From Demequina activiva (GTDB taxonomy: Bacteria; Actinomycetota; Actinomycetes; Actinomycetales; Demequinaceae), in contig NZ_BONR01000002.1 in assembly GCF_016862815.1 (NCBI RefSeq), positions 62,001 to 126,000 of the forward strand: a stretch of DNA of 64,000 nucleotides. Direction: 5' to 3'. Each line of letters opens with the position of its first letter. The stretch's first letter is position 1. Shown here one piece after another: positions 1 to 64,000 of the stretch. A program made the position numbers and the translations under genes. A model generated the notes under the pieces. The model was given only the letters and a program-made list of their open reading frames with translations, was not told the origin of the DNA and did not search any database.

Positions 1-674
1 ACGCCGATGGCTCGACCTCGGAGATGTGCGGCAACGGCGCACGCGTGTTCGGCGCGTTCCTGGAGCGCGACGCGGGCATCGACCTGACGGGCGGCCTGAC
101 CATCGGCACCCGCGGTGGAACCCGCACGTTGACGTCCCTCGGGGACGGCCGCTACGCCGTGGGCATGGGCGAGTACCGCCTGGGCGACGCCACGGACGGC
201 TTCGACTCCGAGGTCGAGGCACACGGCCTCACGCCGGCACGCCCCGCGCTGTCCGTCGACGTCGGCAACCCGCACCATGTGGTGGCGCTCGCGTCGACGG
301 ACGAGCTCGCCGCGCTCGACCTCACCCATGCGCCTCGCGTGCGCCCCGCTGCGCCGGCTGGCTCGAACGTCGAGTTCGTCGTCACCCGCGGTGGGGAGAT
401 CCGCGACGGCGTCGAGCGCGGTCGCGTGCGCATGCGTGTGCACGAGCGCGGCTCAGGCGAGACGCGCTCCTGCGGCACGGGAGCCTGCGCGGTGGCGCTC
501 GCGGTGCGGGAGTGGGCGGGCGAGGGCGCGCCCGACGTCTGGGACGTCGAGGTGCCAGGCGGCATGGTCACGGTGCGCATCATCGGCACGCGCACCGTCC
601 TCGAGGGCCCCGCGGTGCTGGTCGCGGACGGCACGGTCGACGTCTCCCACGTGCTCGCCGTCACGCCCGCCTGA
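1..674 (+). CDS. dapF: Diaminopimelate epimerase, 5' end cut off by window edge
   Basis: Interconverts LL- and meso-diaminopimelate in the cytoplasm, giving the precursor of lysine and of meso-DAP peptidoglycan. The frame is open from base 3 and begins inside the family motif ADGS..EMCGNGAR, whose Cys is the first catalytic thiol; the second lies in SCGTGAC near the C-terminus. About 220 residues are present, so the N-terminal quarter or so lies upstream of the window. It ends 3 bases before the next gene on the same strand, so the two are probably cotranscribed. The family assignment is firm because both active-site cysteine motifs are intact. Confidence 0.95.
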   Translation, partial: ADGSTSEMCGNGARVFGAFLERDAGIDLTGGLTIGTRGGTRTLTSLGDGRYAVGMGEYRLGDATDGFDSEVEAHGLTPARPALSVDVGNPHHVVALASTDELAALDLTHAPRVRPAAPAGSNVEFVVTRGGEIRDGVERGRVRMRVHERGSGETRSCGTGACAVALAVREWAGEGAPDVWDVEVPGGMVTVRIIGTRTVLEGPAVLVADGTVDVSHVLAVTPA

Positions 675-677
675 CCC

Positions 678-1265
678 ATGCACCCGATCGAGCCGGATGT
701 GGACGGCGCGCTCCGCATCCATCCCGAGGACGCCGCCGAATGGCGCTCGTGGCTGGCGCGGCACCACGCCTTGGAGTCCGGAGTGTGGGTCGCGCTCTGG
801 CGCAAGCAGTCCGGCCGCACGGGCCTCACCTACGACGAGGTGGTGCGCGAGTGCCTGTGCTTCGGGTGGATCGATGCGACCACCAGGAAGCTCGACGAGA
901 ACCGCACCCTTCAGTACTGCTCTCCACGCAAGCGGGGCTCTGGCTGGGCCCGCACCAACAAGGCGCGCATTCTCGAGCTCGAGGCAGCAGGCCTGATGGA
1001 GCCTCCCGGCGCCGCCGTGATCGCCGCCGCCAAGGCGGATGGCTCGTGGACGCTGCTCGATGACGTGGAGGCGCTGGTGGTGCCCGATGACCTCGCCGCC
1101 GCGCTGGCCCAGGCTCCGGGCGCCCGCGACTTCTGGGACGCCATGCCGCCCTCCGCGCGCAAGTTCGCTCTGGCGCAGCTGGTCCTGGCCAAGCGCGAGG
1201 TCACGCGCTCGCAGCGGCTCGCGACGATCGCCGATGCGGTGGCCAGGGGAGAGCGCCCCTACTAG
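678..1265 (+). CDS. YdeI/OmpD-associated family protein
   Basis: Protein of 195 residues resembling the YdeI/OmdA family, whose members have been linked to envelope stress and peptide resistance in other bacteria; its biochemical activity is not known. Family-like stretches are YDEVVRECLCFGWIDATTRKLD in the first half (written here only as a landmark around residues 55-75), SPRKRGSGWARTNKAR in the middle, and a C-terminal segment with PPSARKFALAQLV. It follows dapF by 3 bases, so it may be read from the same transcript. It meets the convergent methyltransferase gene tail to tail, with both stop codons inside one CTAG. Function is inferred from family resemblance only. Confidence 0.8.
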   Translation: MHPIEPDVDGALRIHPEDAAEWRSWLARHHALESGVWVALWRKQSGRTGLTYDEVVRECLCFGWIDATTRKLDENRTLQYCSPRKRGSGWARTNKARILELEAAGLMEPPGAAVIAAAKADGSWTLLDDVEALVVPDDLAAALAQAPGARDFWDAMPPSARKFALAQLVLAKREVTRSQRLATIADAVARGERPY

Positions 1266-1882
1266 TCGCGTACGAGACGCAGCACCCGGAACCCCTTGGC
1301 GCTGCCCACCTTCTCGAGCCTGCCCCAGGGCTCGCCGTCGGCGCCGCGCTGATCGGAGATCCATCGCGCGAGCGAGTCCGCGCCCAGGTTCCTCTGGACC
1401 ACGAGCCACGCCTCGCCGTCGGCGGCGAGCCGCGGCAGCCACGCGGCCAGCAGCTCGTGCAGCGCGTCCTTGCCGATGCGGATGGGCGGGTTGGACCAGA
1501 TCGCGTCGAACCGAGCATCGGCCGGCACCTCGTCCGCCGTCACGGCGGCGACCCGGTCTGCGACGCCCAGCCGTGCGGCGTTGCGGGACGCCAGGTCGAG
1601 CGCGCGGCGATTGACGTCGAGCGCGGTGACCCGCGCATCGGCCGTGCCCAGCGCCGCCGTGAGCGCGAGCGGACCCCAGCCGCAGCCCAGGTCGAGCACC
1701 GCGCCGGCCGGCGCCGGCGGGAGGTGGCGCAGCAGCACCTGCGTCCCGAGGTCGATGTGACCGGGGGAGAAGATGCCCGATGCGGTCTCGACCTCGACGT
1801 CCCGGCCCGCCAACCGGACGGGTATCAGGCGGCGCTCATCGGCGGAGGCCGGCTGGGCGGAGAAGTAGTGGTCCTCGCTCAC
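1262..1882 (-). CDS. Class I SAM-dependent methyltransferase, RsmC-like
   Basis: Methyltransferase of 206 residues. The SAM-binding motif I DLGCGWGPLAL is in the centre and is followed by an acidic loop (ALDVN). The catalytic motif NPPIR matches the N-(D/P)-P-P-(F/Y/I) signature of N2-guanine rRNA methyltransferases such as RsmC/RsmD, so an rRNA or small-molecule base amine is the likely target, but the exact substrate is not shown. The GTG at 1880-1882 is chosen as start because a TACAGT hexamer lies 7 bases upstream and the frame further upstream runs into the divergent hflX leader. It is shorter than E. coli RsmC, lacking the N-terminal duplicated domain, which is usual in actinobacteria. 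Confidence 0.8.
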   Translation of the reverse strand: MSEDHYFSAQPASADERRLIPVRLAGRDVEVETASGIFSPGHIDLGTQVLLRHLPPAPAGAVLDLGCGWGPLALTAALGTADARVTALDVNRRALDLASRNAARLGVADRVAAVTADEVPADARFDAIWSNPPIRIGKDALHELLAAWLPRLAADGEAWLVVQRNLGADSLARWISDQRGADGEPWGRLEKVGSAKGFRVLRLVRD

Positions 1883-1889
1883 GGAAGCG

Positions 1890-1895
1890 ACTGTA
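1890..1895 (-). promoter_or_regulatory. Probable -10 element of a leaderless promoter
   Basis: TACAGT lies 7 bases before the GTG of the methyltransferase gene, so transcription would begin at or next to the start codon. No ribosome binding site fits between them. It is one of a set of eleven such sites in this window. Confidence 0.55.
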
Positions 1896-1943
1896 CCGCC
1901 GGTGGTGGTGCCGGTCGGCGGCCGGTGCGACAATGGGACGAGC

Positions 1944-3437
1944 ATGAGCGAATCCCTGCCGAACGACCTTGACGACCAGAGCCCCTCTCGCGCGGATGCG
2001 GTGATCGAGCGGGTGCTCTCGCGCGCCGGCACGGCGGTCGCCGCCGGCGGCACCGCCCGCACCGACTACGACGGCGACCAGTTCGACCGTGAGGAGCGCG
2101 CCGCGCTGCGTCGCGTCGACAACCTCTCGACCGAGCTCGAGGACATCACCGAGGTCGAGTACCGCCAGCTGCGCCTGGAGAAGGTCGTGCTCGTGGGCCA
2201 GTGGTCGCACGGCACCGCCGCGGAGGCCGAGGTGGGTCTGCGCGAGCTCGCCGCGCTGGCGGAGACCGCCGGCTCGCAGGTGCTCGACGGCGTGCTGCAG
2301 CGGCGTCCGCACCCGGACCCCGCCACGTACATCGGCAAGGGCAAGGCGCAGGAGGTCAAGGAGATCGTCGCGGCCGTGGGGGCGGACACCGTGGTCGTGA
2401 ACGACGATCTCGCGCCCAGCCAGCGCCGTGCGCTCGAGGACGTGGTCAAGGTCAAGGTGATCGACCGCACCGCGCTGATCCTGGACATCTTCGCGCAGCA
2501 CGCGAAGTCCAAGGAGGGCAAGGCGCAGGTCGAGCTGGCGCAGCTCGAGTACCTGCTGCCGCGACTGCGCGGCTGGGGAGACTCGATGTCCCGCCAGGCG
2601 GGTGGTCAGGTGGGAGGCGCCGCTGCGGGCATGGGCTCGCGCGGCCCCGGTGAGACCAAGATCGAGCTGGATCGCCGTCGCATCCACACTCGCATGGCGC
2701 AGCTGCGGCGCCAGATCAAGGCGATGGAGCCCGCGCGCAACGTGCGCCGTGACCGCCGCCTGTCGCTGCCCAACGTCGCGATCGTGGGGTACACCAACGC
2801 AGGCAAGTCCTCGCTGCTGAACCGCGTGACCGGCGCGGGCGTGCTGGTCGAGAACGCGCTGTTCGCGACGCTCGACCCCACGGTGCGTCGCTCCCAGACG
2901 CCCGACGGCCGCGAGTTCACGGTGTCCGACACCGTGGGCTTCGTGCGCGACCTGCCCCACCAGCTGGTGGCGGCGTTCTCCTCGACCCTGGAGGAGGTCG
3001 CACACGCGGACCTCATGCTGCACGTGGTGGACGCCTCGCACCCGGACCCCGAGAGCCAGATCTCGGCCGTGCGCACCGTGCTGGCCGACGTGCCCGGCGC
3101 GGATCAGGTCAAGGAGGTGCTGGTCCTCAACAAGGCCGACATCGCGGAGCCTGAGACCCTCATGCGCCTGCGCGCACGCCCGGAGGTCACCATCGAGGTC
3201 TCCGCGCTCACCGGTGCCGGCATCAGTGAGCTGATGGAGCTCGTCGCCCACCAGCTGCCGCGCCCCGAGGTCAAGGTCGACGTGCTCGTGCCCTACACGC
3301 GCGGAGACCTGATCAACGAGGCGCACCTGCACGGCGAGATCCTCGAGGAGAGCCACGAGCCCGAGGGCACGCGGCTCGTGGCGATGGTCGACGACGGCCT
3401 CGCGGCGCGCCTCCAGGCCGCGGCCCTGGCGGCGTGA
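1944..3437 (+). CDS. hflX: GTPase HflX, ribosome-splitting factor
   Basis: HflX is a GTPase that binds the 50S subunit and splits stalled or heat-damaged ribosomes. The 497-residue protein has the N-terminal HflX domain with the glycine-rich segment GGGxxxxxMGSRGPGE-like near residue 225 and a Ras-like G domain with G1 GYTNAGKSS (about residue 282), G3 DTVGF and G4 NKAD. ATG 1944 is preferred over an in-frame GTG 42 bases earlier because homologues begin close to it and the purine stretch GGGACG precedes it. The stop overlaps the next start as GTGA, indicating translational coupling to the helicase gene. Confidence 0.93.
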   Translation: MSESLPNDLDDQSPSRADAVIERVLSRAGTAVAAGGTARTDYDGDQFDREERAALRRVDNLSTELEDITEVEYRQLRLEKVVLVGQWSHGTAAEAEVGLRELAALAETAGSQVLDGVLQRRPHPDPATYIGKGKAQEVKEIVAAVGADTVVVNDDLAPSQRRALEDVVKVKVIDRTALILDIFAQHAKSKEGKAQVELAQLEYLLPRLRGWGDSMSRQAGGQVGGAAAGMGSRGPGETKIELDRRRIHTRMAQLRRQIKAMEPARNVRRDRRLSLPNVAIVGYTNAGKSSLLNRVTGAGVLVENALFATLDPTVRRSQTPDGREFTVSDTVGFVRDLPHQLVAAFSSTLEEVAHADLMLHVVDASHPDPESQISAVRTVLADVPGADQVKEVLVLNKADIAEPETLMRLRARPEVTIEVSALTGAGISELMELVAHQLPRPEVKVDVLVPYTRGDLINEAHLHGEILEESHEPEGTRLVAMVDDGLAARLQAAALAA

Positions 3438-5476
3438 GCCCCGCGGACCCTGCCACGGCCGAGGATGCCGTCGAGGACAGTGCCGAGGCTGTGCACGATG
3501 ACGGCCCGCTGGACGCGACCGAGGCCGTGCGGCTGCTCGACATCGCCGTCTCCGCGCTCGGCGGTGCGCGCCGCGACGGTCAGACACGCATGGCCCAGGC
3601 CGTCGAGCGTGCGCTCAGCGATGGCGAGAACGCGCTGATCCAGGCCGGCACCGGCACCGGAAAGTCGCTCGCGTACCTGGTGCCGGCAGTCGCGCACGCG
3701 GCCCGGGAGAAGCAGCGCATCGTCGTGTCGACGGCCACTCTCGCGCTGCAGCGGCAGGTGTTCACCAAGGACCTTCCGATGGTCCTCGACGCCCTCGAGC
3801 CCGAACTGGGGCATCGGCCCGAGGTCGCGCTGTTCAAGGGGCGCAGCAACTACCTGTGCAAGCACAAGATGGCTGGCGGATACGGCGAGCCCGACGACGA
3901 CATGCTGCCGTTCCCCGCAGGGCCAACGAGCGACCTCGGACAGGAGGTCGCGCGGCTGCACGCATGGGCGGAGGAGACCGACACCGGCGACCGGGACGAT
4001 CTCGTGCCGGGCGTGTCGCACCGGGCATGGGCGCAGGTGAGCGTCACCGGGCGCGAGTGCCTCGAGTCCAAGTGCCCCCTGCTGAAGGAGTGCTTCTCGC
4101 AGCAGGTGCGCGACCACGCGGCCGTCTCGCGAGTGGTGGTGACCAACCACGCCGTGCTGGGGGTGCAGGCCGCCAGTCACGATATGCTGGGCGAGCATCA
4201 CGCGCTGATCGTCGACGAGGCGCACGAGCTGGTGGGCCGCATCACCTCGGCTGCGACCCACGAGCTGACCGTGCGCGGCGTGGACCGCGCCGCCCGAACC
4301 GCGAGGCGCGTGGGCGTGGCGTCCGATGACCTCGACCGCGCTGCGCGCGCTCTCGACGGCGCGTTGGGTGACTGCGAGCCGGGCCGTCTTCGCCTGGGTC
4401 TCCCGGAGGAGCTGGCTGAGGCCGTCGACCTCATCCGCGGCGCAGCCCGCACCATGCTGACGCAGGTGCAGAAGGCGACCAAGGACTCGGGCGAGGCGCG
4501 GGGACCAGGAGACAGCGCATCGGCCTCCGCCAAGGTCGCGACGGCAGCGCTCACCGAGGTCTTCGACGTGTGCGAGGAGCTGCTCGGGGAGGCCGGCCGC
4601 TACGTGATCTGGCTCGCTCCTCCCGATGGCGACTACGAGTCGCGCCAGGCCGTGCGCATCGTCGCGGCCCCGCTTGACGTCGCCGGCCTGATCCGCCACA
4701 AGCTCATCGAGGACAAGGCCTCCGTGTTCACGTCTGCCACGCTCGCACTGGGCGGCAACTTCGACGCGATGGCGCGGCACCTGGGTGTGGACGATCCCAT
4801 CGCGATGGACGCGGGAAGTCCCTTCGACTACGGCAAGCAGGGGATCCTGTACGTCGCCTCGCAGCTGCCGCGTCCCGATGCCGGAGGCATCTCGGCGCAG
4901 GCGTTGGACGAGATGGCCGCGCTCATCGAGGCCGCAGGCGGGCGCACGCTGGGACTGTTCTCCTCGCATCGCGCCGGCCAGGCGGCTGCCGAGGCCATGC
5001 GGGCTCGGCTCGACGTGCCGGTCATGTACCAGCTGGACGACCAGCTGCCCACGCTCGTCGAGCGCTTCCGCGACGATCCCCGCGCGTGCCTGTTCGGGTC
5101 CACCTCGCTGTGGCAGGGGATCGACGTGCCCGGGCCCACCGCCTCGCTGGTGATCATCGACCGCATCCCCTTCCCCCGTCCCGACGAGCCCATCTCGCAG
5201 GCGCGCACCGAGGCGGTCGCGCAGTCCGGAGGCAATGGGTTCATGGCCGTGTCGGCGACGCACGCGGCGCTGCTGATGGCACAGGGGTCGGGACGCCTGA
5301 TCCGCACGCAAGGCGACCGCGGCGTGGTCGCCGTGCTGGATTCGCGCCTGGCCACCGCGCGCTACGGCGGATTCCTCGCGCGGTCCATGCCACCCCTGTG
5401 GCCCACAGCGGACCGCGACACGGTCCTGGAGGCGCTGCGCAGGCTCGACGCGGCGGCCCAGGAGCGCGGGGAGTAG
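3434..5476 (+). CDS. dinG: DinG-type ATP-dependent DNA helicase (XPD-like, iron-sulfur)
   Basis: Superfamily 2 helicase of 680 residues related to DinG/XPD, acting on DNA structures during repair. The Walker A motif QAGTGTGKS is near residue 70, and four cysteines between about residues 138 and 220 (CKHK, then C-E-S-K-C...EC) form the expected 4Fe-4S cluster site. Motif II is DEAH near residue 260, and the C-terminal motif SGRLIRTQGDRG matches motif VI. It starts with GTG overlapping the hflX stop (GTGA). The pairing hflX-dinG just before lexA is common in actinobacteria and fits a DNA-damage role, although no SOS box was found in front of this gene. Confidence 0.9.
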   Translation: MSPADPATAEDAVEDSAEAVHDDGPLDATEAVRLLDIAVSALGGARRDGQTRMAQAVERALSDGENALIQAGTGTGKSLAYLVPAVAHAAREKQRIVVSTATLALQRQVFTKDLPMVLDALEPELGHRPEVALFKGRSNYLCKHKMAGGYGEPDDDMLPFPAGPTSDLGQEVARLHAWAEETDTGDRDDLVPGVSHRAWAQVSVTGRECLESKCPLLKECFSQQVRDHAAVSRVVVTNHAVLGVQAASHDMLGEHHALIVDEAHELVGRITSAATHELTVRGVDRAARTARRVGVASDDLDRAARALDGALGDCEPGRLRLGLPEELAEAVDLIRGAARTMLTQVQKATKDSGEARGPGDSASASAKVATAALTEVFDVCEELLGEAGRYVIWLAPPDGDYESRQAVRIVAAPLDVAGLIRHKLIEDKASVFTSATLALGGNFDAMARHLGVDDPIAMDAGSPFDYGKQGILYVASQLPRPDAGGISAQALDEMAALIEAAGGRTLGLFSSHRAGQAAAEAMRARLDVPVMYQLDDQLPTLVERFRDDPRACLFGSTSLWQGIDVPGPTASLVIIDRIPFPRPDEPISQARTEAVAQSGGNGFMAVSATHAALLMAQGSGRLIRTQGDRGVVAVLDSRLATARYGGFLARSMPPLWPTADRDTVLEALRRLDAAAQERGE

Positions 5477-5480
5477 GCAA

Positions 5481-5486
5481 TAGGCT
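5481..5486 (+). promoter_or_regulatory. Probable -10 element of a leaderless promoter
   Basis: TAGGCT sits 7 bases before the ATG of the small gene at 5494, just downstream of the helicase stop codon. The intervening bases GGGAGCC could also serve as a weak ribosome binding site, so a short-leader alternative exists. Confidence 0.45.
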
Positions 5487-5493
5487 GGGAGCC

Positions 5494-5712
5494 ATGACTG
5501 ACAGCACCGAGTATGAGCGCGGGCAGGCCGAGGAGCGCGCGCGGTTCGCGGAGTACCTCGAGCACTTCGAGAAGAGGGGCCGCGACCTCGCGGACAAGGC
5601 GGAGACCGAGGAGTCGCGCGTCTACCAGACCACCGTCGCCAACTCGATGCAGGCGATGCGCCGCGCCATCAAGGGCGGCTTCCACTGGCAGGACGGCTGG
5701 CGCCAGAGCTAG
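5494..5712 (+). CDS. Small conserved-looking protein of unknown function
   Basis: Encodes 72 residues, rich in Glu, Arg and Ala, with a predicted long helical N-terminal half ([18 protein letters not shown]) and a tail ending [14 protein letters not shown]. No catalytic motif or membrane segment is seen. The codon pattern has the strong third-position GC bias of neighbouring genes, which supports it being real. It has its own TAGGCT hexamer upstream, and its stop shares a CTAG with the convergent lexA stop. I do not recognise the family; position between a DinG-type helicase and lexA suggests, but does not show, a link with DNA damage. Confidence 0.7.
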
Positions 5713-6413
5713 ATCCGTCGCAGGACGGACACCACCTTGCCCATGATCGACGCATGCGTGCCGTCGATGGGCGTGTAGGCCGGGTTGTGCGGCATGAGCC
5801 ACACCTGGCCGTCCTTGCGGCGCAACGTCTTGACGGTCGCCTCGTCGTCGAGCAGCGCCGCCACGATGTCACCGTTCTCCGCCGTCTGCTGACGGCGCAC
5901 CACCACCCAGTCGCCGTCGCAGATCGCGGCGTCGATCATGGAGTCCCCGGCGACGTTGAGCATGAACAGCTCCCCTTCGCCCGTGAGCTGCTTGGGCAGC
6001 GCGAAGATGTCCTCGACGGCCTGATCGGCGAGCACGGGGCCACCGGCCGCGATCCGGCCCACCAGGGGCACCATGGAGAGGTCGTCGCGTTCGGCCGCTG
6101 CGGCGGCGGGCTCGGGTGCGGACACCACGGGGGAGTCATCGCTGGGCAGGACGACCTCGATCGCGCGTGGCCGGTGCGGGTCGCGGCGAAGGAATCCCTT
6201 GGTCTCGAGCGCGGACAGCTGATGCTTGACCGATGAGGTCGAGGTGAGGCCCACCGCCTCGCCGATCTCTCGCATCGACGGCGGATAGCCGCGCGACTCC
6301 ACGGAGTCGCGGATGGTCTCGAGGATGCGGCGCTGACGATCGGTGAGGCGATCCCCAGGCGCGCTCGGGAACTCGTGGATGGTGGCGCCGCTGTCGCCCG
6401 TGCGCTCGTCCAT
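5709..6413 (-). CDS. lexA: SOS repressor LexA
   Basis: LexA represses DNA-damage genes and cleaves itself when RecA filaments form on single-stranded DNA. The protein has 234 residues: an N-terminal winged helix-turn-helix (about residues 20-85, with [19 protein letters not shown] as the recognition region), an acidic/alanine linker, then the S24 peptidase fold. The cleavage bond Ala123-Gly124 lies in RIAAGG, the nucleophile is Ser158 in GDSM and the general base is Lys195 in TVKT. The ATG at 6411-6413 follows a strong GAGGAGGA ribosome binding site. Its promoter overlaps an SOS box, so it should repress itself. Confidence 0.97.
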
Positions 6414-6468
6414 GTCTCCTCCTCGTCGAGATCCGATGTCAGACCCCGCTGATGTGCTGTCTTCCATG

Positions 6469-6497
6469 ACGGTAGGGCAGAGGACGCTCGAAATCAA
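6469..6497 (-). promoter_or_regulatory. lexA promoter
   Basis: On the minus strand TTGATT (6492-6497) and TACCGT (6469-6474) are separated by 17 bases, a good sigma-70-type pair. The -35 hexamer overlaps the SOS box at 6495-6508, which would explain autorepression. Confidence 0.6.
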
Positions 6498-6508
6498 ACA
6501 CATGTTCG
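6495..6508. promoter_or_regulatory. SOS box 1 (LexA operator), lexA side
   Basis: CAAACACATGTTCG is a near match to the actinobacterial/Gram-positive LexA consensus CGAAC-N4-GTTCG, with one base off in the left half. It covers the -35 region of the lexA promoter. Confidence 0.7.
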
Positions 6509-6546
6509 AGCGTGTCTTGCCGTTGTCCGATGTGGATGCTACAAAT

Positions 6547-6560
6547 AGAACATGTGTTCG
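6547..6560. promoter_or_regulatory. SOS box 2 (LexA operator)
   Basis: AGAACATGTGTTCG contains the GAAC-N4-GTTC core. It overlaps the probable -10 (TAGAAC, 6546-6551) of the rightward LysM gene; TTGTCC at 6523-6528 lies 17 bases upstream of that hexamer. Confidence 0.75.
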
Positions 6561-6561
6561 A

Positions 6562-6575
6562 CGAACACCTGTTCG
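6562..6575. promoter_or_regulatory. SOS box 3 (LexA operator), consensus match
   Basis: CGAACACCTGTTCG is a perfect CGAAC-N4-GTTCG palindrome whose centre is 15 bases from that of SOS box 2. It ends 13 bases before the ATG of the LysM gene, so a bound LexA pair would block that promoter. Confidence 0.85.
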
Positions 6576-6588
6576 AATGGAGGATGAC

Positions 6589-6981
6589 ATGACTGCATAT
6601 GCGATGAACCCGGTGATGACCGGCCAGCGCCCGGTGCGCCGTGCGGTCCCTGCCCGTTCGAGCCGCCCTGCGCGCCTGCGCGTCCAGCTCATCCAGACGC
6701 CTGCGGCCAGGGCGCGGCGCCGCGGCGTCCTCGTCGCGATGGTTCTCGCTGCCGTGGCGATCGTCGCCCCGCAGGCATTCGCGAACGACGACTCCGCACC
6801 GCCGGTGGTGTTCGACACGTACACGGTGAGCTCGGGAGAGACGGTGTGGTCCATCGCCGCCGGCATCACGCCTGCTGGCGTGGACGTGCGTGACGTCGTC
6901 GAGGACATCATCACGCTGAACGCGATGGGCGGCTCCGCTCTGCAGGCAGGCGAGCAGTTGCTGCTTCCCGAGGTCGGCTGA
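6589..6981 (+). CDS. LysM-domain membrane protein, likely SOS division inhibitor (DivS/YneA type)
   Basis: Protein of 130 residues: a basic cytoplasmic tail, one membrane helix at about residues 47-65 ([14 protein letters not shown]), then an external LysM domain at about 77-127 ([14 protein letters not shown] ... GEQLLLPEV). SOS-induced proteins of this build located next to lexA, YneA in Bacillus and DivS in Corynebacterium, stop septum formation after DNA damage. The divergent position and two SOS boxes in its promoter support the same role here; this is inference from context and architecture. ATG 6589 is chosen because GGAGG ends 5 bases before it; an in-frame ATG at 6577 lacks this spacing. 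Confidence 0.82.
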
Positions 6982-7045
6982 CGCATCTTGCTTTCGCGGT
7001 AGGCGAGCCGCGTTCGCTCGGCTCGCCGTTGATCGCAGGCACTGC

Positions 7046-7130
7046 GTTGGTGGGACAGAGGGTGTTCGTGGGACAGACGGTGTTGGTGGGACAGACAGTG
7101 TTCGTGGGACATGCGTTGTTCGTGGGACAG
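7046..7130. repeat. 18-bp tandem repeat, 4.7 copies, in front of nrdR
   Basis: Units start at 7046, 7064, 7082, 7100 and 7118, each of the form GTTSGTGGGACAGASRGT; the last is cut to 13 bases and ends 7 bases before the nrdR start codon. Units differ at a few positions (GTTGG or GTTCG; CAGA or CATG). The segment lies in the otherwise empty 6982-7137 gap, and no ribosome binding site is seen between it and nrdR. Confidence 0.9.
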
Positions 7131-7137
7131 TAGTGCC

Positions 7138-7608
7138 ATGCACTGCCCCTTCTGCCGCCATACGGACTCGCGCGTGGTCGACTCGCGCACGGCCGAGGAT
7201 GGCTCGTCGATCCGGCGGCGGCGCGAGTGCCCCAACTGCGGCAAGCGCTTCTCGACGGTGGAGACCGCGAGCCTGTCCGTGGTCAAGCGCAACGGCGTGG
7301 TCGAGCCCTTCAGCCGCGACAAGGTGGTGTCGGGGGTGCGCAAGGCCTGCCAGGGCCGCCCCGTCAACGACGATGACCTCGCGGTGCTGGCGCACAAGGT
7401 CGAGGAGTCCATCCGTGCCGCGGGTCAGGCGGAGATTGACGCCACGGACATCGGGCTGGCGATCCTGCCGCCACTGCGCGAGCTCGACGAGATCGCCTAC
7501 ATGCGCTTCGCGAGCGTGTACCAGGCGTTCGAATCCCTGGATGACTTCGAGGCTGCGATCGCGCGCCTGCGAGCCGAGGACGCCGCCGCCGAGCCGGATC
7601 CCTCCTGA
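7138..7608 (+). CDS. nrdR: Transcriptional repressor NrdR
   Basis: NrdR senses ATP/dATP and represses ribonucleotide reductase genes. The 156-residue protein has an N-terminal zinc ribbon with Cys3, Cys6, Cys31 and Cys34 (CPFC ... CPNC) and an ATP-cone from about residue 47 ([16 protein letters not shown]). The ATG at 7138 is set by the zinc ribbon, which must start immediately. No clear Shine-Dalgarno precedes it; GACAGT lies 6 bases upstream, so translation may be leaderless. No NrdR box was found in this window. Next to lexA, it places dNTP supply and the damage response side by side, as is usual in actinobacteria. Confidence 0.96.
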
Positions 7609-7641
7609 CTGACCGCCAGGGCACACGCACACCCTGTTTGC

Positions 7642-7654
7642 GTCCCTGAGGGAC
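7642..7654. terminator. Short hairpin between convergent nrdR and helicase genes
   Basis: GTCCC-TGA-GGGAC is a perfect 5-bp stem in the 73-base convergent gap. No T-run follows, so its role as terminator is only plausible. Confidence 0.35.
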
Positions 7655-7681
7655 CGATGGGCCGCTCAGGTGGAGAGGGGG

Positions 7682-9784
7682 CTACTTCTTCTTCTTGGGG
7701 CGGGGCTTGCCGCTGCGGCCCGTGGGCTTGGACGGGCCCTTCTTGCTCTTCTTGGGGCCAAAGCCGGGTCCTGTCTTCGGCTGCCTGATCCAGGGTGCGT
7801 CGCCCTCACGCTGGTCACGGTCATCCCGTGAGCGCGACGCCTTGCCGCCTCGGTCATCTCGTGGAGCCGTGCGCTTGCCGGACTTGTCCTCCCAGCGGTC
7901 GTTGCGGGGCCTGCCGCTCTCGCGATCGTCGCGCTCGCCGCTGCGGGGCTTGCCGCCGGCGCGGGCGTCGCGCCTGTCGTCGCGCTCGTAGCGTCCGCGC
8001 GAGTCACGCGCGGGGCGACCGCGGTCATCGCGATCGCGCGCCGGTCCACGGCCACGGCCGGGCGATGAGGAGCGACCGTCGCGGCTGTCATCCCTGCTGC
8101 GAGGGTCGCGGGAGCGATCGTCCCGACCAGGGCGGCGCTGGTCGCGATCGCGGGCATCGCGCCTGTCGCCATCCCTGTCCCGCTTGCGGTCATAGCTGTT
8201 CGAGCCGCGGCCGTCGTCGCGGTCGCGGCCGTCACGCCGGGGTCCACGACTGTCGTCCCTGCCGCGGGTGTCGCGTGAGCTGCGGCCCCCGTCGCGGCTG
8301 CCACGGGAGTCATCGCGGGAGTCGTAGCGTGGCTTCGAACCGCGTGCGTCACGCGAGTCGTCGCGGCGACCGGCAGGCCGCTCGCGGCGCGGGGCGCTCT
8401 CGCGGTCGCTGAGGTTCTGCTCGCGCAGCTCGAGCTGGCGCTCGCGCTCCGCAAGGCGGCGCTCACGCTCCTCGATCTCCGCACGTCGCTTGGCGCTGCG
8501 GTGCTCGTCGGACGGACCGCCGCCGCTTGCCGCGCGCGAATGGGACGGCCTGCGACCTCGCTCGCCACGGGCCCCACGCCCGCCATCACGGCCGCGTCCG
8601 CGCCCGGCGTCGTGGCCTCCGCGTCCGCCTGCGATGCGGGGCTCGGCCACCGGAACGCCTGACGGCTCGACGGCCCCGGTGAGGTCCGCGAGCATGCGGA
8701 ACGTGTCCTCGTCCTCGCCGCGGACCTTCCGGAACGTGGCGTCCACTCCGGCATTCTCGATGATGCGGTCCACCGTCTTGCGCTGGTGCGGCAGCGAGAG
8801 CATCACGACCAGGCCCTCGGCGCCGGCGCGTGCGGTGCGACCTGCACGGTGCGTGTAGTCCTTGTGGTCGTGCGGCGGGTCCATCTGCATCACCAGGTCC
8901 ACGTGGTCCACGTGGATGCCTCGCGCGGCGACGTCGGTGGCGACCAGCACGGGGATCTGCCCGGCGCGGAAGCCGGTGATCGCGCGGTTGCGGTCCTCCT
9001 GCGACTTGTCGCCATGGAGGGCGACGGCGAGCACGCCGGCCTGGCGCATCTGCTCGGCGATCCGGTCGCAGGCGAGCTTGGTGCGCACGAACACGATGGT
9101 GCGGCCCTCGCGCGCGGCGATGCGAGTGGCGAGCTGATACTTCGCGTGTGGAGGCACGTTCAGGACCACATGCCGCATCGAGGCGGGACCCTCGTCGCCG
9201 CCCGTCACGTCGTGCAGGACGGGCTCCTCCATGTACGTCGAGACCAGGCGGTCCACGTCGCCGTCCAACGTCGCGGAGAAGAGCAGACGCTGCCCACCCG
9301 CAGGCACCCCGGCGAGAATCTCCTCGATCTCGTCCATGAAGCCCATCTCCGCCATGTGATCGGCTTCGTCGAGCACCACCAGCTGCGTCTGGCTGAGGTC
9401 CGCGTTGCCGCGGCGCACCAGGTCCGCGAGGCGGCCGGGTGTCGCCACCAGCAGGTGCACTCCACGCTCGAGGGAGCGGATCTGCTTGGACATCGACAGC
9501 CCGCCCGCCACCAGTCGCAGCGACACCTTCATCGCGTGAGCGAAAGGCTCGAGCGCGTCGTTGACCTGCATCGCGAGCTCGCGAGTGGGGACCAGGACGA
9601 TGGCACGTGGCTGCAGGGGAGTGGCCGGTCCGGTCTCCGCCAGTCGCGCGATCGCCGGCAGCCCGAATCCGAGCGTCTTTCCCGACCCCGTCCGCGCCTT
9701 GCCCAGCACGTCCCGACCGGCCAGCGCGTCGGCGATGGTCGCGGACTGGATGGGGAACGCCGTCTCCATGCCCGCGTCGGCCAA
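7682..9784 (-). CDS. DEAD-box ATP-dependent RNA helicase with long RGG/RD-rich tail
   Basis: RNA helicase of the DeaD/RhlE group for RNA unwinding in ribosome assembly or cold adaptation. Core motifs are present: Q-motif FPIQ, motif I ARTGSGKT, motif II DEAD, motif III SAT and motif VI HRAGRTARAG. After about residue 370 comes a disordered tail of over 300 residues made of Arg, Asp, Gly and Ser, ending in a Lys-rich PKKKK. The 5' end is odd: the first usable start is TTG at 9784, but the conserved upstream residues (AFRDLGLPDALVASL) are coded in the same frame back to an ATA that overlaps the serA stop. True start could therefore be at 9856 (non-standard ATA, or a sequencing error for ATG). 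Confidence 0.9.
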   Translation of the reverse strand: MADAGMETAFPIQSATIADALAGRDVLGKARTGSGKTLGFGLPAIARLAETGPATPLQPRAIVLVPTRELAMQVNDALEPFAHAMKVSLRLVAGGLSMSKQIRSLERGVHLLVATPGRLADLVRRGNADLSQTQLVVLDEADHMAEMGFMDEIEEILAGVPAGGQRLLFSATLDGDVDRLVSTYMEEPVLHDVTGGDEGPASMRHVVLNVPPHAKYQLATRIAAREGRTIVFVRTKLACDRIAEQMRQAGVLAVALHGDKSQEDRNRAITGFRAGQIPVLVATDVAARGIHVDHVDLVMQMDPPHDHKDYTHRAGRTARAGAEGLVVMLSLPHQRKTVDRIIENAGVDATFRKVRGEDEDTFRMLADLTGAVEPSGVPVAEPRIAGGRGGHDAGRGRGRDGGRGARGERGRRPSHSRAASGGGPSDEHRSAKRRAEIEERERRLAERERQLELREQNLSDRESAPRRERPAGRRDDSRDARGSKPRYDSRDDSRGSRDGGRSSRDTRGRDDSRGPRRDGRDRDDGRGSNSYDRKRDRDGDRRDARDRDQRRPGRDDRSRDPRSRDDSRDGRSSSPGRGRGPARDRDDRGRPARDSRGRYERDDRRDARAGGKPRSGERDDRESGRPRNDRWEDKSGKRTAPRDDRGGKASRSRDDRDQREGDAPWIRQPKTGPGFGPKKSKKGPSKPTGRSGKPRPKKKK

Positions 9785-9852
9785 CGACGCGACGAGCGCG
9801 TCGGGAAGACCGAGGTCTCGGAAGGCGACGGCGTCGGTGGTGGCCCCGGAGG

Positions 9853-11058
9853 CTATGAGAGCACCCGCAGGCGCACCGTGCCGGGCATGGCGCCCAGCGC
9901 GGCGACCGCATCGTCCGTGAGGCCCGCGGCGACGTCGGTGACCACGTAGCCCAGCTCCCCACGGGTCGCGAGCAGCTGGCCATCGATGTTGACGTTGTGC
10001 TCCGCGAGCTCGCGGTTCACGGCCGCGAGGACACCAGGGATGTTCTCGTGGAGGTGAGCGATCCGGTGCGAGCCTTGCGGCTGCTCGAGCTGCAGGTTGG
10101 GCAGGTTCACGCTCAGCGAGGTGGAGCCGTTCTGCACGTAGTCGCGCAGGCGCTTGGACACGAAGATGCCGATGTCGCGCTGTGCCTCCTCCGTGGACCC
10201 GCCGATGTGCGGGGTGAGGATGACGTTCGGGATGTTCTGCAGGGGCGACACGAACGGATCGCCCTTCTTCTTGGGCTCCTCGGGGAACACGTCGATCGCG
10301 GCGCCGCCGATGGCTCCGGACTCGAGGCCCTCCTTGAGGGCGTCGACATCGACGATGAAGCCGCGGGAGAGGTTGAGGAACAGCGCGCCAGGCTTCATCA
10401 TCTCGAACTGCGTGCGGCCAAAGAAGCCTTGGTTGCCGGCGCGTCCATCCACGTGAAGCGTGACGACGTCCGCGGCCTGCAGGAGCGACTCGAGGGTGGG
10501 CATGCGCGTCGCATTTCCCAGCGCGAGCTTCTCCGCGTTGTCGTAGAAGATGACGTTCATGCCCAGCGCCTCGGCCACCACGGACAGCTGCGAGCCGATG
10601 TTGCCGTAGCCCACGATGCCCAGCGTCCGGCTCCGGATCTCGTGTGCGCCGTCAGCGCTCTTGTTCCACACGCCCTCGTGCATGAGGCGGTTGTGCACCT
10701 GGAGGCGACGGGTCAGCGAGATCATCTCCGCGACGGCCATCTCCACCACGGACCGCGTGTTCGAGAACGGTGCGTTGAACGCGGCGATGCCGCGACGAGC
10801 GGCCGCGGCCAGGTCGATCTGGTTGGTGCCGATCGAGAACGCACCCACGCCGATGAGCGAGGGGCAGGCCTCCATGACACGCTCGGTGAGCATCGTCTTG
10901 GAGCGGATGCCCAGCAGCTCGACGCCGTCGAGCGCCTCGATCAGCTCGTCCTCGTCCAGCGCTCCCGCCTGGTTGACGACGTCGATGCCGGCGGCCTCGA
11001 GGTTCTCGGTGGCCTGGGGGTGAAGGTTCTCTAGAAGAAGTGCGCGCACGGGGGACAT
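9853..11058 (-). CDS. serA: D-3-phosphoglycerate dehydrogenase
   Basis: Oxidises 3-phosphoglycerate with NAD+, the first step of serine synthesis. The protein has 401 residues, like the shorter E. coli form: substrate-binding segments, the NAD-binding Rossmann motif GIVGYGNIGSQL, the catalytic Arg/Glu/His region ending in LTPHIGGSTEEAQ, and a C-terminal ACT domain (HENIPGVLAAVNRELAEHN) that would bind serine for feedback control. ATG 11058 is preceded by GAGAG. Its stop (TAG at 9855-9853) lies against the helicase reading frame with no space, so the helicase is probably translated from the same mRNA. Confidence 0.95.
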   Translation of the reverse strand: MSPVRALLLENLHPQATENLEAAGIDVVNQAGALDEDELIEALDGVELLGIRSKTMLTERVMEACPSLIGVGAFSIGTNQIDLAAAARRGIAAFNAPFSNTRSVVEMAVAEMISLTRRLQVHNRLMHEGVWNKSADGAHEIRSRTLGIVGYGNIGSQLSVVAEALGMNVIFYDNAEKLALGNATRMPTLESLLQAADVVTLHVDGRAGNQGFFGRTQFEMMKPGALFLNLSRGFIVDVDALKEGLESGAIGGAAIDVFPEEPKKKGDPFVSPLQNIPNVILTPHIGGSTEEAQRDIGIFVSKRLRDYVQNGSTSLSVNLPNLQLEQPQGSHRIAHLHENIPGVLAAVNRELAEHNVNIDGQLLATRGELGYVVTDVAAGLTDDAVAALGAMPGTVRLRVLS

Positions 11059-11149
11059 ACTCTCGCACCCGGGGCAGTGTTACCAACTCCACACCCGTTC
11101 CGGGCCCGCTGGGCTCCTCGATGGGCCGCGCCCGTGGCAGGCTTGCGGG

Positions 11150-11947
11150 ATGAATGCGGCGGCCCGCCTCGGGATCATCATGGTCACTGGCGCCGTGGCG
11201 ATCGCCGCCGTGGGCTACGCCACAGGCTTCGAGTGGCAGGCGTGGGACAAGATCGGCCAGCCGCGCAACGTGCTGATGGTCGATGGCGAGCAGATCCGCA
11301 TCCCCTTGCCTGATGGGGAGCCACGGCGACTCGCGGCCGAGGTGTCGGTGACGACCTCCGGGTCGCATGGCTTCATGTTCGAGGAGGCCGGTCAGGGACC
11401 CACCCTCTACGACCCGTGCCGACCGCTCGCATGGGTGGTCAATCCGGACGGGATGCCCGAGGGCGCGCAGCAGATGATCGAGGAGGCGGTGGCGGACGTC
11501 TCGCGTCGCACGGGCCTCGTGTTCGAGTACGGCGGCACCACCACCGAGGTCGCGAGCTTCGACCGCCCTCTGTTCCAGGAGCGGTACGGCGAGGACTTCG
11601 CCCCGATCATCGTCGGGTGGTCGGACGAGGACACGGTGTCCGACCTCGAGGGATCAGTGACGGGGCTGGGCGGCTCGAGCTCTGTCAACGGAGCGTACGG
11701 AGAGCAGCGCTACCTTGCGGCTGGCGTCGTGATTCTCGACAGCGAGGACGTCGCAGATCTGATGGCGTCGCAGCGAGGCACGGCGCTCGCCACAGCGGTG
11801 ATCATGCACGAGCTCGCTCACGTGATCGGTCTGGCACACGTCGAGGACCCCTCCGAGCTGATGAACGCTGAGAACAGCATGCTGATCACCTGGGGGCCGG
11901 GCGACCTGCAAGGGCTCGCGATGGCTGGCGCCGGGCCCTGCCAGTAG
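11150..11947 (+). CDS. Membrane-anchored or secreted metzincin-type zinc protease
   Basis: Protein of 265 residues beginning with one hydrophobic helix (about residues 7-24, LGIIMVTGAVAIAAVGY) that would anchor or export it. The zinc site is a full HELAHVIGLAH (residues 220-230), the HExxHxxGxxH signature of metzincins, followed by LMNAE whose Met can form the Met-turn. The preceding region (DVSRRTGLVFEYGG) resembles matrixin-like catalytic domains. Substrate is unknown. CAGGCT 6 bases before the ATG is a weak match to the leaderless promoter pattern. It is divergent from serA and convergent with helD. Confidence 0.82.
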   Translation: MNAAARLGIIMVTGAVAIAAVGYATGFEWQAWDKIGQPRNVLMVDGEQIRIPLPDGEPRRLAAEVSVTTSGSHGFMFEEAGQGPTLYDPCRPLAWVVNPDGMPEGAQQMIEEAVADVSRRTGLVFEYGGTTTEVASFDRPLFQERYGEDFAPIIVGWSDEDTVSDLEGSVTGLGGSSSVNGAYGEQRYLAAGVVILDSEDVADLMASQRGTALATAVIMHELAHVIGLAHVEDPSELMNAENSMLITWGPGDLQGLAMAGAGPCQ

Positions 11948-11954
11948 CGCACCG

Positions 11955-12053
11955 CCGACAGTTCGAACCACCAGCCGCGCGACACCCCGCGGCCCCGGGC
12001 CCGCGCAGCGGACCGGCTCCGCGTGTCGCACCCCGCGTGGTTCGCTCTGTCGG
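11955..12053. repeat. Intergenic palindromic element, family B copy 1
   Basis: Ends are a 17-bp inverted repeat with two mismatches (11955-11971 against 12037-12053, both reading CCGACAG..CGAACCAC). The 36 bases at 11957-11992 match the reverse strand of 47461-47496 at 30 positions, so this is a dispersed repeat. It fills the gap between the convergent protease and helD genes. Confidence 0.7.
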
Positions 12054-12078
12054 GCCGACACGCGCGTTGGCCCGACAG
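12047..12078. terminator. Strong hairpin between convergent protease and helD genes
   Basis: CTGTCGGGCC (12047-12056) and GGCCCGACAG (12069-12078) form a perfect 10-bp stem with a 12-base loop. It overlaps the right arm of the family B element and could end transcription from either side, although no T-run follows. Confidence 0.55.
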
Positions 12079-12109
12079 TCCTAGCGAGGCCGCGTGCGGA
12101 GCACACGGG

Positions 12110-14320
12110 TCAGCCGAGCCCCGTGGGAAGCTCCTCCGCGTGCACGATCTCGAGGCGGCGCGTGGGCCTGGTGAGCGCCACGTACAGATCGCCGGGGCGC
12201 GCCGCGATCGCGGCCGGCTCGACCACGACGGCGACGTCGAACTCGAGCCCCTTGGTCTCGCGCGCGGTGTGCACCTCGACCGTTGTCCCCTCGACGTCGG
12301 ACGCGGCGACTGCTGACCGCATCTCGTCCACCATCGCATCGGGCGCGATCACGGCCACCAGGCCGCCCTCGCCGTCTGCCATCTCGGACGCGTGCCGCGC
12401 GGCGATCCGCGCCGCGGCCGGCACCAGCGCATCGGCGCCGTCCGCACGGGTGATCGCCACCGCGTCGTCCAGCTCGCGCGCCGCGCGCAGCTCGCTCACG
12501 GGCAGCCGGGCTCCGGTCGCGAAGGCCTGTGCGGCCTCCGCGACGGCGGCGGGGATGCGATACGAGATGGTGAGCTCGCGCAGGTTCCACGTCTCGCCGA
12601 AGATCGGGTCCATGGTCTCCGGCCACCACTGGGTGCCCGCGGGCGACGCCACCTGTGCGACGTCTCCCACGATGGTGAAGGAGCGCGTGGGGCAGCGGCG
12701 CAGCAGCATGCGCCACGCCATGGGGGACAGCTCCTGCGCCTCGTCCACCACCACGTGGCCGTAGGTCCAGGTGCGGTCGCGCATCGCACGCTCGGCGACG
12801 GACAGCCGCGAATCGGACCCGCGCATGCGCTCCGCGAGCGTCTCGGCCGTCACCATGCCGTCGCCGCCGAAGGTGTCGAGCACGGACTTGGCGTACTCGA
12901 TCTCCTCCGCACTGGCACCGTCACCGCGCTCGCGGGGCGCCGAGCCGGGCATGTCTCCCAGCAGCTCGGCTGCCTCGTCCAGCAGCGGCACGTCAGCCTC
13001 GGTGAACGGCGCCGACGCCGGCCGCAGCAGCGCGTCGCGCTCCGCCTGCGAGAAGGAGCGCGCCGCGTAGTCCAGCAGGTGCGGCTTGGAGAAGAGGTCC
13101 TGCAGCAGACGGGCGGGGGACACCGGCAGCCAGCACAGGTTCAGCGCGATGCGGATGGTCTTGGAGTCGCGCACGTCGCGCGTGAGCTCGCGGCGATCAT
13201 CCGCGTCGCCCAGGCCGTCCAGCTGCTCCATGAGCTGGGTGGTCAGGCGCGAGATCATCTCCTTCGCGAAGCTGGCACGGGCCTCGTTGTGGGGCTTGCC
13301 CTCCCGGCGCGCCTTGGCCTGCGCCTCCTTGATGTCGGAGCGGCGGATGATCACCGGGCGCCCGTCGATGCGCACCTCCTGGTCGCGCCGCGGCAGGCGC
13401 TGGCGCTCGCGGACAGCGGCCTTGATCACGTCCGCCATCTCCATGCGTCCCTTGATCGACGCCACCGCGTCGGCCTCCTCGCCCGTGATCGGCACGCCGC
13501 GCACCAGTCCAGCGAGCGTGGTCGACACCGCACCGGTCTCACCCAGGGACGGCAGCACGTGGTCGATGTAGCGCAGAAAGTCGCGCGAGGGGCCGATGAG
13601 CAGCACCCCACGCCGCTCCAGCTGCTCGCGGTGGTGGTAGAGCAGGAATGCGGCCCGGTGCAGCGCCACGGCCGTCTTGCCGGTGCCCGGACCGCCCTGG
13701 ACCACCAGCGCGCCGGTCATGGGGGCTCGGATCACGTCGTCCTGCTCGGCCTGGATGGTCGCGACGATGTCGCCCATGCGGCCGGTGCGGCGCGCTCCCA
13801 AGGCCGCCAGCAGTGCGCCCTCGCCGGCCAGGCCCTCGTCCAGGCCAGCCTCGTGCAGGCGCTCGACGTCGAGGACGTCGTCCTCGACGGCGACCACGGT
13901 GCGGCCGCGCGTGGTGAGGTGACGGCGGTTGACCACGCCACCCGGGTTGGCGGCCGTCGCGGAGTAGAACGCCTGCGCGGCGGGCGCGCGCCAATCGGTC
14001 AGCAGGGGAGCGTGCTCCTCGTCGGACAGGCCGATGCGGCCCACGTAGAAGCGCTCGCCGTCGCTCATGTCGAGGCGACCGAAGCACAGCCGGTCCTCGA
14101 CCGCGTTGAGCTGCATGATCCGATCCTCGTACAGCGTGGCGAACGCGTCGCGCTCCGAGCGGTTCTGAGGCGAGCCGCTGGGGCCCTCACGGCGCACGTC
14201 AGCCAGGCGACGCTCAGTCTCATCCCTCAGCTCGTCCACCCGGGCGTACAGCCCGTCGACAACGTGCTGCTCGGCATCCAGCCCGCGGCGCTCCGCGGCC
14301 AGGGTGCGGTCGTCTTGCAT
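12110..14320 (-). CDS. helD: HelD-type UvrD-like helicase, RNA polymerase recycling factor
   Basis: HelD proteins release stalled RNA polymerase from DNA in Gram-positive bacteria. The 736-residue protein has the family's N-terminal coiled coil (AERRGLDAEQHVVDGLYARVDEL), a split superfamily 1 core with Walker A GGPGTGKTAVALHR and motif II VVDEAQELSPMAWRML, and C-terminal motifs near RETKGLEFDVAVVVEP and YVALTRPTRRL. Start is uncertain: ATG 14320 fits homologue length and has GAAGGG upstream, but in-frame ATGs at 14326 and 14371 exist. Some HelD relatives confer rifampicin resistance by displacing the drug; nothing here shows which type this is. Confidence 0.88.
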   Translation of the reverse strand: MQDDRTLAAERRGLDAEQHVVDGLYARVDELRDETERRLADVRREGPSGSPQNRSERDAFATLYEDRIMQLNAVEDRLCFGRLDMSDGERFYVGRIGLSDEEHAPLLTDWRAPAAQAFYSATAANPGGVVNRRHLTTRGRTVVAVEDDVLDVERLHEAGLDEGLAGEGALLAALGARRTGRMGDIVATIQAEQDDVIRAPMTGALVVQGGPGTGKTAVALHRAAFLLYHHREQLERRGVLLIGPSRDFLRYIDHVLPSLGETGAVSTTLAGLVRGVPITGEEADAVASIKGRMEMADVIKAAVRERQRLPRRDQEVRIDGRPVIIRRSDIKEAQAKARREGKPHNEARASFAKEMISRLTTQLMEQLDGLGDADDRRELTRDVRDSKTIRIALNLCWLPVSPARLLQDLFSKPHLLDYAARSFSQAERDALLRPASAPFTEADVPLLDEAAELLGDMPGSAPRERGDGASAEEIEYAKSVLDTFGGDGMVTAETLAERMRGSDSRLSVAERAMRDRTWTYGHVVVDEAQELSPMAWRMLLRRCPTRSFTIVGDVAQVASPAGTQWWPETMDPIFGETWNLRELTISYRIPAAVAEAAQAFATGARLPVSELRAARELDDAVAITRADGADALVPAAARIAARHASEMADGEGGLVAVIAPDAMVDEMRSAVAASDVEGTTVEVHTARETKGLEFDVAVVVEPAAIAARPGDLYVALTRPTRRLEIVHAEELPTGLG

Positions 14321-14529
14321 CGGCATACCCTTCGCCGCCCCGGTGTTGTCCTGTCCGAGGCAGTCCTCCATTATCCCCGTCGCACGGCCTCACCGCTACC
14401 ACCTGCAGCCGATCACGACGGAGCCGGTGAACGCCAGCCAGCGCGAGCGTCTGCTGGCATTTCGCGGACAGCGTGAGAGCAGGGTGAACGGGCGTCGGGC
14501 CCGAGGACGCGTGAAACAATGAGGAGACT

Positions 14530-15453
14530 ATGGACACCCCACTCGTGAGCTGGAGCGCCGAGGGCGTCGAGGCATGGGCCTCGGTCGCCCCCCAGGAGGG
14601 CGCCGTTCTGCTGCACTCGCTGCGCGGCTTCATCGACGCAGGCAAGGCCGGCGCGCTGGTCGCGGAGCACATCCTCGAGGAGAGCGAGCCCGTGCGCATC
14701 GCCACCTTCGACATCGACCAGCTGCTCGACTACCGCTCGCGACGCCCAGAGATGACCTTCTCCGTGAACCAGTGGACGGCGTACGACGAGCCGCATCTGT
14801 ACCTCGACATGGTCACCGATGCCGAGGGACGGCCATTCCTCTTCCTGCACGGATTCGAGCCTGACGTGCAGTGGGAGGCCTACATCCGCGGCGTGCGCGC
14901 GATCGTCGAGAGGCTGGGCGTCGAGCTCACGCTTGGCACCCACGGCATCCCCATGGCCGCGCCTCACACCCGGCCGTTGAACGCGACCATCCACGGCACG
15001 TCGCAGGACCTGCTTCCAGACTCGCCCAGCCTGTTCGGGACCGTGACGGTGCCGGCGAGTGCGCAGAACCTCATGGAGTACCGGTTCGGGCAGTGGGGCC
15101 TGGCGGCGATCAACGTCGCCGTGCACGTGCCCCACTACCTGGCGCAGTCGCCGTACCCGCAGGCCGCGCAGAAGGCCATGGAGGCCATCGAGGACATCTC
15201 GGGCCTGGCGCTGTCGACCGATGCCCTGGACGACGAGGCCGCCGCGGCGGCCGAGGAGATCACCCGCCAGACCGCCGACAGCGAGGAGGTCCAGGCGCTC
15301 GTGTCGCAGCTCGAGGAGCAGTACGACGCGTTCATGGATCAGCGCGAGAGCGGCATCGAGGTGGACGGTCCGCTGCCCTCAGCAGATGAGCTGGGAGCTG
15401 AATTTGAGAGATTTCTTCAGCAACAACGAGGAGATTCTCCCCCAGGACCGTGA
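14530..15453 (+). CDS. PAC2 family protein (proteasome assembly chaperone-like)
   Basis: Protein of 307 residues with the PAC2 fold: GFIDAGKAG near residue 34, DQLLDYRSRRPEM (about 63-75), LFLHGFEPDVQW and a terminal acidic helical segment. Actinobacterial PAC2 proteins are related to the eukaryotic proteasome assembly chaperone 2 but their function is not established; no proteasome genes are in this window. GAGGAG ends 4 bases before ATG 14530, a good ribosome binding site. It is divergent from helD and followed by the cold-shock gene 144 bases later. Confidence 0.82.
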   Translation: MDTPLVSWSAEGVEAWASVAPQEGAVLLHSLRGFIDAGKAGALVAEHILEESEPVRIATFDIDQLLDYRSRRPEMTFSVNQWTAYDEPHLYLDMVTDAEGRPFLFLHGFEPDVQWEAYIRGVRAIVERLGVELTLGTHGIPMAAPHTRPLNATIHGTSQDLLPDSPSLFGTVTVPASAQNLMEYRFGQWGLAAINVAVHVPHYLAQSPYPQAAQKAMEAIEDISGLALSTDALDDEAAAAAEEITRQTADSEEVQALVSQLEEQYDAFMDQRESGIEVDGPLPSADELGAEFERFLQQQRGDSPPGP

Positions 15454-15499
15454 TTTCGTGTCATGCTTGTCCTGGTTGCAAGAACGTAGTGTGCATGAT

Positions 15500-15519
15500 C
15501 CGGTCAGTTTCTGACCCGG
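15500..15519 (+). other. Hairpin in the cold-shock gene leader
   Basis: CCGGTCAG-TTT-CTGACCCGG folds into a stem of about 8 pairs with one bulge. It lies 46 bases after the PAC2 stop and 79 bases before the cold-shock ATG, so it may end the PAC2 transcript or be part of a long cold-shock 5' leader. Confidence 0.45.
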
Positions 15520-15597
15520 GGAGCATCATTGCGGCGACGAGCGAGGACACGGTGTCCGCGCTTCCCGTCACCCGGGCAGTAACGATAGGAAATACGC

Positions 15598-15801
15598 ATG
15601 GCACAGGGTTCTGTGAAGTGGTTCAACGCTGAGAAGGGCTACGGCTTCATCGCTCAGGACGGCGGCGGCGCCGACGTCTTCGTGCACTACTCCGCGATCG
15701 AGACCGATGGCTACAAGTCCCTCGAAGAGGCGCAGCGCGTCGAGTTCGAGGTCACCGAGGGCCCCAAGGGCCCCCAGGCTGAGACGGTTCGCCCGATCTA
15801 A
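15598..15801 (+). CDS. Cold-shock protein (CspA family)
   Basis: RNA chaperone of 67 residues with a single OB-fold cold-shock domain. RNP1 is KGYGFI and RNP2 is VFVHY, with the expected opening [14 protein letters not shown] 15598 follows AGGAAA. The 144 bases upstream hold no other gene and may be a structured leader as in cold-inducible csp genes, though none of the known leader motifs was recognised. A strong terminator follows 18 bases after the stop. Confidence 0.96.
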
Positions 15802-15819
15802 GGCCACCTAGGCTTCAGC

Positions 15820-15856
15820 CAGAAGGCCGTCACCCCTGTGGGGTGGCGGCCTTCTG
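15820..15856 (+). terminator. Terminator of the cold-shock gene
   Basis: An almost perfect 17-bp stem (CAGAAGGCCGTCACCCC against its complement, one G-T pair) with a TGT-type loop sits just after the gene. It is followed by CTGTCCCC rather than a T-run, which is common in high-GC actinobacteria. It can also serve the convergent gene at 15899. Confidence 0.8.
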
Positions 15857-15898
15857 CTGTCCCCGGCCCGTGCGGGCGCTCGCCCCCTCCGCTCGCCG

Positions 15899-16675
15899 CT
15901 AGCGAGGCCAGCCGAAATCGACGCCCGTGGGCAGGGGAGCCGATGCGGCGTAGCGGCGCAGCGCGTCCGTGTCGATCCCGTCGCTCGCCACCAGCACCAC
16001 GTTTCCGCGCCGCTTGCCCTTCAGCACCGCGGGCTCGCCGATCGCGAGCACGTCCCGGAACGCGGCCCGCGCCGCGGCCGCGTCCGGCCGATGCGTGGCC
16101 AGGTCGGGCGCCGACTTCACGTTCGCGACCACGAGCCCGCCGGGGCGCACCGCGCGCCGAGCGTGCATCCACCACTCGCGACCCGCCAAGGGCGCGGGAG
16201 TCGAGTCGCCGGCGAACGCATCGCGCAGGAGGAGGTCCAGCGAATGCTCGTGCCGCGTCGCGACGGCGTCGAGGCCGTCCTGGGACCGCACGCGCAGCTG
16301 CGGCGAGCGCGGCAGGTCCCACCACTGACGCGCGAGCTCCGGCAGGGTCGAGTCGACGTCGACCGCGATATGGCGTGAGTCGGGGTAGGCGTGGGCGAGG
16401 TGGCGCGCCATCGTGCACACCCCAGCGCCCACGTGGAGCGCGAGCATCCGCTCGGGTCGTTCCCAGGCCGCGATCGCGGCGGCGAAGTGGCGCATGTACT
16501 CGAAGTCGAGCACCTCCGGCTCGACTCGCATGGTCGAGCTGGGAACTCCATTGACCCATACGGTCGTTACACCGTCAGGGTCGTCCGTCAGGAGCACAGC
16601 TCCGGACGCGATGGGGATCGAGGTGTCGCGCGGAACGTCCGCCGCGATGGCTGTGCGCGAGGCGCGACGCGGCAT
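15899..16675 (-). CDS. Spermidine synthase-like methyltransferase-fold protein
   Basis: Protein of 258 residues with the Rossmann fold of spermidine synthases: LHVGAGVCTMARHLAHAYP as the nucleotide-binding loop, HIAVDVDSTL with the acidic ribose-binding residue, and LLLRDAFAGDSTP where aminopropyltransferases carry the catalytic Asp. The N-terminal putrescine-side domain is short, so it belongs to the widespread 'spermidine synthase-like' actinobacterial group whose real substrate is unknown. ATG 16675 is chosen over an in-frame start at 16720 because GGAG lies just before it. Divergent from the DUF3040 gene. Confidence 0.8.
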   Translation of the reverse strand: MPRRASRTAIAADVPRDTSIPIASGAVLLTDDPDGVTTVWVNGVPSSTMRVEPEVLDFEYMRHFAAAIAAWERPERMLALHVGAGVCTMARHLAHAYPDSRHIAVDVDSTLPELARQWWDLPRSPQLRVRSQDGLDAVATRHEHSLDLLLRDAFAGDSTPAPLAGREWWMHARRAVRPGGLVVANVKSAPDLATHRPDAAAARAAFRDVLAIGEPAVLKGKRRGNVVLVASDGIDTDALRRYAASAPLPTGVDFGWPR

Positions 16676-16762
16676 CGATTCTCCTTCGTGGTCCGGGTAG
16701 TGCTCACCGGACGGTTCCAACTACACTATCCGTATTCGCAGGCCGCAATGAAGGAGGTCGCC

Positions 16763-17152
16763 ATGCCGCTCTCGGAGTACGAGCAGCGCGTGCTGGACCA
16801 GCTCGAGCAGGATCTCGGGCAGGATCCTTCGCTTCATCGAGCGATGAGCAGGGGTCCTCGCACACCTGGTCGTGTCATCGCCGCCGTCGCCGGTGTCGTG
16901 GTCGGGCTCGGGATCGTCGTGGTCGGCGTGGTCACGCAGATCCCGCTCATCGGCGTCGCCGGATTCGGCGTGATGGTCGCCATCGCGCTCTGGGCGCTGC
17001 TGTCGCCTCGCAAGAAGCCCGTGCCGGTGTCGAGCGATGCGCCCCGCGGCGCGGCGCCGCGCGGCAAGCCTCACGCGCCCAAGCAGCACAAGCCGTTCAT
17101 GGAGCGCATGGAAGAGCGCTTCGAGCGCCGCCGCGAGCGCGGCGACTTCTAG
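16763..17152 (+). CDS. DUF3040 membrane protein
   Basis: Protein of 129 residues: N-terminal helix MPLSEYEQRVLDQLEQDL typical of DUF3040, two adjacent membrane helices (about residues 36-55 and 57-75), and a basic, proline-rich cytoplasmic tail ending in ERRRERGDF. Perfect ribosome binding site AAGGAGG. Such genes often lie near mraZ in actinobacteria; here the transglutaminase operon separates them. Function is unknown, but neighbourhood suggests a link with division or envelope growth. Confidence 0.88.
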   Translation: MPLSEYEQRVLDQLEQDLGQDPSLHRAMSRGPRTPGRVIAAVAGVVVGLGIVVVGVVTQIPLIGVAGFGVMVAIALWALLSPRKKPVPVSSDAPRGAAPRGKPHAPKQHKPFMERMEERFERRRERGDF

Positions 17153-17165
17153 TCTCGCGACGGCG

Positions 17166-17182
17166 CCGGCGGCTTCCGCCGG
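17166..17182. terminator. Hairpin between convergent DUF3040 and transglutaminase genes
   Basis: CCGGCGG-CTT-CCGCCGG is a perfect 7-bp stem in a 35-base convergent gap, likely a bidirectional terminator. Confidence 0.6.
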
Positions 17183-17187
17183 TCCTG

Positions 17188-19377
17188 CTACCGCCCAGCG
17201 CCGCTGCGCTGAGCCCGGGCGCTGTCACTCTCGGCGCTCTGGGCCTCGGCGTCGACCGCCGCGGCCCATTCGCTGAGCGTGTCCAGCGACGCGAGCGTTC
17301 CGTCAGGCGCATACCTGTGATCAGCGACCGCGTTGGCCAGGCGCGTGAGGTCCTCGCGCGCCTGACCGGACAGGCCGGTGTCGAACTCCCGCATGCCGGC
17401 CTCGACGTGCTGAGCAGCCTCGTGAGGCGTGAGGTCGCTCGACCACCGCATGGGCTCAGGCAGCGACTCTCTCAGACGGGACCACACGTCCTCGGCGTCC
17501 TTGGGGGCACCGTGGGGACGGCGTGACCGGTGCATCCACCACCACGCGCCCAGTCCGCCCAGTACGAGCACCGCGCCGGCGAGGACGAACACCAGGATTG
17601 GGATCTCCGGTCCCTGGTCCTCGACTGCGGGTATCCCCGTGGTGTTGGGCACATCCTCCGGCAGCTGCGGCTGGAGCGGCTGGCCGGGAGCCGCGCCACC
17701 GTTGAGCACGTCCTCCGGGATGGGCGCGTTGCTGGTGAAGGGATCTGCGTACTCGGGCGGTGCACCGGTCTGAACCGCGGGTGTGGGCTCGAAGCGCACC
17801 CAGCCTGCGCCGGGGAACCACAGCTCGGGCCACGCGTGTGCGTCGCCGCCCTGGATGACGAAGGTGTCCGCATCGGTCGCGCTGCCCGCGAGGAAGCCCA
17901 CGGACATGCGTGCAGGGATGTCGAGCGAACGCGCCATCATGACCATCGTGGTCGCAAACTGCACGCAGTAGCCCGAGCGGTCGTCCAGGAACGTCGAGAT
18001 CGCATCGCCGCCGCTGGGGCTCACGGAGGTGTCGTAGGTGAACTGCAGGGGGTCGCGCAGGAACTGCTGGATCGCTATCGCCTGGTCGTAGCGGGTCTCG
18101 GCCTCCGACGTGAGCTCGGTGGCGAGGCTCTCCACCCGGCTGGCGTCGATGGCAGGGGAGATGGAGAGGTAGCGCGGGTCGGTGGGATCCTCACCGCCGT
18201 CGATGCGCTCCTGCGTCTCACGGAGGTCACGGTCGGAGACGAAGCGGGGATCCGTCACGATGGAGTACTGCATCTCGCGCGCCGTCGCCTCATCGCTCAC
18301 GACCTCGTCGCGCTCCGAGTCGTAGAACCACGGCCCCTCGAGGTCGAGCGTGCGGGGGGACGGGGGCAGCGGCAGGTTGGTCTCCTGCAGGTTCAGCACC
18401 TGCATGTCGATGCGCTGGCGGCGCTGATCGTTCCAGCTCTCCACGGGCTCGGGCCACAGCAGCCCGGATCCGGCGGCGATGCCCGGCAGCGGCGCCTCCT
18501 CGCGAGACCACTTCACCCCGTCGAAGTCCGTCAGCGCGTACAGCTTGAAGGCGTCGGGCTTGGGGCCCTCCGTGGTGTAGACCATGACGGGCGTGGTCGA
18601 GTTGGTGGTGAGCGACGTGCGCAGGTCGAGGTCGAGGTTCAGCCGCGTCGCGGTCTCGAGCGACGCCGGGGCATCGATGCGGGGAATCATGCCCCATCCC
18701 AGTCCGCCCAGCGCCGTCGGTGCCACCAGCAGCACTCCGCCCATGGTCGCTGCGGTAGCGGTGAGCGCTCCGGCGACCGCGGGGCGCCGTTCGGAGCCGG
18801 CGACGCGCCGGGCGAGCGCCAAGGCGAGCAGCCACGCGATGATGGCCGCGATGAGCGCACCTGTCGAGATGCGGTGCTGGAAGATCACCGCGGGCAGCCA
18901 CGGGATGAGCAGGAGCAGGCCGGCGGTGGCGGCGGCACGCCACGACACCGCGAGATGCTCGGCGACCAGGAACAGCGCCACGGTGACGGCCGTGATCAGT
19001 GCGGTGAGCGGCAACGCCTCGGGAGCCGGCGCGATGGTGACGGCGGCGTACTCGACGCCGCCGCGCATCGCCGCTCCCAGGTCCCCCAAGCCACCCGGCG
19101 TGGGCAGCAGGTGCGCGGAGCCGTCCTCGCGGCGTGCGAACAGCGGAATCATCACCACCACGGACACGAGAGCGGCCAGCAGCGTAGGCAGGACGCGCGA
19201 GCGCGACAGCAGGCGGGTGATCACGAGCGTCGCGGTCGCCACCAGTAGCACCACCGCGACGGTGCGCACCCAGGGACCCATCTCCAGCATGGTGCTCAGG
19301 CCGTACAGACCCAGGAACGTGGCGATCGCGATGAAGGGCGTCGCCTGCCACGGGGTGCGGGACGCGTGCGCAGCCAT
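17188..19377 (-). CDS. TgpA-like membrane transglutaminase
   Basis: Protein of 729 residues. The first 240 residues contain about seven to eight hydrophobic helices. Next comes an external domain with the transglutaminase-like core: Cys in GYCVQFATTMVMMARSLDIPAR, His in GDAHAWPELW and Asp-region after WVRFEPTP. A single membrane helix (about residues 610-630) and a cytoplasmic DUF4129-like tail follow. Such proteins occur with MoxR and DUF58 partners in many bacteria; the substrate is unknown. ATG 19377 has GGAG 5 bases upstream. It lies 2 bases after the DUF58 stop and is last in a three-gene operon. Confidence 0.88.
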   Translation of the reverse strand: MAAHASRTPWQATPFIAIATFLGLYGLSTMLEMGPWVRTVAVVLLVATATLVITRLLSRSRVLPTLLAALVSVVVMIPLFARREDGSAHLLPTPGGLGDLGAAMRGGVEYAAVTIAPAPEALPLTALITAVTVALFLVAEHLAVSWRAAATAGLLLLIPWLPAVIFQHRISTGALIAAIIAWLLALALARRVAGSERRPAVAGALTATAATMGGVLLVAPTALGGLGWGMIPRIDAPASLETATRLNLDLDLRTSLTTNSTTPVMVYTTEGPKPDAFKLYALTDFDGVKWSREEAPLPGIAAGSGLLWPEPVESWNDQRRQRIDMQVLNLQETNLPLPPSPRTLDLEGPWFYDSERDEVVSDEATAREMQYSIVTDPRFVSDRDLRETQERIDGGEDPTDPRYLSISPAIDASRVESLATELTSEAETRYDQAIAIQQFLRDPLQFTYDTSVSPSGGDAISTFLDDRSGYCVQFATTMVMMARSLDIPARMSVGFLAGSATDADTFVIQGGDAHAWPELWFPGAGWVRFEPTPAVQTGAPPEYADPFTSNAPIPEDVLNGGAAPGQPLQPQLPEDVPNTTGIPAVEDQGPEIPILVFVLAGAVLVLGGLGAWWWMHRSRRPHGAPKDAEDVWSRLRESLPEPMRWSSDLTPHEAAQHVEAGMREFDTGLSGQAREDLTRLANAVADHRYAPDGTLASLDTLSEWAAAVDAEAQSAESDSARAQRSGAGR

Positions 19378-19379
19378 GG

Positions 19380-20699
19380 TCACTCCATCTCCCCGGCGGT
19401 GAGCATCCGGCTCCACAGCGCCTCGAGGTCGTCGCCGGACGTGGCGGTGGCCGCGCGCCACCCGGCGCGCCTCAACGCGCGGACCGTGTCGCGCGCATCC
19501 TGCTCGAGAGGGGCGTCGGCGCGCACGATCGCCCAGGCGCGACCGGAGTCGCCGATGGGAACGAGGGCGTCGATCGCAGCCTTCTCGAGGGGGTTGACGA
19601 CAGCGACCGTCACCTCGCCGTGGATCGCGTCCGTGGCGGCGAGCGAGGCGGAGCGCACCACGTCAGCGGTGGCCGCGGCCCGGGACACCGGCGATGCGAG
19701 GTCCACTGTCTGATCGAGGAGCTCGATGCGGGCTGCGGCGGATCCGCGATCACCCAGGTGGCGCACCGAACCCGGATCGATGCCTCCGCCGATGAGGCGC
19801 ACCGGATGTCCGGATTCGAGGACGGAGACGGCGATGGACGCCGCAGCGGAGATCGCCCACTCGAGGGCGACGGGCTCGCGCGGCGCGTCGAGGATCACGC
19901 TTGCGGGACGGCGGCCGGCACGCTCGTCGGAGCGCACCAGCATGGTGCCGCGCCGAGCGGAGCTGGGCCAATGGACACGGCGGAGGTCGTCCCCCTCGCG
20001 GTAGTCGCGCAGCGACGAGTCGTCCGGCGACGGTGTCCGCGCGCCCAGGACGATGCGGTCGGCGTGGCCCATGAGCGCGCCCGCCGTGGCGGACAGGTCC
20101 ACGACGGCTGGCCACACCGGCACGTGCTGCGCCTCGCCCACCGGGGTGTCCGCGAGGAACATCGCGAACGGGTCGGACGAGTGGATCAGGGAGGGGCCCA
20201 GCGGCCAGCGGCCGCGGCGTGACGGGTGCAGAGAGTAGGTGAGCTCGAGGCGACCGGGCTCGCGCGTGACCGTGGCCTTGGTGCCCATGCCGCCGGTGAG
20301 CTCGGCCGCAGCCTGCTCGCGGATGTCGAGATGATCGGCGAGGGCGCGGCCCACGCGTCCGCGACCGGGCCGCGACGACCGCCCTGCCTCGATCGCGACC
20401 GTCACGGTCCCAGGGCGGCCGGCGGTCAGCGGATGAGGAGTGACGTCGCGCCGGGCCCGAGGGAAGACTCGCAGGAAGGAGTCGACCGCGAGCAGCACCC
20501 ACACGTACGCGACTGCCACGGCGCAGACCATCGCGACGCCGATGTAGACGAGGATGGGCGTCGACAGCCCCACTCCCAGCACCGCGATCACCACGCCGCA
20601 CGACAGCATCCCGACGCCGCGGCTGGTCATGCGGGTGTCCGGGCGCAGTCGCGACCGCGCGCCGGCGGCAGCGGGGGAACGGGTGGCAGCGGCGGTCAT
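19380..20699 (-). CDS. DUF58 (vWA-like) membrane protein
   Basis: Protein of 439 residues with two membrane helices near the N-terminus (about residues 33-70) and the DUF58 signature: SLRDYREGDDLRRVHWPSSARRGTMLVRSDE in the centre, followed by a von Willebrand A-like fold. Partner of MoxR ATPases in complex assembly or envelope function. Start could be ATG 20699 or GTG 20747; the latter would overlap the moxR end by 11 bases and add 16 His-rich residues. Operon: MoxR, DUF58, transglutaminase. Confidence 0.87.
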   Translation of the reverse strand: MTAAATRSPAAAGARSRLRPDTRMTSRGVGMLSCGVVIAVLGVGLSTPILVYIGVAMVCAVAVAYVWVLLAVDSFLRVFPRARRDVTPHPLTAGRPGTVTVAIEAGRSSRPGRGRVGRALADHLDIREQAAAELTGGMGTKATVTREPGRLELTYSLHPSRRGRWPLGPSLIHSSDPFAMFLADTPVGEAQHVPVWPAVVDLSATAGALMGHADRIVLGARTPSPDDSSLRDYREGDDLRRVHWPSSARRGTMLVRSDERAGRRPASVILDAPREPVALEWAISAAASIAVSVLESGHPVRLIGGGIDPGSVRHLGDRGSAAARIELLDQTVDLASPVSRAAATADVVRSASLAATDAIHGEVTVAVVNPLEKAAIDALVPIGDSGRAWAIVRADAPLEQDARDTVRALRRAGWRAATATSGDDLEALWSRMLTAGEME

Positions 20700-20736
20700 C
20701 GAAGCGTGAGCGCCTCCGTCGTGTCCGTGCGCGTGC

Positions 20737-21753
20737 TCACGGTGCACGCACCACGGCTGCCTCGCGCGGCGCGGCGGCGTCGCGAGCAGCGCTGGGCACC
20801 GCAGTGGCGGAGACGATCTCGCGCGTGATCTGCTGCGCGGTGCGCCCCGCCAGCCGCGCCTCGGTCGACACGATGAGCCGATGCGCCAGAACGGGCACCG
20901 CGAGCGCCTTCACGTCGTCAGGGAGCACATGGTTGCGCGCGGCCATCGCGGCTCGCGCCTTGGCCGCTGCGAGCAGCTGGAGCGATGCGCGTGGCGACGC
21001 GCCCAGGCGCAGGCCCGACTCGTCTCGCGTCGCTGACACCAGGTCCACGATGTACTGCTTGATGGCGGGTGCTGCGTAGATGCGCCGGGCGACGTTGATC
21101 GCGGCCAGCAGGGTCTCGGCATCGGCGACGGGGCGCACATCCTTGAGCGGGTCGTGACCGTCGTGGGAGTCGAGCATCGCCATCTCGGCACGAGCCTCGG
21201 GGTAGCCCACGGAGACCTGAGCCATGAAGCGGTCGCGCTGAGCCTCGGGCAGGGGGTAGGTGCCCTCCATCTCCACGGGGTTCTGCGTGGCCACCACCAG
21301 GAACGGCGCGGGCAGCTGACGCGTCGCACCGTCGACCGTGACGGAGCCTTCCTGCATGGACTCCAGCAGCGCCGACTGCGTCTTAGGCGACGCCCTGTTG
21401 ATCTCGTCGGCGATCACGACGTTGGCGAAGATCGGCCCCGGCCGGAACTCGAAGCGGTGCTCGTCGGAGCGGTAGATGCTCACGCCCGTGACGTCGGAGG
21501 GCAGGAGGTCAGGAGTGAACTGGATGCGGCCCACGGTGCAGTCGACGCTGGCCGCGAAGGCGCGGGCGAGCGTGGTCTTCCCCACGCCGGGCACGTCCTC
21601 CATGAGCAGGTGGCCCTGCGCGAGGGCGGTCGCGAGGGTGGCGGAGATCGCCTGATCGAGCCCGGACAGCACCGTGGAGATGGACGCACGGATCCGTGAC
21701 GTGACCTCCGCGACGTCGCTCAGCTCGGCGTCGGTGGGCAGGGGTGGGGTCAT
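20737..21753 (-). CDS. MoxR-family AAA+ ATPase
   Basis: Chaperone-like AAA+ ATPase of 338 residues. Walker A is EDVPGVGKTTLARAF, Walker B IADEINRASPKTQSALLESMQEG, sensor 1 VVATQNPVEMEGTYPLPEAQRDRF, and the C-terminal lid follows. MoxR proteins activate metal-binding or vWA-domain partners, here presumably the DUF58 protein encoded next. ATG 21753 is preceded by GAAGGAG. The gene is divergent from mraZ, and two CTCCAC repeats 10 bases apart lie about 100 bases upstream. Confidence 0.93.
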   Translation of the reverse strand: MTPPLPTDAELSDVAEVTSRIRASISTVLSGLDQAISATLATALAQGHLLMEDVPGVGKTTLARAFAASVDCTVGRIQFTPDLLPSDVTGVSIYRSDEHRFEFRPGPIFANVVIADEINRASPKTQSALLESMQEGSVTVDGATRQLPAPFLVVATQNPVEMEGTYPLPEAQRDRFMAQVSVGYPEARAEMAMLDSHDGHDPLKDVRPVADAETLLAAINVARRIYAAPAIKQYIVDLVSATRDESGLRLGASPRASLQLLAAAKARAAMAARNHVLPDDVKALAVPVLAHRLIVSTEARLAGRTAQQITREIVSATAVPSAARDAAAPREAAVVRAP

Positions 21754-21849
21754 GAATGCTCCTTCGCAGTCTCCTGACGAGCCTAGGCGATTCCGTGCGA
21801 GAACGGGACGCGCCGTGATGGGGTCCACACGCGTGGGCGTGGAAAACCC

Positions 21850-21865
21850 CTCCACCTCTCTCCAC
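21850..21865 (-). promoter_or_regulatory. Possible MraZ-binding repeats facing moxR
   Basis: CTCCAC at 21850-21855 and 21860-21865 are inverted copies of the GTGGAG repeats near mraZ, with the same 10-base period. MraZ binds direct repeats about 10 bases apart, so this pair is a candidate site on the moxR side. Confidence 0.45.
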
Positions 21866-21925
21866 ACCGATCTACCTGGGTCTATCACCGACATGGCGAA
21901 GAATTGTGCGCAGGAATCCCCCAAG

Positions 21926-21951
21926 GTGGAGAGAAGTGGAGTAATGTGGAG
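21926..21951 (+). promoter_or_regulatory. MraZ-binding repeats upstream of mraZ
   Basis: GTGGAG occurs at 21926, 21936 and 21946, exactly 10 bases apart. Three or four direct repeats of this kind in front of mraZ are the known target of MraZ autoregulation in other bacteria (TGGGN or AAAGTG types); the exact word here is inferred. Confidence 0.7.
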
Positions 21952-21989
21952 CGCACTGGCGAGTCGTGGCGTTGGGAGGTGAGGCCGTC

Positions 21990-22457
21990 GTGTCCGATGC
22001 AGTGGTGCACGGCCCGGGACCCACAGGGGTCTTCCTCGGCACGTTCACGCCTCGTCTGGACGACAAGGGACGGCTGATCCTGCCGGCCAAGTTCCGCGGC
22101 CGCCTGGCCTCGGGACTCGTGGCCACGCGTGGGCTCGACCGGTGCGTCTTCCTGTTCCCCTTGGACGAGTTCGCGACCATCCACGACCGGTTGCGACGCG
22201 CTCCGCTGGAGAACAAGAAGGCGCGCGACTACCTGCGCAACTTCCTGGGCCACGCCCAGGACGACATCCCGGACAAGCAGGGACGGATCCTGCTGGCTCC
22301 GCCGCTGCGCCGCTATGCCGGGCTCGACCGCGAGGTCGCGGTCGTGGGCATGGGGTCGCGCGTGGAGATCTGGGACGCCGCCACCTGGGAGCAGTACCTG
22401 GAGGACGGCGAAGAGGACTACGCGGCAACCGCCGCAGAGGTATTCGACGAGATGTGA
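21990..22457 (+). CDS. mraZ: Transcriptional regulator MraZ
   Basis: First gene of the division and cell wall cluster; MraZ binds its own promoter repeats and controls the cluster. The 155-residue protein has two SpoVT/AbrB-like repeats (LDDKGRLILPAKFR and IPDKQGRILLAPPLR). GTG 21990 is preferred: GGGAGGTGAGG lies at good distance upstream; an earlier in-frame GTG at 21966 has a weaker site. Three GTGGAG repeats lie just upstream. A 106-base gap with a hairpin separates it from rsmH. Confidence 0.94.
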   Translation: MSDAVVHGPGPTGVFLGTFTPRLDDKGRLILPAKFRGRLASGLVATRGLDRCVFLFPLDEFATIHDRLRRAPLENKKARDYLRNFLGHAQDDIPDKQGRILLAPPLRRYAGLDREVAVVGMGSRVEIWDAATWEQYLEDGEEDYAATAAEVFDEM

Positions 22458-22490
22458 CACCACCGTGGCCTGCGGCCTCCTCCCGCGCCG

Positions 22491-22516
22491 CTCTGACGGA
22501 CTTCCCCCCGTCAGAG
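22491..22516 (+). other. Hairpin between mraZ and rsmH
   Basis: CTCTGACGG and CCGTCAGAG form a perfect 9-bp stem with an 8-base C-rich loop, 34 bases after the mraZ stop and 48 before the rsmH start. It could attenuate read-through from mraZ into the cell wall genes or protect the mRNA. Confidence 0.6.
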
Positions 22517-22563
22517 AGCCGGAGGGAGACCACGGGTCACGGCGGCACAGGAGGGGAGAGGGA

Positions 22564-23547
22564 ATGGCCGATGCGGCATCGCGTCACCAGCCGGTGATGC
22601 TTCAGCGTTGCGTCGACCTGCTCGCCCCCGCGCTCGAGCGTCCGGGCGCCGTCGTGATCGACGGCACGCTCGGCATGGGCGGCCACACCGAGGCGATCCT
22701 GGACCAGCACCCCGGCGTCACGGTCGTGGGCATCGACCGCGACCTCGACGCGATCGCTCTCGCCTCCGAGCGCCTCTCGCGCTTTGGCGAGCGGTTCGTC
22801 GCCCACCACGCGGAGTACGACGACATCGATGGCGCGCTCGGGCGCGCAGGAGCGCAGGCGTGCGACGGCATCCTGCTCGATCTGGGCGTCAGCTCGCTCC
22901 AGATCGACGAGGCCGAGCGCGGCTTCTCCTACGCGCAGGACGCTCCGCTGGACATGCGCATGAATCGCGAGGACCCCATCACGGCCGCAGACATCCTGCG
23001 CGACGCGGACCAGCGCGAGCTCACGCGTATCTTGCGCGAGTACGGCGAGGAGCGCTTCGCGGCGCGCATCGCGGAGTCGATCGTGGCCCGGCGCGCGCAG
23101 GCGCCTCTGACCCGCAGCGACGAGCTCGCCGACGTGGTGCGCGCCTGCATCCCGGCAGCCTCGCGCCAGCCCGGCTCCAATCCCGCCAAGCGCACCTTCC
23201 AGGCTCTGCGGATCGCGGTGAACCGCGAGCTCGAGGTGCTCGAGCGCGCCATCCCGGCGGCGATCGAGGGCACCCGGGTTGGTGGGCGCATCGTCGTCAT
23301 GTCCTACCAGTCGCTCGAGGACCGCATCGTCAAGAACGCGTTCGCGGCCGGCGCGACGTCATCCGCTCCTCCAGGCATGCCTGTGATCCCGGACGAGGAC
23401 CAGCCGTACCTGCGCCTCATCACCCGCGGCGCGGAGAAGGCGGGCGCGGACGAGGCGGAGGCGAACCCGCGCTCGAAGCCGGTCCGCCTGCGCGCCGCCG
23501 AGCGCACGCGCCCCACGCCACCTGCGCGCCTCAGGAGGGCCGCGTGA
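22564..23547 (+). CDS. rsmH: 16S rRNA (cytosine1402-N4)-methyltransferase
   Basis: RsmH methylates N4 of C1402 in 16S rRNA at the decoding site. The 327-residue protein begins HQPVMLQRCVDLLAP, has SAM motif I DGTLGMGGHTEAIL, and conserved ILLDLGVSSLQIDEAERGFSY, PLDMRMN and KRTFQALRIAVNRELEVLE. ATG 22564 follows a strong GAGGGGAGAGGGA. Its stop overlaps the ftsL start as GTGA. Confidence 0.96.
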   Translation: MADAASRHQPVMLQRCVDLLAPALERPGAVVIDGTLGMGGHTEAILDQHPGVTVVGIDRDLDAIALASERLSRFGERFVAHHAEYDDIDGALGRAGAQACDGILLDLGVSSLQIDEAERGFSYAQDAPLDMRMNREDPITAADILRDADQRELTRILREYGEERFAARIAESIVARRAQAPLTRSDELADVVRACIPAASRQPGSNPAKRTFQALRIAVNRELEVLERAIPAAIEGTRVGGRIVVMSYQSLEDRIVKNAFAAGATSSAPPGMPVIPDEDQPYLRLITRGAEKAGADEAEANPRSKPVRLRAAERTRPTPPARLRRAA

Positions 23548-23960
23548 GCGCCGCGCCCCTGCGGAGGCCCCGCACCTCAACTGCCGTCCCCACCCGAGCC
23601 ACGCAGCCGCGCGAGCGCGGTACCTCCCAGGACCGTCGCCACCTGCGTGCTGTGTCCGCGCCCGAGCAGGCGCGCTCGCTGGCGCCGTTCGCCTGGACCT
23701 GCGTGCTGATCATCATGGCCGCGCTCGCGTCCGTGCTCGCGATCACCACCGCGATGTCGGAGGGCGCGTACGAGCGCCGCGACCTCAAGATCGAGATCGC
23801 CCAGCTCCACCAGCAGCGCGCCGCGCTGGTGAGCGAGCTCGAGGCGAACTCGTCGCCCACGTACCTGGCGGAGGCGGCGCGCGGCCTGGGCATGGAGCCC
23901 CACACGACGTTGGGCTTCGTGTCGCTCACGGATCAAGCAGTGCTGAAGCAGGGGGAGTAG
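23544..23960 (+). CDS. ftsL: Septum protein FtsL-like
   Basis: Bitopic membrane protein of 138 residues: a basic, disordered N-terminal tail of about 50 residues, one membrane helix (about 53-73, WTCVLIIMAALASVLAITTAM), then a coiled coil (LKIEIAQLHQQRAALVSELEAN). This layout and position between rsmH and ftsI identify it as the actinobacterial FtsL, which forms a complex with FtsQ and DivIC to activate FtsWI. Sequence conservation in the family is low, so the call rests on topology and order. GTG start overlaps rsmH by 4 bases, with AGGAGGG upstream. Confidence 0.83.
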   Translation: MSAAPLRRPRTSTAVPTRATQPRERGTSQDRRHLRAVSAPEQARSLAPFAWTCVLIIMAALASVLAITTAMSEGAYERRDLKIEIAQLHQQRAALVSELEANSSPTYLAEAARGLGMEPHTTLGFVSLTDQAVLKQGE

Positions 23961-23962
23961 GG

Positions 23963-25849
23963 ATGGCGGACCAGCGACCGAGGACTGGCCAGCGCGGGCA
24001 GGGTGCCCAGCGGCCCGGAACGCCGCGCACCGCGGGGCGTCCTCGCACGGTGCCGGTGACCGCCACCGGCGCGCGCCTGCCGCGGGTGGGCGACCCGCGC
24101 ACCCGCCAGCGTCTCGTCACGCTGCTGTCGCTCGCGCTGCTCGCGGTGTTCGCCGTGCGTCTGGTGACCATCCAGGGCGTGGAATCCTCCGCGATGGCCG
24201 CCGCCGCGCTCGAGAACCGCCTCGCGACCACCACCACGGAGCCGCTGCGCGCGGACATCACCGATCGCAACGGCGTGGTGCTCGCGACCAGCGCCGAGCG
24301 CTACCACGTGTTCGTCAACCAGCAGAAGCTGCAGGAGTGGAAGCGCGTCGACGGTCAGGCGGTGGTGGCGGAGGGCCCGCTCGACGCGGCACGCATCCTC
24401 GCGCCCATCCTGGGCACCAGCGAGGCAGAGCTGTCGGCTGACCTCGTGGGCGACCAGCCCTTCCAGTACCTGGCCAAGTACGTGACGCCGGAGACCTGGG
24501 ATCTCATCGCGGACGAGGGCATCTACGGCATCGATCGCGAGCCCGTCTCCGAGCGCATCTACCCCAACGGCTCGATCGCGGGCAACATCGTGGGCTTCGT
24601 GGGCGGCAAGGAGGACCACCAGGGTGTGAACTGGGGACTGGCCGGCATCGAGGCCAGCTTCGAGGACGAGCTCCTGGGAGAGCCAGGCTCGCTCACCTAC
24701 GAGCGCGGCGTGGGCGGCACCGTCATCCCCACGGGCGTGCTCGAGGAGGAGCCCGCGGTGCCCGGATCGACCGTCGAGCTGACGATCGATCGCGACATCC
24801 AGTACTACGCGCAGGAGCGCCTGGCGGAGGCCCTGCGCGTCACGGGCGCTCCCCGCGGAATCGTCACCGTCCAGGAGGTCGAGACGGGCGAGATGCTCGC
24901 GCTCGCGGACTCCGGCACCGTGGACCCCAACGACCCGGGCGCGACGGATGCGTCGAGCCGCGGCTCGCGCGCGGTGGAGGACGTGTTCGAGCCGGGCTCG
25001 ACCGCCAAGGTCATCACGGTGGCCGCGGCCCTCGAGGAGGGCCTCGCCACGCCTACCAGCCGCTACGTCGCGCCGTACCAGTACACGACGGACAACAACC
25101 AGACCTTCAAGGACTCCCACGACTACGGCGACCAGAAGCTCACGCTCGCCGGCATCCTCGTGAACTCCTCCAACACCGGCACCATCCAGGCTGGCGAGCG
25201 CCTCACCGAGGCCCAGCGATACGAGTACCTGTCGAAGTTCGGCTTCGGCACGCCCACCGGGGTGGGCCTGCCGTCCGAGTCGGGCGGCATCCTGCACCCG
25301 TGGGAGAACTGGGACGGCCGCACGGAGTGGGCGGTGCTGTACGGCCAGGGCGTGTCCGTGACCGCGCTGCAGACCTCGCAGGTGTTCCAGACGGTCGCCA
25401 ACGGCGGGGTGCGCGTCCAGCCGTCGGTGGTCAAGGGCCTGCGCGACGCGGACGGGACCTTCGTGGAGCGAGAGAGGTCCGAGCCCACCCGCGTGATCTC
25501 CGAGGAGACGGCTGACCAGCTGATGCTCATGCTCGAGGACGTCACCGAGGAGGGCACCGGCTCGCTGGCGCAGATCGATGGATACCGCGTCGCTGGCAAG
25601 ACGGGCACCGCGCAGGCGGTGGGCCCCAGCGGCAAGCTCGACTCGATCGTCGCCTCCTTCGTGGGCATCGCCCCGGCGGACGACCCGCGTATCGTCGTGT
25701 CGGTGACGCTCTTCGATCCGAAGTCCTCGATCTGGGGCGGCGAGGTTGCCGCACCGGTGTTCTCCGACGTGACAACCTTTGCACTGCAGGCCCTGCGCGT
25801 TCCGCCGTCGGGCCCGGCCGAGGAGCTGTACCCGACCACCTGGGAGTGA
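23963..25849 (+). CDS. ftsI: Septal peptidoglycan transpeptidase (class B PBP, FtsI)
   Basis: Cross-links septal peptidoglycan with FtsW. The 628-residue protein has a basic cytoplasmic tail, one membrane helix (about residues 51-69), the PBP dimerisation domain and a transpeptidase domain with the three catalytic motifs: Ser346-Thr-Ala-Lys349, Ser402-Ser-Asn404 and Lys546-Thr-Gly548. ATG is 3 bases after the ftsL stop, with GGGGGAG upstream. The stop overlaps murE as GTGA. No PASTA domains are present. Confidence 0.96.
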   Translation: MADQRPRTGQRGQGAQRPGTPRTAGRPRTVPVTATGARLPRVGDPRTRQRLVTLLSLALLAVFAVRLVTIQGVESSAMAAAALENRLATTTTEPLRADITDRNGVVLATSAERYHVFVNQQKLQEWKRVDGQAVVAEGPLDAARILAPILGTSEAELSADLVGDQPFQYLAKYVTPETWDLIADEGIYGIDREPVSERIYPNGSIAGNIVGFVGGKEDHQGVNWGLAGIEASFEDELLGEPGSLTYERGVGGTVIPTGVLEEEPAVPGSTVELTIDRDIQYYAQERLAEALRVTGAPRGIVTVQEVETGEMLALADSGTVDPNDPGATDASSRGSRAVEDVFEPGSTAKVITVAAALEEGLATPTSRYVAPYQYTTDNNQTFKDSHDYGDQKLTLAGILVNSSNTGTIQAGERLTEAQRYEYLSKFGFGTPTGVGLPSESGGILHPWENWDGRTEWAVLYGQGVSVTALQTSQVFQTVANGGVRVQPSVVKGLRDADGTFVERERSEPTRVISEETADQLMLMLEDVTEEGTGSLAQIDGYRVAGKTGTAQAVGPSGKLDSIVASFVGIAPADDPRIVVSVTLFDPKSSIWGGEVAAPVFSDVTTFALQALRVPPSGPAEELYPTTWE

Positions 25850-27507
25850 ACGTGCAGGACATGGCACTGCGCCCCTCGCGAGCAGTGCCGCGCACGCTCG
25901 CCGAGGTGGCGTCGCGCGCGGGCGCGAGCCTCCGCGCGGCCGATGCGGTGGCCGCGGCGCAGATCGCGGTCACCGGCGCGACGGTCGACTCCCGCGACGT
26001 GCGTCCGGGAGATCTGTTCGGAGCGTTCACCGGGCTGAAGGTGCACGGAGCGACCTTCGCCGCCGCTGCGGCAGACGCGGGCGCCGTCGCCGTCCTCACC
26101 GACGCCGCCGGCGCCGAGGTCCTCGCCGAGCTGGGGGTGTCGTTGCCGGTGCTGCTGGCGGCCGATGCGCGGGTCGCGATGGGAGAGGCGGCCGCGCTGG
26201 TCTACGGAGACCCCTCGCGCGAGCTCGCGTTCGTGGGGGTGACCGGCACGAACGGCAAGACCACCACGGCGTACTTCATCGACAACGCGCTGGCCCAGGT
26301 GCACGAGCGCCGCGGGATCATGGGCACCGTCGAGCTGAGGATAGGCGAGGAGACCATCGAGTCGCCGCGGACCACCGTGGAGGCGCCCGTGCTGCACGGG
26401 CTGCTCGCACGCATGCGCGAGGAGGGCGTCACCGCGGCCGTCACCGAGGTGAGCTCGCACGCCGCCGCGCTCGAGCGCATCGCCGGCGTGGACTTCTCCG
26501 TCGCGGTGTTCACCAACCTGCAGTGGGACCACCTGGACTTCCACGGCACCATGGAGGAGTACCTGGCCGCCAAGGCCAAGCTCTTCGCCCCGGGTCGCGC
26601 GCGCCGTGGCATCGTCAACGTCGACGACCAGTGGGGGCGGCGCCTCGTGGAGACCGTGCAGATCCCCATCGAGACCGTGTCCACGCACGTCGACGATCCT
26701 CAGGACGCGGACTGGGTGGTCACCGAGGCGGACATCGGCCTCGACGGCGTGGGATCGCGGTTCTCCTTCACGGCCCCCGATGGCTCCGTGCACCGCGCCT
26801 TCTCGCCGCTGCCGGGACTGGTGAACGTGTCGAACGCGATGGTCGCGATCGCCGCGGCGCACGCCGCCGGAGTGCCGCTCCCGCATGCCATCGAGGGCGT
26901 CGCGACGGCCCACGGCGTCCCCGGCCGCATGGAGCGGGTGGTCGAGCGCAGCGACAGGGATCCGCTCGCGATCGTCGACTACGCCCACACCCCGGACGCG
27001 CTCACGCTGGCCCTCCAGGGGGTGCGGCCCATCACGCCCGGGAGGCTGATCCTGATCTTCGGCTCCGACGGGGACCGCGATCAGGGCAAGCGCCCGGTCA
27101 TGGGGGGCATCGCAGCCGATCTCGCCGACGTGATCGTGCTCACCGACGAGAACCCGCGCTCGGAGGAGCCCGCCGCGATCCGGACGGCGATCCGAGCAGG
27201 CATCGAGCAGGCCCGTCCGGACCTCCACGACGTGCACGAGGTCGAGCCTCGCGTCGCGGCAGTGGAGTACGGACTGCGCTTGGGCCGCCCCGGTGACACG
27301 GTCATCGTGACTGGCAAGGGTCACGAGCCCACGCAGGAGATCGCGGGGGTGTTCCATCGCTACAACGACCGCGATGCGTACCTTCAGGCTCAGGCGCGCA
27401 TCGTCGCCGAGCGCGAGGGTCGCGCCGTCGACCCAGGCGTCGCCGCGACCGTGACGGTCCACGGTCCCGTGACAACACCGACATCAGGCAGGGAGGACCG
27501 CGCATGA
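25846..27507 (+). CDS. murE: UDP-MurNAc-tripeptide synthetase MurE
   Basis: Adds the third amino acid to UDP-MurNAc-L-Ala-D-Glu. The 553-residue protein has the Mur ligase ATP site [11 protein letters not shown], the conserved SSHAAALER and NLQWDHLDFHG stretches, and a C-terminal domain with DENPR at residues 434-438. The Arg in D-x-N-P-R is the residue that holds meso-diaminopimelate in DAP ligases, whereas lysine ligases differ there, so DAP is the first guess; some Micrococcales use ornithine or lysine, so this is not decisive. GTG start overlaps ftsI by 4 bases; it runs into murF as ATGA. Confidence 0.94.
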   Translation: MNVQDMALRPSRAVPRTLAEVASRAGASLRAADAVAAAQIAVTGATVDSRDVRPGDLFGAFTGLKVHGATFAAAAADAGAVAVLTDAAGAEVLAELGVSLPVLLAADARVAMGEAAALVYGDPSRELAFVGVTGTNGKTTTAYFIDNALAQVHERRGIMGTVELRIGEETIESPRTTVEAPVLHGLLARMREEGVTAAVTEVSSHAAALERIAGVDFSVAVFTNLQWDHLDFHGTMEEYLAAKAKLFAPGRARRGIVNVDDQWGRRLVETVQIPIETVSTHVDDPQDADWVVTEADIGLDGVGSRFSFTAPDGSVHRAFSPLPGLVNVSNAMVAIAAAHAAGVPLPHAIEGVATAHGVPGRMERVVERSDRDPLAIVDYAHTPDALTLALQGVRPITPGRLILIFGSDGDRDQGKRPVMGGIAADLADVIVLTDENPRSEEPAAIRTAIRAGIEQARPDLHDVHEVEPRVAAVEYGLRLGRPGDTVIVTGKGHEPTQEIAGVFHRYNDRDAYLQAQARIVAEREGRAVDPGVAATVTVHGPVTTPTSGREDRA

Positions 27508-28880
27508 GGCCCGTCACCGCGCAGTGGATCGCCAACGCCGTCTCCGGCGAGCTCGCGGCCGAGGTCGATGCGCTCATCACCTCCGTCGAGAAGGACTCGC
27601 GCGAGGTGCTGCCCGGTGCCCTCTACGTCGCGTTCGTCGGGGAGCGCGTGGACGGTCACGACTACGCGCCTCAGGCCTTCGCATCGGGCGCGAGCCTGGC
27701 CCTGGTCTCGCAGCCGGTCGCCGGGCCCCACGTGCTGGTCGAGGACGTCGCCGCGGCCCTGGGACGCCTGGCGAGGGCGTACCTCGCGCTGCTGCGCACC
27801 GAGGGCGATCTGACCGTCGTGGGCATCACCGGCTCCAACGGCAAGACGAGCACGAAAGACCTGCTGGCGCAGATCCTGCCCGCCGTGGTCGCGCCCGTCG
27901 GCAGCTTCAACAACGAGATCGGACTGCCACTCACGGTGCTGCGAGCGGATCCGGACACGCGGCACCTCGTCCTGGAGATGGGCGCCTCCGCGCCCGGCGA
28001 CCTCGCGTACCTCACGGACATCGCACCGCTGGACATCGCCGTGGTCCTCACGGTGGGCAGCGCCCACCTGGGCGGCTACGGCTCGCCCGAGGCTCTGGCC
28101 GAGGAGAAGGCGACGCTGCTGGATGGCCTCGTCCCCGGCGGGGTGGCGTTGCTGAACGCGGACGACGCCCGCGTGGTGGCCATGCGCGAGCGTGCGGTGC
28201 TCACGCATGACGGGCGTCAGGCGCGCACGTTCGGAACCACGGCTGGTGCCGACGTGCTCGCCGAGCGCGTGCGGCTCGACCGCGGTCGCGCGGCGTTCGA
28301 GGTGGACGAACACGCGGTGGCGCTGCGACTGGTGGGCGAGCACCACGTCACCAACGCCATGGCAGCGATCTCCGTGGGTCTCGCCTGCGGGCTGCCCATC
28401 GGCGACGTCACGGCGCTCGTGAGCCACGCGACGGCACTGAGCGCCCATCGCATGGCGCTGACCGAGCGCGCGGACGGCGTATGGATCCTCGACGACAGCT
28501 ACAACGCGTCGCCGGAGTCCATGCGGGCCGCGCTGCGAGCGCTCAAGGAGGTCGCCACCACCGGACGGTCCTTCGCGGTGGTGGGGGAGATGCGCGAGAT
28601 GGGCGACGCCTCGCGCGCCGGCCACGAGGAGGTGGGGCTGGACGCCGTGCGGCTGCGCATCGACCACCTGCTCGTGGTGGGCGAGGGTGCCAAGCCGGCC
28701 TACGCATCGGCCGTCCGCGAGGGCTCGTGGGGCGACGAGGCCGCGTACGTCGCTACCATTGACGAGGCCCGCGCGTTCCTCGATGGGCGTCTGAGCGCCG
28801 GCGACACCGTGCTCATCAAGGCGTCCCACGGCTCCGGGCTGTGGAAGCTGGCCGACGACCTTCTGGGAGTGAATGCATGA
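27504..28880 (+). CDS. murF: UDP-MurNAc-tripeptide-D-alanyl-D-alanine ligase
   Basis: Adds the D-Ala-D-Ala dipeptide, completing the UDP-MurNAc-pentapeptide in the cytoplasm. The 458-residue protein has the ATP-binding [13 protein letters not shown], the central [14 protein letters not shown] and NNEIGLPLT motifs, and [11 protein letters not shown] in the C-terminal part. ATG overlaps the murE stop by 4 bases, with GGGAGG upstream; its own stop overlaps mraY as ATGA. Confidence 0.96.
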
Positions 28881-29974
28881 GAGCGGTGGTCCTTGCGGGA
28901 GGAGTCTCGCTCTTCATCGCGCTGTTGGGCACCCCGCTGTTCATCCGCTTCCTCACACGCCATCAGTACGGGCAGTTCATCCGCCACGACGGACCCGCGA
29001 CCCACCTGGTCAAGCGCGGCACGCCCACCATGGGCGGCGTGGTGATCATCGGAGCCACCGTGCTGGGCTGGCTGCTCGCGAACCTGCTGACCGGCCGCAC
29101 CCCGTACGCCTCCTCGATGCTCGTGGTGTTCCTCATCGTGGGGCTCGGCTTCGTCGGCTTCCTCGACGACTACATCAAGATCCGCCAGGAACGGTCGCTG
29201 GGACTGCGGGCCCGCTACAAGATCCTGGGTCAGGCCGTCGTGGGAATCGCCTTCGCGGCGCTCGCGCTGCAGTTCCCCAACCAGCACGGCGACACGCCCG
29301 GATCGACCGCGATCTCGTTCCTGCGCGACACCGCGCTGGACCTCGCGTACTGGGGACCGGCGATCGGGATCATCCTGTTCGTGATCTGGGCCAACTTCCT
29401 CATCACGGCCTGGTCCAACGCCGTCAACCTCACAGACGGCCTCGACGGCCTCGCCACCGGCGCATCGCTGATCTTCTTTGGCGCGTACACGATCATCGCG
29501 ATCTGGCAGTACAACCAGTGGTGCAGCCTCGACGGCTCGAACAGCCAGTGCTACGAGGTGCGCGACCCACGCGACCTGGCGATCCTGTGCGCAGCCATCG
29601 CCGGCGCATGCTTCGGCTTCCTGTGGTGGAACGCGAGCCCAGCGAAGATCTTCATGGGCGACACCGGCTCGCTCGCGCTGGGTGGCGCGATCGCCGGCGT
29701 GACCATCATGTCGCGCACCGAGCTGCTGGGCGTCATCATCGGCGGCCTGTTCGTGGTGATCGTCGCGAGCTCGGTGATCCAGATCGGCTGGTTCAAGATC
29801 TCCGGCGGCAAACGCGTGTTCAAGATGGCCCCGCTGCATCACCACTTCGAGCTGCTGGGCTGGGGAGAGGTCACGATCGTGATCCGCTTCTGGATCATCG
29901 CCGGCCTCGCCGCCGCTGCCGGCGTGGGGCTGTTCTACACCGAATGGGTGGCCACGCTGCCCGCAGGCGAATGA
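28877..29974 (+). CDS. mraY: Phospho-N-acetylmuramoyl-pentapeptide transferase
   Basis: Membrane enzyme making lipid I from UDP-MurNAc-pentapeptide and undecaprenyl phosphate. The 365-residue protein has about ten membrane helices and the family motifs FLDDYIKI (catalytic Asp pair), [26 protein letters not shown] and the histidine motif [11 protein letters not shown]. Start ATG 28877 overlaps the murF stop; an upstream in-frame start at 28841 lies inside murF and is not needed. Overlaps murD as ATGA. Confidence 0.96.
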
Positions 29975-31350
29975 CCGCGCCGAGTCCGATCGACGGGCTG
30001 CGCGTCCTCATCCTCGGCCTGGGCGTCGCTGGGCGCTCGGCGCTCGAGGCCTGCCGCGAGCTGGGAGCCGAGGCCGTCGTCGTCGACCCCGGACAGGCCG
30101 ACGCGGACGCCGCCTCGCTCGACGGCCTCGACCTGGCGAGCTTCGACCTGTGCATGGCCTCTCCCGGCTTCTCGCCGCTGTCGCCCGAGCTGCGCGCGAT
30201 CGAGGCGGCCGGCCTCGAGGTGTGGTCCGAGATGGAGTTCGCCTGGCGCGTGCGCCGCCACGGGATCCCGTGGGTGCTCGTGACGGGCACCAACGGCAAG
30301 ACCACCACCACGCAGATGGTGGGCGCCATCGCCGCCGCCGGCGGTCTCGACGTCGCGACGTGCGGCAACATGGGCATCCCCGTCATCGCGGCGGCGCGAG
30401 AGCAGCACGACCTGGTCGCCGTCGAGATCGCGAGCCTGCAGCTGCACTACACGTCGACGCTGTCGCCGCACGCGGCCGTGTGCCTCAACGCTGACGAGGA
30501 TCACCTGGACTGGCACGGCTCGGTCGAGGCCTACCGCGCGGACAAGGCGCGGGTCTACCGCCACGTCCAGGTCGCCTGCGTGTACGGCGCTCACGACTCC
30601 GTGGTGGAGGCGATGGTCGAGGACGCGGACGTGGTCGAGGGCGCGCGAGCCGTCGGCGTCACGTTGGGCGCTCCGGCCGTCTCCCAGCTGGGCATCGTCG
30701 AGTCCCTGCTCGCGGATCGCGCGTTCCACGAGTCGCGCCGCACCGAGGCGCTCGAGCTGGGCCACGTCAGCGACCTGTCTCACCTGGTCGCGGGAGACGT
30801 GCCGCCGTACCTGCTGTTCAACGCGCTCGCCGCGGCCGCACTGTGCCGGGCGGTGGGCGTCGAGCCGGCGGCGGTCGCTCGTGGACTCGCCTCCTTCTCG
30901 CTGGACGCGCACCGGACCGCGCACGTGCGCGACCTGGGCGGCGTCTCCTTCGTCGACGACTCCAAGGCGACCAACGCGCATGCCGCGATCGCCGCGTTCG
31001 GGGGGCGCGCCCCCTCCTCCGTGGTGTGGATCGCCGGCGGCCAGGCCAAGGGCCAGGAGTTCGACGAGCTGGTGCGCGCCGTGCGCGACCGCGTGCGCGC
31101 GGTGGTGCTCATCGGGGCCGATCCTGAGCCGCTCGCCGGGTCGCTCGCGGGACACGCGGCCGATATCCCCGTGACCCGCATCGAACCGGGCGACACTGTG
31201 ATGGAGCAGGCGGTGCGAGCGGCTCGTGACCTGGCCATGCCAGGCGACACGGTCCTCCTGTCACCCGCCTGCGCTTCGTTCGATCAGTTCCGCAGCTACG
31301 CGGATCGAGGGGACGCCTTCGCGGCAGCGGTGGGGGCGCTGGAGCAGTAA
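29971..31350 (+). CDS. murD: UDP-MurNAc-L-alanine:D-glutamate ligase
   Basis: Adds D-glutamate to UDP-MurNAc-L-Ala. The 459-residue protein starts with a UDP-binding Rossmann domain ([17 protein letters not shown]), then the ATP site [23 protein letters not shown], and a C-terminal domain with [11 protein letters not shown] and [21 protein letters not shown]. Coupled to mraY by a 4-base overlap; ftsW follows after 10 bases. Confidence 0.96.
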
Positions 31351-31360
31351 GGGAGGCGTC

Positions 31361-32578
31361 ATGACGGCCACGGCCCCGCGGCGCACCCAGAATCCCTCGG
31401 CACCGTCCGGCTCGCCGGTCCTGACCTACTACCTGCTCGCCGCGGCCACCGCACTGCTGGTCGTGGTCGGGCTCGCGGTGGTCCTGTCCAGCACGTCCTC
31501 CGACGCGCTCAACCGCGACGGCGGCAACCCCTACTCGCTGTTCCTGATCCAGGCGGCGGCGCTGGGCATCGGCCTGGCGGCGCTGGTGTTCGGCTCGCGC
31601 ATGCCGGTCGCCTTCTGGAAGCGCGTGGCCGCGCCCATCCTCCTCGGCTCGCTGGTGCTGCTGGTGGTCGTGGTGTTCGCGGGAGTGGCCTCCGGCGGCA
31701 ACAAGAACTGGCTCCCCGTGGGCCGGGTGACGTTCCAGCCCTCCGAGGTCGCGAAGCTGGGTCTCGCCCTGTTCCTGGGCGTCGCGCTGTCCGTGGGCCG
31801 GCGCCAGCTCGGCACGCTCAAGGGCCTCCTCGTTCCCGGCGGCGTCGCCGTCGCTGCCGTGCTGGGCCTGGTGCTCGTGGGGCGCGACATGGGCACCGCC
31901 CTGGTGATCGCCCTCATGGCCGCCGCAGCCTATTGGGTGGCCGGCGCTCCGCTGCGCTACTTCGCCGTCGCGGGTGCCGCCGGCGTGGTGGGAATCCTGG
32001 TGCTGCTGAACGACGGCACGTCGCGCAACTCCCGCATCGACGCGTGGCTCAACCCCGAGTCCTGCGACGCGCAGGGCGCGTGCATGCAGACCCTTCACGG
32101 CACGTGGGCGCTGGCCTCCGGCGGACTGTGGGGGCTCGGTCCTGGCATGAGCCGCGAGAAGTGGGGATACCTGCCGGTCGCGGACTCGGACTTCATCTTC
32201 TCGATCATCGGGGAGGAGTACGGGCTCGTCGGCACGCTGCTGATGCTGATCGCGTTCGGCATGATCATCGTGGCCGTGAACCGCCTGGTCACCCGCCACT
32301 CCGACCCGTTCGTGCAGATCGCCGCCGCGGCGATCGGCGCGTGGATCGTCGGCCAGGCCTGCATCAACATCGCAGTCGTCGTGGGGCTCGCGCCCGTCAC
32401 CGGCGTGCCGCTGCCCCTCGTCTCCTCAGGAGGCTCGTCCTTGATCGTGTCTCTGGCTGCCATCGGCGTGCTCATGGCCTTCGCGCGACGTGAGCCAGGG
32501 GCGCACGAGGCGCTCTCGGCACGCCCGTCCGTCATCAAGCGCTCGTTCGCCGTGATCGCGCGGGGACGGCGTGGCTAG
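31361..32578 (+). CDS. ftsW: Septal peptidoglycan glycosyltransferase (SEDS family)
   Basis: Polymerises glycan strands at the septum with FtsI. The 405-residue protein has about ten membrane helices and SEDS motifs including GGNKNWLPVGRVTFQPSEVAKL, GRDMGTALVI, LGPGMSREKWGYLPVADSDFIFSIIGEEYG and GVPLPLVSSGGSS. ATG 31361 has GGGAGG at ideal distance. The last 8 bases overlap the murG start. Confidence 0.95.
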   Translation: MTATAPRRTQNPSAPSGSPVLTYYLLAAATALLVVVGLAVVLSSTSSDALNRDGGNPYSLFLIQAAALGIGLAALVFGSRMPVAFWKRVAAPILLGSLVLLVVVVFAGVASGGNKNWLPVGRVTFQPSEVAKLGLALFLGVALSVGRRQLGTLKGLLVPGGVAVAAVLGLVLVGRDMGTALVIALMAAAAYWVAGAPLRYFAVAGAAGVVGILVLLNDGTSRNSRIDAWLNPESCDAQGACMQTLHGTWALASGGLWGLGPGMSREKWGYLPVADSDFIFSIIGEEYGLVGTLLMLIAFGMIIVAVNRLVTRHSDPFVQIAAAAIGAWIVGQACINIAVVVGLAPVTGVPLPLVSSGGSSLIVSLAAIGVLMAFARREPGAHEALSARPSVIKRSFAVIARGRRG

Positions 32579-33686
32579 CTCCTTCCTGCTCGCCGGCGGC
32601 GGCACTGCCGGCCACGTCAACCCGCTCCTGGCGACGGCATCGGAGCTGTCCTTGCGCGGCCACGACGTCGCCGCGCTCGGCACCGACGAGGGACTCGAGC
32701 GGGACCTGGTGCCTCGCGCCGGCCTGACGCTGCACACCGTCCCCAAGGTGCCCATGCCCCGTCGCCCGTCGGGGGATCTGCTGCGGCTGCCGGGGCGGCT
32801 CAGCGCAGCCATCCGCGCCGCGGAGGACGCGATCGACGCATCGAACGCCCAGGCCGTGGTCGGGTTCGGCGGGTACGTGTCGACGCCCGCGTATCTCGCG
32901 GCGCGGCGTCGCAAGCTGCCCATCATCGTCCACGAGGCGAACGCCAGGCCCGGCGTGGCGAACAGGCTCGGTGCGCGCTTCACCGAGCATGTCGCCATCA
33001 CCTTCGAGGGCACGCCCTTGCGCGGCGGCGTCGTCACCGGGCTGCCGCTGCGTCCCGAGATCGGCGATCTCGCGCAGGTGCTCGCGGATCCCTCGGCAGG
33101 CTCCGAGGCCCGCGCCGCGGCGCGTGCGGTCGCAGGCTGGGAGGCCGATGCGCCGGTGCTGCTGGTGACAGGAGGCTCGCTGGGCGCGGCGAGCCTCAAC
33201 GCGGCGATGGTCGAGGCCGCGCCGCGCCTGGTCGCGCACGGCGTCCATGTGTGGCACCTGACAGGGCAGGGCAAGAGCGAGGAGGCGCGTCGCGTGTTCG
33301 GCGATCTGTCCGCCGCGCACCGGCCGCTGTACCGGGTCGAGGAGTACAGCCACGACATGGCCACCGCGCTCGCGGCCGCGGGTGCCGTCGTGTGCCGTGC
33401 TGGTGCGGCCACGGTGTGCGAGGTCACCGCGCTGGGCGTGCCCGCGATGTACGTGCCGCTGCCTCACGGCAACGGGGAGCAGGCGGACAACGCCCGGCCC
33501 GCGGTGGCCGCTGGCGCCGCGACCATGGTCGAGGACGCGGACCTCACCGCGGCGGCGATCGAGCAGAGCGTCGAGCGCATGCTGCTGGATCCCAAGGCCG
33601 TCACCGCGATGCGCACGGCGGCGGACCGGATCGCGATTCGCGACGGCGCCGCGCGCCTGGCGGACATGATCGAGGGGGCGCTGTGA
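32571..33686 (+). CDS. murG: UDP-GlcNAc:lipid I N-acetylglucosaminyltransferase
   Basis: Makes lipid II at the inner face of the membrane. The 371-residue GT-B protein has the N-terminal GGGTAGHVNPLLA loop, GFGGYVSTPAYLAA, the second glycine-rich loop TGGSLGAASLN and the UDP-GlcNAc site CRAGAATVCEVTALGVPAMYVPLPHG...EQ. GTG 32571 overlaps ftsW by 8 bases and has GGGGA upstream; murC follows as GTGA. Confidence 0.96.
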   Translation: MASSFLLAGGGTAGHVNPLLATASELSLRGHDVAALGTDEGLERDLVPRAGLTLHTVPKVPMPRRPSGDLLRLPGRLSAAIRAAEDAIDASNAQAVVGFGGYVSTPAYLAARRRKLPIIVHEANARPGVANRLGARFTEHVAITFEGTPLRGGVVTGLPLRPEIGDLAQVLADPSAGSEARAAARAVAGWEADAPVLLVTGGSLGAASLNAAMVEAAPRLVAHGVHVWHLTGQGKSEEARRVFGDLSAAHRPLYRVEEYSHDMATALAAAGAVVCRAGAATVCEVTALGVPAMYVPLPHGNGEQADNARPAVAAGAATMVEDADLTAAAIEQSVERMLLDPKAVTAMRTAADRIAIRDGAARLADMIEGAL

Positions 33687-35107
33687 GCGGTCGGATGCAC
33701 TTCATCGGCGTGGGCGGATCAGGCATGTCCGCGGTCGCACGGCTCGTGGCGGCGCGCGGCATCACGGTCACGGGCAGCGACCAGCGCGAGTCGGCGTACT
33801 TCCTGGCGCTGCGCGAGGCCGGGATGGACGTCAGCATCGGCCACGACGCCGCGAACGTGGATGGCGTCGACGCGGTGGTGATCTCCACTGCGGTGCGCGA
33901 GACCAATCCCGAGCTCGCCCGCGCTCGTGAGCTGGGCATCCCGGTGATGCATCGCTCCGAGGCGCTCGTGTACGCCCTCGAGGAGGACCGTCTGGTCGCC
34001 GTGGCGGGCTCGCATGGCAAGACCACCACCTCCGCGATGGTCGCGCACGCGCTGCACGCCGCCGGCGTCGATGCGTCCTTCGCGGTAGGAGCGCGCGTGT
34101 TCGGAGTCGACGGCGCCGTCGCCGGCGGCTACGCGGGCACGGCCGGCATCGGGGTGGTCGAGGCGGACGAATCCGACGGCTCGTTCCTGCGCTACCACCC
34201 CGAGGTGGGGGTGCTGCTGAACATCGAGCCCGATCACCTCGACCACTACGGCACCGAGGCGCGGCTCGAGGAGGCGTTCCTGGAGTTCGCGCTGTCCTGT
34301 CAGGTGCTGGTGGCGTGCGCGGAGGACGCGACGGTGTCCCGCATCGCACAGCAGGCGCGGCGCGCGGGCGTGCGGGTGGTCACCTATGGCCGGGCGGAGG
34401 CGGACGTCGTGGTGACCCCCACCCACCTCTCCCTCCAGAATTTGGCACCATTTTCATCGTCTAGGCGGCTACACGATGAAAATGGTGCCAAATTCACGGA
34501 GCTGGAGGGCCAGGAGCTGCCGCTCGAGGTCCCCGTCCCCGGCGAGCACCAGCGCCTCAACGCCGCGGCCGCGTGGGCGGCAGCGGTCGCGATGGGCGCC
34601 GATGCGCGGGCCGCGGCCGCGTCCTTCTCCGGCTTCGCCGGCACGGGACGGCGGTATCAGCTGCGTGGGGAGGTCGCCGGCGTGCGGGTGGTGGACGACT
34701 ACGCCCACCACCCCACGGAGGTTGCCGCGGTCCTGGCAGCCGCGAGGAGCGCGGGGGTCGAGCGCCTGGTGGTGCTGTTCCAGCCCGCCCTGTTCACCCG
34801 CACCCAGCTGCATGCCCAGAACTTCGCCGACGCCCTGTCCGTGCCGGATGCGGACGTGGTCATCGCCGCCGTCCACGGTGACCGTGAGGACCCCATCGAG
34901 GGCGTCACCTCCCACAGCATCCTCGAGCGCATGAGCGTGCCCGCCGGGTCCTCCGCCCAGGTGGTGGAGGACCTCCGGGAGGCCGCCGCCGTGGCCGCGT
35001 CGCTCGCGAGGCCGGGCGCCCAGGTCATGACCGTGGGCTCCGGCACCGTGACGCTCGCAGCGGACTGGATCCTGGACGCGCTGCGCACGGGGGACGGCGA
35101 TGGCTGA
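33683..35107 (+). CDS. murC: UDP-N-acetylmuramate:L-alanine ligase, with a palindromic insert
   Basis: First Mur ligase, joining L-Ala to UDP-MurNAc. The 474-residue protein has GVGGSGMSAVARL at the N-terminus, ATP motif GSHGKTTTSAM, EADESDGSFL, NIEPDHLDHYG and the C-terminal DDYAHHPTE. Residues 253-271 (NLAPFSSSRRLHDENGAKF) are unlike the usual sequence here: they are encoded by a perfect 23-bp inverted repeat with low GC and codons such as TTT, AAT, GAA and AAA that are rare nearby. The reading frame stays open, so the enzyme is probably still active. GTG start overlaps murG; the last 8 bases overlap ftsQ. Confidence 0.95.
   Translation: MSGRMHFIGVGGSGMSAVARLVAARGITVTGSDQRESAYFLALREAGMDVSIGHDAANVDGVDAVVISTAVRETNPELARARELGIPVMHRSEALVYALEEDRLVAVAGSHGKTTTSAMVAHALHAAGVDASFAVGARVFGVDGAVAGGYAGTAGIGVVEADESDGSFLRYHPEVGVLLNIEPDHLDHYGTEARLEEAFLEFALSCQVLVACAEDATVSRIAQQARRAGVRVVTYGRAEADVVVTPTHLSLQNLAPFSSSRRLHDENGAKFTELEGQELPLEVPVPGEHQRLNAAAAWAAAVAMGADARAAAASFSGFAGTGRRYQLRGEVAGVRVVDDYAHHPTEVAAVLAAARSAGVERLVVLFQPALFTRTQLHAQNFADALSVPDADVVIAAVHGDREDPIEGVTSHSILERMSVPAGSSAQVVEDLREAAAVAASLARPGAQVMTVGSGTVTLAADWILDALRTGDGDG
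34438..34495. repeat. Perfect 23-bp inverted repeat inside murC
   Basis: The arms, 34438-34460 and 34473-34495, are exact reverse complements around a 12-base centre. Arm GC is 9 of 23, far below the surrounding gene. It begins GAATTTGGCACC and reads in frame through murC. It resembles palindromic elements that insert into genes without breaking the frame; no second copy was seen in this window. Confidence 0.9.
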
Positions 35108-36251
35108 GCCGCGCCGCCCTCAGAGCCCGGTGCGGCCCGCCTCGCCGCGCAAGCCTCGTCCCACTGCGGATGCTCCGGCATCCGCGCGGTCGGCCTCGGC
35201 GCCGCGCACGGGCACGGTGCGCACAGGCTCGGGACGCGCCGGCGCCCCCCGCGCGGACAGGCCCCGCTCCGGCACCGTTCGCCGATCGGCTGCCGCGCCC
35301 GCGTCCTCCGCACGCTCGACCCGCACGGCACCCTCCGCCGCATCGGCGCCCCGCACGTCCAGCGCACCGGTGATCGGGCCGCTCGGCCGCGTGATCGCGA
35401 AGGTCACGCGCAGCGTGCCTATCGCCGGCGCATCGGAGCGCGCCCCGGCGTCGGTCGCGCCGCCGCGCAGCGGCACCCTGGCGACGCCGTGGGCCAAGGT
35501 GAGCGCCGCATCGTCCACCGTGACCACGCGCATGGAGGAGCGGCTGCGCGAGCGCCGCTCCGCGCACCGGCGCCTGCTCACCGGCCGGTGGGTCACGCGG
35601 CTGCTCATCGCCGGCGCGGGGGCGGTGGGCGTCTGGCTGCTCCTGCTGTCGCCCGTGTTCGCGCTCGAGCAGGACAACGTCGAGGCCAGCGGCTTCGGCA
35701 CCGTGGTCGATCCCGCGACCGTCGCCGGCATCGTGGCGCAGCAGGACGGCACGTCGCTGGTGCTGGTCAACACGGGCCACATCGAGGATCAGCTCGAGGC
35801 GCTGGTGGGAGTGCGCGACGCGGTGGTGGAGCGGGTGTGGCCGGCGGGGCTGAGGGTCACGCTGACCTCCGCGGAGCCGGTCGCTGCGATCCCGCACGGA
35901 GAGACCTTCGTGCTCTTGGACGAGGACGGCGTGCAGGTGGACGAGGCCGCCGAGGCGCCGGCTCACCTGCCGGTGGTGAACGTGCCTCTGGAGGCGGAGA
36001 ACACGCGCATCCTGGACGGGGTGATCGCGGTCATCGACCAGATGCCGGTCGAGCTGCGCGAGCGCGTGCAGGATGTCGAGGCGACCACCGAGGACTCGAT
36101 CCACTTCGTGCTGCGCGACGGCCCGCGGGTGGAGTGGGGGAGCGCGGAGGAGTCCGCACTCAAGGCCGAGGTGCTCGCGGTGCTGCTGCAGGAGGCCAGC
36201 GACGCCGAGCTGATCGACGTCTCCGCGCCAACGCTGCCCACCGTGGTGTGA
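35100..36251 (+). CDS. ftsQ: Cell division protein FtsQ
   Basis: Septum assembly protein of 383 residues. A long disordered tail of about 155 residues, made of Ala, Pro, Ser and Arg, precedes one membrane helix (about 167-188, VTRLLIAGAGAVGVWLLLLSPVFAL core) and the external POTRA domain (VEASGFGTVVDPATVAGI) plus FtsQ beta domain. The POTRA start after the helix and the position before ftsZ support the call. Tail length is greater than in E. coli but usual in actinobacteria. ATG overlaps the murC end by 8 bases. It is the last gene of the tightly coupled block. Confidence 0.92.
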   Translation: MAEPRRPQSPVRPASPRKPRPTADAPASARSASAPRTGTVRTGSGRAGAPRADRPRSGTVRRSAAAPASSARSTRTAPSAASAPRTSSAPVIGPLGRVIAKVTRSVPIAGASERAPASVAPPRSGTLATPWAKVSAASSTVTTRMEERLRERRSAHRRLLTGRWVTRLLIAGAGAVGVWLLLLSPVFALEQDNVEASGFGTVVDPATVAGIVAQQDGTSLVLVNTGHIEDQLEALVGVRDAVVERVWPAGLRVTLTSAEPVAAIPHGETFVLLDEDGVQVDEAAEAPAHLPVVNVPLEAENTRILDGVIAVIDQMPVELRERVQDVEATTEDSIHFVLRDGPRVEWGSAEESALKAEVLAVLLQEASDAELIDVSAPTLPTVV

Positions 36252-36276
36252 CGGGATCGCGCGCCGGGACCGACCG

Positions 36277-36368
36277 CTCACCACACGCGCGTGACGGGTG
36301 GTGCCCGTGTGGCGCCAGGGGATTCACACGGGTGCCTCGTGTCCCAGGCGCCCCACCTGTGTGGTGAG
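36277..36368. repeat. Intergenic palindromic element, family A copy 1
   Basis: Ends are CTCACCACAC (36277-36286) and GTGTGGTGAG (36359-36368), a perfect 10-bp inverted repeat; inside the left end is GTGACGGGTGGTGCC, shared with copy 4. Located between ftsQ and ftsZ. Confidence 0.75.
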
Positions 36369-36378
36369 AGGCCGGGCT

Positions 36379-36406
36379 CGCGGCGCTGCCGAGCTTCTGC
36401 GCCGCG
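36379..36406. other. Hairpin between ftsQ and ftsZ
   Basis: CGCGGCGC and GCGCCGCG form a perfect 8-bp stem with a 12-base loop, followed by ATTATCCC. It may end transcription of the mur-fts block before the separate ftsZ promoter. Confidence 0.5.
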
Positions 36407-36476
36407 ATTATCCCGCGACACGCGCGCGCCTCACCGGCCGATGCGCGTGGCGGCCGTACCTTCTCAGTGGAAGCAG

Positions 36477-36508
36477 TTGACATAACTATAACCTTCAACT
36501 TGAAGGTT
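36477..36508 (+). promoter_or_regulatory. ftsZ promoter region with a 19-base palindrome
   Basis: A consensus -35 TTGACA (36477-36482) is followed by the palindrome AACCTTCAACTTGAAGGTT (36490-36508; 9-bp arms around one C), the only AT-rich patch nearby. No -10 with 17-base spacing is clear, and TATAAC lies only 4 bases after TTGACA. The palindrome is a candidate operator for ftsZ. Confidence 0.55.
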
Positions 36509-36525
36509 AAGGTTGGGAGAGGGCC

Positions 36526-37698
36526 ATGGCCGCACCGCAGAACTACATCACCGCCATCAAGGTCGTCGGCGTGGGCGGCGGCGGCGTGAACGCCGTCAAC
36601 CGCATGATCGACGTGGGGCTCAAGGGCGCCGAGTTCATCGCCATCAACACCGACGCGCAGGCGCTGCTCATGTCCGATGCGGACGTGAAGCTGGACATCG
36701 GCCGCGAGCTCACGCGCGGGCTGGGAGCCGGCGCCGACCCCGAGGTCGGGCGCCAGGCGGCGCAGGACCACGAGGACGAGATCGCGGAGGCCCTCAAGGG
36801 CTCGGACATGGTCTTCGTGACCGCGGGCGAGGGCGGCGGCACCGGCACCGGTGGCGCACCCGTCGTGGCACGCATCGCGCGCGGACTGGGCGCACTCACC
36901 GTGGGCGTCGTGACCCGCCCGTTCGGCTTCGAGGGCCGCCGCCGTGCGGACCAGGCCGACGCCGGTATCCAGACGCTGCGCGAGGAGGTCGACACCCTCA
37001 TCGTCATCCCGAACGACCGTCTGCTCGACATCCAGGACGCGGAGCTGTCCGTGCTGGGAGCCTTCGCCGCGGCGGACCAGGTGCTCCAGGGCGGCGTCCA
37101 GGGCATCACCGACCTCATCACCACGCCGGGCCTCATCAACGTCGACTTCAACGACGTGAAGTCCGTCATGCAGGGTGCCGGCACCGCGCTCATGGGCGTC
37201 AGCTCGTCGCGCGGCGAGTCGCGCGCGCTCGAGGCCGCCGAGGGCGCGATCTCCTCGCCGCTGCTCGAGGCCTCGATCGAGGGCGCCCACGGCGTGCTGC
37301 TGTCGATCGCCGGCGGCTCGAACCTGGGCATCAAGGAGGTCGAGACGGCCGCCCGCCTGGTGCGCGAGGCCGCGCACGCCGAGGCGAACATCATCTTCGG
37401 CACCGTGATCGACGACTCGCTGGGCGACGAGCTGCGGATCACCGTGATCGCCGCCGGATTCGACGGCGGCTCTCCCACCGTGCGCAAGCACACCGGTGCG
37501 CTCGGACAGATCGACGGCGCCAAGGCCACCCCGACCGCACAGGAGCAGGAGCCGCTCAAGGCTCCCGTCGAGGAGTCCTCCGCGCCCGTGCCGCAGGCGA
37601 TCGACGCGGACGAGCCAGCGCCGGAGACGGACGCGATCGAGGTCACGGCCGTGCGCACCGACTCGGAGGCGCTCGACGTCCCCGAGTTCCTCCGGTAG
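36526..37698 (+). CDS. ftsZ: Cell division GTPase FtsZ
   Basis: Tubulin-like GTPase that forms the Z-ring. The 390-residue protein has the signature [13 protein letters not shown] (about residues 104-116), the T7 synergy loop [11 protein letters not shown], and after a disordered acidic linker the C-terminal peptide LDVPEFLR that binds SepF and other partners. ATG 36526 follows GGGAGAGGG. It has its own upstream control region rather than tight coupling to ftsQ. There is no ftsA, as expected in actinobacteria, where SepF anchors the ring. Confidence 0.98.
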
Positions 37699-37705
37699 CG
37701 GCGAG

Positions 37706-38425
37706 GTGATCGACGCCGGACTCGAGGTCCGCGCGTTCTTCACCACCCGTGAAGGCGGCGTCAGCGCGCGCCCGTACTCGAGTCTGAACGTCGCCCAGCA
37801 CGTGGGCGACGAGCCCCGTGACGTGGCGACCAACCGCGCCATCGTGGGGGAGCTGGCCGGTACCCCGGTCACGTTCCTCAAGGCCGACCACGGCATCCGC
37901 GTCGCGCGCATCCTCGAGCGCGGCGAGGACCCTCCCACGGCCGATGCGCTCGTCACCGACGTGCCCGGCGTCGCCATCGCGGCCATCGCCGCCGACTGCG
38001 TGCCGGTGCTGATCCATGACGCGGCGAGCGGGGCGGTGGCGGCAGTCCACGCTGGGCGCGAGGGCCTGTTCGGCGGGGTCATCGACGCCACGATCGCGGC
38101 GCTGCTCGACATCCGCGGCGGGTGGCGCGTGCCCGGCGAGATGAGCGCGTCCATCGGCCCCGCGATCTGCGGCCAGTGCTACGAGGTGCCGGAGGACCTG
38201 CGCGCGCGTGTGGGCGCCCGGCATCCTTCCGCGTTCGCGACCACCCGCAGCGGGACGCCCGCGCTGGACCTGCCCCGAGCCGTCGAGACGCGGCTGGGGC
38301 AGCTCGGGCTCGAGCAGATCGTGCGGATCCGCGAGTGCACCGCGGAGTCCGACCGCCTGTTCTCGCACCGGCGCGACGGCGCGACCGGGCGCTTCGCAGG
38401 CGTCATCGTGTGCGACGGACAGTAG
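37706..38425 (+). CDS. pgeF: Peptidoglycan editing factor PgeF (YfiH/laccase domain)
   Basis: PgeF hydrolyses wrong UDP-MurNAc-L-Ser to guard peptidoglycan composition; the family was earlier called multicopper polyphenol oxidase. The 239-residue protein has FFTTREGGVSARPYSSLNV, the metal-binding AIAADCVPVLIHD, AVHAGREGL (usually GWRG/AGRxG) and SIGPAICGQCYEV. GTG 37706 is the likely start, 7 bases after ftsZ, with only a weak ribosome binding site, so translation may depend on ftsZ. The pair ftsZ-pgeF is standard in actinobacteria; the PLP gene yggS, often next, is missing here. Confidence 0.92.
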   Translation: MIDAGLEVRAFFTTREGGVSARPYSSLNVAQHVGDEPRDVATNRAIVGELAGTPVTFLKADHGIRVARILERGEDPPTADALVTDVPGVAIAAIAADCVPVLIHDAASGAVAAVHAGREGLFGGVIDATIAALLDIRGGWRVPGEMSASIGPAICGQCYEVPEDLRARVGARHPSAFATTRSGTPALDLPRAVETRLGQLGLEQIVRIRECTAESDRLFSHRRDGATGRFAGVIVCDGQ

Positions 38426-38527
38426 CGGGCGCCGACGCCCCAGAGCGCGGCGTGTCGGTACGGGGCGGGGGCGCTGACTCTGCCTACCGTTGTACCAACA
38501 GCGAGCAGACCTTCGAAGGAGCCCCCG

Positions 38528-39010
38528 ATGAGCGCGATGCGCAAAGCGATCCAGTACCTCGGCTTCGACGTGAGCCAGCACGAGGAGTACGACTACGCGG
38601 ATGACGAGCTCGCGCCCGTGACGAACATCCACGACATGTCCGAGGTGCGCGAGAAGCACGAGGCGCCCTCCAAGGCTGCCCGCGCCGAGCGTCAGCGCAC
38701 GCCCGCGAGCCACATGTCCGCGACGGACCTGCGTCGCATCCAGACCGTCAAGCCGCGCACCTACAACGACGCCCGCCTGATCGGCGAGGCGTTCCGCCAG
38801 GGCGTTCCGGTCATCATGAACCTCACCGAGATGTCGGACGCGGACGCGAAGCGCCTGGTCGACTTCTCCGCCGGGCTGTCCTTCGGTCTGCACGGCTCGA
38901 TCGAGCGCGTCACGACCTCGGTGTTCCTGCTGTCGCCCGCGCACGTGGAGATCGGCATGGACGCGGAGAAGCCCCCCGTCCAGGAGAGCGAGTTCTTCAA
39001 CGAGCGCTAG
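38528..39010 (+). CDS. sepF: Cell division protein SepF
   Basis: Membrane anchor of the Z-ring in bacteria that lack FtsA. The 160-residue protein has a short N-terminal amphipathic helix (MRKAIQYLGF), an acidic linker and the SepF domain from about residue 70 (IQTVKPRTYNDARLIGEAFRQGVPVIMNLTEM ... RLVDFSAGLSFGLHGSIERVTTSVFLLSP). GAAGGAG before the ATG. It lies 102 bases after pgeF. Confidence 0.96.
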   Translation: MSAMRKAIQYLGFDVSQHEEYDYADDELAPVTNIHDMSEVREKHEAPSKAARAERQRTPASHMSATDLRRIQTVKPRTYNDARLIGEAFRQGVPVIMNLTEMSDADAKRLVDFSAGLSFGLHGSIERVTTSVFLLSPAHVEIGMDAEKPPVQESEFFNER

Positions 39011-39017
39011 CCTCGGT

Positions 39018-39023
39018 TAGGCT
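39018..39023 (+). promoter_or_regulatory. Probable -10 element of a leaderless promoter
   Basis: TAGGCT sits 6 bases before the GTG of the YggT gene, with no ribosome binding site in between. The gene could thus be expressed apart from sepF. Confidence 0.5.
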
Positions 39024-39029
39024 CATCGG

Positions 39030-39326
39030 GTGGAACTCCTCATCGACGCAGTGCGCTTCGTGCTGTTCCTGTTCATGATCGTGCTCTTCGCACGCGTGAT
39101 CCTGGGACTGGTGCTCTCGTTCGCGCGCGACTGGCGCCCCGCCGGCGCGATGCTCGTGGTGACGGAGTCCGTGTTCTCGATCACGGACCCGCCCCTGAAG
39201 GCGCTGCGCAAGGTGATCCCTCCGCTCCAGCTCGGCCAGATTCGCCTCGACATCGCCTTCCTGGTGCTGTTCTTCGGCTGCTCGCTCCTGTACTCGTTCC
39301 TGGGCGTCCTCCGACTCCAGCTCTAG
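39030..39326 (+). CDS. YggT-family membrane protein
   Basis: Protein of 98 residues with two membrane helices (about 3-25 and 73-92) separated by a loop containing SITDPPLKALRKVIPPLQLGQIRLD, the family hallmark. Function is not settled; in actinobacteria it lies between sepF and divIVA and is thought to help membrane or division organisation. GTG start at 39030 is supported by position of the first helix and the hexamer 6 bases upstream. Confidence 0.92.
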   Translation: MELLIDAVRFVLFLFMIVLFARVILGLVLSFARDWRPAGAMLVVTESVFSITDPPLKALRKVIPPLQLGQIRLDIAFLVLFFGCSLLYSFLGVLRLQL

Positions 39327-39348
39327 GAGCTCCCACATCGCTTGAGGG

Positions 39349-39365
39349 CGGCATCTGAGATGCCG
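39349..39365 (+). other. Small hairpin upstream of divIVA
   Basis: CGGCAT-CTGAG-ATGCCG forms a 6-bp stem, followed by AT-rich ATAACCAAATTTGAG. It may end the sepF-yggT transcript; the AT-rich patch after it is a likely place for the divIVA promoter, but no clear -35/-10 pair was fixed. Confidence 0.35.
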
Positions 39366-39448
39366 ATAACCAAATTTGAGTAGAGTGACCGTTATTGTCG
39401 CTCGGGCCGGGCTACCGGCAGCATTAGAGACACGAAGGTGGTTTGCAC

Positions 39449-40318
39449 ATGGCACTGCTGTCCGCAGAGGACGTCCTCAACAAGGCGTTCTCCAAGACCA
39501 AGTACCGCGAGGGGTTCGACCAGGACGAGGTCGACGACTTCCTCGACGAGGTGGCTCACACCATCCAGTCGCTGACCGCCGAGCGCGACGACCTCGCGCA
39601 GCGCCTCGCTCAGGCGCAGGCCGGCGCTCCCACGACCCCGTCGCAGCCCTCGGCTCCCGAGCCCGCGCCGTCGACCGAGGGTGGTCTGCTCGCAGCCGCG
39701 ACGGATCCCACCCCTCCCAGCGCCACCGGCATGCTCGCCATGGCCCAGAAGCTGCACGACGAGTACGTGTCCGCAGGCGAGGAGGAGCGCGACCGCATCA
39801 TCGACGAGGCCAAGAACAAGGCCGAGACGATCGTCGAGCAGGCGGAGACGGACGCCAAGGACCGCATGGACCAGCTGGTGAGCGAGCGCAGCGAGCTCGA
39901 GCGCAAGATCGACGATCTCCGTCGCTTCGAGCGCGACTACCGCGCGCGCCTCAAGAGCTACCTCGAGAACCTGCTGGGCGACCTGGACCACGGCTCGAAG
40001 GCTGACGCGCCCAGCGCCGCATCCGCGCCTGCGCCGGCGTCCGCGCCCGCGTTCGACGGCGGCTTCGGTCAGAGCGACGATGCGGACGAGTCCGCCTCGT
40101 CCATCGACTCCGCGTCGGTCCCCTCCGCTCAGGACGGCGACAGCGCTCCCAAGGCCGCGGACAGCCCGTGGGCCCAGGTGCGCCACCAGGACAGCGCTCA
40201 GGACTCCGCCCAGGAGGAGGCCCCCACCCCCTGGGGCGGATCCAGCTACAGCCCCACGAGCAACGTGGCGCAGTCGTTCGGAGCCGACGAGCAGCAGGCC
40301 GGCGACGAGCAGCGCTGA
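39449..40318 (+). CDS. divIVA: Polar growth protein DivIVA (Wag31)
   Basis: Coiled-coil scaffold that marks curved membrane at poles and septa and directs wall synthesis in actinobacteria. The 289-residue protein has the membrane-binding N-terminal domain (LSAEDVLNKAFSKTKYREGFDQDEVDDFLDEV), a Pro/Ala linker, a second coiled coil (about residues 105-180, AQKLHDEYVSAGEEERDRIIDEAKNKAE) and a disordered Ser/Ala/Asp-rich tail. ATG 39449 is set by the domain start; GAAGGTGG lies upstream. The 114-base gap after it holds nothing recognised. Confidence 0.95.
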   Translation: MALLSAEDVLNKAFSKTKYREGFDQDEVDDFLDEVAHTIQSLTAERDDLAQRLAQAQAGAPTTPSQPSAPEPAPSTEGGLLAAATDPTPPSATGMLAMAQKLHDEYVSAGEEERDRIIDEAKNKAETIVEQAETDAKDRMDQLVSERSELERKIDDLRRFERDYRARLKSYLENLLGDLDHGSKADAPSAASAPAPASAPAFDGGFGQSDDADESASSIDSASVPSAQDGDSAPKAADSPWAQVRHQDSAQDSAQEEAPTPWGGSSYSPTSNVAQSFGADEQQAGDEQR

Positions 40319-40432
40319 CACGATTTTCTGACGATCGCGCACACGGGTGCGCGTCCGGTGCTGGCGTGGCGCTTTGCGATGCCGGGCAAACGGGATTAGT
40401 CTCTCGTCACTACCCAGATTCGAGGATGAGGC

Positions 40433-40885
40433 ATGACCAGTACTGACGTGACGATCGTGGTCGTCGACCCGGCGGAGCTCAAGGCGGCCGACGCCAAGAA
40501 GCTCACGGTGCGCGACGGCGACGAGCCCTGGAAGGTCGCGGAGCTCCGCGCGATCGTCAAGACCCTCAACTCGGATGTCGAGCGCCTGGTGCAGGAGTTC
40601 CACGGCGCCGAGCACGAGCTGGACGACCTTCTCCACACCTCCGAAGGCGCGGGGGACGATCAGGCCGACGCCGGCTCGACCGCCCTGGAGCGCGAGCAGG
40701 AGATGTCGATCGTGAACAACACGCGCGACATGCTCGAGCAGAGCGTCGACGCGCTGCGTCGCGTCAACGCCGGCACCTACGGCACGTGCCAGGTGTGCGG
40801 AGAGGGCATCGGCAAGGCTCGTCTGCAGGCCTTCCCTCGCGCGACCCACTGCGTCACCTGCAAGCAGCGCGAGGAGCGGCGGTGA
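40433..40885 (+). CDS. TraR/DksA-type zinc finger protein
   Basis: Protein of 150 residues with a helical first half and a C-terminal zinc finger CQVCGEGIGKARLQAFPRATHCVTC (four Cys, written as landmark near residues 121-145). This architecture is the TraR/DksA family; DksA-like proteins act in the RNA polymerase secondary channel, but actinobacterial members such as RbpA neighbours or CarD are unrelated, and the acidic tip Asp-x-x-Asp-Ala of true DksA is not evident here. GTGA overlap joins it to lspA, an arrangement seen in many actinobacteria. Confidence 0.88.
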   Translation: MTSTDVTIVVVDPAELKAADAKKLTVRDGDEPWKVAELRAIVKTLNSDVERLVQEFHGAEHELDDLLHTSEGAGDDQADAGSTALEREQEMSIVNNTRDMLEQSVDALRRVNAGTYGTCQVCGEGIGKARLQAFPRATHCVTCKQREERR

Positions 40886-41490
40886 CCTGGCGACCAGCTC
40901 TCTGGCTGGTCGCCTTCGCCGTAGTGGTGGTCGATCAGGCCACCAAGCAGATCGCACTCGAGACGCTCGAGCCCTACGAGGTTCACGAGGTCCTGGGCGA
41001 GTTCCTGTCGATCCAGCTGGTGTTCAACTCGGGCGCCGCGTTCTCGCTGGGTGACGGCTACACCTGGGTGATGACCATCATCGCGCTCGTCGTGACGGCC
41101 GGCATCGTCTACTACGCGCGCCGCGCCCAGTCGAACGCAGCCGTGTGGATCTTCGGCATCGGACTGGGCGGCGCCATCGGCAACCTCATCGACCGCCTGT
41201 TCCGTGACCCATCCTTCGGTCAGGGCCACGTCGTGGACATGATCAACTACAACGGCTGGTTCGTGGGCAACGTCGCGGACATCGCGATCGTGGGCGCGGC
41301 CGTGGCCGTCCTCGTGCTGGGCATGATGCACACGCCGCTGCTGGCCCCCGTCGGGTCTGCGGGGGACGACGGGAGCGAGCCGTCCGCGGATGCGGCGACG
41401 CCGTCCGAGGCGACCGGCGCATCGTCCGCCGCGATCGATGCCTCCGAGCCCGCGCCCTCCGCCGCGAGCCCCAGCGAGCCTCGTGGCTGA
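40882..41490 (+). CDS. lspA: Lipoprotein signal peptidase (signal peptidase II)
   Basis: Aspartyl protease that cuts lipoprotein signal peptides in the membrane. The 202-residue protein has four membrane helices and the conserved [16 protein letters not shown] and [10 protein letters not shown] motifs with the two catalytic Asp. A disordered Ala/Ser/Glu tail of about 45 residues follows, longer than in E. coli. GTG start overlaps the zinc-finger gene by 4 bases; the end overlaps rluD by 8 bases. Confidence 0.95.
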
Positions 41491-42400
41491 CACCCGATTC
41501 CTGCCCGTCCCCGACGCGGTCGTGGGCGAGCGCGCGGATGCGGCATTGGCTCGCATGCTCGGCCTGTCACGCACCAAGGCCGCAGAGCTGCTGTCCGCCG
41601 GTGCCGTCGCTCTGGACGGACGCACCCTGGGCAAGTCGGACCGCGTCAGCGACGGCGTGCTCGCCGTCGACATCCCTGACGAGCGAGAGGCGGGTCCCGA
41701 GCCCGAGATCCCCGGCGGCCTGCTGATCCGGTACCAGGACGACGATCTCGTCGTGGTCGACAAGCCCGTGGGCGTCGCAGCCCACCCCTCGCCCGGCTGG
41801 ACCGGACCCACGGTGGTGGGGGGACTCGCATCGGCCGGTGTGACGCTCGCCGACGCTGGCCCCGCCGAGCGCAAGGGGATCGTGCACCGGCTCGACGTCG
41901 GCACCTCCGGGCTCATGGTGGTCGCGAAGTCCGTGCCCGCGTACTCGGCGCTCAAGGCGGCGTTCAAGGAGCGCACGGTGGAGAAGGTCTACCACGCCGT
42001 CGCGCAGGGCCACCTGGACCCCACCGCCGGGACCATCGACGCGCCCATCGGCCGTCACCCCAGCTCCGACTGGAAGTTCGCCGTCACGCAAGACGGCAAG
42101 CCGTCCATCACGCACTACGAGGTGCTCGAGATGTTCCCCTCCGCGTCGCTGCTGGAGATCCACCTCGAGACCGGGCGCACGCACCAGATCCGCGTCCACA
42201 TGACCGCGATGCGCCACACCCTGGTGGGCGACCTCACCTACGGCGCAGACCCCTCGATCGCGAAGCGCCTGGGGCTCACGCGCCAGTGGCTGCACGCGCA
42301 CGAGCTCGCGTTCGAGCACCCCACGCAGGGCGGCGAGGTGCGCGTCCGCAGCGAGTACCCCGAGGACCTGGCCGCGGCGCTGGAGATCCTGCGAGGCTGA
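41483..42400 (+). CDS. rluD: RluA-family 23S rRNA pseudouridine synthase
   Basis: Makes pseudouridine in 23S rRNA (RluD-type sites in helix 69 are typical). The 305-residue protein has an N-terminal S4 domain ([12 protein letters not shown] region) and the catalytic domain with [15 protein letters not shown] holding the active-site Asp, plus [16 protein letters not shown] 41483 overlaps lspA by 8 bases. The lspA-rluD pair is common. Which uridine is modified cannot be told from sequence alone. Confidence 0.93.
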
Positions 42401-42404
42401 GCGC

Positions 42405-42902
42405 ATGCGCATCGAGACCGTCACCACCGAGAAGCACTTCGCGGACGCGCTGGCCGTGCGCTTCGCGGTGTTCGTCCACGAGCAGGGAGTGTCGCCCGAG
42501 GGCGAGCGCGACTGGCTCGACGACGATCCCCGCACGCTTCACCTGGTCGCGTACTCCGACGACGGCACGCCGCTGGGCGCCGGGCGGCTGCTCGCGCCGC
42601 ACACCGACACTGCCCACGGCGAAGGCTCGGGTCATGGCGCGATGGACCCGGCGAACCCGCACATCGGGCGGCTGGCGGTCACGGCCGATGCACGGGGCAC
42701 CGGGGCAGGGCGGGCGCTGATGGCGGCGCTCGAGGCCGCCGCTCTCGAGCGGCACGGGGCGCACGGGCGGGTCCGCGTCGAACTCTCCGCGCAGGATCAG
42801 GCGATGCCGTTCTACGAGCGCTGCGGGTACACCGCGCACGGTGACGCGTACCTGGATGAGGGCATCTCGCACCACGACGCGTACAAGGACCTCACCGCGT
42901 AG
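42405..42902 (+). CDS. GNAT-family N-acetyltransferase (ElaA/YjcF-like)
   Basis: Protein of 165 residues with the GNAT fold: RFAVFVHEQGVSPEGERD at the start, RLAVTADARGTGAGRALM as the acetyl-CoA motif A, and VRVELSAQDQAMPFYERCGYTAHGDAYLDEGISHHD at the C-terminus, which is typical of the YjcF/ElaA group. The substrate is unknown. It starts 4 bases after rluD, so it is probably the last gene of that operon; a strong palindrome follows. Confidence 0.88.
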   Translation: MRIETVTTEKHFADALAVRFAVFVHEQGVSPEGERDWLDDDPRTLHLVAYSDDGTPLGAGRLLAPHTDTAHGEGSGHGAMDPANPHIGRLAVTADARGTGAGRALMAALEAAALERHGAHGRVRVELSAQDQAMPFYERCGYTAHGDAYLDEGISHHDAYKDLTA

Positions 42903-42918
42903 GAACGCCGGCCTTGCC

Positions 42919-43022
42919 CGGCCGCTCAACACACGGCTGTGGAGTGTGTGACTGGTGGGGCGCCTGTGGTGACCCTCGAGTCTCGTGCATCACTCTCGTC
43001 ACGGCTGTGTGTTGAGCGGCCG
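42919..43022. repeat. Intergenic palindromic element, family A copy 2
   Basis: Ends are a perfect 16-bp inverted repeat, CGGCCGCTCAACACAC (42919-42934) and its complement (43007-43022). It fills the gap between the convergent acetyltransferase and hrpA genes, so it may also act as a two-way terminator. Confidence 0.85.
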
Positions 43023-43037
43023 GCGGTAGCGCCGGGC

Positions 43038-46000
43038 TCAGGCCAGCAGCGCCCGGATGCGCTTGTCGCTCACCGGCTCCGAGGTGCCCAGGCCCTGTGC
43101 GAAGAGCGACACCCGCAGCTCCTCGATCATCCAGCGCGCACGCTCCAGCCGCGCCGCACGCTCTGGATCCGGCCGGCCGTTCTCGACGGCGGCTCGCACC
43201 GTCGCCACCTCGTCGCTGACCTCCCGCACCTGCCACATCAGCGCCGCGTCGCGGTTCGGATCCGACTGCGCCTTGTCCAAGCGCAGGGCGGCGGCCTTGA
43301 GGTAGCGGGGCAGGTGGGAGAGCCGGTCCAGGGGAGTGCGCTCGAGGAAGCCCTCGCCCACCAGAGCGCTCGACTGCGACCGCAGGTCGGCGACCACCGC
43401 GAGCAGCGCCATCGACGTGGCGCCGGAGAGCGCCGCGTCCAGGTCGCGGTACGCGGCCAAGGCGTCAGCGACCAGGCCCGCGATCCGGTACGCCTCGTCC
43501 TCGAGCCCTGCCCGGACGTGCTCGCGCGCTCGCTCGTAGGCACCGGCGTCGCGCACGGCGCCGGCGTCGACCTCGGGTCCCGACGTGAGCGCTCGCACCG
43601 CCACCGCCTGCAGCGCTGCGACCAGCGCATCCGTGGTGCGATACGGCGACGCGGACAGGGTGAGCGACTGCTGCGGGGACCAGCGCGTGGTGATCCGCTT
43701 GGTGCCCAGAGCGCACTCGGTCAGCAGCAGGCGCCGCACGCCAGCGGGGTGCGACGCCTCTCGCACGGCGGCGTCCGCGAGCACGCGCAGAGCCGCGCCG
43801 CCCTGCTCGTCCACCAGTGACGGGTAGCCCCGCACGGTCGCGCCTCCCACGGTGCCGGTGACCTCGTCCGGGATGGCGCCTCCGGGAAGGTCCGGCCACG
43901 TGCGGAGCTGCGCCTGCTCGGGAACGGCGGCCGATGCGGGCCGGGCGTCCGGCTCGACGGTCTCCGTCGCGCTCGCAGGGCTGGGCGTGCCCGCGCGCCG
44001 GCCCACGGCATCGGCGGCTCGTGACACCGCGCTCTGCACGGCCGTCTGCGCGGCGGGGGCCAGCGAGCGCTGCAGGCGCACCAGGTCCGTGGACTCGTCC
44101 AGCGCGCGCCCGCGCTCGTCCTCGACCCTGAAGGTGACCCGCAGGTGAGCCGGAAGGCGCTCCTCCAGGCCGTCCCACGCATCGGCCGGGATCTCGACGT
44201 CCCGCACCGCGCGCACGGCGCGCGTGAAGGCGTCCCGGTAGGGCTCCGCCATGTCGCCTGCGCGCGCCATGTCCTCCCACGCGGGCGTCTCGCGGGCGAG
44301 CCAGGCGACCACGTCGCGCGCCGCGTCCGGAGCGGGAACCAGGAGCCTGCGCACCGGCTTGGGCAGCGCGCGCACGGTGGCGGTCGCGAGATCGTCGGCG
44401 AGCCCCGGCACCATCCAGTCGAAGCCGTCGGGCGTGACGCGGGGGAGCACGGCCACGGGGATGTGCACCGTGATGCCGTCCGCGTCGCTGCCGGGCTCGA
44501 ACTGGTACGTGAGCGGGAGGGTCAGGTCGCCCTGCGGCCATACCGCAGGAAACAGCGACGTGTCGATGTCCTCGTGCTCGGGGGCGACGGTGTCGAGGGT
44601 CAGCGTCAGCAGCTCGGGGGAGCGGCGGCGCTCGTCCTTCCACCAGCGGTCAAAGTGGCGCTGGGACACGATCGTGTCCGGCAGGCGCTCGTCGTAGAAG
44701 TCGAACAGCGCGTCGTCGTCCGCGATGAGCCCGCGCGTCCTGGACCGCGCCTCGAGCTCCTCCGCCTCCTGCATGAGGCGCTGGTTGTCCTTCCAGAACC
44801 GGTGGTGGGAGTCCCACTCGCCCTGTACGAGCGCGTGGCGGATGAACAGGTCGCGCGCCTCGGCGGGCTGGATGCGGCCCCACAGCACGGTCCTGTCGGC
44901 GACGATCGGGACGCCGTACAGCAGCACCTTCTCCGTCGCGACGGCGGCGCCGCGCTTCTTGGACCAGTGCGGGTCCGAGTAGGTGCGCTTGGCGAGGTCG
45001 CCCGCGAGCTCCTCCGCCCACTGCGGGTTCACGGCCGCGACGTCGCGCGCCCACAGCCGGCTGGTCTCCACCAGCTCAGCTGCCATGACGAACGCGGGCG
45101 GCTTCTTGGACAGCGGAGATCCAGGGAAGATCGCGAAGCGGGCACCGCGCGCGCCCAGGTACTCGTTGCGGGACTGCTTCTTGGCCCGCCGCATCGCGGC
45201 CTCCCGCGCGCCGCCCTTGAGGTGCGAGAACTGCGAGGCCTTGGGCTCGGCGGTGTCCTGCATGCCCAGCTGCGACAGCAGGCCTGCGAGCACCGAGCGG
45301 TGGATGGCGTCCGCGTCCCACACATAGCGGTGTGCGTCACCGTACGGCTTCGCATCGCCCGAGCGCTGTGCCTCCTTGCGCTCCATCCGGATCCCCAGCG
45401 GCTTCGCGGTCTGGCGGATCTGCTCCACGACGTCCTGCCATTCGCGCACCCGCAGGAAGTTCAGGTGCTCGGAGCGGCACAGGCGCCGGAACGCGTTGCC
45501 GGACAGCTCGGCTCGCTGCTCGCGCAGGTACTCCCACAGGTTCAGGTACGCGAGCAGGTCGGAACCGGGATCCGCGAACCGCCGGTGCAGCGCATCCGCC
45601 TTCTCGCGCTCCTCGCTGGGTCGCTCGCGCGGGTCCTGGATCGACAGCGCGGCGGCGATGATCGCGACCTCGCGCGCGACGCCGTGGCGCTGCGCCTCGA
45701 CGATCATGCGGGCCTGGCGCGGGTCCATCGGCAGGCGCGACAGCGTGCGGCCCACCTCGGTGAGCCGCGTGCGGCCGTCGCGCAGCTCCAGCGCGCCCAG
45801 CTCCGTGAGCAGGTTGACGCCGTCGCGGATGGCCCGCGTGTCCGGCGGCTCGACGAACGGGAAGGACGCCATCCCCTCGGGGCCCTCCACGACGCCCACG
45901 GAGATCATCTGCAGCAGCACCGAGGCCAGCGACGTGCGCAGGATCTCGGGCTCGGTGAACTCGGGCCGGCCCTCGAAGTCGTCCTCGGCGTACAGCCGGA

Positions 46001-47255
46001 TCGCGATGCCGTCCGCGAGTCGCCCCGCTCGCCCGGAGCGCTGGTTGGCGCTGGCCTGCGAGATGGGCTCGATGGGCAGCCGCTGCACCTTGGTGGCCTT
46101 CGAGTACCGGGAGATGCGCGCGGTGCCGGGGTCCACGACGTAGTGGATGCCGGGCACGGTCAGCGATGTCTCCGCCACATTGGTCGCGAGCACGATGCGC
46201 CGCGTTGCGTGCCGCTCGAACACGCGGTGCTGCTCGGCCGCGCTCAGGCGGCTGAACAGCGGCAGCAGCTCGACCGCCTGCGGGTGACGCGGATCGCGGG
46301 CGCGTGGGCCCAGGTCCGCCGCCAGCGCATCGGCCGCATCCCGGATGTCCCGCTCGCCGGACAGGAACACCAGGATGTCGCCCGGCCCCTCCCGCATGAG
46401 CTCGTGGCACGCGTCGACGATGCCCGTGGCCTGGTCCTTCTCCTCGCCGCGCTTGTCGCCCGCCAGTGGCCGGTAGCGGATCTCGACCGGGTACGTGCGC
46501 CCGGTGACCTCGACCACGGGGGCCAGGCGCGCATCGGCCGTCTCCGTCTCGAAGGGGACCGGGCCGCCCGGCGCGAAGTGGCGCGCGAAGCGCTCGGAGT
46601 CGATGGTCGCGGAGGTGATGATGATCTTCAGGTCGGGGCGGCGCGGCAGCAGGTTCGTCAGGTAGCCGAGCAGGAAGTCGATGTTGAGGCTGCGCTCGTG
46701 GGCCTCGTCGATGATGAGGGTGTCGTACGCGAGCAGGTCGGGGTCGCGCTGGATCTGCGCCAGCAGGATGCCGTCCGTCATGACCTTCACCAGGGTGCGC
46801 TCGCTGGACTGGTCGGTGAAGCGCACCTGGTAGCCCACGATCTCGCCCAGGGTGGTGCCGAGCTCCTCCGCGATGCGCTCCGCGACCGAGCGCGCCGCGA
46901 TGCGACGGGGCTGGGTGTGGCCGATCTGCCCGGCACGCCCGCGACCCAGCCCGAGCGCGAGCTTGGGCAGCTGGGTGGTCTTTCCCGAGCCGGTCTCGCC
47001 TGCGACGATCACCACCTGGTTGTCGCGGATGGCCGCGGCGATTTCCTCGCGGCTGGCGCTGACGGGCAGCTCCGGCGGGTAGGCGAGGGGCGGGACCTCG
47101 ACGGCCCCGCGCGCCCGGGCCGCCGCCTCGAGCTCGCGCCGCGCGACCGGCCGATGCGGGTCGCGCTGGCCGCCCCCGCGTCGCCCGGACCGGCGGTCAC
47201 CGCGGGGCGCGCGGGATCGCTCGGGACGGGGGGACGGCTCGTTCACGTGAGCCAT
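43038..47255 (-). CDS. hrpA: ATP-dependent RNA helicase HrpA
   Basis: DExH-box RNA helicase of 1405 residues, close to the family's usual 1300. HrpA rescues stalled ribosomes in E. coli. After a basic disordered start come motif I GETGSGKTTQLPKLAL, motif II DEAHERS, SATID, the ratchet-region motif NVAETSLTVPGI and motif VI QRSGRAGR, then the HA2 and OB-like domains and the long C-terminal DUF3418. ATG 47255 is chosen over 47294 because homologues start at about this place; no strong ribosome binding site is seen. It is divergent from dnaE. Confidence 0.94.
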   Translation of the reverse strand: MAHVNEPSPRPERSRAPRGDRRSGRRGGGQRDPHRPVARRELEAAARARGAVEVPPLAYPPELPVSASREEIAAAIRDNQVVIVAGETGSGKTTQLPKLALGLGRGRAGQIGHTQPRRIAARSVAERIAEELGTTLGEIVGYQVRFTDQSSERTLVKVMTDGILLAQIQRDPDLLAYDTLIIDEAHERSLNIDFLLGYLTNLLPRRPDLKIIITSATIDSERFARHFAPGGPVPFETETADARLAPVVEVTGRTYPVEIRYRPLAGDKRGEEKDQATGIVDACHELMREGPGDILVFLSGERDIRDAADALAADLGPRARDPRHPQAVELLPLFSRLSAAEQHRVFERHATRRIVLATNVAETSLTVPGIHYVVDPGTARISRYSKATKVQRLPIEPISQASANQRSGRAGRLADGIAIRLYAEDDFEGRPEFTEPEILRTSLASVLLQMISVGVVEGPEGMASFPFVEPPDTRAIRDGVNLLTELGALELRDGRTRLTEVGRTLSRLPMDPRQARMIVEAQRHGVAREVAIIAAALSIQDPRERPSEEREKADALHRRFADPGSDLLAYLNLWEYLREQRAELSGNAFRRLCRSEHLNFLRVREWQDVVEQIRQTAKPLGIRMERKEAQRSGDAKPYGDAHRYVWDADAIHRSVLAGLLSQLGMQDTAEPKASQFSHLKGGAREAAMRRAKKQSRNEYLGARGARFAIFPGSPLSKKPPAFVMAAELVETSRLWARDVAAVNPQWAEELAGDLAKRTYSDPHWSKKRGAAVATEKVLLYGVPIVADRTVLWGRIQPAEARDLFIRHALVQGEWDSHHRFWKDNQRLMQEAEELEARSRTRGLIADDDALFDFYDERLPDTIVSQRHFDRWWKDERRRSPELLTLTLDTVAPEHEDIDTSLFPAVWPQGDLTLPLTYQFEPGSDADGITVHIPVAVLPRVTPDGFDWMVPGLADDLATATVRALPKPVRRLLVPAPDAARDVVAWLARETPAWEDMARAGDMAEPYRDAFTRAVRAVRDVEIPADAWDGLEERLPAHLRVTFRVEDERGRALDESTDLVRLQRSLAPAAQTAVQSAVSRAADAVGRRAGTPSPASATETVEPDARPASAAVPEQAQLRTWPDLPGGAIPDEVTGTVGGATVRGYPSLVDEQGGAALRVLADAAVREASHPAGVRRLLLTECALGTKRITTRWSPQQSLTLSASPYRTTDALVAALQAVAVRALTSGPEVDAGAVRDAGAYERAREHVRAGLEDEAYRIAGLVADALAAYRDLDAALSGATSMALLAVVADLRSQSSALVGEGFLERTPLDRLSHLPRYLKAAALRLDKAQSDPNRDAALMWQVREVSDEVATVRAAVENGRPDPERAARLERARWMIEELRVSLFAQGLGTSEPVSDKRIRALLA

Positions 47256-47295
47256 TGTCCCAAGGTCCCGCGCTCCGTCCCGCCACCCTCGCACG

Positions 47296-47393
47296 ACCGC
47301 CCACCACGCGCCCGTGACAGGTGTGGCGGGTGAGTCCAGAGGTGGTGCTCAGAAGTCCCATTCGCCACTCCCGTCACAGCCGTGTGGTGCGGT
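47296..47393. repeat. Intergenic palindromic element, family A copy 3
   Basis: Left end ACCGCCCACCACGCG (47296-47310) pairs imperfectly with the right end CGTGTGGTGCGGT (47381-47393). The right half CCCGTCACAGCCGTGTGGTG closely matches those of copies 2 and 4. Located between the divergent hrpA and dnaE genes. Confidence 0.65.
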
Positions 47394-47424
47394 GCTGCGC
47401 GACGGCCTCCCACCACCGTGACGC

Positions 47425-47496
47425 CGACACGCCGAGCCCTCCCGCGCATCGGCCGTGGTCTCGCGGCGTGTCGCGCGGAGGTTGGCTCGAACTGTC
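47425..47496. repeat. Intergenic palindromic element, family B copy 2
   Basis: CGACACGCCG (47425-47434) and CGGCGTGTCG (47464-47473) are a perfect 10-bp inverted repeat. The segment 47461-47496 matches the reverse strand of 11957-11992 at 30 of 36 positions. It contains the 12-mer CGCATCGGCCGT at 47445. Confidence 0.65.
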
Positions 47497-47529
47497 CCCG
47501 AGGTGGGGTCTCGTGTCCGTCGCCGCGCC

Positions 47530-47535
47530 TAGAAT
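47530..47535 (+). promoter_or_regulatory. Probable -10 element of the dnaE promoter (leaderless)
   Basis: TAGAAT ends 7 bases before the dnaE ATG. It is the closest match to TATAAT among the leaderless set, though the gap CGGGGCC could act as a weak ribosome binding site. Confidence 0.6.
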
Positions 47536-47542
47536 CGGGGCC

Positions 47543-50500
47543 ATGCCCGGCAGTGACTTCGTCCACCTCCATGTCCACACCGAGTACTCGATGCTGGACG
47601 GGGCGGCGAGGCTGAACGACCTGTTCTCGCACGCGAAGGACCTGGGCCAGACGGCGCTCGCGACCACGGACCACGGCTACATCTTTGGCGCCTACGACTT
47701 CTGGGCCAAGGGTCGCGAGCACGGGGTCAAGCCCATCATCGGCGTCGAGGCCTATCTGACCCCCGGCACGGCCCGCCAGGACAAGACTCGAGTCAAGTGG
47801 GGAGAGCGCGGTCAGGAGCGCGACGACGTCTCCGCGAACGGCGCGTACACCCACATGACCATGTGGGCCGCGAACACCGAGGGCATGCACAACCTGTTCC
47901 GCATGTCCTCGTACGCGTCCCTCGAGGGACACTTCCACAAGCCGCGCATGGACCGCGACCTGCTGCAGCGGTACGCGAAGGGCATCATCGCGACCACCGG
48001 CTGCCCGTCCGGAGAGGTCCAGACACGCCTGCGGCTGGGACAGTACGACGAGGCGCTCAAGGCCGCCGGCGAGTTCCAGGACATCTTTGGCGCGGAGAAC
48101 TTCTACGTCGAGCTCATGGACCACGGGCTGGACCTCGAGCGCCGCGTGCGCGAGGACCTGCTGCGACTCGCGCACCAGCTGGGCGCGCCGCTGGTGGCGA
48201 CCAACGACTCGCACTACGTGAAGAAGGAGGACTCGGTCGCGCACGAGGCGCTGCTGTGCGTGCAGTCGGGCTCCAACCTCAACGAGCCCACCTACGACCA
48301 GGGCGGCAAGCGCTTCGCTTTCAACGGCGACGGCTACTACCTCAAGTCGGCCGAGGAGATGCGCCACCTGTGGCGCGAGCTCCCGGAGGCGTGCGACTCG
48401 ACCCTCGAGATCGCGGAGAAGTGCGAGGTCGAGTTCAACACCAAGGCCGACTACATGCCGGTCTACGACGTGCCACAGGGCGAGGACGAGACCTCGTGGT
48501 TCGTGAAGGAGGTCCAGCGCGGCCTGCACGAGCGGTTCGGCGAGACGATCCCCGGCGAGGTCCAGGACCGCGCCAACCTCGAGATCGAGGTCATCACGGA
48601 CAAGGGCTACCCGGGCTACTTCCTGGTGGTCGCGGACTTCATCAAGTGGGCCAAGGAGCAGGGCATCCGTGTGGGGCCCGGACGTGGATCGGGCGCCGGC
48701 TCGATGGCCGCCTACGCGATGCGCATCACGGACATTGACCCGCTGGTCCACCAGCTGTACTTCGAGCGCTTCCTCAACCCGGAGCGCGAGTCCAAGCCCG
48801 ACTTCGACATCGACTTCGACGAGCGCAGGCGCGGCGAGGTGATCCGCTACGTCTCCGACAAGTACGGCGAGGAGAAGGTCGCGATGATCGCGACCTACGG
48901 CACCATCAAGGCCAAGCAGGCGCTCAAGGATGCGACCCGCGTGCTGGGCAAGCCGTTCAGCCTGGGCGAGCAGCTCACGAAGGCCTATCCGGAGCCGCAG
49001 CAGGGCCGCGACATGCCGCTGGACGGCATCTTCAACCCCGAGCACCCGCGCTACAACGAGGGCGGCGACTTCCGCCAGCTGCTCGAGACCGACCCCGACG
49101 CCCCCCAGGTGGTCGAGCTCGCCAAGGGTCTCGAGGGCCTCAAGCGCCAGTGGGGCGTGCACGCCGCCGGCGTGATCATGTCGAGCCACCCGCTCATCGA
49201 CATCATCCCCATCATGCGCCGCGAGCAGGACGGCGCCGTCATCACCCAGTTCGACTACCCCACGGCGGAGGGCCTGGGGCTGGTCAAGATGGACTTCCTG
49301 GGGCTGCGCAACCTCACGATCCTGGACGATGCGCTCTACAACATCGAGCACAACGGCAAGGAGCCGCTGGTGCTCGAGGACCTCGAGCTCGCGGACGAGG
49401 AGACGTTCAAGCTCCTGGGCCGCGGCGACACGTTGGGCGTGTTCCAGCTCGACGGCGTCGCGATGCGCCAGCTGCTGCGCCAGATGCGCCCCGACAACTT
49501 CGAGGACATCTCCGCCGTCTTGGCGCTGTACCGCCCCGGGCCCATGGGCGTGAACTCGCACACCAACTACGCCGAGCGCAAGAACGGCCGCCAGAAGGTG
49601 GACTACATCCACCCCGAGCTGGAGGAGCCGCTCAAGGAGGTGCTCGACGTCACCTACGGGCTGATCGTCTATCAGGAGCAGGTGCAGCGCATCGCGCAGA
49701 TCGTCGCGGGCTACACGCTGGGCGCCGCAGACCTGCTGCGCCGCGCGATGGGCAAGAAGAAGCCCGAGGTGCTGGCCAAGGAGTTCGAGCCCTTCAGCGC
49801 CGGCATGCGCAAGAACGGCTTCTCTGAGGAGGCCATCAAGAAGCTGTGGGACACCATGGTCCCGTTCGCGGACTACGCCTTCAACAAGGCTCACACCGCG
49901 GCCTACGGAGTGCTGTCGTTCTGGACTGCGTACCTGAAGGCGCACTATCCCACGGAGTTCATGGCGGCGCTGCTCACCTCGGTGGGCACGGACAAGGACA
50001 AGTCCGCGCTGTACCTCGCCGAGTGCCGCCGCATGGGCATCACCGTGCTGCCGCCGGACGTCAACGAGTCCATCGCGAACTTCAGCGCCGTTGGAACCGA
50101 CGTGCGGTTCGGCCTCACGGCCGTGCGCAACGTGGGTGCCAACGTGGTGGCCGGCATCATCGAGGCCCGGGACAGCAAGGGCACGTTCGAGTCCTTCCAG
50201 GACTTCCTCGACAAGGTGCCCGCCACCGTGTGCAACAAGCGCACCATCGACTCGCTCATCAAGGCCGGCGCCTTCGACTCGCTGGGCTACACCAGGCGTG
50301 CGCTCAACGCGGTGCACGAGCAGGCCATCGACTCCGTGGTGGGCGTCAAGCGACAGGAGGCCACGGGCCAGTTCGACCTGTTCGGCGGCGACGCGGACCT
50401 GGGCGGGGGAGTGACCGTGGTGGTCCCGCAGCTCGAGGAGTGGGACAAGAAGACCAAGCTCAACCTCGAGCGCGACATGCTGGGCCTGTACGTCTCGGAT

Positions 50501-51085
50501 CACCCGCTGGCGGGCTTGGACCACATCATTCGCTCCGAGGCCTCGCATCAGATCCTCAACGCCACGCCCGCCAACGGCGTCGCGGACGGCGGGCAGGTCT
50601 CCTTCGCAGGCCTCGTCACCCGCGTGGACCGGCGCGTGGCCAAGTCCGGCAACGCGTACGCGATCGTCACCCTCGAGGACCTCAGCGGCGAGACGGAGAT
50701 CTCGTTCTTCGGCAAGACCTACGAGACCTACGCCAGGGACCTGGCGGACGATGCCGTGGTCGCCATCAAGGTGCGCGCCCGGGAGCGCGGCGACGGCGGC
50801 CTCCAGTTCAGCGCGGTGGAGCTGCGCGTGCCCAACCTCAACGTGGTGGACACCTCTCCGGTGTCGATCACGCTGCCGGCCGCGCGGGTCAACCCGCCCA
50901 TGGTGGAGGAGATCAAGGGCATCCTGCGCTCGCACCCCGGCTCCGTCGAGGTGCGGATGGTGCTCACCGGCTCCGGCGACCCCGTGACGATGCGCCTGGG
51001 CGACGAGTTCCGCGTGGCTCGCTCGAGCGCTCTCTACGGAGACCTCAAGGCGGCGTTCGGCCCCAGCTGTCTCGCCCCGGCGTGA
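47543..51085 (+). CDS. dnaE: DNA polymerase III alpha subunit
   Basis: Replicative polymerase of 1180 residues, the normal DnaE1 length. It opens with a PHP domain (FVHLHVHTEYSMLDG), then the palm with the catalytic Asp pair in PDFDIDFDERRRGEVI, the fingers (DFLGLRNLTILDDAL, GVFQLDG), tandem helix-hairpin-helix near residue 900 and an OB-fold at the C-terminus (QVSFAGLVTRVDRRVAKSGNAYAIVTLEDLSGETEI). ATG 47543 is set by the PHP start. The PHP histidines are intact, so proofreading by this domain is possible as in actinobacteria. Confidence 0.98.
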   Translation: MPGSDFVHLHVHTEYSMLDGAARLNDLFSHAKDLGQTALATTDHGYIFGAYDFWAKGREHGVKPIIGVEAYLTPGTARQDKTRVKWGERGQERDDVSANGAYTHMTMWAANTEGMHNLFRMSSYASLEGHFHKPRMDRDLLQRYAKGIIATTGCPSGEVQTRLRLGQYDEALKAAGEFQDIFGAENFYVELMDHGLDLERRVREDLLRLAHQLGAPLVATNDSHYVKKEDSVAHEALLCVQSGSNLNEPTYDQGGKRFAFNGDGYYLKSAEEMRHLWRELPEACDSTLEIAEKCEVEFNTKADYMPVYDVPQGEDETSWFVKEVQRGLHERFGETIPGEVQDRANLEIEVITDKGYPGYFLVVADFIKWAKEQGIRVGPGRGSGAGSMAAYAMRITDIDPLVHQLYFERFLNPERESKPDFDIDFDERRRGEVIRYVSDKYGEEKVAMIATYGTIKAKQALKDATRVLGKPFSLGEQLTKAYPEPQQGRDMPLDGIFNPEHPRYNEGGDFRQLLETDPDAPQVVELAKGLEGLKRQWGVHAAGVIMSSHPLIDIIPIMRREQDGAVITQFDYPTAEGLGLVKMDFLGLRNLTILDDALYNIEHNGKEPLVLEDLELADEETFKLLGRGDTLGVFQLDGVAMRQLLRQMRPDNFEDISAVLALYRPGPMGVNSHTNYAERKNGRQKVDYIHPELEEPLKEVLDVTYGLIVYQEQVQRIAQIVAGYTLGAADLLRRAMGKKKPEVLAKEFEPFSAGMRKNGFSEEAIKKLWDTMVPFADYAFNKAHTAAYGVLSFWTAYLKAHYPTEFMAALLTSVGTDKDKSALYLAECRRMGITVLPPDVNESIANFSAVGTDVRFGLTAVRNVGANVVAGIIEARDSKGTFESFQDFLDKVPATVCNKRTIDSLIKAGAFDSLGYTRRALNAVHEQAIDSVVGVKRQEATGQFDLFGGDADLGGGVTVVVPQLEEWDKKTKLNLERDMLGLYVSDHPLAGLDHIIRSEASHQILNATPANGVADGGQVSFAGLVTRVDRRVAKSGNAYAIVTLEDLSGETEISFFGKTYETYARDLADDAVVAIKVRARERGDGGLQFSAVELRVPNLNVVDTSPVSITLPAARVNPPMVEEIKGILRSHPGSVEVRMVLTGSGDPVTMRLGDEFRVARSSALYGDLKAAFGPSCLAPA

Positions 51086-51180
51086 CGCCTCGCTCACCTG
51101 AGCGTCCCATCGGTCCGTGAGTGTCGATCTCGCTGGCCGTGCGTCTCCTATCGGTCAGCCACGGCCGCACATGGCCTCGA

Positions 51181-52041
51181 TCAGTAGAGGCTCAGCCCGC
51201 CGTCCGACTTGAGCACCTGGCCCACCACCCACGAACCCTCATCGGACACCAGCCACGCAATCAACCGCGCCGGGTCAGTGGGTTCGCCGAATCGTCCAAA
51301 GGGTGTGCGCTCTCGCCACTCGTCGATCGGGCCCAGGTCACGGTCGGTGGAGTCCGAGTCGAGATAGCCGGTGTTGACGGGGCCAGGGTTGAGGGTATTG
51401 AGGATGATGCCGAGTTCAAGGAGCTCCGCGGCGACGGTGGCGGTGACGCCCGAGAGCGCAGCCTTCGACGCTGCGTAGGCCACCTCGCCTGGCATCGCCC
51501 CGTCTCCTTGCCCCGACGTCATCCAGATCACGTGACCCATCGGTCCGGGCAACGGATCGCGCGTGGCGCGGTCGCCAGGGCGTGCGCCGCTTGGTGCGCC
51601 GCCGTGCAGGCTGGCGAATGCGCTGGTCAGAAGCAGCGTCGCCCGGGTGTTGGTCTCCCAGAACGCGCTCAGGCGCTCGGCGTTCATGTCGTGGATCGAG
51701 CCGTCATCCCCGCTCTTGGCGTGGTTGCACACCAGGATCTCGAGCTTTCCGGTGAGCGCCGCGGCGTGGCGCACCAGTGCTGCGGGTGCGTCCGGGTCGC
51801 GCAGATCCATCGTTGTATGCCCGACTGCGGCGCCAGGGGAGCGCAGCACCTCCAGCTCAGTGATGAGCGCCTCGATGTCATCACCGCCCCACGGCAGTTC
51901 CATGTCATGTGGAGCGAAGTGCTGAATGAAGACGGACGCGCCGTCGGCGAGCAGCCGGGACGCCACGGCGAAGCCGATGCCGCGGCGTCGGGACACGCCG
52001 GTGACGAGTGCGGTCTGGCCGGCGAGGGGGAGATGAGTCAT
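51181..52041 (-). CDS. SDR-family oxidoreductase
   Basis: Short-chain dehydrogenase of 286 residues, NAD(P)-dependent. The cofactor motif is TGVSRRRGIGFAVA, the catalytic Ser lies in IWMTSGQG and the Tyr-Lys pair in YAASK; CNHAK replaces the usual NNAG. The variable C-terminal part gives no substrate. It resembles the 3-ketoacyl-ACP reductase-like group of unknown role. Convergent with dnaE and divergent from the DUF4260 gene; a small 6-bp hairpin lies at 51091-51104 in the 95-base gap after dnaE. Confidence 0.88.
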   Translation of the reverse strand: MTHLPLAGQTALVTGVSRRRGIGFAVASRLLADGASVFIQHFAPHDMELPWGGDDIEALITELEVLRSPGAAVGHTTMDLRDPDAPAALVRHAAALTGKLEILVCNHAKSGDDGSIHDMNAERLSAFWETNTRATLLLTSAFASLHGGAPSGARPGDRATRDPLPGPMGHVIWMTSGQGDGAMPGEVAYAASKAALSGVTATVAAELLELGIILNTLNPGPVNTGYLDSDSTDRDLGPIDEWRERTPFGRFGEPTDPARLIAWLVSDEGSWVVGQVLKSDGGLSLY

Positions 52042-52138
52042 GAAGGAGTCCTGTGGGGTCGCGGGTGGGTGCGGAGCAGGGGTGAGGTCACAGGGTCTTC
52101 ATGCGCCACAACCTAGCATCGCCGCTTGGATGGACCGG

Positions 52139-52144
52139 TAGCGT
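52139..52144 (+). promoter_or_regulatory. Probable -10 element of a leaderless promoter
   Basis: TAGCGT ends 6 bases before the ATG of the DUF4260 gene; the gap GACCCC has no ribosome binding site. Confidence 0.5.
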
Positions 52145-52150
52145 GACCCC

Positions 52151-52525
52151 ATGACCACCGTGTCCTGGCAGCGCGCCGAGAATGCCGTGATCGCGATCGC
52201 CGTGATCGTCACGACCCTCGTCCTGGGCTACGACTGGTGGTGGCTGCTCGCGCTCTTCCTGGCCTTCGACCTCAGCGCGCTCGGCTACCTGATCAGCCCG
52301 CGTGCCGGAGCCCAGGCCTACAACGCCGTCCACTCGTACTGGGGTCCGGCGGTGCTGGCGGTGGTCGCGCTCACGGTCGATGCCCGATGGGCCGGTCTGC
52401 TCGCGCTCGCATGGGCCTTCCACGTTGCGGTCGATCGCGCGCTGGGCTACGGACTGAAGGAGGGCGACAGCTTCCAGCACACGCACCTGGGCTGGATCGG
52501 CAAGGGGCGTCACACCCCGGAATGA
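52151..52525 (+). CDS. DUF4260 membrane protein
   Basis: Protein of 124 residues with about four membrane helices and the DUF4260 hallmarks LFLAFDLSALGYL, YNAVHSYWGPA and HVAVDRALGYGLKEGDSFQHTHLGWIGK. Function is unknown. A TAGCGT hexamer directly before the ATG suggests its own leaderless promoter. Confidence 0.85.
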   Translation: MTTVSWQRAENAVIAIAVIVTTLVLGYDWWWLLALFLAFDLSALGYLISPRAGAQAYNAVHSYWGPAVLAVVALTVDARWAGLLALAWAFHVAVDRALGYGLKEGDSFQHTHLGWIGKGRHTPE

Positions 52526-52574
52526 CCGCGAGCGTCGTGCGGTTGTCCGGGACGGAACGTCGAAGGAGCCGCGC

Positions 52575-53435
52575 ATGACCATCGCCATCACCGCGGCCTC
52601 GGGAAACCTGGGGCCACTGGTCATCGATGCGCTGCTGGAGCGCGGCGTGCGGCCCAGCCAGATCGTGGCGGTGGTGCGCGATCCGTCCAAGCTGGACCAC
52701 ATCGCCGCCGCAGGCGTCAGCATCCGCCAGGGCAACTACGACAACCCGCCCAGCCTGCGCACCGCGTTCGAGGGCGCCCATAAGGTGCTGGTGATCTCCG
52801 GCTCGGAGTTCGGCCGTCGCATCGCCCAGCACGGCAACGCGATCGACGCTGCCGTCGCAGCGGGCGCGCAGCTGATCGCCTACACGTCCGTGCTGAGGGC
52901 CAGCGACGCGACCGTCAACCCTGTGCTTCCCGAGCACCAGGGCACCGAGCGGCTGCTGGAGCAGGCGGGCGTGCCGTGGGTCATGCTGCGCAACGGCTTC
53001 TACACGGAGAACTACGTGGAGCAGGCGCGTCAGGCCTTCGCGACCGGCGAGGTGCTCACGAGTGCCGGCATGGGTCGCACCGCATCGGCCACCCGCGCGG
53101 ACTTCGCTGCCGCAGCCGCCGAGGTGCTGGTGAGCCCTGGACACGAAGGCCAGCGGTACGAGCTCGCGGGTGACGACGCCTGGACCATGCACGACTTCGC
53201 GGACGCGGTGGGCCGCATCGCCGGCCGTCCCGTGCACCTGCGTCAGGTGGACGCCGCGGAGCACCTCGAGGCGCTCATCGGCAACGGCGTTCCTCAGCCG
53301 TGGGCGGAGATGACGGTGGCGATCGACCAGGCTGTGCGGGCAGGGGAGCTCGATGCCCCCGGCGATGACCTCCCTCGCCTCATCGGACGCCGCACCACCC
53401 CGCTGGAGGATGGGCTGCGCGCCGCCCTCGCGTGA
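52575..53435 (+). CDS. NmrA/QorB-like NAD(P)-binding protein
   Basis: Protein of 286 residues with a Rossmann fold: [16 protein letters not shown] (G-x-x-G-x-x-G type) at the start and the acceptor VVRDPSKL. It resembles quinone oxidoreductase 2 (QorB) and NmrA-like redox sensors; catalytic Tyr-x-x-x-Lys is absent. GAAGGAG precedes the ATG. It follows the DUF4260 gene by 49 bases and precedes hisD. Confidence 0.85.
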
Positions 53436-53462
53436 CCCCACGGGCCACACCGCACGCGCCAC

Positions 53463-53468
53463 TAGACT
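53463..53468 (+). promoter_or_regulatory. Probable -10 element of the hisD promoter (leaderless)
   Basis: TAGACT ends 7 bases before the hisD GTG, the same hexamer and nearly the same spacing as before hisC and hisH. Confidence 0.6.
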
Positions 53469-53475
53469 CGAATGC

Positions 53476-54780
53476 GTGCTGAGCCGAATCGACCTCCGTG
53501 ACCGCCACCTGACCGCGCGCGAGCTGCTGGGCGTGGTCCCGCGTGCGGACGTGGACGTGTCTCATGCCCTCGCGACGGTCGAGCCCATCCTGGCTGCCGT
53601 GCGCGAGCGCGGGGCCGATGCTCTGCGCGAGTTCGGCGAGCGCTTCGACGGCGTGGTCCCGGAGCACCTGCGCGTGCCCGCCGCGCGCATCGAGGCGGCG
53701 CTCGAGACCCAGGATGAGGCCGTGCTCGACGCGCTGCGCGAGGCGATCGCGCGGGTGCGCACCTTCCACGACGCCACCGTGCCGCCGCCGGTGTCCGTGC
53801 AGGTGGCGCCCGGGGCTACGGTGTCGCAGCGGTGGATCCCCGTGGGCCGCGTGGGCCTGTACGTGCCCGGCGGCCTCGCGGTGTACCCCAGCTCCGTGGT
53901 CATGAACGTCGTGGCCGCACAGGCCGCTGGCGTCGAGTCCATCGCGGTCGCCACGCCGCCGCAGAAGGAGTTCGGCGGCGAGCCCCACCCGACCATCCTC
54001 GCGGCCTGTGCACTGCTGGGCGTCGATGAGGTCTATGCCGTGGGCGGCGCGCAGGCGGTGGGCATGCTGGCGTACGGCGTCGACGATCTGTGCGATCCCG
54101 TCGACGTCATCACGGGTCCAGGCAACGTCTACGTCGCTGCTGCCAAGCGCGCCGTCAACGGAGTGGTGGGCATCGACTCGGAGGCCGGACCCACGGAGAT
54201 CGCGATCATCGCGGACGACTCCGCCGACGCGGGCTACGTCGCCGCGGACCTGCTCTCGCAGGCCGAGCACGATCCCATGGCGGGATCCGTGCTCATCACG
54301 GACTCCGAGGCCCTGGCCGATGCGGTCGAGCTCGCGCTCGCGGCGCGCATGGACGAGACCAAGCACCTGGCTCGCACCAAGGAGGCGCTCACGGGTCGCC
54401 AGAGCGCGGTGATCCTGACCGAGGACATCGACCAGTCCGTCGCGGTGGCCGATGCGTATGGCGCCGAGCACCTCGAGATCCACACCCGCGACGCCGCGGA
54501 CGTGGCGGCGCGCATCCGCAGCGCTGGCGCGATCTTCGTGGGCCCGCACACCCCGGTGCCGCTGGGCGACTACCTCGCGGGCTCGAACCACGTGCTGCCC
54601 ACGGGCGGCACGGCGCGCTTCGCGTCCGGACTGGGCGCGCACAGCTTCCTCAAGGCCGTGTCCACGATCCACTACACGGCCGATGCGCTGGCCGAGGTGG
54701 GGCACAAGGTCATCGCCTTGGCGAATGCCGAGGACCTTCCGGCACACGGCGAGGCGATCGCCGCGCGCCTGCAGGACTGA
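53476..54780 (+). CDS. hisD: Histidinol dehydrogenase
   Basis: Last step of histidine synthesis, oxidising L-histidinol to histidine with zinc and 2 NAD+. The 434-residue protein has [58 protein letters not shown] and the C-terminal [18 protein letters not shown] 53476 gives the usual family length. It is cut off from hisC by recQ on the opposite strand, so it has its own promoter. Confidence 0.96.
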
Positions 54781-54781
54781 C

Positions 54782-54800
54782 GGCGCGGCGGTGCCGCGCC
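54782..54800. terminator. Hairpin between convergent hisD and recQ
   Basis: GGCGCGGC-GGT-GCCGCGCC is a perfect 8-bp stem filling the 27-base convergent gap, likely a two-way terminator without a T-run. Confidence 0.6.
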
Positions 54801-54807
54801 GCGGGCG

Positions 54808-57006
54808 TCAGCGGACGCCCAGCACGAACGGGTAGACCGCGGACGCGCCGGCACGCCGCAGCAGCCGTGCGGCGACGGTGAGCGTCCACCCGGAGTCCGT
54901 GGAGTCGTCCACCAGCAGGATCGCGCGCGCCCGCATCGCGTCGAGCGCCGCGTCGTCGAGCTCGAGGGTGAGGCGGCGGTTCACGGACGCGAGCCGCTGA
55001 GCGGAGTTGACGTCGTGGCGGTCCGGGTCCTGGCGAGTGGAGACCGGACCGAGCGTGCCCAGGAACGGCACCTGCAGGTAGCGGCCCAGTCCCGGCCCCA
55101 GGTGGTCCATCAGCTGGGGGCGGGTCACGGATCGCAAGGCCACCACGGCGCTCACGGCAGGCCCTCGACTGTCGCCCGCACCTCGCCACAGGGCATCCCA
55201 GTCCTCGAGCGTCCGCACGGCCGCGCCGCGCAGCGCCTGCGGCGTCTCGCCGTCCACCGGCCGGCCGTCCTCGTCGCGTCCCTCGAACAGGTCGCGCAGC
55301 GCCCCGGACCACCCCAGTCCGTCCAGCCGGGCGATCGCGCGGCCCGGCTCAGCCTGCTCGTCGGCGGGGATGCGCCCGCGCAGGTCCACGCCCATCGCGT
55401 CCATCCCGCTGGGCCACTGCCGGCGCGGGACGATCTCCACGCCCACGCGGTCCAGGCCCTCGCGCGCGGCCGTCACCGCGTCGCCGTCCGGCAGGGCCGG
55501 GAGGTCGACGCCGCCGCAGCCGTCGCAGCGGCCGCACGTCCAGTCGTCCTCCAGGTCCGGATCGTCCAGCACGCGCCGGAGGAACGCCATGCGGCAGCCG
55601 TCGAGCGCCTCGTACTCGAGCATGGTGCGCTGCTCCGCCTCGCGCGCGGCGGCGACGCGGGCGTAGCGCTCGGCGTCGTACTCCCACGAGACGCCGGTCG
55701 CGAGCCAGCCGCCCTTCACGCGCGTGACGGCTCCGTCCACGTCGAGCACCTTGAGCATCGACTCGAGGCGCCCGCGACGCAGGTCCACCTGGGTCTCGAG
55801 CGCGGCCAGCGACGTGGGCGAGGCGGTCCCGAGCGCGCCCAGCGCCGTGCGGACCTGGTCCTCTGGCGGGAAGGCCTGCGAGCCGAACCACTCCCAGATC
55901 GCGCGGTCCTCCGCGCCCGGCAGGAGCACCACGAGCGCCCGGTCCACGCCACGGCCCGCGCGTCCCACCTGCTGGTAGTACGCGATGGGGGAGGACGGCG
56001 CGCCCACATGGATCACGAAGGCCAGGTCCGGCTTGTCGAACCCCATGCCCAGGGCGGAGGTCGCCACCAGCGCCTTCACGGCGTTGGTCTTGAGATCCTC
56101 CTCGAGCTGCTCGCGCTCCGTGGGGTCAGTGCGGCCCGTGTAGGCGCCCACGGCGTGCCCGGCGGCGCGCAGCTGCGACGCGACCTCCTCCGCGGCGGAC
56201 ACGGTGAGGCAGTACACGATCCCCGAGCCGTCGATCTCGTGCAGCGCGGCCGCGAGCCACGCCACGCGCGTCGCGGGATCCGGCAGGCGCACCACGCCCA
56301 GATGCAGCGACTCGCGGTCGAGCGCCCCGCGCAGCACCAGCACGTCCTCGCGCGCCGCCATGTCCGCTCCGCGCACCCCCAGCTGCTCGGCCACGTCGTC
56401 GGTCACGCGAGAGTTCGCCGTGGCCGTGGTGGCGAGCACCGGGATGCCATCGGGGAGCTCGGCCAGCAGCGTGCGGATGCGCCGGTAGTCCGGCCGGAAG
56501 TCGTGTCCCCAGTCCGAGATGCAGTGCGCCTCGTCGATCACCACCAGCCCCGCATCGGCCGCCAGCCGCGGCAGCACCTCGTCACGGAACTGCGGATTGT
56601 TGAGCCGCTCCGGCGAGCACAGCAGCACGTCGATCTCCCCGCGCGCGATCGCCGCATGGACGTCGTCCCACTCGGTGACGTTCGCGGAGTTCACCGTCGC
56701 GGCACGGATGCCGGCGCGCGAGGCCGCCGCGATCTGGTCGCGCATGAGCGCCAGCAGGGGAGAGACGATGATCGTGGGCCCCGCCCCGCGCGCCCGCAGC
56801 AGCGACGTCGCCACGAAGTACACCGCAGACTTGCCCCAGCCGGTGCGCTGCACCACCAGAGCGCGCGCGTGGCGGGCGACCAGCGCCTCGATGGCGCGCC
56901 ACTGATCGTCGCGCAGGCGCGCATCGTCCCGTCCCACGAGGGCTCGCAGGGCGGCCTCGCCCTCCTCGCGCAGGACGGCCGATGCGGTGGTCGCTTCCGT
57001 GGTCAT
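54808..57006 (-). CDS. recQ: RecQ-family DNA helicase with C-terminal phosphoribosyltransferase-like domain
   Basis: DNA helicase of 732 residues. Motif I is RTGWGKSAVYF, motif II DEAHCISDWGHDFRPDYRRI, motif VI QQVGRAGRG. The zinc-binding domain has Cys ligands ending in CGRCDGC. Instead of a typical RQC-HRDC end, the last 190 residues finish with ILLVDDSTDSGWTLTVAARLLRRAGA, the PRPP-binding loop pattern of type I phosphoribosyltransferases. Similar fusions are found in actinobacteria; what the extra domain does is unknown. ATG 57006 has TACGGT 6 bases upstream, and it is divergent from hisC. Confidence 0.93.
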   Translation of the reverse strand: MTTEATTASAVLREEGEAALRALVGRDDARLRDDQWRAIEALVARHARALVVQRTGWGKSAVYFVATSLLRARGAGPTIIVSPLLALMRDQIAAASRAGIRAATVNSANVTEWDDVHAAIARGEIDVLLCSPERLNNPQFRDEVLPRLAADAGLVVIDEAHCISDWGHDFRPDYRRIRTLLAELPDGIPVLATTATANSRVTDDVAEQLGVRGADMAAREDVLVLRGALDRESLHLGVVRLPDPATRVAWLAAALHEIDGSGIVYCLTVSAAEEVASQLRAAGHAVGAYTGRTDPTEREQLEEDLKTNAVKALVATSALGMGFDKPDLAFVIHVGAPSSPIAYYQQVGRAGRGVDRALVVLLPGAEDRAIWEWFGSQAFPPEDQVRTALGALGTASPTSLAALETQVDLRRGRLESMLKVLDVDGAVTRVKGGWLATGVSWEYDAERYARVAAAREAEQRTMLEYEALDGCRMAFLRRVLDDPDLEDDWTCGRCDGCGGVDLPALPDGDAVTAAREGLDRVGVEIVPRRQWPSGMDAMGVDLRGRIPADEQAEPGRAIARLDGLGWSGALRDLFEGRDEDGRPVDGETPQALRGAAVRTLEDWDALWRGAGDSRGPAVSAVVALRSVTRPQLMDHLGPGLGRYLQVPFLGTLGPVSTRQDPDRHDVNSAQRLASVNRRLTLELDDAALDAMRARAILLVDDSTDSGWTLTVAARLLRRAGASAVYPFVLGVR

Positions 57007-57012
57007 GCGTCC

Positions 57013-57018
57013 ACCGTA
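57013..57018 (-). promoter_or_regulatory. Probable -10 element of the recQ promoter (leaderless)
   Basis: TACGGT on the minus strand ends 6 bases before the recQ ATG, with no ribosome binding site in the gap. Confidence 0.5.
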
Positions 57019-57046
57019 GGTGGCGCCGGTGACATCGCTCGACCGC

Positions 57047-57077
57047 CGCATCGGCCGTCGATCGCCGCCACTAGACT
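57047..57077 (+). promoter_or_regulatory. hisC promoter with 12-mer at the -35 position
   Basis: TAGACT (57072-57077) ends 7 bases before the hisC ATG. The 12-mer CGCATCGGCCGT (57047-57058) covers the place where the -35 would be. The hisH promoter has the same layout. Confidence 0.5.
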
Positions 57078-57084
57078 TCCAGCC

Positions 57085-58179
57085 ATGACGCTGCCCCTGC
57101 GCCCCGATCTGATCGGGCTGGAGCCCTATGGCGCCCCCCAGCTCGAGGTGACCGCGCGCCTGAACGTGAACGAGAACCCCTACGCCCCGCCGCCAGCCGT
57201 GGTGGACGCGATCGCTCAGGCCGTGCGCAAGGCCGCAGAGGGTCTCAACCGCTACCCGGACCGCGACTTCACGGCGCTGCGAGCGGACCTCGCGCACTAC
57301 CTCGAGGTCGAGAGCCACGTCGACTTCGTCGAGGTGCGCAACATCTGGGCCGCGAACGGCTCCAACGAGGTGATGCTGCACCTGCACCAGGCGTTCGGCG
57401 GCCCGGGCCGGACCATGATGAGCTTCGCGCCCACCTACTCGATGTACCCCGAGTACGCGCGCGACACCATCACGGAGTACGTGACGCTGCCGCGCCGTGA
57501 GGACTTCCATCTGGACCTGGACGCCGCGCAGGCCGCGATCCGCGAGCAGCAGCCCAGCCTGGTGATCGTCGCGAGCCCCAACAACCCCACCGGGACCGCG
57601 CTGACGCTCGACGAGGTGCGCGCGCTGCTGAGCGCCGCGGATGACGTCGAGGGCGGCTGCGTGGTGGTGATCGACGAGGCCTACGCGGAGTTCCGCCGCT
57701 CAGGCGTGCCGAGCGCCGCGACCATCATCCCCGAGCACCAGAACCTCGCCGTCAGCCGCACCATGTCCAAGGCCTTCGCGCTGGCAGGCGGACGCCTGGG
57801 CTACCTGGTCGCTCACGAGCCGGTGATCGACGCGCTGCGCGTGGTGCGCCTGCCGTACCACCTGAGCGCCGTCACACAGGCGGTCGCGCGCGCCGCGCTG
57901 GCGCACCACCGCGCGCTGCAGGCGCAGGTGGACGAGATCCGCGCCGAGCGCGACGAGACCGTCGCCTGGCTGCGCGAGCAGGGCTACACGGTCGCGGACA
58001 CGGACGCGAACTTCGCGCTGTTCGGTCCGTTCGAGGACCGTGAGAGGGTATTCGAGGGGCTGCTGGCGCACGGCGTGCTGATCCGTGTGACGGGCCCCGA
58101 GGGATGGCTGCGCGTGTCGATCGGCACGCCGCAGGAGATGGCGCTGTTCCGCAGCGCGCTACTGGAGGTCACCGCATGA
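57085..58179 (+). CDS. hisC: Histidinol-phosphate aminotransferase
   Basis: PLP enzyme converting imidazole-acetol phosphate and glutamate to histidinol phosphate. The 364-residue protein has [36 protein letters not shown] and the PLP-binding Lys in [18 protein letters not shown]. It starts the hisC-hisB-unknown block, with ATGA overlap to hisB. Confidence 0.96.
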
Positions 58180-58775
58180 GCCGCACGGGTCGCATCGAAC
58201 GCGCCACGAGCGAGTCCCAGGTCCTGGTCGAGCTCGACCTCGACGGATCCGGCACCACCGAGATCGACACAGGCGTGCCGTTCTACGACCACATGCTCAC
58301 CGCGCTGGGCAAGCACTCGCTCATGGACCTCACGGTCAAGGCCACCGGCGACGTGCACATCGACAGCCACCACACCGTCGAGGACGTCGCGATCTGCATC
58401 GGCGAGGCCCTCAAGCAGGCCCTGGGCGACAAGGCCGGCATCTCCCGCTTCGGCGACGCCATGGTGCCGCTGGACGAGGCGCTCGCGCAGTGCGTCGTGG
58501 ACGTCTCCGGGCGTCCCTACTTCGTCCACGTGGGCGAGCCGGTGGGTCAGGCCACCCACCTCATCGGCGGCAACTTCGCGGGCTCGCTCACCGGACACGC
58601 GCTCGAGTCGATCGCGCACCACGCCGGCATCTGCGTGCACATGCGCGTGCTCGCCGGGCGCGACCCCCACCACATCGTCGAGGCACAGTTCAAGGCGCTC
58701 GCGCGAGCGCTGCGCGCCGCCGTGACGGCCGATGCGCGGGTGAAGGGGATCCCGTCGACCAAGGGCGCGCTGTGA
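58176..58775 (+). CDS. hisB: Imidazoleglycerol-phosphate dehydratase
   Basis: Manganese enzyme that dehydrates imidazole glycerol phosphate. The 199-residue, single-domain protein has [18 protein letters not shown], the metal ligands in [11 protein letters not shown], and the second half-repeat [15 protein letters not shown]. The phosphatase domain of E. coli HisB is absent, as usual in actinobacteria. ATG overlaps hisC by 4 bases; the next gene starts by GTGA overlap. Confidence 0.96.
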
Positions 58776-59359
58776 GCGACGAGGACTTCGACGTTCCGGA
58801 CGATCTGTCCGGCCTGGCGGACGCTACGCCGATGGGCGAGTCCGGTCGGCATGTCGAGCAGGACACGGTCGCGCTGTTCACGCCCATCCAGAACGGACGC
58901 GTGCTGGCGGCGGTGTGCGCGCTCAACGGCGTGAAGGGACAGGCGATCGAGACGTCGGCGGGCGCCTTCGCGGTGCTCGACGACACCACCGCCGGTGCCG
59001 TCGACACCGCGGGCGAGGTGATCAGCGCGTTCGTGAAGACGCAGCCCATCCTCGCGATGGAGCGGCGGGCCGGTCAGATCACCATCCACCGCTGGCAGGG
59101 CGGCGCCAAGGGCGACAAGCTGCCCCCGGGCCTCGCGCTCGACCAGGCGCCCGGCGTCATCACGACGCTCATGGCCGGCACGCAGACCATCGATGAGATC
59201 GCCGCCACCCATCCGGGGAAGGTGTTCGAGGCGCGCATGAGTCGCGTGTCCGCGTTCCGCGAGCTGCGCAAGGCCTCCAAGGAGGCCAAGAAGAGGTACA
59301 AGGCCATGGAGGCCAACAAGCGCGACTCGGACCCGGATCCCGGCGGCTCCGCCTCCTGA
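58772..59359 (+). CDS. Unknown protein within the histidine operon
   Basis: Protein of 195 residues coupled to hisB by a 4-base GTGA overlap. It begins with an acidic tail ([18 protein letters not shown]), has a central part with [40 protein letters not shown] and ends in a charged helix ([23 protein letters not shown]). No signal peptide, membrane helix or catalytic motif is seen. Similar genes between hisB and hisH occur in related actinobacteria, but I do not know a function. The coupling argues for a role tied to histidine synthesis or its control. Confidence 0.78.
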
Positions 59360-59389
59360 GCAGGCGCGCCTCCGCGGCCCGCCCGCCCG

Positions 59390-59421
59390 CGCATCGGCCG
59401 TCTCCCCACGCTCGTTAGACT
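59390..59421 (+). promoter_or_regulatory. hisH promoter with 12-mer at the -35 position
   Basis: TAGACT (59416-59421) ends 6 bases before the hisH GTG, and CGCATCGGCCGT (59390-59401) covers the -35 place, as at hisC. This implies that hisH is transcribed separately although it lies only 68 bases after the preceding gene. Confidence 0.5.
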
Positions 59422-59427
59422 TGACCG

Positions 59428-60087
59428 GTGACCTCCCCCCTCGTCTGCGTCCTCGACTACGGCTTCGGCAACGTCCGCTCCGCGGTGCGTGCCGTCGAGC
59501 ATGTGGGAGCCCGCGTGGTGCTCACGGATGACCGCGCGATCGCGGAGAACGCGGACGGCCTGATCGTCCCGGGAGTGGGTGCCTTCGAGGCCGTGATGAC
59601 GGGGCTCAAGGGCGTGCGTGGCGAGCAGGTCATCGGCCGTCGGCTGTCCGGCGGGCGTCCCGTGCTGGGGATCTGCGTGGGCATGCAGGTGATGTTCGAG
59701 CGCGGCGTCGAGCACGGCGTCGAGTCCGAGGGCCTGGACCACTGGCCCGGCACCGTCGAGAAGCTCCAGGCGCCCGTGGTGCCCAACATGGGCTGGGCGC
59801 AGGTCGACGTTCCCGCGCAGTCCGTGCTGTTCGACGGGCTCCAGGACGAGCGGTTCTACTTCGTCCACTCGTACGGTGCGCGGCAGTTCCCGCTGGGCAC
59901 CACGGAGGACACTGGGCGCTTCCGTGCACCGCTGGTGACGTGGTCGGAGGCAGGCACGGCCGATGCCTCGGACCGGTTCGTCGCGGCTGTCGAGAACGGC
60001 CCGCTCAGCGCGACGCAGTTCCACCCGGAGAAGTCCGGCGAGGCGGGGCTGCAGCTGCTGCGCAACTGGGTGGCGACGTTGTCCTGA
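59428..60087 (+). CDS. hisH: Imidazole glycerol phosphate synthase, glutaminase subunit
   Basis: Class I glutamine amidotransferase giving ammonia to HisF. The 219-residue protein has [14 protein letters not shown], the oxyanion-loop PGVGAF, the nucleophile Cys in [11 protein letters not shown] and the His-Glu pair in [11 protein letters not shown]. The hisF gene is not in the window. It is followed by a 194-base palindromic element, then genes on the other strand. Confidence 0.96.
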
Positions 60088-60122
60088 CGGCGGCCCGCGC
60101 CCGCCTGCGCCTTCCGCCCTTG

Positions 60123-60316
60123 TAGGCAACTCATGTCGAGGGTGGACGCGATTGCGGGCGTCCGAGGCACGTGAGGGTCACGAATCACGGCTGCGTCAGG
60201 CACGACGAGCGGGGCTCGCAGAGATCGAGTTCGTCGGCCGCGGCGGTGCCGCGTCCGTGGCCATCACTGGCCTCGGGGAGCCCTGCGAAGCCGCAATCGT
60301 AGGCATGAGTTGCCTA
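60123..60316. repeat. 194-bp imperfect palindrome with matched 13-bp ends
   Basis: TAGGCAACTCATG (60123-60135) and its exact complement (60304-60316) bound the segment. Inside, GATTGCGG (60150-60157) pairs with CCGCAATC (60291-60298), and further inner parts are also partly complementary, so most of the segment can fold on itself. The right end supplies the stop codon TAG of the cation exporter. No reading frame of note lies within. It looks like a MITE-type element or an old insertion remnant. Confidence 0.75.
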
Positions 60317-61039
60317 GGAGAGCGGTGGGGTGGGAAGGTTCGCGGGGCCGGTCGCCGAGCCGTCGGGTGCGCAGCAGTCGTCCTCGCACTCCACCTCGGA
60401 GCCATGCAGCAGGGCGCCGGACGTGGTGGCGCACCCGTCGCCGCTCCACGCCTCGCGCCCCTCGCGCACCGCGAAGCCGGCGATCACGATCGCGGCGAGC
60501 GGATCCGCCCACCACCAACCCAGCAGCGAGTTCAGCAGCAGTCCCACCAGCAGCGCGGCGGACAGGTACGAGCACAGGACCAGCTGACGGGAGTCGGCGA
60601 TCGCCGTCGCGGAACCGAGCTCGCGGCCCGTGCGTCGCTCGAACCAGGCGATGGACGGCATGATCGCGAGCGACGCCGCGGCGAGAGCGATGCCCACGGG
60701 GGAGTGCGCGGGCGGGTCCGCGGCGACCAGGGCGCGCACCGCATCGGCCGTCACCACGAGCGCGAGCGCGAAGAACGCGACCGCGATGAGGCGCAGAGTG
60801 AGGCGCTCCCGGGTGCGGGGATCCGGCGCCGCGAACTGCCACGCCACGAACGCGGCGGACGCGACCTCCACCACCGAGTCCAGCCCGAAGCCGATGAGCG
60901 CGCTCGAGCCCGCGACGGCGCCCGCGCTGAGCGCGATGATCGCCTCCGCGACGTTGTACGCGATGGTCCCGGCGACGATCCAGCGGATGCGGCGACGCAG
61001 CGTAGCGGCGCGGTCGGTGGTGAGGGCCGATGCGCTCAT
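60314..61039 (-). CDS. CDF-like cation transporter
   Basis: Protein of 241 residues with five to six membrane helices, of the cation diffusion facilitator-like group: GFGLDSVVEVASAAFVAWQF holds the TM2 Asp, SYLSAALLVGLLLNSLLGWWWADPLAAIVIA forms late helices. A cytoplasmic tail with GCATTSG and ECEDDCCAP could bind soft metals. The gene begins where the ArsR stop ends (TGATG), so both are translated together; metal export of cadmium, lead or zinc is inferred. The stop codon lies in the inverted repeat of the 60123-60316 element. Confidence 0.86.
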   Translation of the reverse strand: MSASALTTDRAATLRRRIRWIVAGTIAYNVAEAIIALSAGAVAGSSALIGFGLDSVVEVASAAFVAWQFAAPDPRTRERLTLRLIAVAFFALALVVTADAVRALVAADPPAHSPVGIALAAASLAIMPSIAWFERRTGRELGSATAIADSRQLVLCSYLSAALLVGLLLNSLLGWWWADPLAAIVIAGFAVREGREAWSGDGCATTSGALLHGSEVECEDDCCAPDGSATGPANLPTPPLS

Positions 61040-61422
61040 CAGCACGTGCACCCGTCGCCGTCGCAGCAGGACGGGTCCAGCGCGTACGTGAGCGCCAGCA
61101 TCGCGCCCAGGGCCTGTGCCAGGGCCGGGTCCGCGAGCGAGTAGTGCATGTGGCGCCCACGCCGCTCGGCGACCACGAGGCCGCAGCCGCGCAGGCAGGA
61201 CAGGTGGTTCGACATCGACTGGCGGCTCACGCCCAGCTCGGCGGCCAGGTCCGCCGGGCAGTGGCTCCCGTGGCGCAGGGCGAGCACGATCGCGGCGCGC
61301 GTGGGGACCGAGAGCGCGTGTCCCACGTGCGCCACCGCGCGGGTGTGTGCCGGAGCGGCGCAGGCGATGTGGTCGCGAGGCTCGGCGCCGAGGGAGACGC
61401 GGGTGTCCACAGCGATGCTCAT
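61039..61422 (-). CDS. ArsR/SmtB-family metal sensor, CmtR-like
   Basis: Winged-helix repressor of 127 residues, released from DNA by metal. The recognition helix carries Cys76 and Cys80 (LSCLRGC), the CxxxC pattern that binds Cd(II)/Pb(II) in mycobacterial CmtR. The C-terminus has four more Cys (119, 120, 125, 127), where CmtR has its third ligand. Start ATG 61422 lies 7 bases after TACCGT, so the mRNA is probably leaderless. The palindrome just upstream is its probable operator. It controls itself and the coupled exporter. Confidence 0.88.
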   Translation of the reverse strand: MSIAVDTRVSLGAEPRDHIACAAPAHTRAVAHVGHALSVPTRAAIVLALRHGSHCPADLAAELGVSRQSMSNHLSCLRGCGLVVAERRGRHMHYSLADPALAQALGAMLALTYALDPSCCDGDGCTC

Positions 61423-61429
61423 GACAGCC

Positions 61430-61459
61430 ACGGTAGTACAGGATTCGCTGTACTGTCGA
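61430..61459 (-). promoter_or_regulatory. Promoter and operator of the metal-sensor operon
   Basis: On the minus strand TCGACA (61454-61459), 18 bases, then TACCGT (61430-61435), 7 bases before the ATG. The inverted repeat AGTACAG-N6-CTGTACT at 61435-61454 fills the spacer between the hexamers, so bound repressor would shut out RNA polymerase. Confidence 0.7.
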
Positions 61460-61486
61460 GCGCCCTGCGGGAGTCGCCCGGGACGG

Positions 61487-61510
61487 TAGCCTGGTGCCCG
61501 CATCGGCCGT
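61487..61510 (+). promoter_or_regulatory. Probable hisA promoter -10 and adjacent 12-mer
   Basis: TAGCCT (61487-61492) would start transcription near 61500, where the 12-mer CGCATCGGCCGT begins (61499-61510). The 30-base leader then holds the purine run GAAAGCGAGA before the ATG. Confidence 0.4.
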
Positions 61511-61529
61511 ATCCCATGAAAGCGAGACC

Positions 61530-62267
61530 ATGACCGACACCCGCCGCCTCGAGCTCCTCCCCGCCGTCGACGTCGCTGACGGCCAGGCCGTCCGCCTCAC
61601 CCAGGGCGAGGCCGGCACCGAGACCGGCTACGGCGACCCGCTGTCCGCCGCCCAGGACTGGGTGGACGGCGGCGCCGAGTGGATCCACCTCGTGGACCTC
61701 GACGCAGCGTTCGGACGCGGGTCCAACGCGGAGCTGCTCGAGCGTGTGGTGAAGTCCGTCGACATCAAGGTCGAGATGAGCGGCGGCATTCGCGACGACG
61801 AGTCGCTGGAGCGCGCGCTCGCGACCGGCTGCGCTCGCGTCAACATCGGCACGGCGGCGCTCGAGAACCCCGAGTGGACCGCCGCCGCGATCGCCAAGCA
61901 CGGCGACCGCGTAGCCGTGGGACTGGACGTGCGCGGCACCACGCTGGCCGGACGCGGCTGGACCCGCGATGGCGGCGACCTGTGGGAGGTGCTCGCCCGC
62001 CTGGACCGCGAGGGCTGCTCGCGCTACGTCGTCACCGACGTCAAGAAGGATGGCATGCTGTCCGGCCCCAACGTGGGACTGCTGCAGGAGGTCTGCGAGG
62101 CCACCGATGCGCCCGTCGTGGCCAGCGGCGGCATCTCGAGCCTCGAGGACATCGCCGCGCTGCGGGCGATCACGGACCGCGGCGTCGAGGGCGCGATCGT
62201 GGGCAAGGCGCTGTACAACGGCAACTTCACCCTGCCGCAGGCACTGGACGTGGCCGGCCGCCCGTAG
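61530..62267 (+). CDS. hisA: Phosphoribosyl isomerase (HisA/PriA)
   Basis: Isomerises ProFAR to PRFAR in histidine synthesis; in most actinobacteria the same enzyme (PriA) also does the TrpF step of tryptophan synthesis. The 245-residue TIM barrel has [15 protein letters not shown] with the first catalytic Asp, [19 protein letters not shown], and the second half [26 protein letters not shown]. Sequence is of PriA type ([13 protein letters not shown]). Whether a separate trpF exists cannot be seen in this window. Confidence 0.95.
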
Positions 62268-62295
62268 CGGGCACCTGCGTCCCGCGCCGGCCGTC

Positions 62296-62383
62296 CACCA
62301 CACACCTGTGACGGGCGGTGCCACTGGGACGCGTGCGCCTGCACTCGCGTCCCTCCCGTCTCACGAGACACAGCCGTGTGGTG
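62296..62383. repeat. Intergenic palindromic element, family A copy 4
   Basis: CACCACAC (62296-62303) pairs with GTGTGGTG (62376-62383); the inside left sequence CTGTGACGGGCGGTGCC and right GACACAGCCGTGTGGTGAGCGG match the other copies. It lies between hisA and the SseB gene. Confidence 0.7.
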
Positions 62384-62457
62384 AGCGGTTCGCGCGCGTC
62401 AGGGCACCGGGAGCGCGGCGTGCGTCACACCTGGGCGCCAGCGTCACCGGGAGCCCG

Positions 62458-62463
62458 TAGCAT
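62458..62463 (+). promoter_or_regulatory. Probable -10 element of a leaderless promoter
   Basis: TAGCAT ends 7 bases before the ATG of the SseB-like gene. The gap CGAAGCC has no clear ribosome binding site. Confidence 0.5.
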
Positions 62464-62470
62464 CGAAGCC

Positions 62471-63199
62471 ATGAGCGACGGCGAGCCTGCCAAGGACATC
62501 CCGGAGTCGATCTTCGCGGACGACGACGGCAGTGCGGACGCGCGCCTCGCCCAGGCCCTCATCCGCTTCTCGCACGCGAAGACGACGCTGAGCGACGTGG
62601 TCGACGCGCTCGCCTACGCGCGCGTGCTGATCCCGGTGCTGGCCAGTGGCGACAAGCGCGTCATGGGCGAGCACGGCGTCGAGAAGGACGAGGTCGCGAC
62701 CACCGGCGTGGTGGCCGTCCAGATGCCGGACGGCCGCGCGGCGCTGCCCGTGTTCACAGATGTGGACGCGATGAAGGCGTGGAATGCGCAGGCCCGTCCC
62801 ATCCCGGCGGAGGGGCCGCGGGCTGCGCTCGCCGCGATCGCGGAGGGCTGGTCGAGCCTGGTCATCAACCCCGGCATGGAGACCGTGCTGATCCCGCGCC
62901 CAGCGGTGTGGGCGGTGGGTCAGGGTGAGGACTGGCGGCCTGCGGTCATCGATGGGACCGTCTCGGATGAGGTGAGGGAGGCGGTCGCCTCCGCCGTGAC
63001 CGTGGATGAGGCGCTGCGGCGAGTCGAGGCGGCCCCGGGGCGTGGTGCGGAGGTCGCGATCGTGCTGAGCCTGTCGCCGGGCCTGACGCAGCCCGAGCTG
63101 GATGCGGTGCTGGAGCGCGTGCAGCGCGAGCTCGCGCACTCCGACGTGGTCGCTCAGCGCGTGGACACGCTCGAGCTCAGGCTCGCGACCGCGCCGTAG
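62471..63199 (+). CDS. SseB-family protein
   Basis: Protein of 242 residues with the SseB N-terminal domain: LAQALIRF near the start, ARVLIPVLA, then DGRAALPVFTDVDAMKAWNAQARPIPAEG and SLVINPGMETVLIPRPAVWAV. A short C-terminal part with VLSLSPGLTQPELDAVLERVQREL follows. Function unknown; it follows hisA in many actinobacteria. It is convergent with the protease gene, 18 bases away. Confidence 0.86.
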   Translation: MSDGEPAKDIPESIFADDDGSADARLAQALIRFSHAKTTLSDVVDALAYARVLIPVLASGDKRVMGEHGVEKDEVATTGVVAVQMPDGRAALPVFTDVDAMKAWNAQARPIPAEGPRAALAAIAEGWSSLVINPGMETVLIPRPAVWAVGQGEDWRPAVIDGTVSDEVREAVASAVTVDEALRRVEAAPGRGAEVAIVLSLSPGLTQPELDAVLERVQRELAHSDVVAQRVDTLELRLATAP

Positions 63200-63217
63200 C
63201 ACCGGACGGCAGGCCCG

Positions 63218-63949
63218 TCACCACGAGCAGGCGGCCTCGTTGGGCTCGTGCGTCGACTCGTCCGTGAGGAAGTCCATGAGCGACTCGTGGGTCACCGAGG
63301 ACGCGCCTCCGCCGTCGTTGCCCGCGTAGATGACGCCCACGACCTCGCCGTTGACGTCCGCCAGGGGCGATCCCGAGTTGCCCTGCTTGATCTCCGCCCA
63401 CAGCACGTCGATGTCGTCCTGTCCCTCGCCGAGCGTCTCCGGCGCCTGGCCCTGGAACGTCGCCGGCGTGGTGGTGAGGATGTCGCCCTCCGGGTACCCG
63501 ACCACGTAGAGCTGCTCGCCCTGCTCGGCGGGATCCTGCGCGATGGTGGCCGCCTCGGGGAAGGTGCCGTCGATGGTCACCAGCGCGAGATCCGCGGTGG
63601 CATCCAGCACGGAGGAGGTCCCGGTGTAGTGGCGGCCGTCATAGCTGGTGAGCTCGATCTCGACGGCGTCCTCCACCACATGGCGATTGGTCACCACGGT
63701 GTTCTCGTCGAGCACCCACGCGGAACCGGTCTGGTAGGAGTCGCATGTCACCGCGGACACGCGCACGGCCACCCGCTCGACCACGGTGAAGCCGTCCTCG
63801 CCCACGGGCATCTCGGGCCATGGCGAGGGAGCCTCGACCTCTGGGATGAACGTCGCGGGCAGCTCCTGCGGCGCCGTCGGAAGAGGTGCGCAGCCCGCGA
63901 TCGCGAGCGTCCCTGTGGCCAGCGCCACGGCCAGAGGGGTACGCCTCAC
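63218..63949 (-). CDS. Trypsin-like serine protease lipoprotein
   Basis: Exported protease of 243 residues. The first 20 residues form a lipoprotein signal ending in the lipobox LAIAGC with Cys20 as lipid site. The catalytic triad is His90 (TNRHVV), Asp120 (TADLALV) and Ser192 (GNSGSP). This is the S1 fold of DegP/MarP-type enzymes but with no PDZ domain and no extra membrane helices. A final Cys241 and Cys69 could form a disulfide. GTG start overlaps the stop of the upstream gene as GTGA. Confidence 0.9.
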   Translation of the reverse strand: MRRTPLAVALATGTLAIAGCAPLPTAPQELPATFIPEVEAPSPWPEMPVGEDGFTVVERVAVRVSAVTCDSYQTGSAWVLDENTVVTNRHVVEDAVEIELTSYDGRHYTGTSSVLDATADLALVTIDGTFPEAATIAQDPAEQGEQLYVVGYPEGDILTTTPATFQGQAPETLGEGQDDIDVLWAEIKQGNSGSPLADVNGEVVGVIYAGNDGGGASSVTHESLMDFLTDESTHEPNEAACSW

Positions 63950-64000
63950 CTCTCGGCCTCGTACTCTTCCCAGGCCTCCTCGAGAGTGGAGCAGTACTCG
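63946..64000 (-). CDS. C-terminal end of an unknown gene, cut by window edge
   Basis: An open frame enters from the right edge and codes for EYCSTLEEAWEEYEAER before a TGA at 63946-63948. The 4-base GTGA overlap with the protease start is the reason to think it is a real gene end. Too little is present to name it. Confidence 0.5.
   Translation of the reverse strand, partial: EYCSTLEEAWEEYEAER

What the first reader, a model, noticed from the sequence alone, without database searches (positions are those of the whole stretch)
34438..34495. Perfect 23-bp palindrome of low GC inserted in frame in murC
Seen: 34438-34460 and 34473-34495 are exact reverse complements with a 12-base centre. GC in the arms is 9 of 23 in a gene otherwise near 70%. 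It codes for residues 253-271 with codons (AAT, TTT, GAA, AAA, CTA) rare in the neighbours, while the right arm still supplies a family-like NGAKF before the next strand. Known: Rickettsia palindromic elements insert in frame into genes in this way. Inference: a small mobile palindrome, or an inverted duplication, has entered an essential cell wall gene and been tolerated.
Basis: partly seen in the sequence, partly recalled or inferred. Interest (0 to 1): 0.8.

Follow-up and report, generated by a model that had tools for sequence, protein, structure and literature searches.

The report
Nuclease-linked palindrome repeat inside murC
A short DNA palindrome sitting inside an essential cell-wall gene turns out to belong to a scattered repeat family that goes with, and changes in step with, a gene for a probable DNA-cutting enzyme, in the manner of the REP/RAYT repeat systems of other bacteria but with a different kind of enzyme.

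Summary
The palindrome is real and not a one-off. It is the 58-bp short form of a repeat family with 19 copies in this Demequina genome: five short, eleven of 147-263 bp, two one-ended, and one of 1,125 bp carrying a gene. The gene encodes an AbiEi-like part joined to a Vsr / I-Bth0305I-type nuclease domain. A second short copy lies in frame in a glycosyltransferase gene and encodes nearly the same peptide. Four sister species have a palindrome at the same murC place with other arms, akin to the arms beside their own nuclease gene. Arms are 88% alike between sites within a species, 63% between species at one site. Seven of seven carriers of the gene have such repeats; six non-carriers showed none of those arm types, but one of them (G049) has at least one clean short form of its own. 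A nuclease flank from a distant family predicted a dispersed palindrome family there. Best reading: a REPIN/RAYT-like system run by an unrelated, homing-type nuclease. Cutting, copying and conversion are inferred.

The parts
33683..35107 (+). murC (UDP-N-acetylmuramate--L-alanine ligase), host gene of the element; 474 codons plus stop
   Evidence: ORF; Pfam Mur_ligase, Mur_ligase_M, Mur_ligase_C
34438..34495 (.). 58-bp short form of the repeat family (two arms around a short centre), in frame, codons 253-271
34438..34460 (+). left arm, exact
34473..34495 (-). right arm, exact reverse complement of the left
34443..34450 (+). core P1 (TGGNNCCA; here NN = CA), presumed part of a protein-binding site (inference)
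   Evidence: Exact TGGNNCCA in 34 of 39 arms of six species; half of the core was required when the arms were picked
34483..34490 (-). second core P1, exactly 40 bp from the first; the only 40-bp pair of such cores in the window
   Evidence: 40-bp core-to-core spacing 50 times in 46 of 83 loci of five species; no other spacing under 100 more than twice; window scan
34422..34436 (+). pyrimidine-rich collar on the left, present beside most copies and mirrored by a purine-rich collar on the right; in murC the right collar is weak
   Evidence: 17 own two-ended copies; sequence

Best explanation
The palindrome in murC is a non-autonomous short form of a repeat family that belongs to an AbiEi-like/EDxHD (Vsr, I-Bth0305I-like) nuclease gene. 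Shown: the gene sits between two copies of the same ends; middle-sized copies share those ends without the gene; the short form is little more than the two ends face to face; the seven carriers of the gene all have such repeats; arms are alike within a species and different between species, at shared sites too. Inferred: the protein, as a dimer, recognises the paired TGGNNCCA cores 40 bp apart, cuts or nicks there, and repair from other copies spreads the element to new places and overwrites old copies, so that the copies in a genome follow the specificity of the resident nuclease. It would thus be a REPIN/RAYT-like selfish (or domesticated) system driven by a homing-type nuclease. In murC and one glycosyltransferase it lies where an extra 17-23 residues are tolerated.
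Confidence: 0.57

Rival explanations
1. The nuclease only binds its own flanking palindromes to regulate itself (as AbiEi does), and the dispersed copies are binding sites or decoys kept for a host function such as gene-end signals, transcript protection or chromosome organisation. Uniform arms then reflect selection to follow a changing DNA-binding protein, not copying.
For: AbiEi binds two inverted repeats (11 bp, N27, 11 bp) in its own promoter (passages of PMC3985639), a geometry close to the 40-bp spacing here. 12 of 16 own two-ended copies outside murC lie within 60 b of the end of an ORF pointing at them.
Against: Binding sites alone do not explain the nuclease domain with invariant acidic and histidine residues, long forms that share nested ends with the gene-bearing copy, in-frame copies inside two genes, or short and long forms at the same site in different species.
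Confidence: 0.18
2. Ordinary MITE moved by a conventional DDE transposase encoded elsewhere; the nuclease gene is a passenger caught between two ends.
For: Terminal inverted repeats and gene-free internal deletions look like MITEs. A copy in G049, which lacks the pheA-dagK nuclease, would fit another helper.
Against: No direct repeat of 5 bp or more is shared at any offset pair (0-24) by more than one of 17 copies. The same gene family is bracketed by unrelated palindromes in many species, and each of the three palindrome types queried from a gene flank had further copies; a passenger would not do that repeatedly.
Confidence: 0.07
3. The nuclease is a defence or restriction-like enzyme and the palindromes are its self-recognition or recruitment sites.
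Against: No partner gene was seen in the element; it stands between pheA and dagK.
Confidence: 0.1
4. Intrinsic terminators or other structured RNAs of host genes that happen to look alike.
For: Strong hairpins, many behind stop codons.
Against: Two copies lie inside coding frames; no Rfam family reached its gathering score in nine loci, and the weak microRNA-type hits in the window are far below threshold; species-wide similar arms and the link with the nuclease gene are unexplained.
Confidence: 0.04
5. A chance inverted duplication in place in murC.
For: None found.
Against: 18 other copies in the genome and palindromes at the same place in four sister species.
Confidence: 0.01

Closest known systems
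REPIN / RAYT (REP-associated tyrosine transposase) systems
   Same: Divergent nuclease-type genes flanked by palindromes; dispersed paired palindromes in inverted orientation; lineage-specific palindrome types; distinct types in one genome, each beside its own gene; mostly extragenic (passages of PMC3116915).
   Different: The gene between the repeats has an AbiEi-like/EDxHD fold, not an HUH tyrosine transposase; whole ends including nested modules are shared between gene-bearing and gene-free copies; two copies lie in frame inside genes.
I-Bth0305I-type (EDxHD) homing endonucleases
   Different: Not in an intron; joined to an AbiEi-like part; accompanied by a family of dispersed palindromes.
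AbiEi antitoxin / Rv2827c
   Different: Fused to a nuclease domain; no AbiEii toxin gene seen beside it.
Rickettsia palindromic elements (RPE)
   Same: Short palindromic element lying in frame in unrelated genes with a common peptide (passages of PMC10969869).
   Different: About 58 bp instead of about 150 bp in the short form, mostly outside genes here, linked to a nuclease gene; no sequence relation tested.

Membership tests
REPIN/RAYT | Palindromes flank the associated gene | tested here: met
REPIN/RAYT | Dispersed palindromes as inverted doublets at a fixed spacing | tested here: met
   50 pairs at exactly 40 bp in 46 of 83 loci
REPIN/RAYT | Associated gene is an HUH/Y1 tyrosine transposase | tested here: not met
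   The gene between the repeats has a Vsr/EDxHD fold and an AbiEi-like part. Whether a RAYT exists elsewhere in the genome was not searched.
Rickettsia palindromic elements | In-frame insertion in unrelated genes, common peptide | tested here: met
   murC and a GT4 glycosyltransferase
Rickettsia palindromic elements | Sequence similarity to an RPE family | not tested
   No RPE sequence was compared
MITE of a DDE transposon | Target-site duplication | tested here: inconclusive
   None found in 17 copies at offsets 0-24, but the true boundary is uncertain
MITE of a DDE transposon | A transposase with matching ends | not tested
   No transposase search was made in the genome
EDxHD homing endonuclease | EDxHD catalytic fold | tested here: met
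EDxHD homing endonuclease | Cuts an unoccupied site and is copied into it | not testable with these tools
   Filled and empty sites exist, activity unknown
AbiE toxin-antitoxin | AbiEii toxin gene in the same operon | tested here: not met
   The gene stands between pheA and dagK

The most novel reading that the evidence does not exclude
A previously undescribed class of genome-resident selfish system in Actinomycetota: EDxHD/AbiEi-type nucleases that own families of dispersed palindromes and, by repeated cutting and homologous repair, both spread them and keep the copies in a genome in step with the nuclease's changing specificity, even at sites shared between species and inside essential genes.
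Probability: 0.38. Interest if true: 0.92.

Novelty: new variant of a known kind. Interest (0 to 1): 0.85.

Why it matters
Proteins of this family are common in actinobacteria (64 of 198 genomes sampled across the phylum had a match) and Pfam names them only as unknown function (DUF559) or a putative nuclease (MTES_1575). If they are the enzymes behind palindromic repeat families, a large family gets a function, REP-like repeats in this phylum get an agent, and there is a natural series of species with matching nuclease-and-target pairs in which co-evolution of a DNA-cutting enzyme with its genome-wide target can be tested directly. It is also a further case, beside Rickettsia, of a palindrome kept in frame in an essential gene.

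Tried and rejected
Exact arm in 84,980 species genomes: no match (the window's own genome may be left out there). Arm query in 29 genomes (own plus 28 relatives): only the own genome matched. Literature (CC-licensed PMC library only): DUF559 + inverted repeats 0 papers; REPIN + RAYT + Actinobacteria 0; DUF559 alone 14 listed, titles and starts of abstracts seen, none on repeats by these; REPIN + RAYT 18 papers, 12 listed; AbiEi + transposon + inverted repeats + endonuclease domain 0; REP + Actinobacteria + nuclease + concerted evolution, at least 3 of 4 terms, 4 papers, none relevant by title; I-Bth0305I 5 papers; Rickettsia palindromic element 8 papers; AbiEi + palindromic repeats 23 papers, 8 listed, none on such repeats by title; Vsr-like + MITE + Actinobacteria, at least 2 terms, 21 papers, 10 listed, none relevant by title. 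So 'not in print' holds only for this library, these terms and what was listed.

MurC structure: a single-sequence model gave pLDDT 40.7 and is not used; that the insert lies in a variable stretch rests on the weak alignment there with solved MurC 7bva and on the alignment. NCBIfam gave no family for three of the nucleases.

Analyses replaced: one search's control was spoilt by orthologous flanks and was redone as (which then stopped at the printing step; alignments). One search used a shifted arm frame; one search corrected it but held wrongly paired sites (s11, s19, s23, and G041 of s16 taken at a neighbouring gap); one search showed this, with those removed or re-placed and one-sided matches (s22, s237) left out, is the count used. 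Terminator, MITE, in-place duplication and known-RNA readings: see rivals.

Full report
Observation. The two 23-bp arms at 34438-34460 and 34473-34495 are exact reverse complements around 12 bases and extend to 27-nt arms at 96%. They lie inside murC (33683-35107). GC is 0.45 in the 58 bp against 0.74 around it.

A repeat family. A 91-bp query gave 56 matches in the own genome. The 21-base arm occurs 37 times at up to 3 mismatches, its reversed control 0 times. Read out, these are 19 elements plus one solitary weaker arm (C1:696435, not examined): five of 58 bp (murC, L011, L021, L023, L025), eleven of 147-263 bp, two with one end only (L018, L022), and one of 1,125 bp (L017). The longer copies have nested ends: the outer arm, then a second inverted module, then often a GGCCGATGC/GCATCGGCC pair, with variable filling. 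Beyond the ends lie a pyrimidine-rich collar on the left and a purine-rich collar on the right; no target-site duplication was found among 17 two-ended copies.

A second gene with the element. In L023 the 58-bp element lies in a GT4 glycosyltransferase frame and encodes QNLAPFSSSRALDDENGAKF, against QNLAPFSSSRRLHDENGAKF in MurC. The G039 locus lacks it there: 31 bp against 82 bp between matching flanks, a difference of 17 codons.

Sister species. The genus is Demequina. MurC was found in 41 of 41 genomes; of the 30 loci aligned, five have the extra stretch at this place (own, G039, G041, G043, G015), each a palindrome with other arms (in G041 the two arms differ in type). In G043, G015 and G041 the nuclease orthologue lies in the same pheA-dagK gap between inverted copies of arms like that species' own; in G039 one side is clear and the other altered. 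The gene is reversed relative to its neighbours in G015 only. Of 30 pheA loci, 7 have the nuclease in the gap, 19 have pheA next to dagK without it (28-510 bp), 4 had no dagK in reach and no nuclease.

Copies and the gene. With a degenerate sister-type core, matches (both strands) against reversed control were G039 161 vs 4, G041 51 vs 5, G043 31 vs 5, G015 28 vs 1; G044 3 vs 11, G014 6 vs 12, G033 2 vs 5, G049 5 vs 6 (the own type, G046 and G008 do not fit this pattern and were 10 vs 4, 9 vs 8, 6 vs 9). G015's own query gave 43 matches in G015, 26 in G039, 3 in G043, 1 in G041, 0 in G044 and G014. The G046 arm gave 51 matches in G046 and 55 in G008 (lower bounds, 40 candidates scored each) and 0 in six other genomes, among them G010, G030, G044 and G014. 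So 7 of 7 carriers have repeats, and in 6 of 6 non-carriers tested (G044, G014, G033, G049, G010, G030) these arm types do not exceed control. That is not absence of the kind: two of the five G049 matches are a pair 40 bp apart, and the sequence there is a clean short form with an arm of its own type, 28 of 30 positions paired. A sample of 398,862 b of G049 held this one only, reversed control 0; its flanks match none of the 98 element loci compared. The non-carriers have other DUF559 genes.

Phylogeny. MurC without the insert places G015 with G049 and G033, away from the other four palindrome bearers, whereas its nuclease groups with theirs (support 99). Horizontal transfer, or an older presence with losses, both remain possible; the G049 copy fits an older presence.

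Concerted change. Sites were matched by gene (murC, nuclease) or by flanks. At 14 sites with 39 arms from six species, one arm per element, arms are 0.88 alike between sites of one species (134 pairs), 0.63 at one site between species (43 pairs) and 0.64 when both differ (564 pairs); 0 of 2000 shuffles reach the difference; for 38 of 39 arms the nearest arm at another site, ties included, is from the same species. In 5 of 39 the best seed is that of another species. At one site three species have three arm types, two in the long and one in the short form. Against: most sites were found with arm-like queries, arms were picked by likeness to one of six seeds, and G041 keeps an old-type copy. Cores in short forms of five species are exactly 40 bp apart in 50 cases from 46 of 83 loci, and no other spacing under 100 occurs more than twice; halves pair at 23.7 of 30 positions within an element, 23.0 across elements of one species, 18.2 across species.

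Generality. I took by hand 40 DUF559 genes from the printed part of the list, 37 of them outside the own genome, and compared upstream with reverse-complemented downstream flanks: score 50 or more in 23 of 40, against 0 of 500 random window stretches and 0 of 114 murC-locus stretches; at 40 or more, 25 of 40, 0 of 500 and 7 of 114 (some of these loci hold the murC palindrome) (alignments). Across the phylum 64 of 198 genomes matched; of 30 loci returned, 26 had usable flanks, and 6 scored 40 or more, 5 of them 50 or more, the own one included; control 1 of 44 at 40. Flanks of other nuclease genes then served as queries, three of three with success: G046, the own genome's second DUF559 gene (4 further sites, one weak, not confirmed on reading), and G065 of a different family (32 matches at 17 sites, two of them the gene's flanks; none in four other genomes).

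Mechanism. Shown: shared ends, arms that change together, fixed spacing, fold, repeats in every carrier tested. Inferred: the dimer binds the paired cores, cuts, and repair copies and homogenises. Two printed facts fit: AbiEi binds two 11-bp inverted repeats 27 bp apart (passages of PMC3985639), and I-Bth0305I is described as dimerising on a target of nearly 60 bp (passage of PMC3943268). The parallel with REPINs and RAYTs is close (passages of PMC3116915), but the enzyme is of another fold, so this is not a RAYT system; it would work like one. Rickettsia palindromic elements are the closest case for in-frame insertion (passages of PMC10969869).

Verdict. The finding stands and is larger than reported: a nuclease-linked palindrome family whose arms differ between species and change together within them, one copy of which lies in murC.

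Noticed in passing
L099 (G000:C1:127004-129500), L200-L203: The own genome's second DUF559 gene has its own, unrelated inverted repeats, with single copies at four other sites (the one in L203 weak).
   Followed up: partly
L322 (G049:C10:149600-153700), near 2030-2105: A clean short-form palindrome with TGGATCCA cores 40 bp apart in a species without the pheA-dagK nuclease; its inner arm (TTTTCATGC) resembles that of the own genome (TTTTCATCG).
   Followed up: partly
L091/L285 (G015, pheA-dagK gap): The nuclease gene is reversed relative to its neighbours compared with the other carriers seen, as if the stretch between the inverted ends had flipped.
   Followed up: partly
L016, L020, L118, L188-L192, L267: GGCCGATGC/GCATCGGCC recurs, often as an inverted pair, in the middle of long forms and in other gaps of several Demequina genomes; perhaps a separate intergenic signal.
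   Followed up: no
L211 (G041:C2:1089000-1093000), 789-911: A copy with (T/C)GGATCCA-type arms in a genome where most sampled arms are TGGGCCCA: a likely relic of an earlier arm type.
   Followed up: partly
L204, L259, L265: Tandem arrays of three or more cores at 40-bp steps, in G041 and G039.
   Followed up: no
L159, L181, L185 (other actinobacterial families): DUF559 genes flanked by long inverted repeats of quite different sequence, two of them with tandem units; copy numbers in those genomes not counted.
   Followed up: no
window 31226-37698: Ordinary cell-division and cell-wall gene order (ftsW-like ORF, murG, murC, ftsQ-like, ftsZ-like); names other than murC are recalled from the sequence, not from a call.
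   Followed up: no
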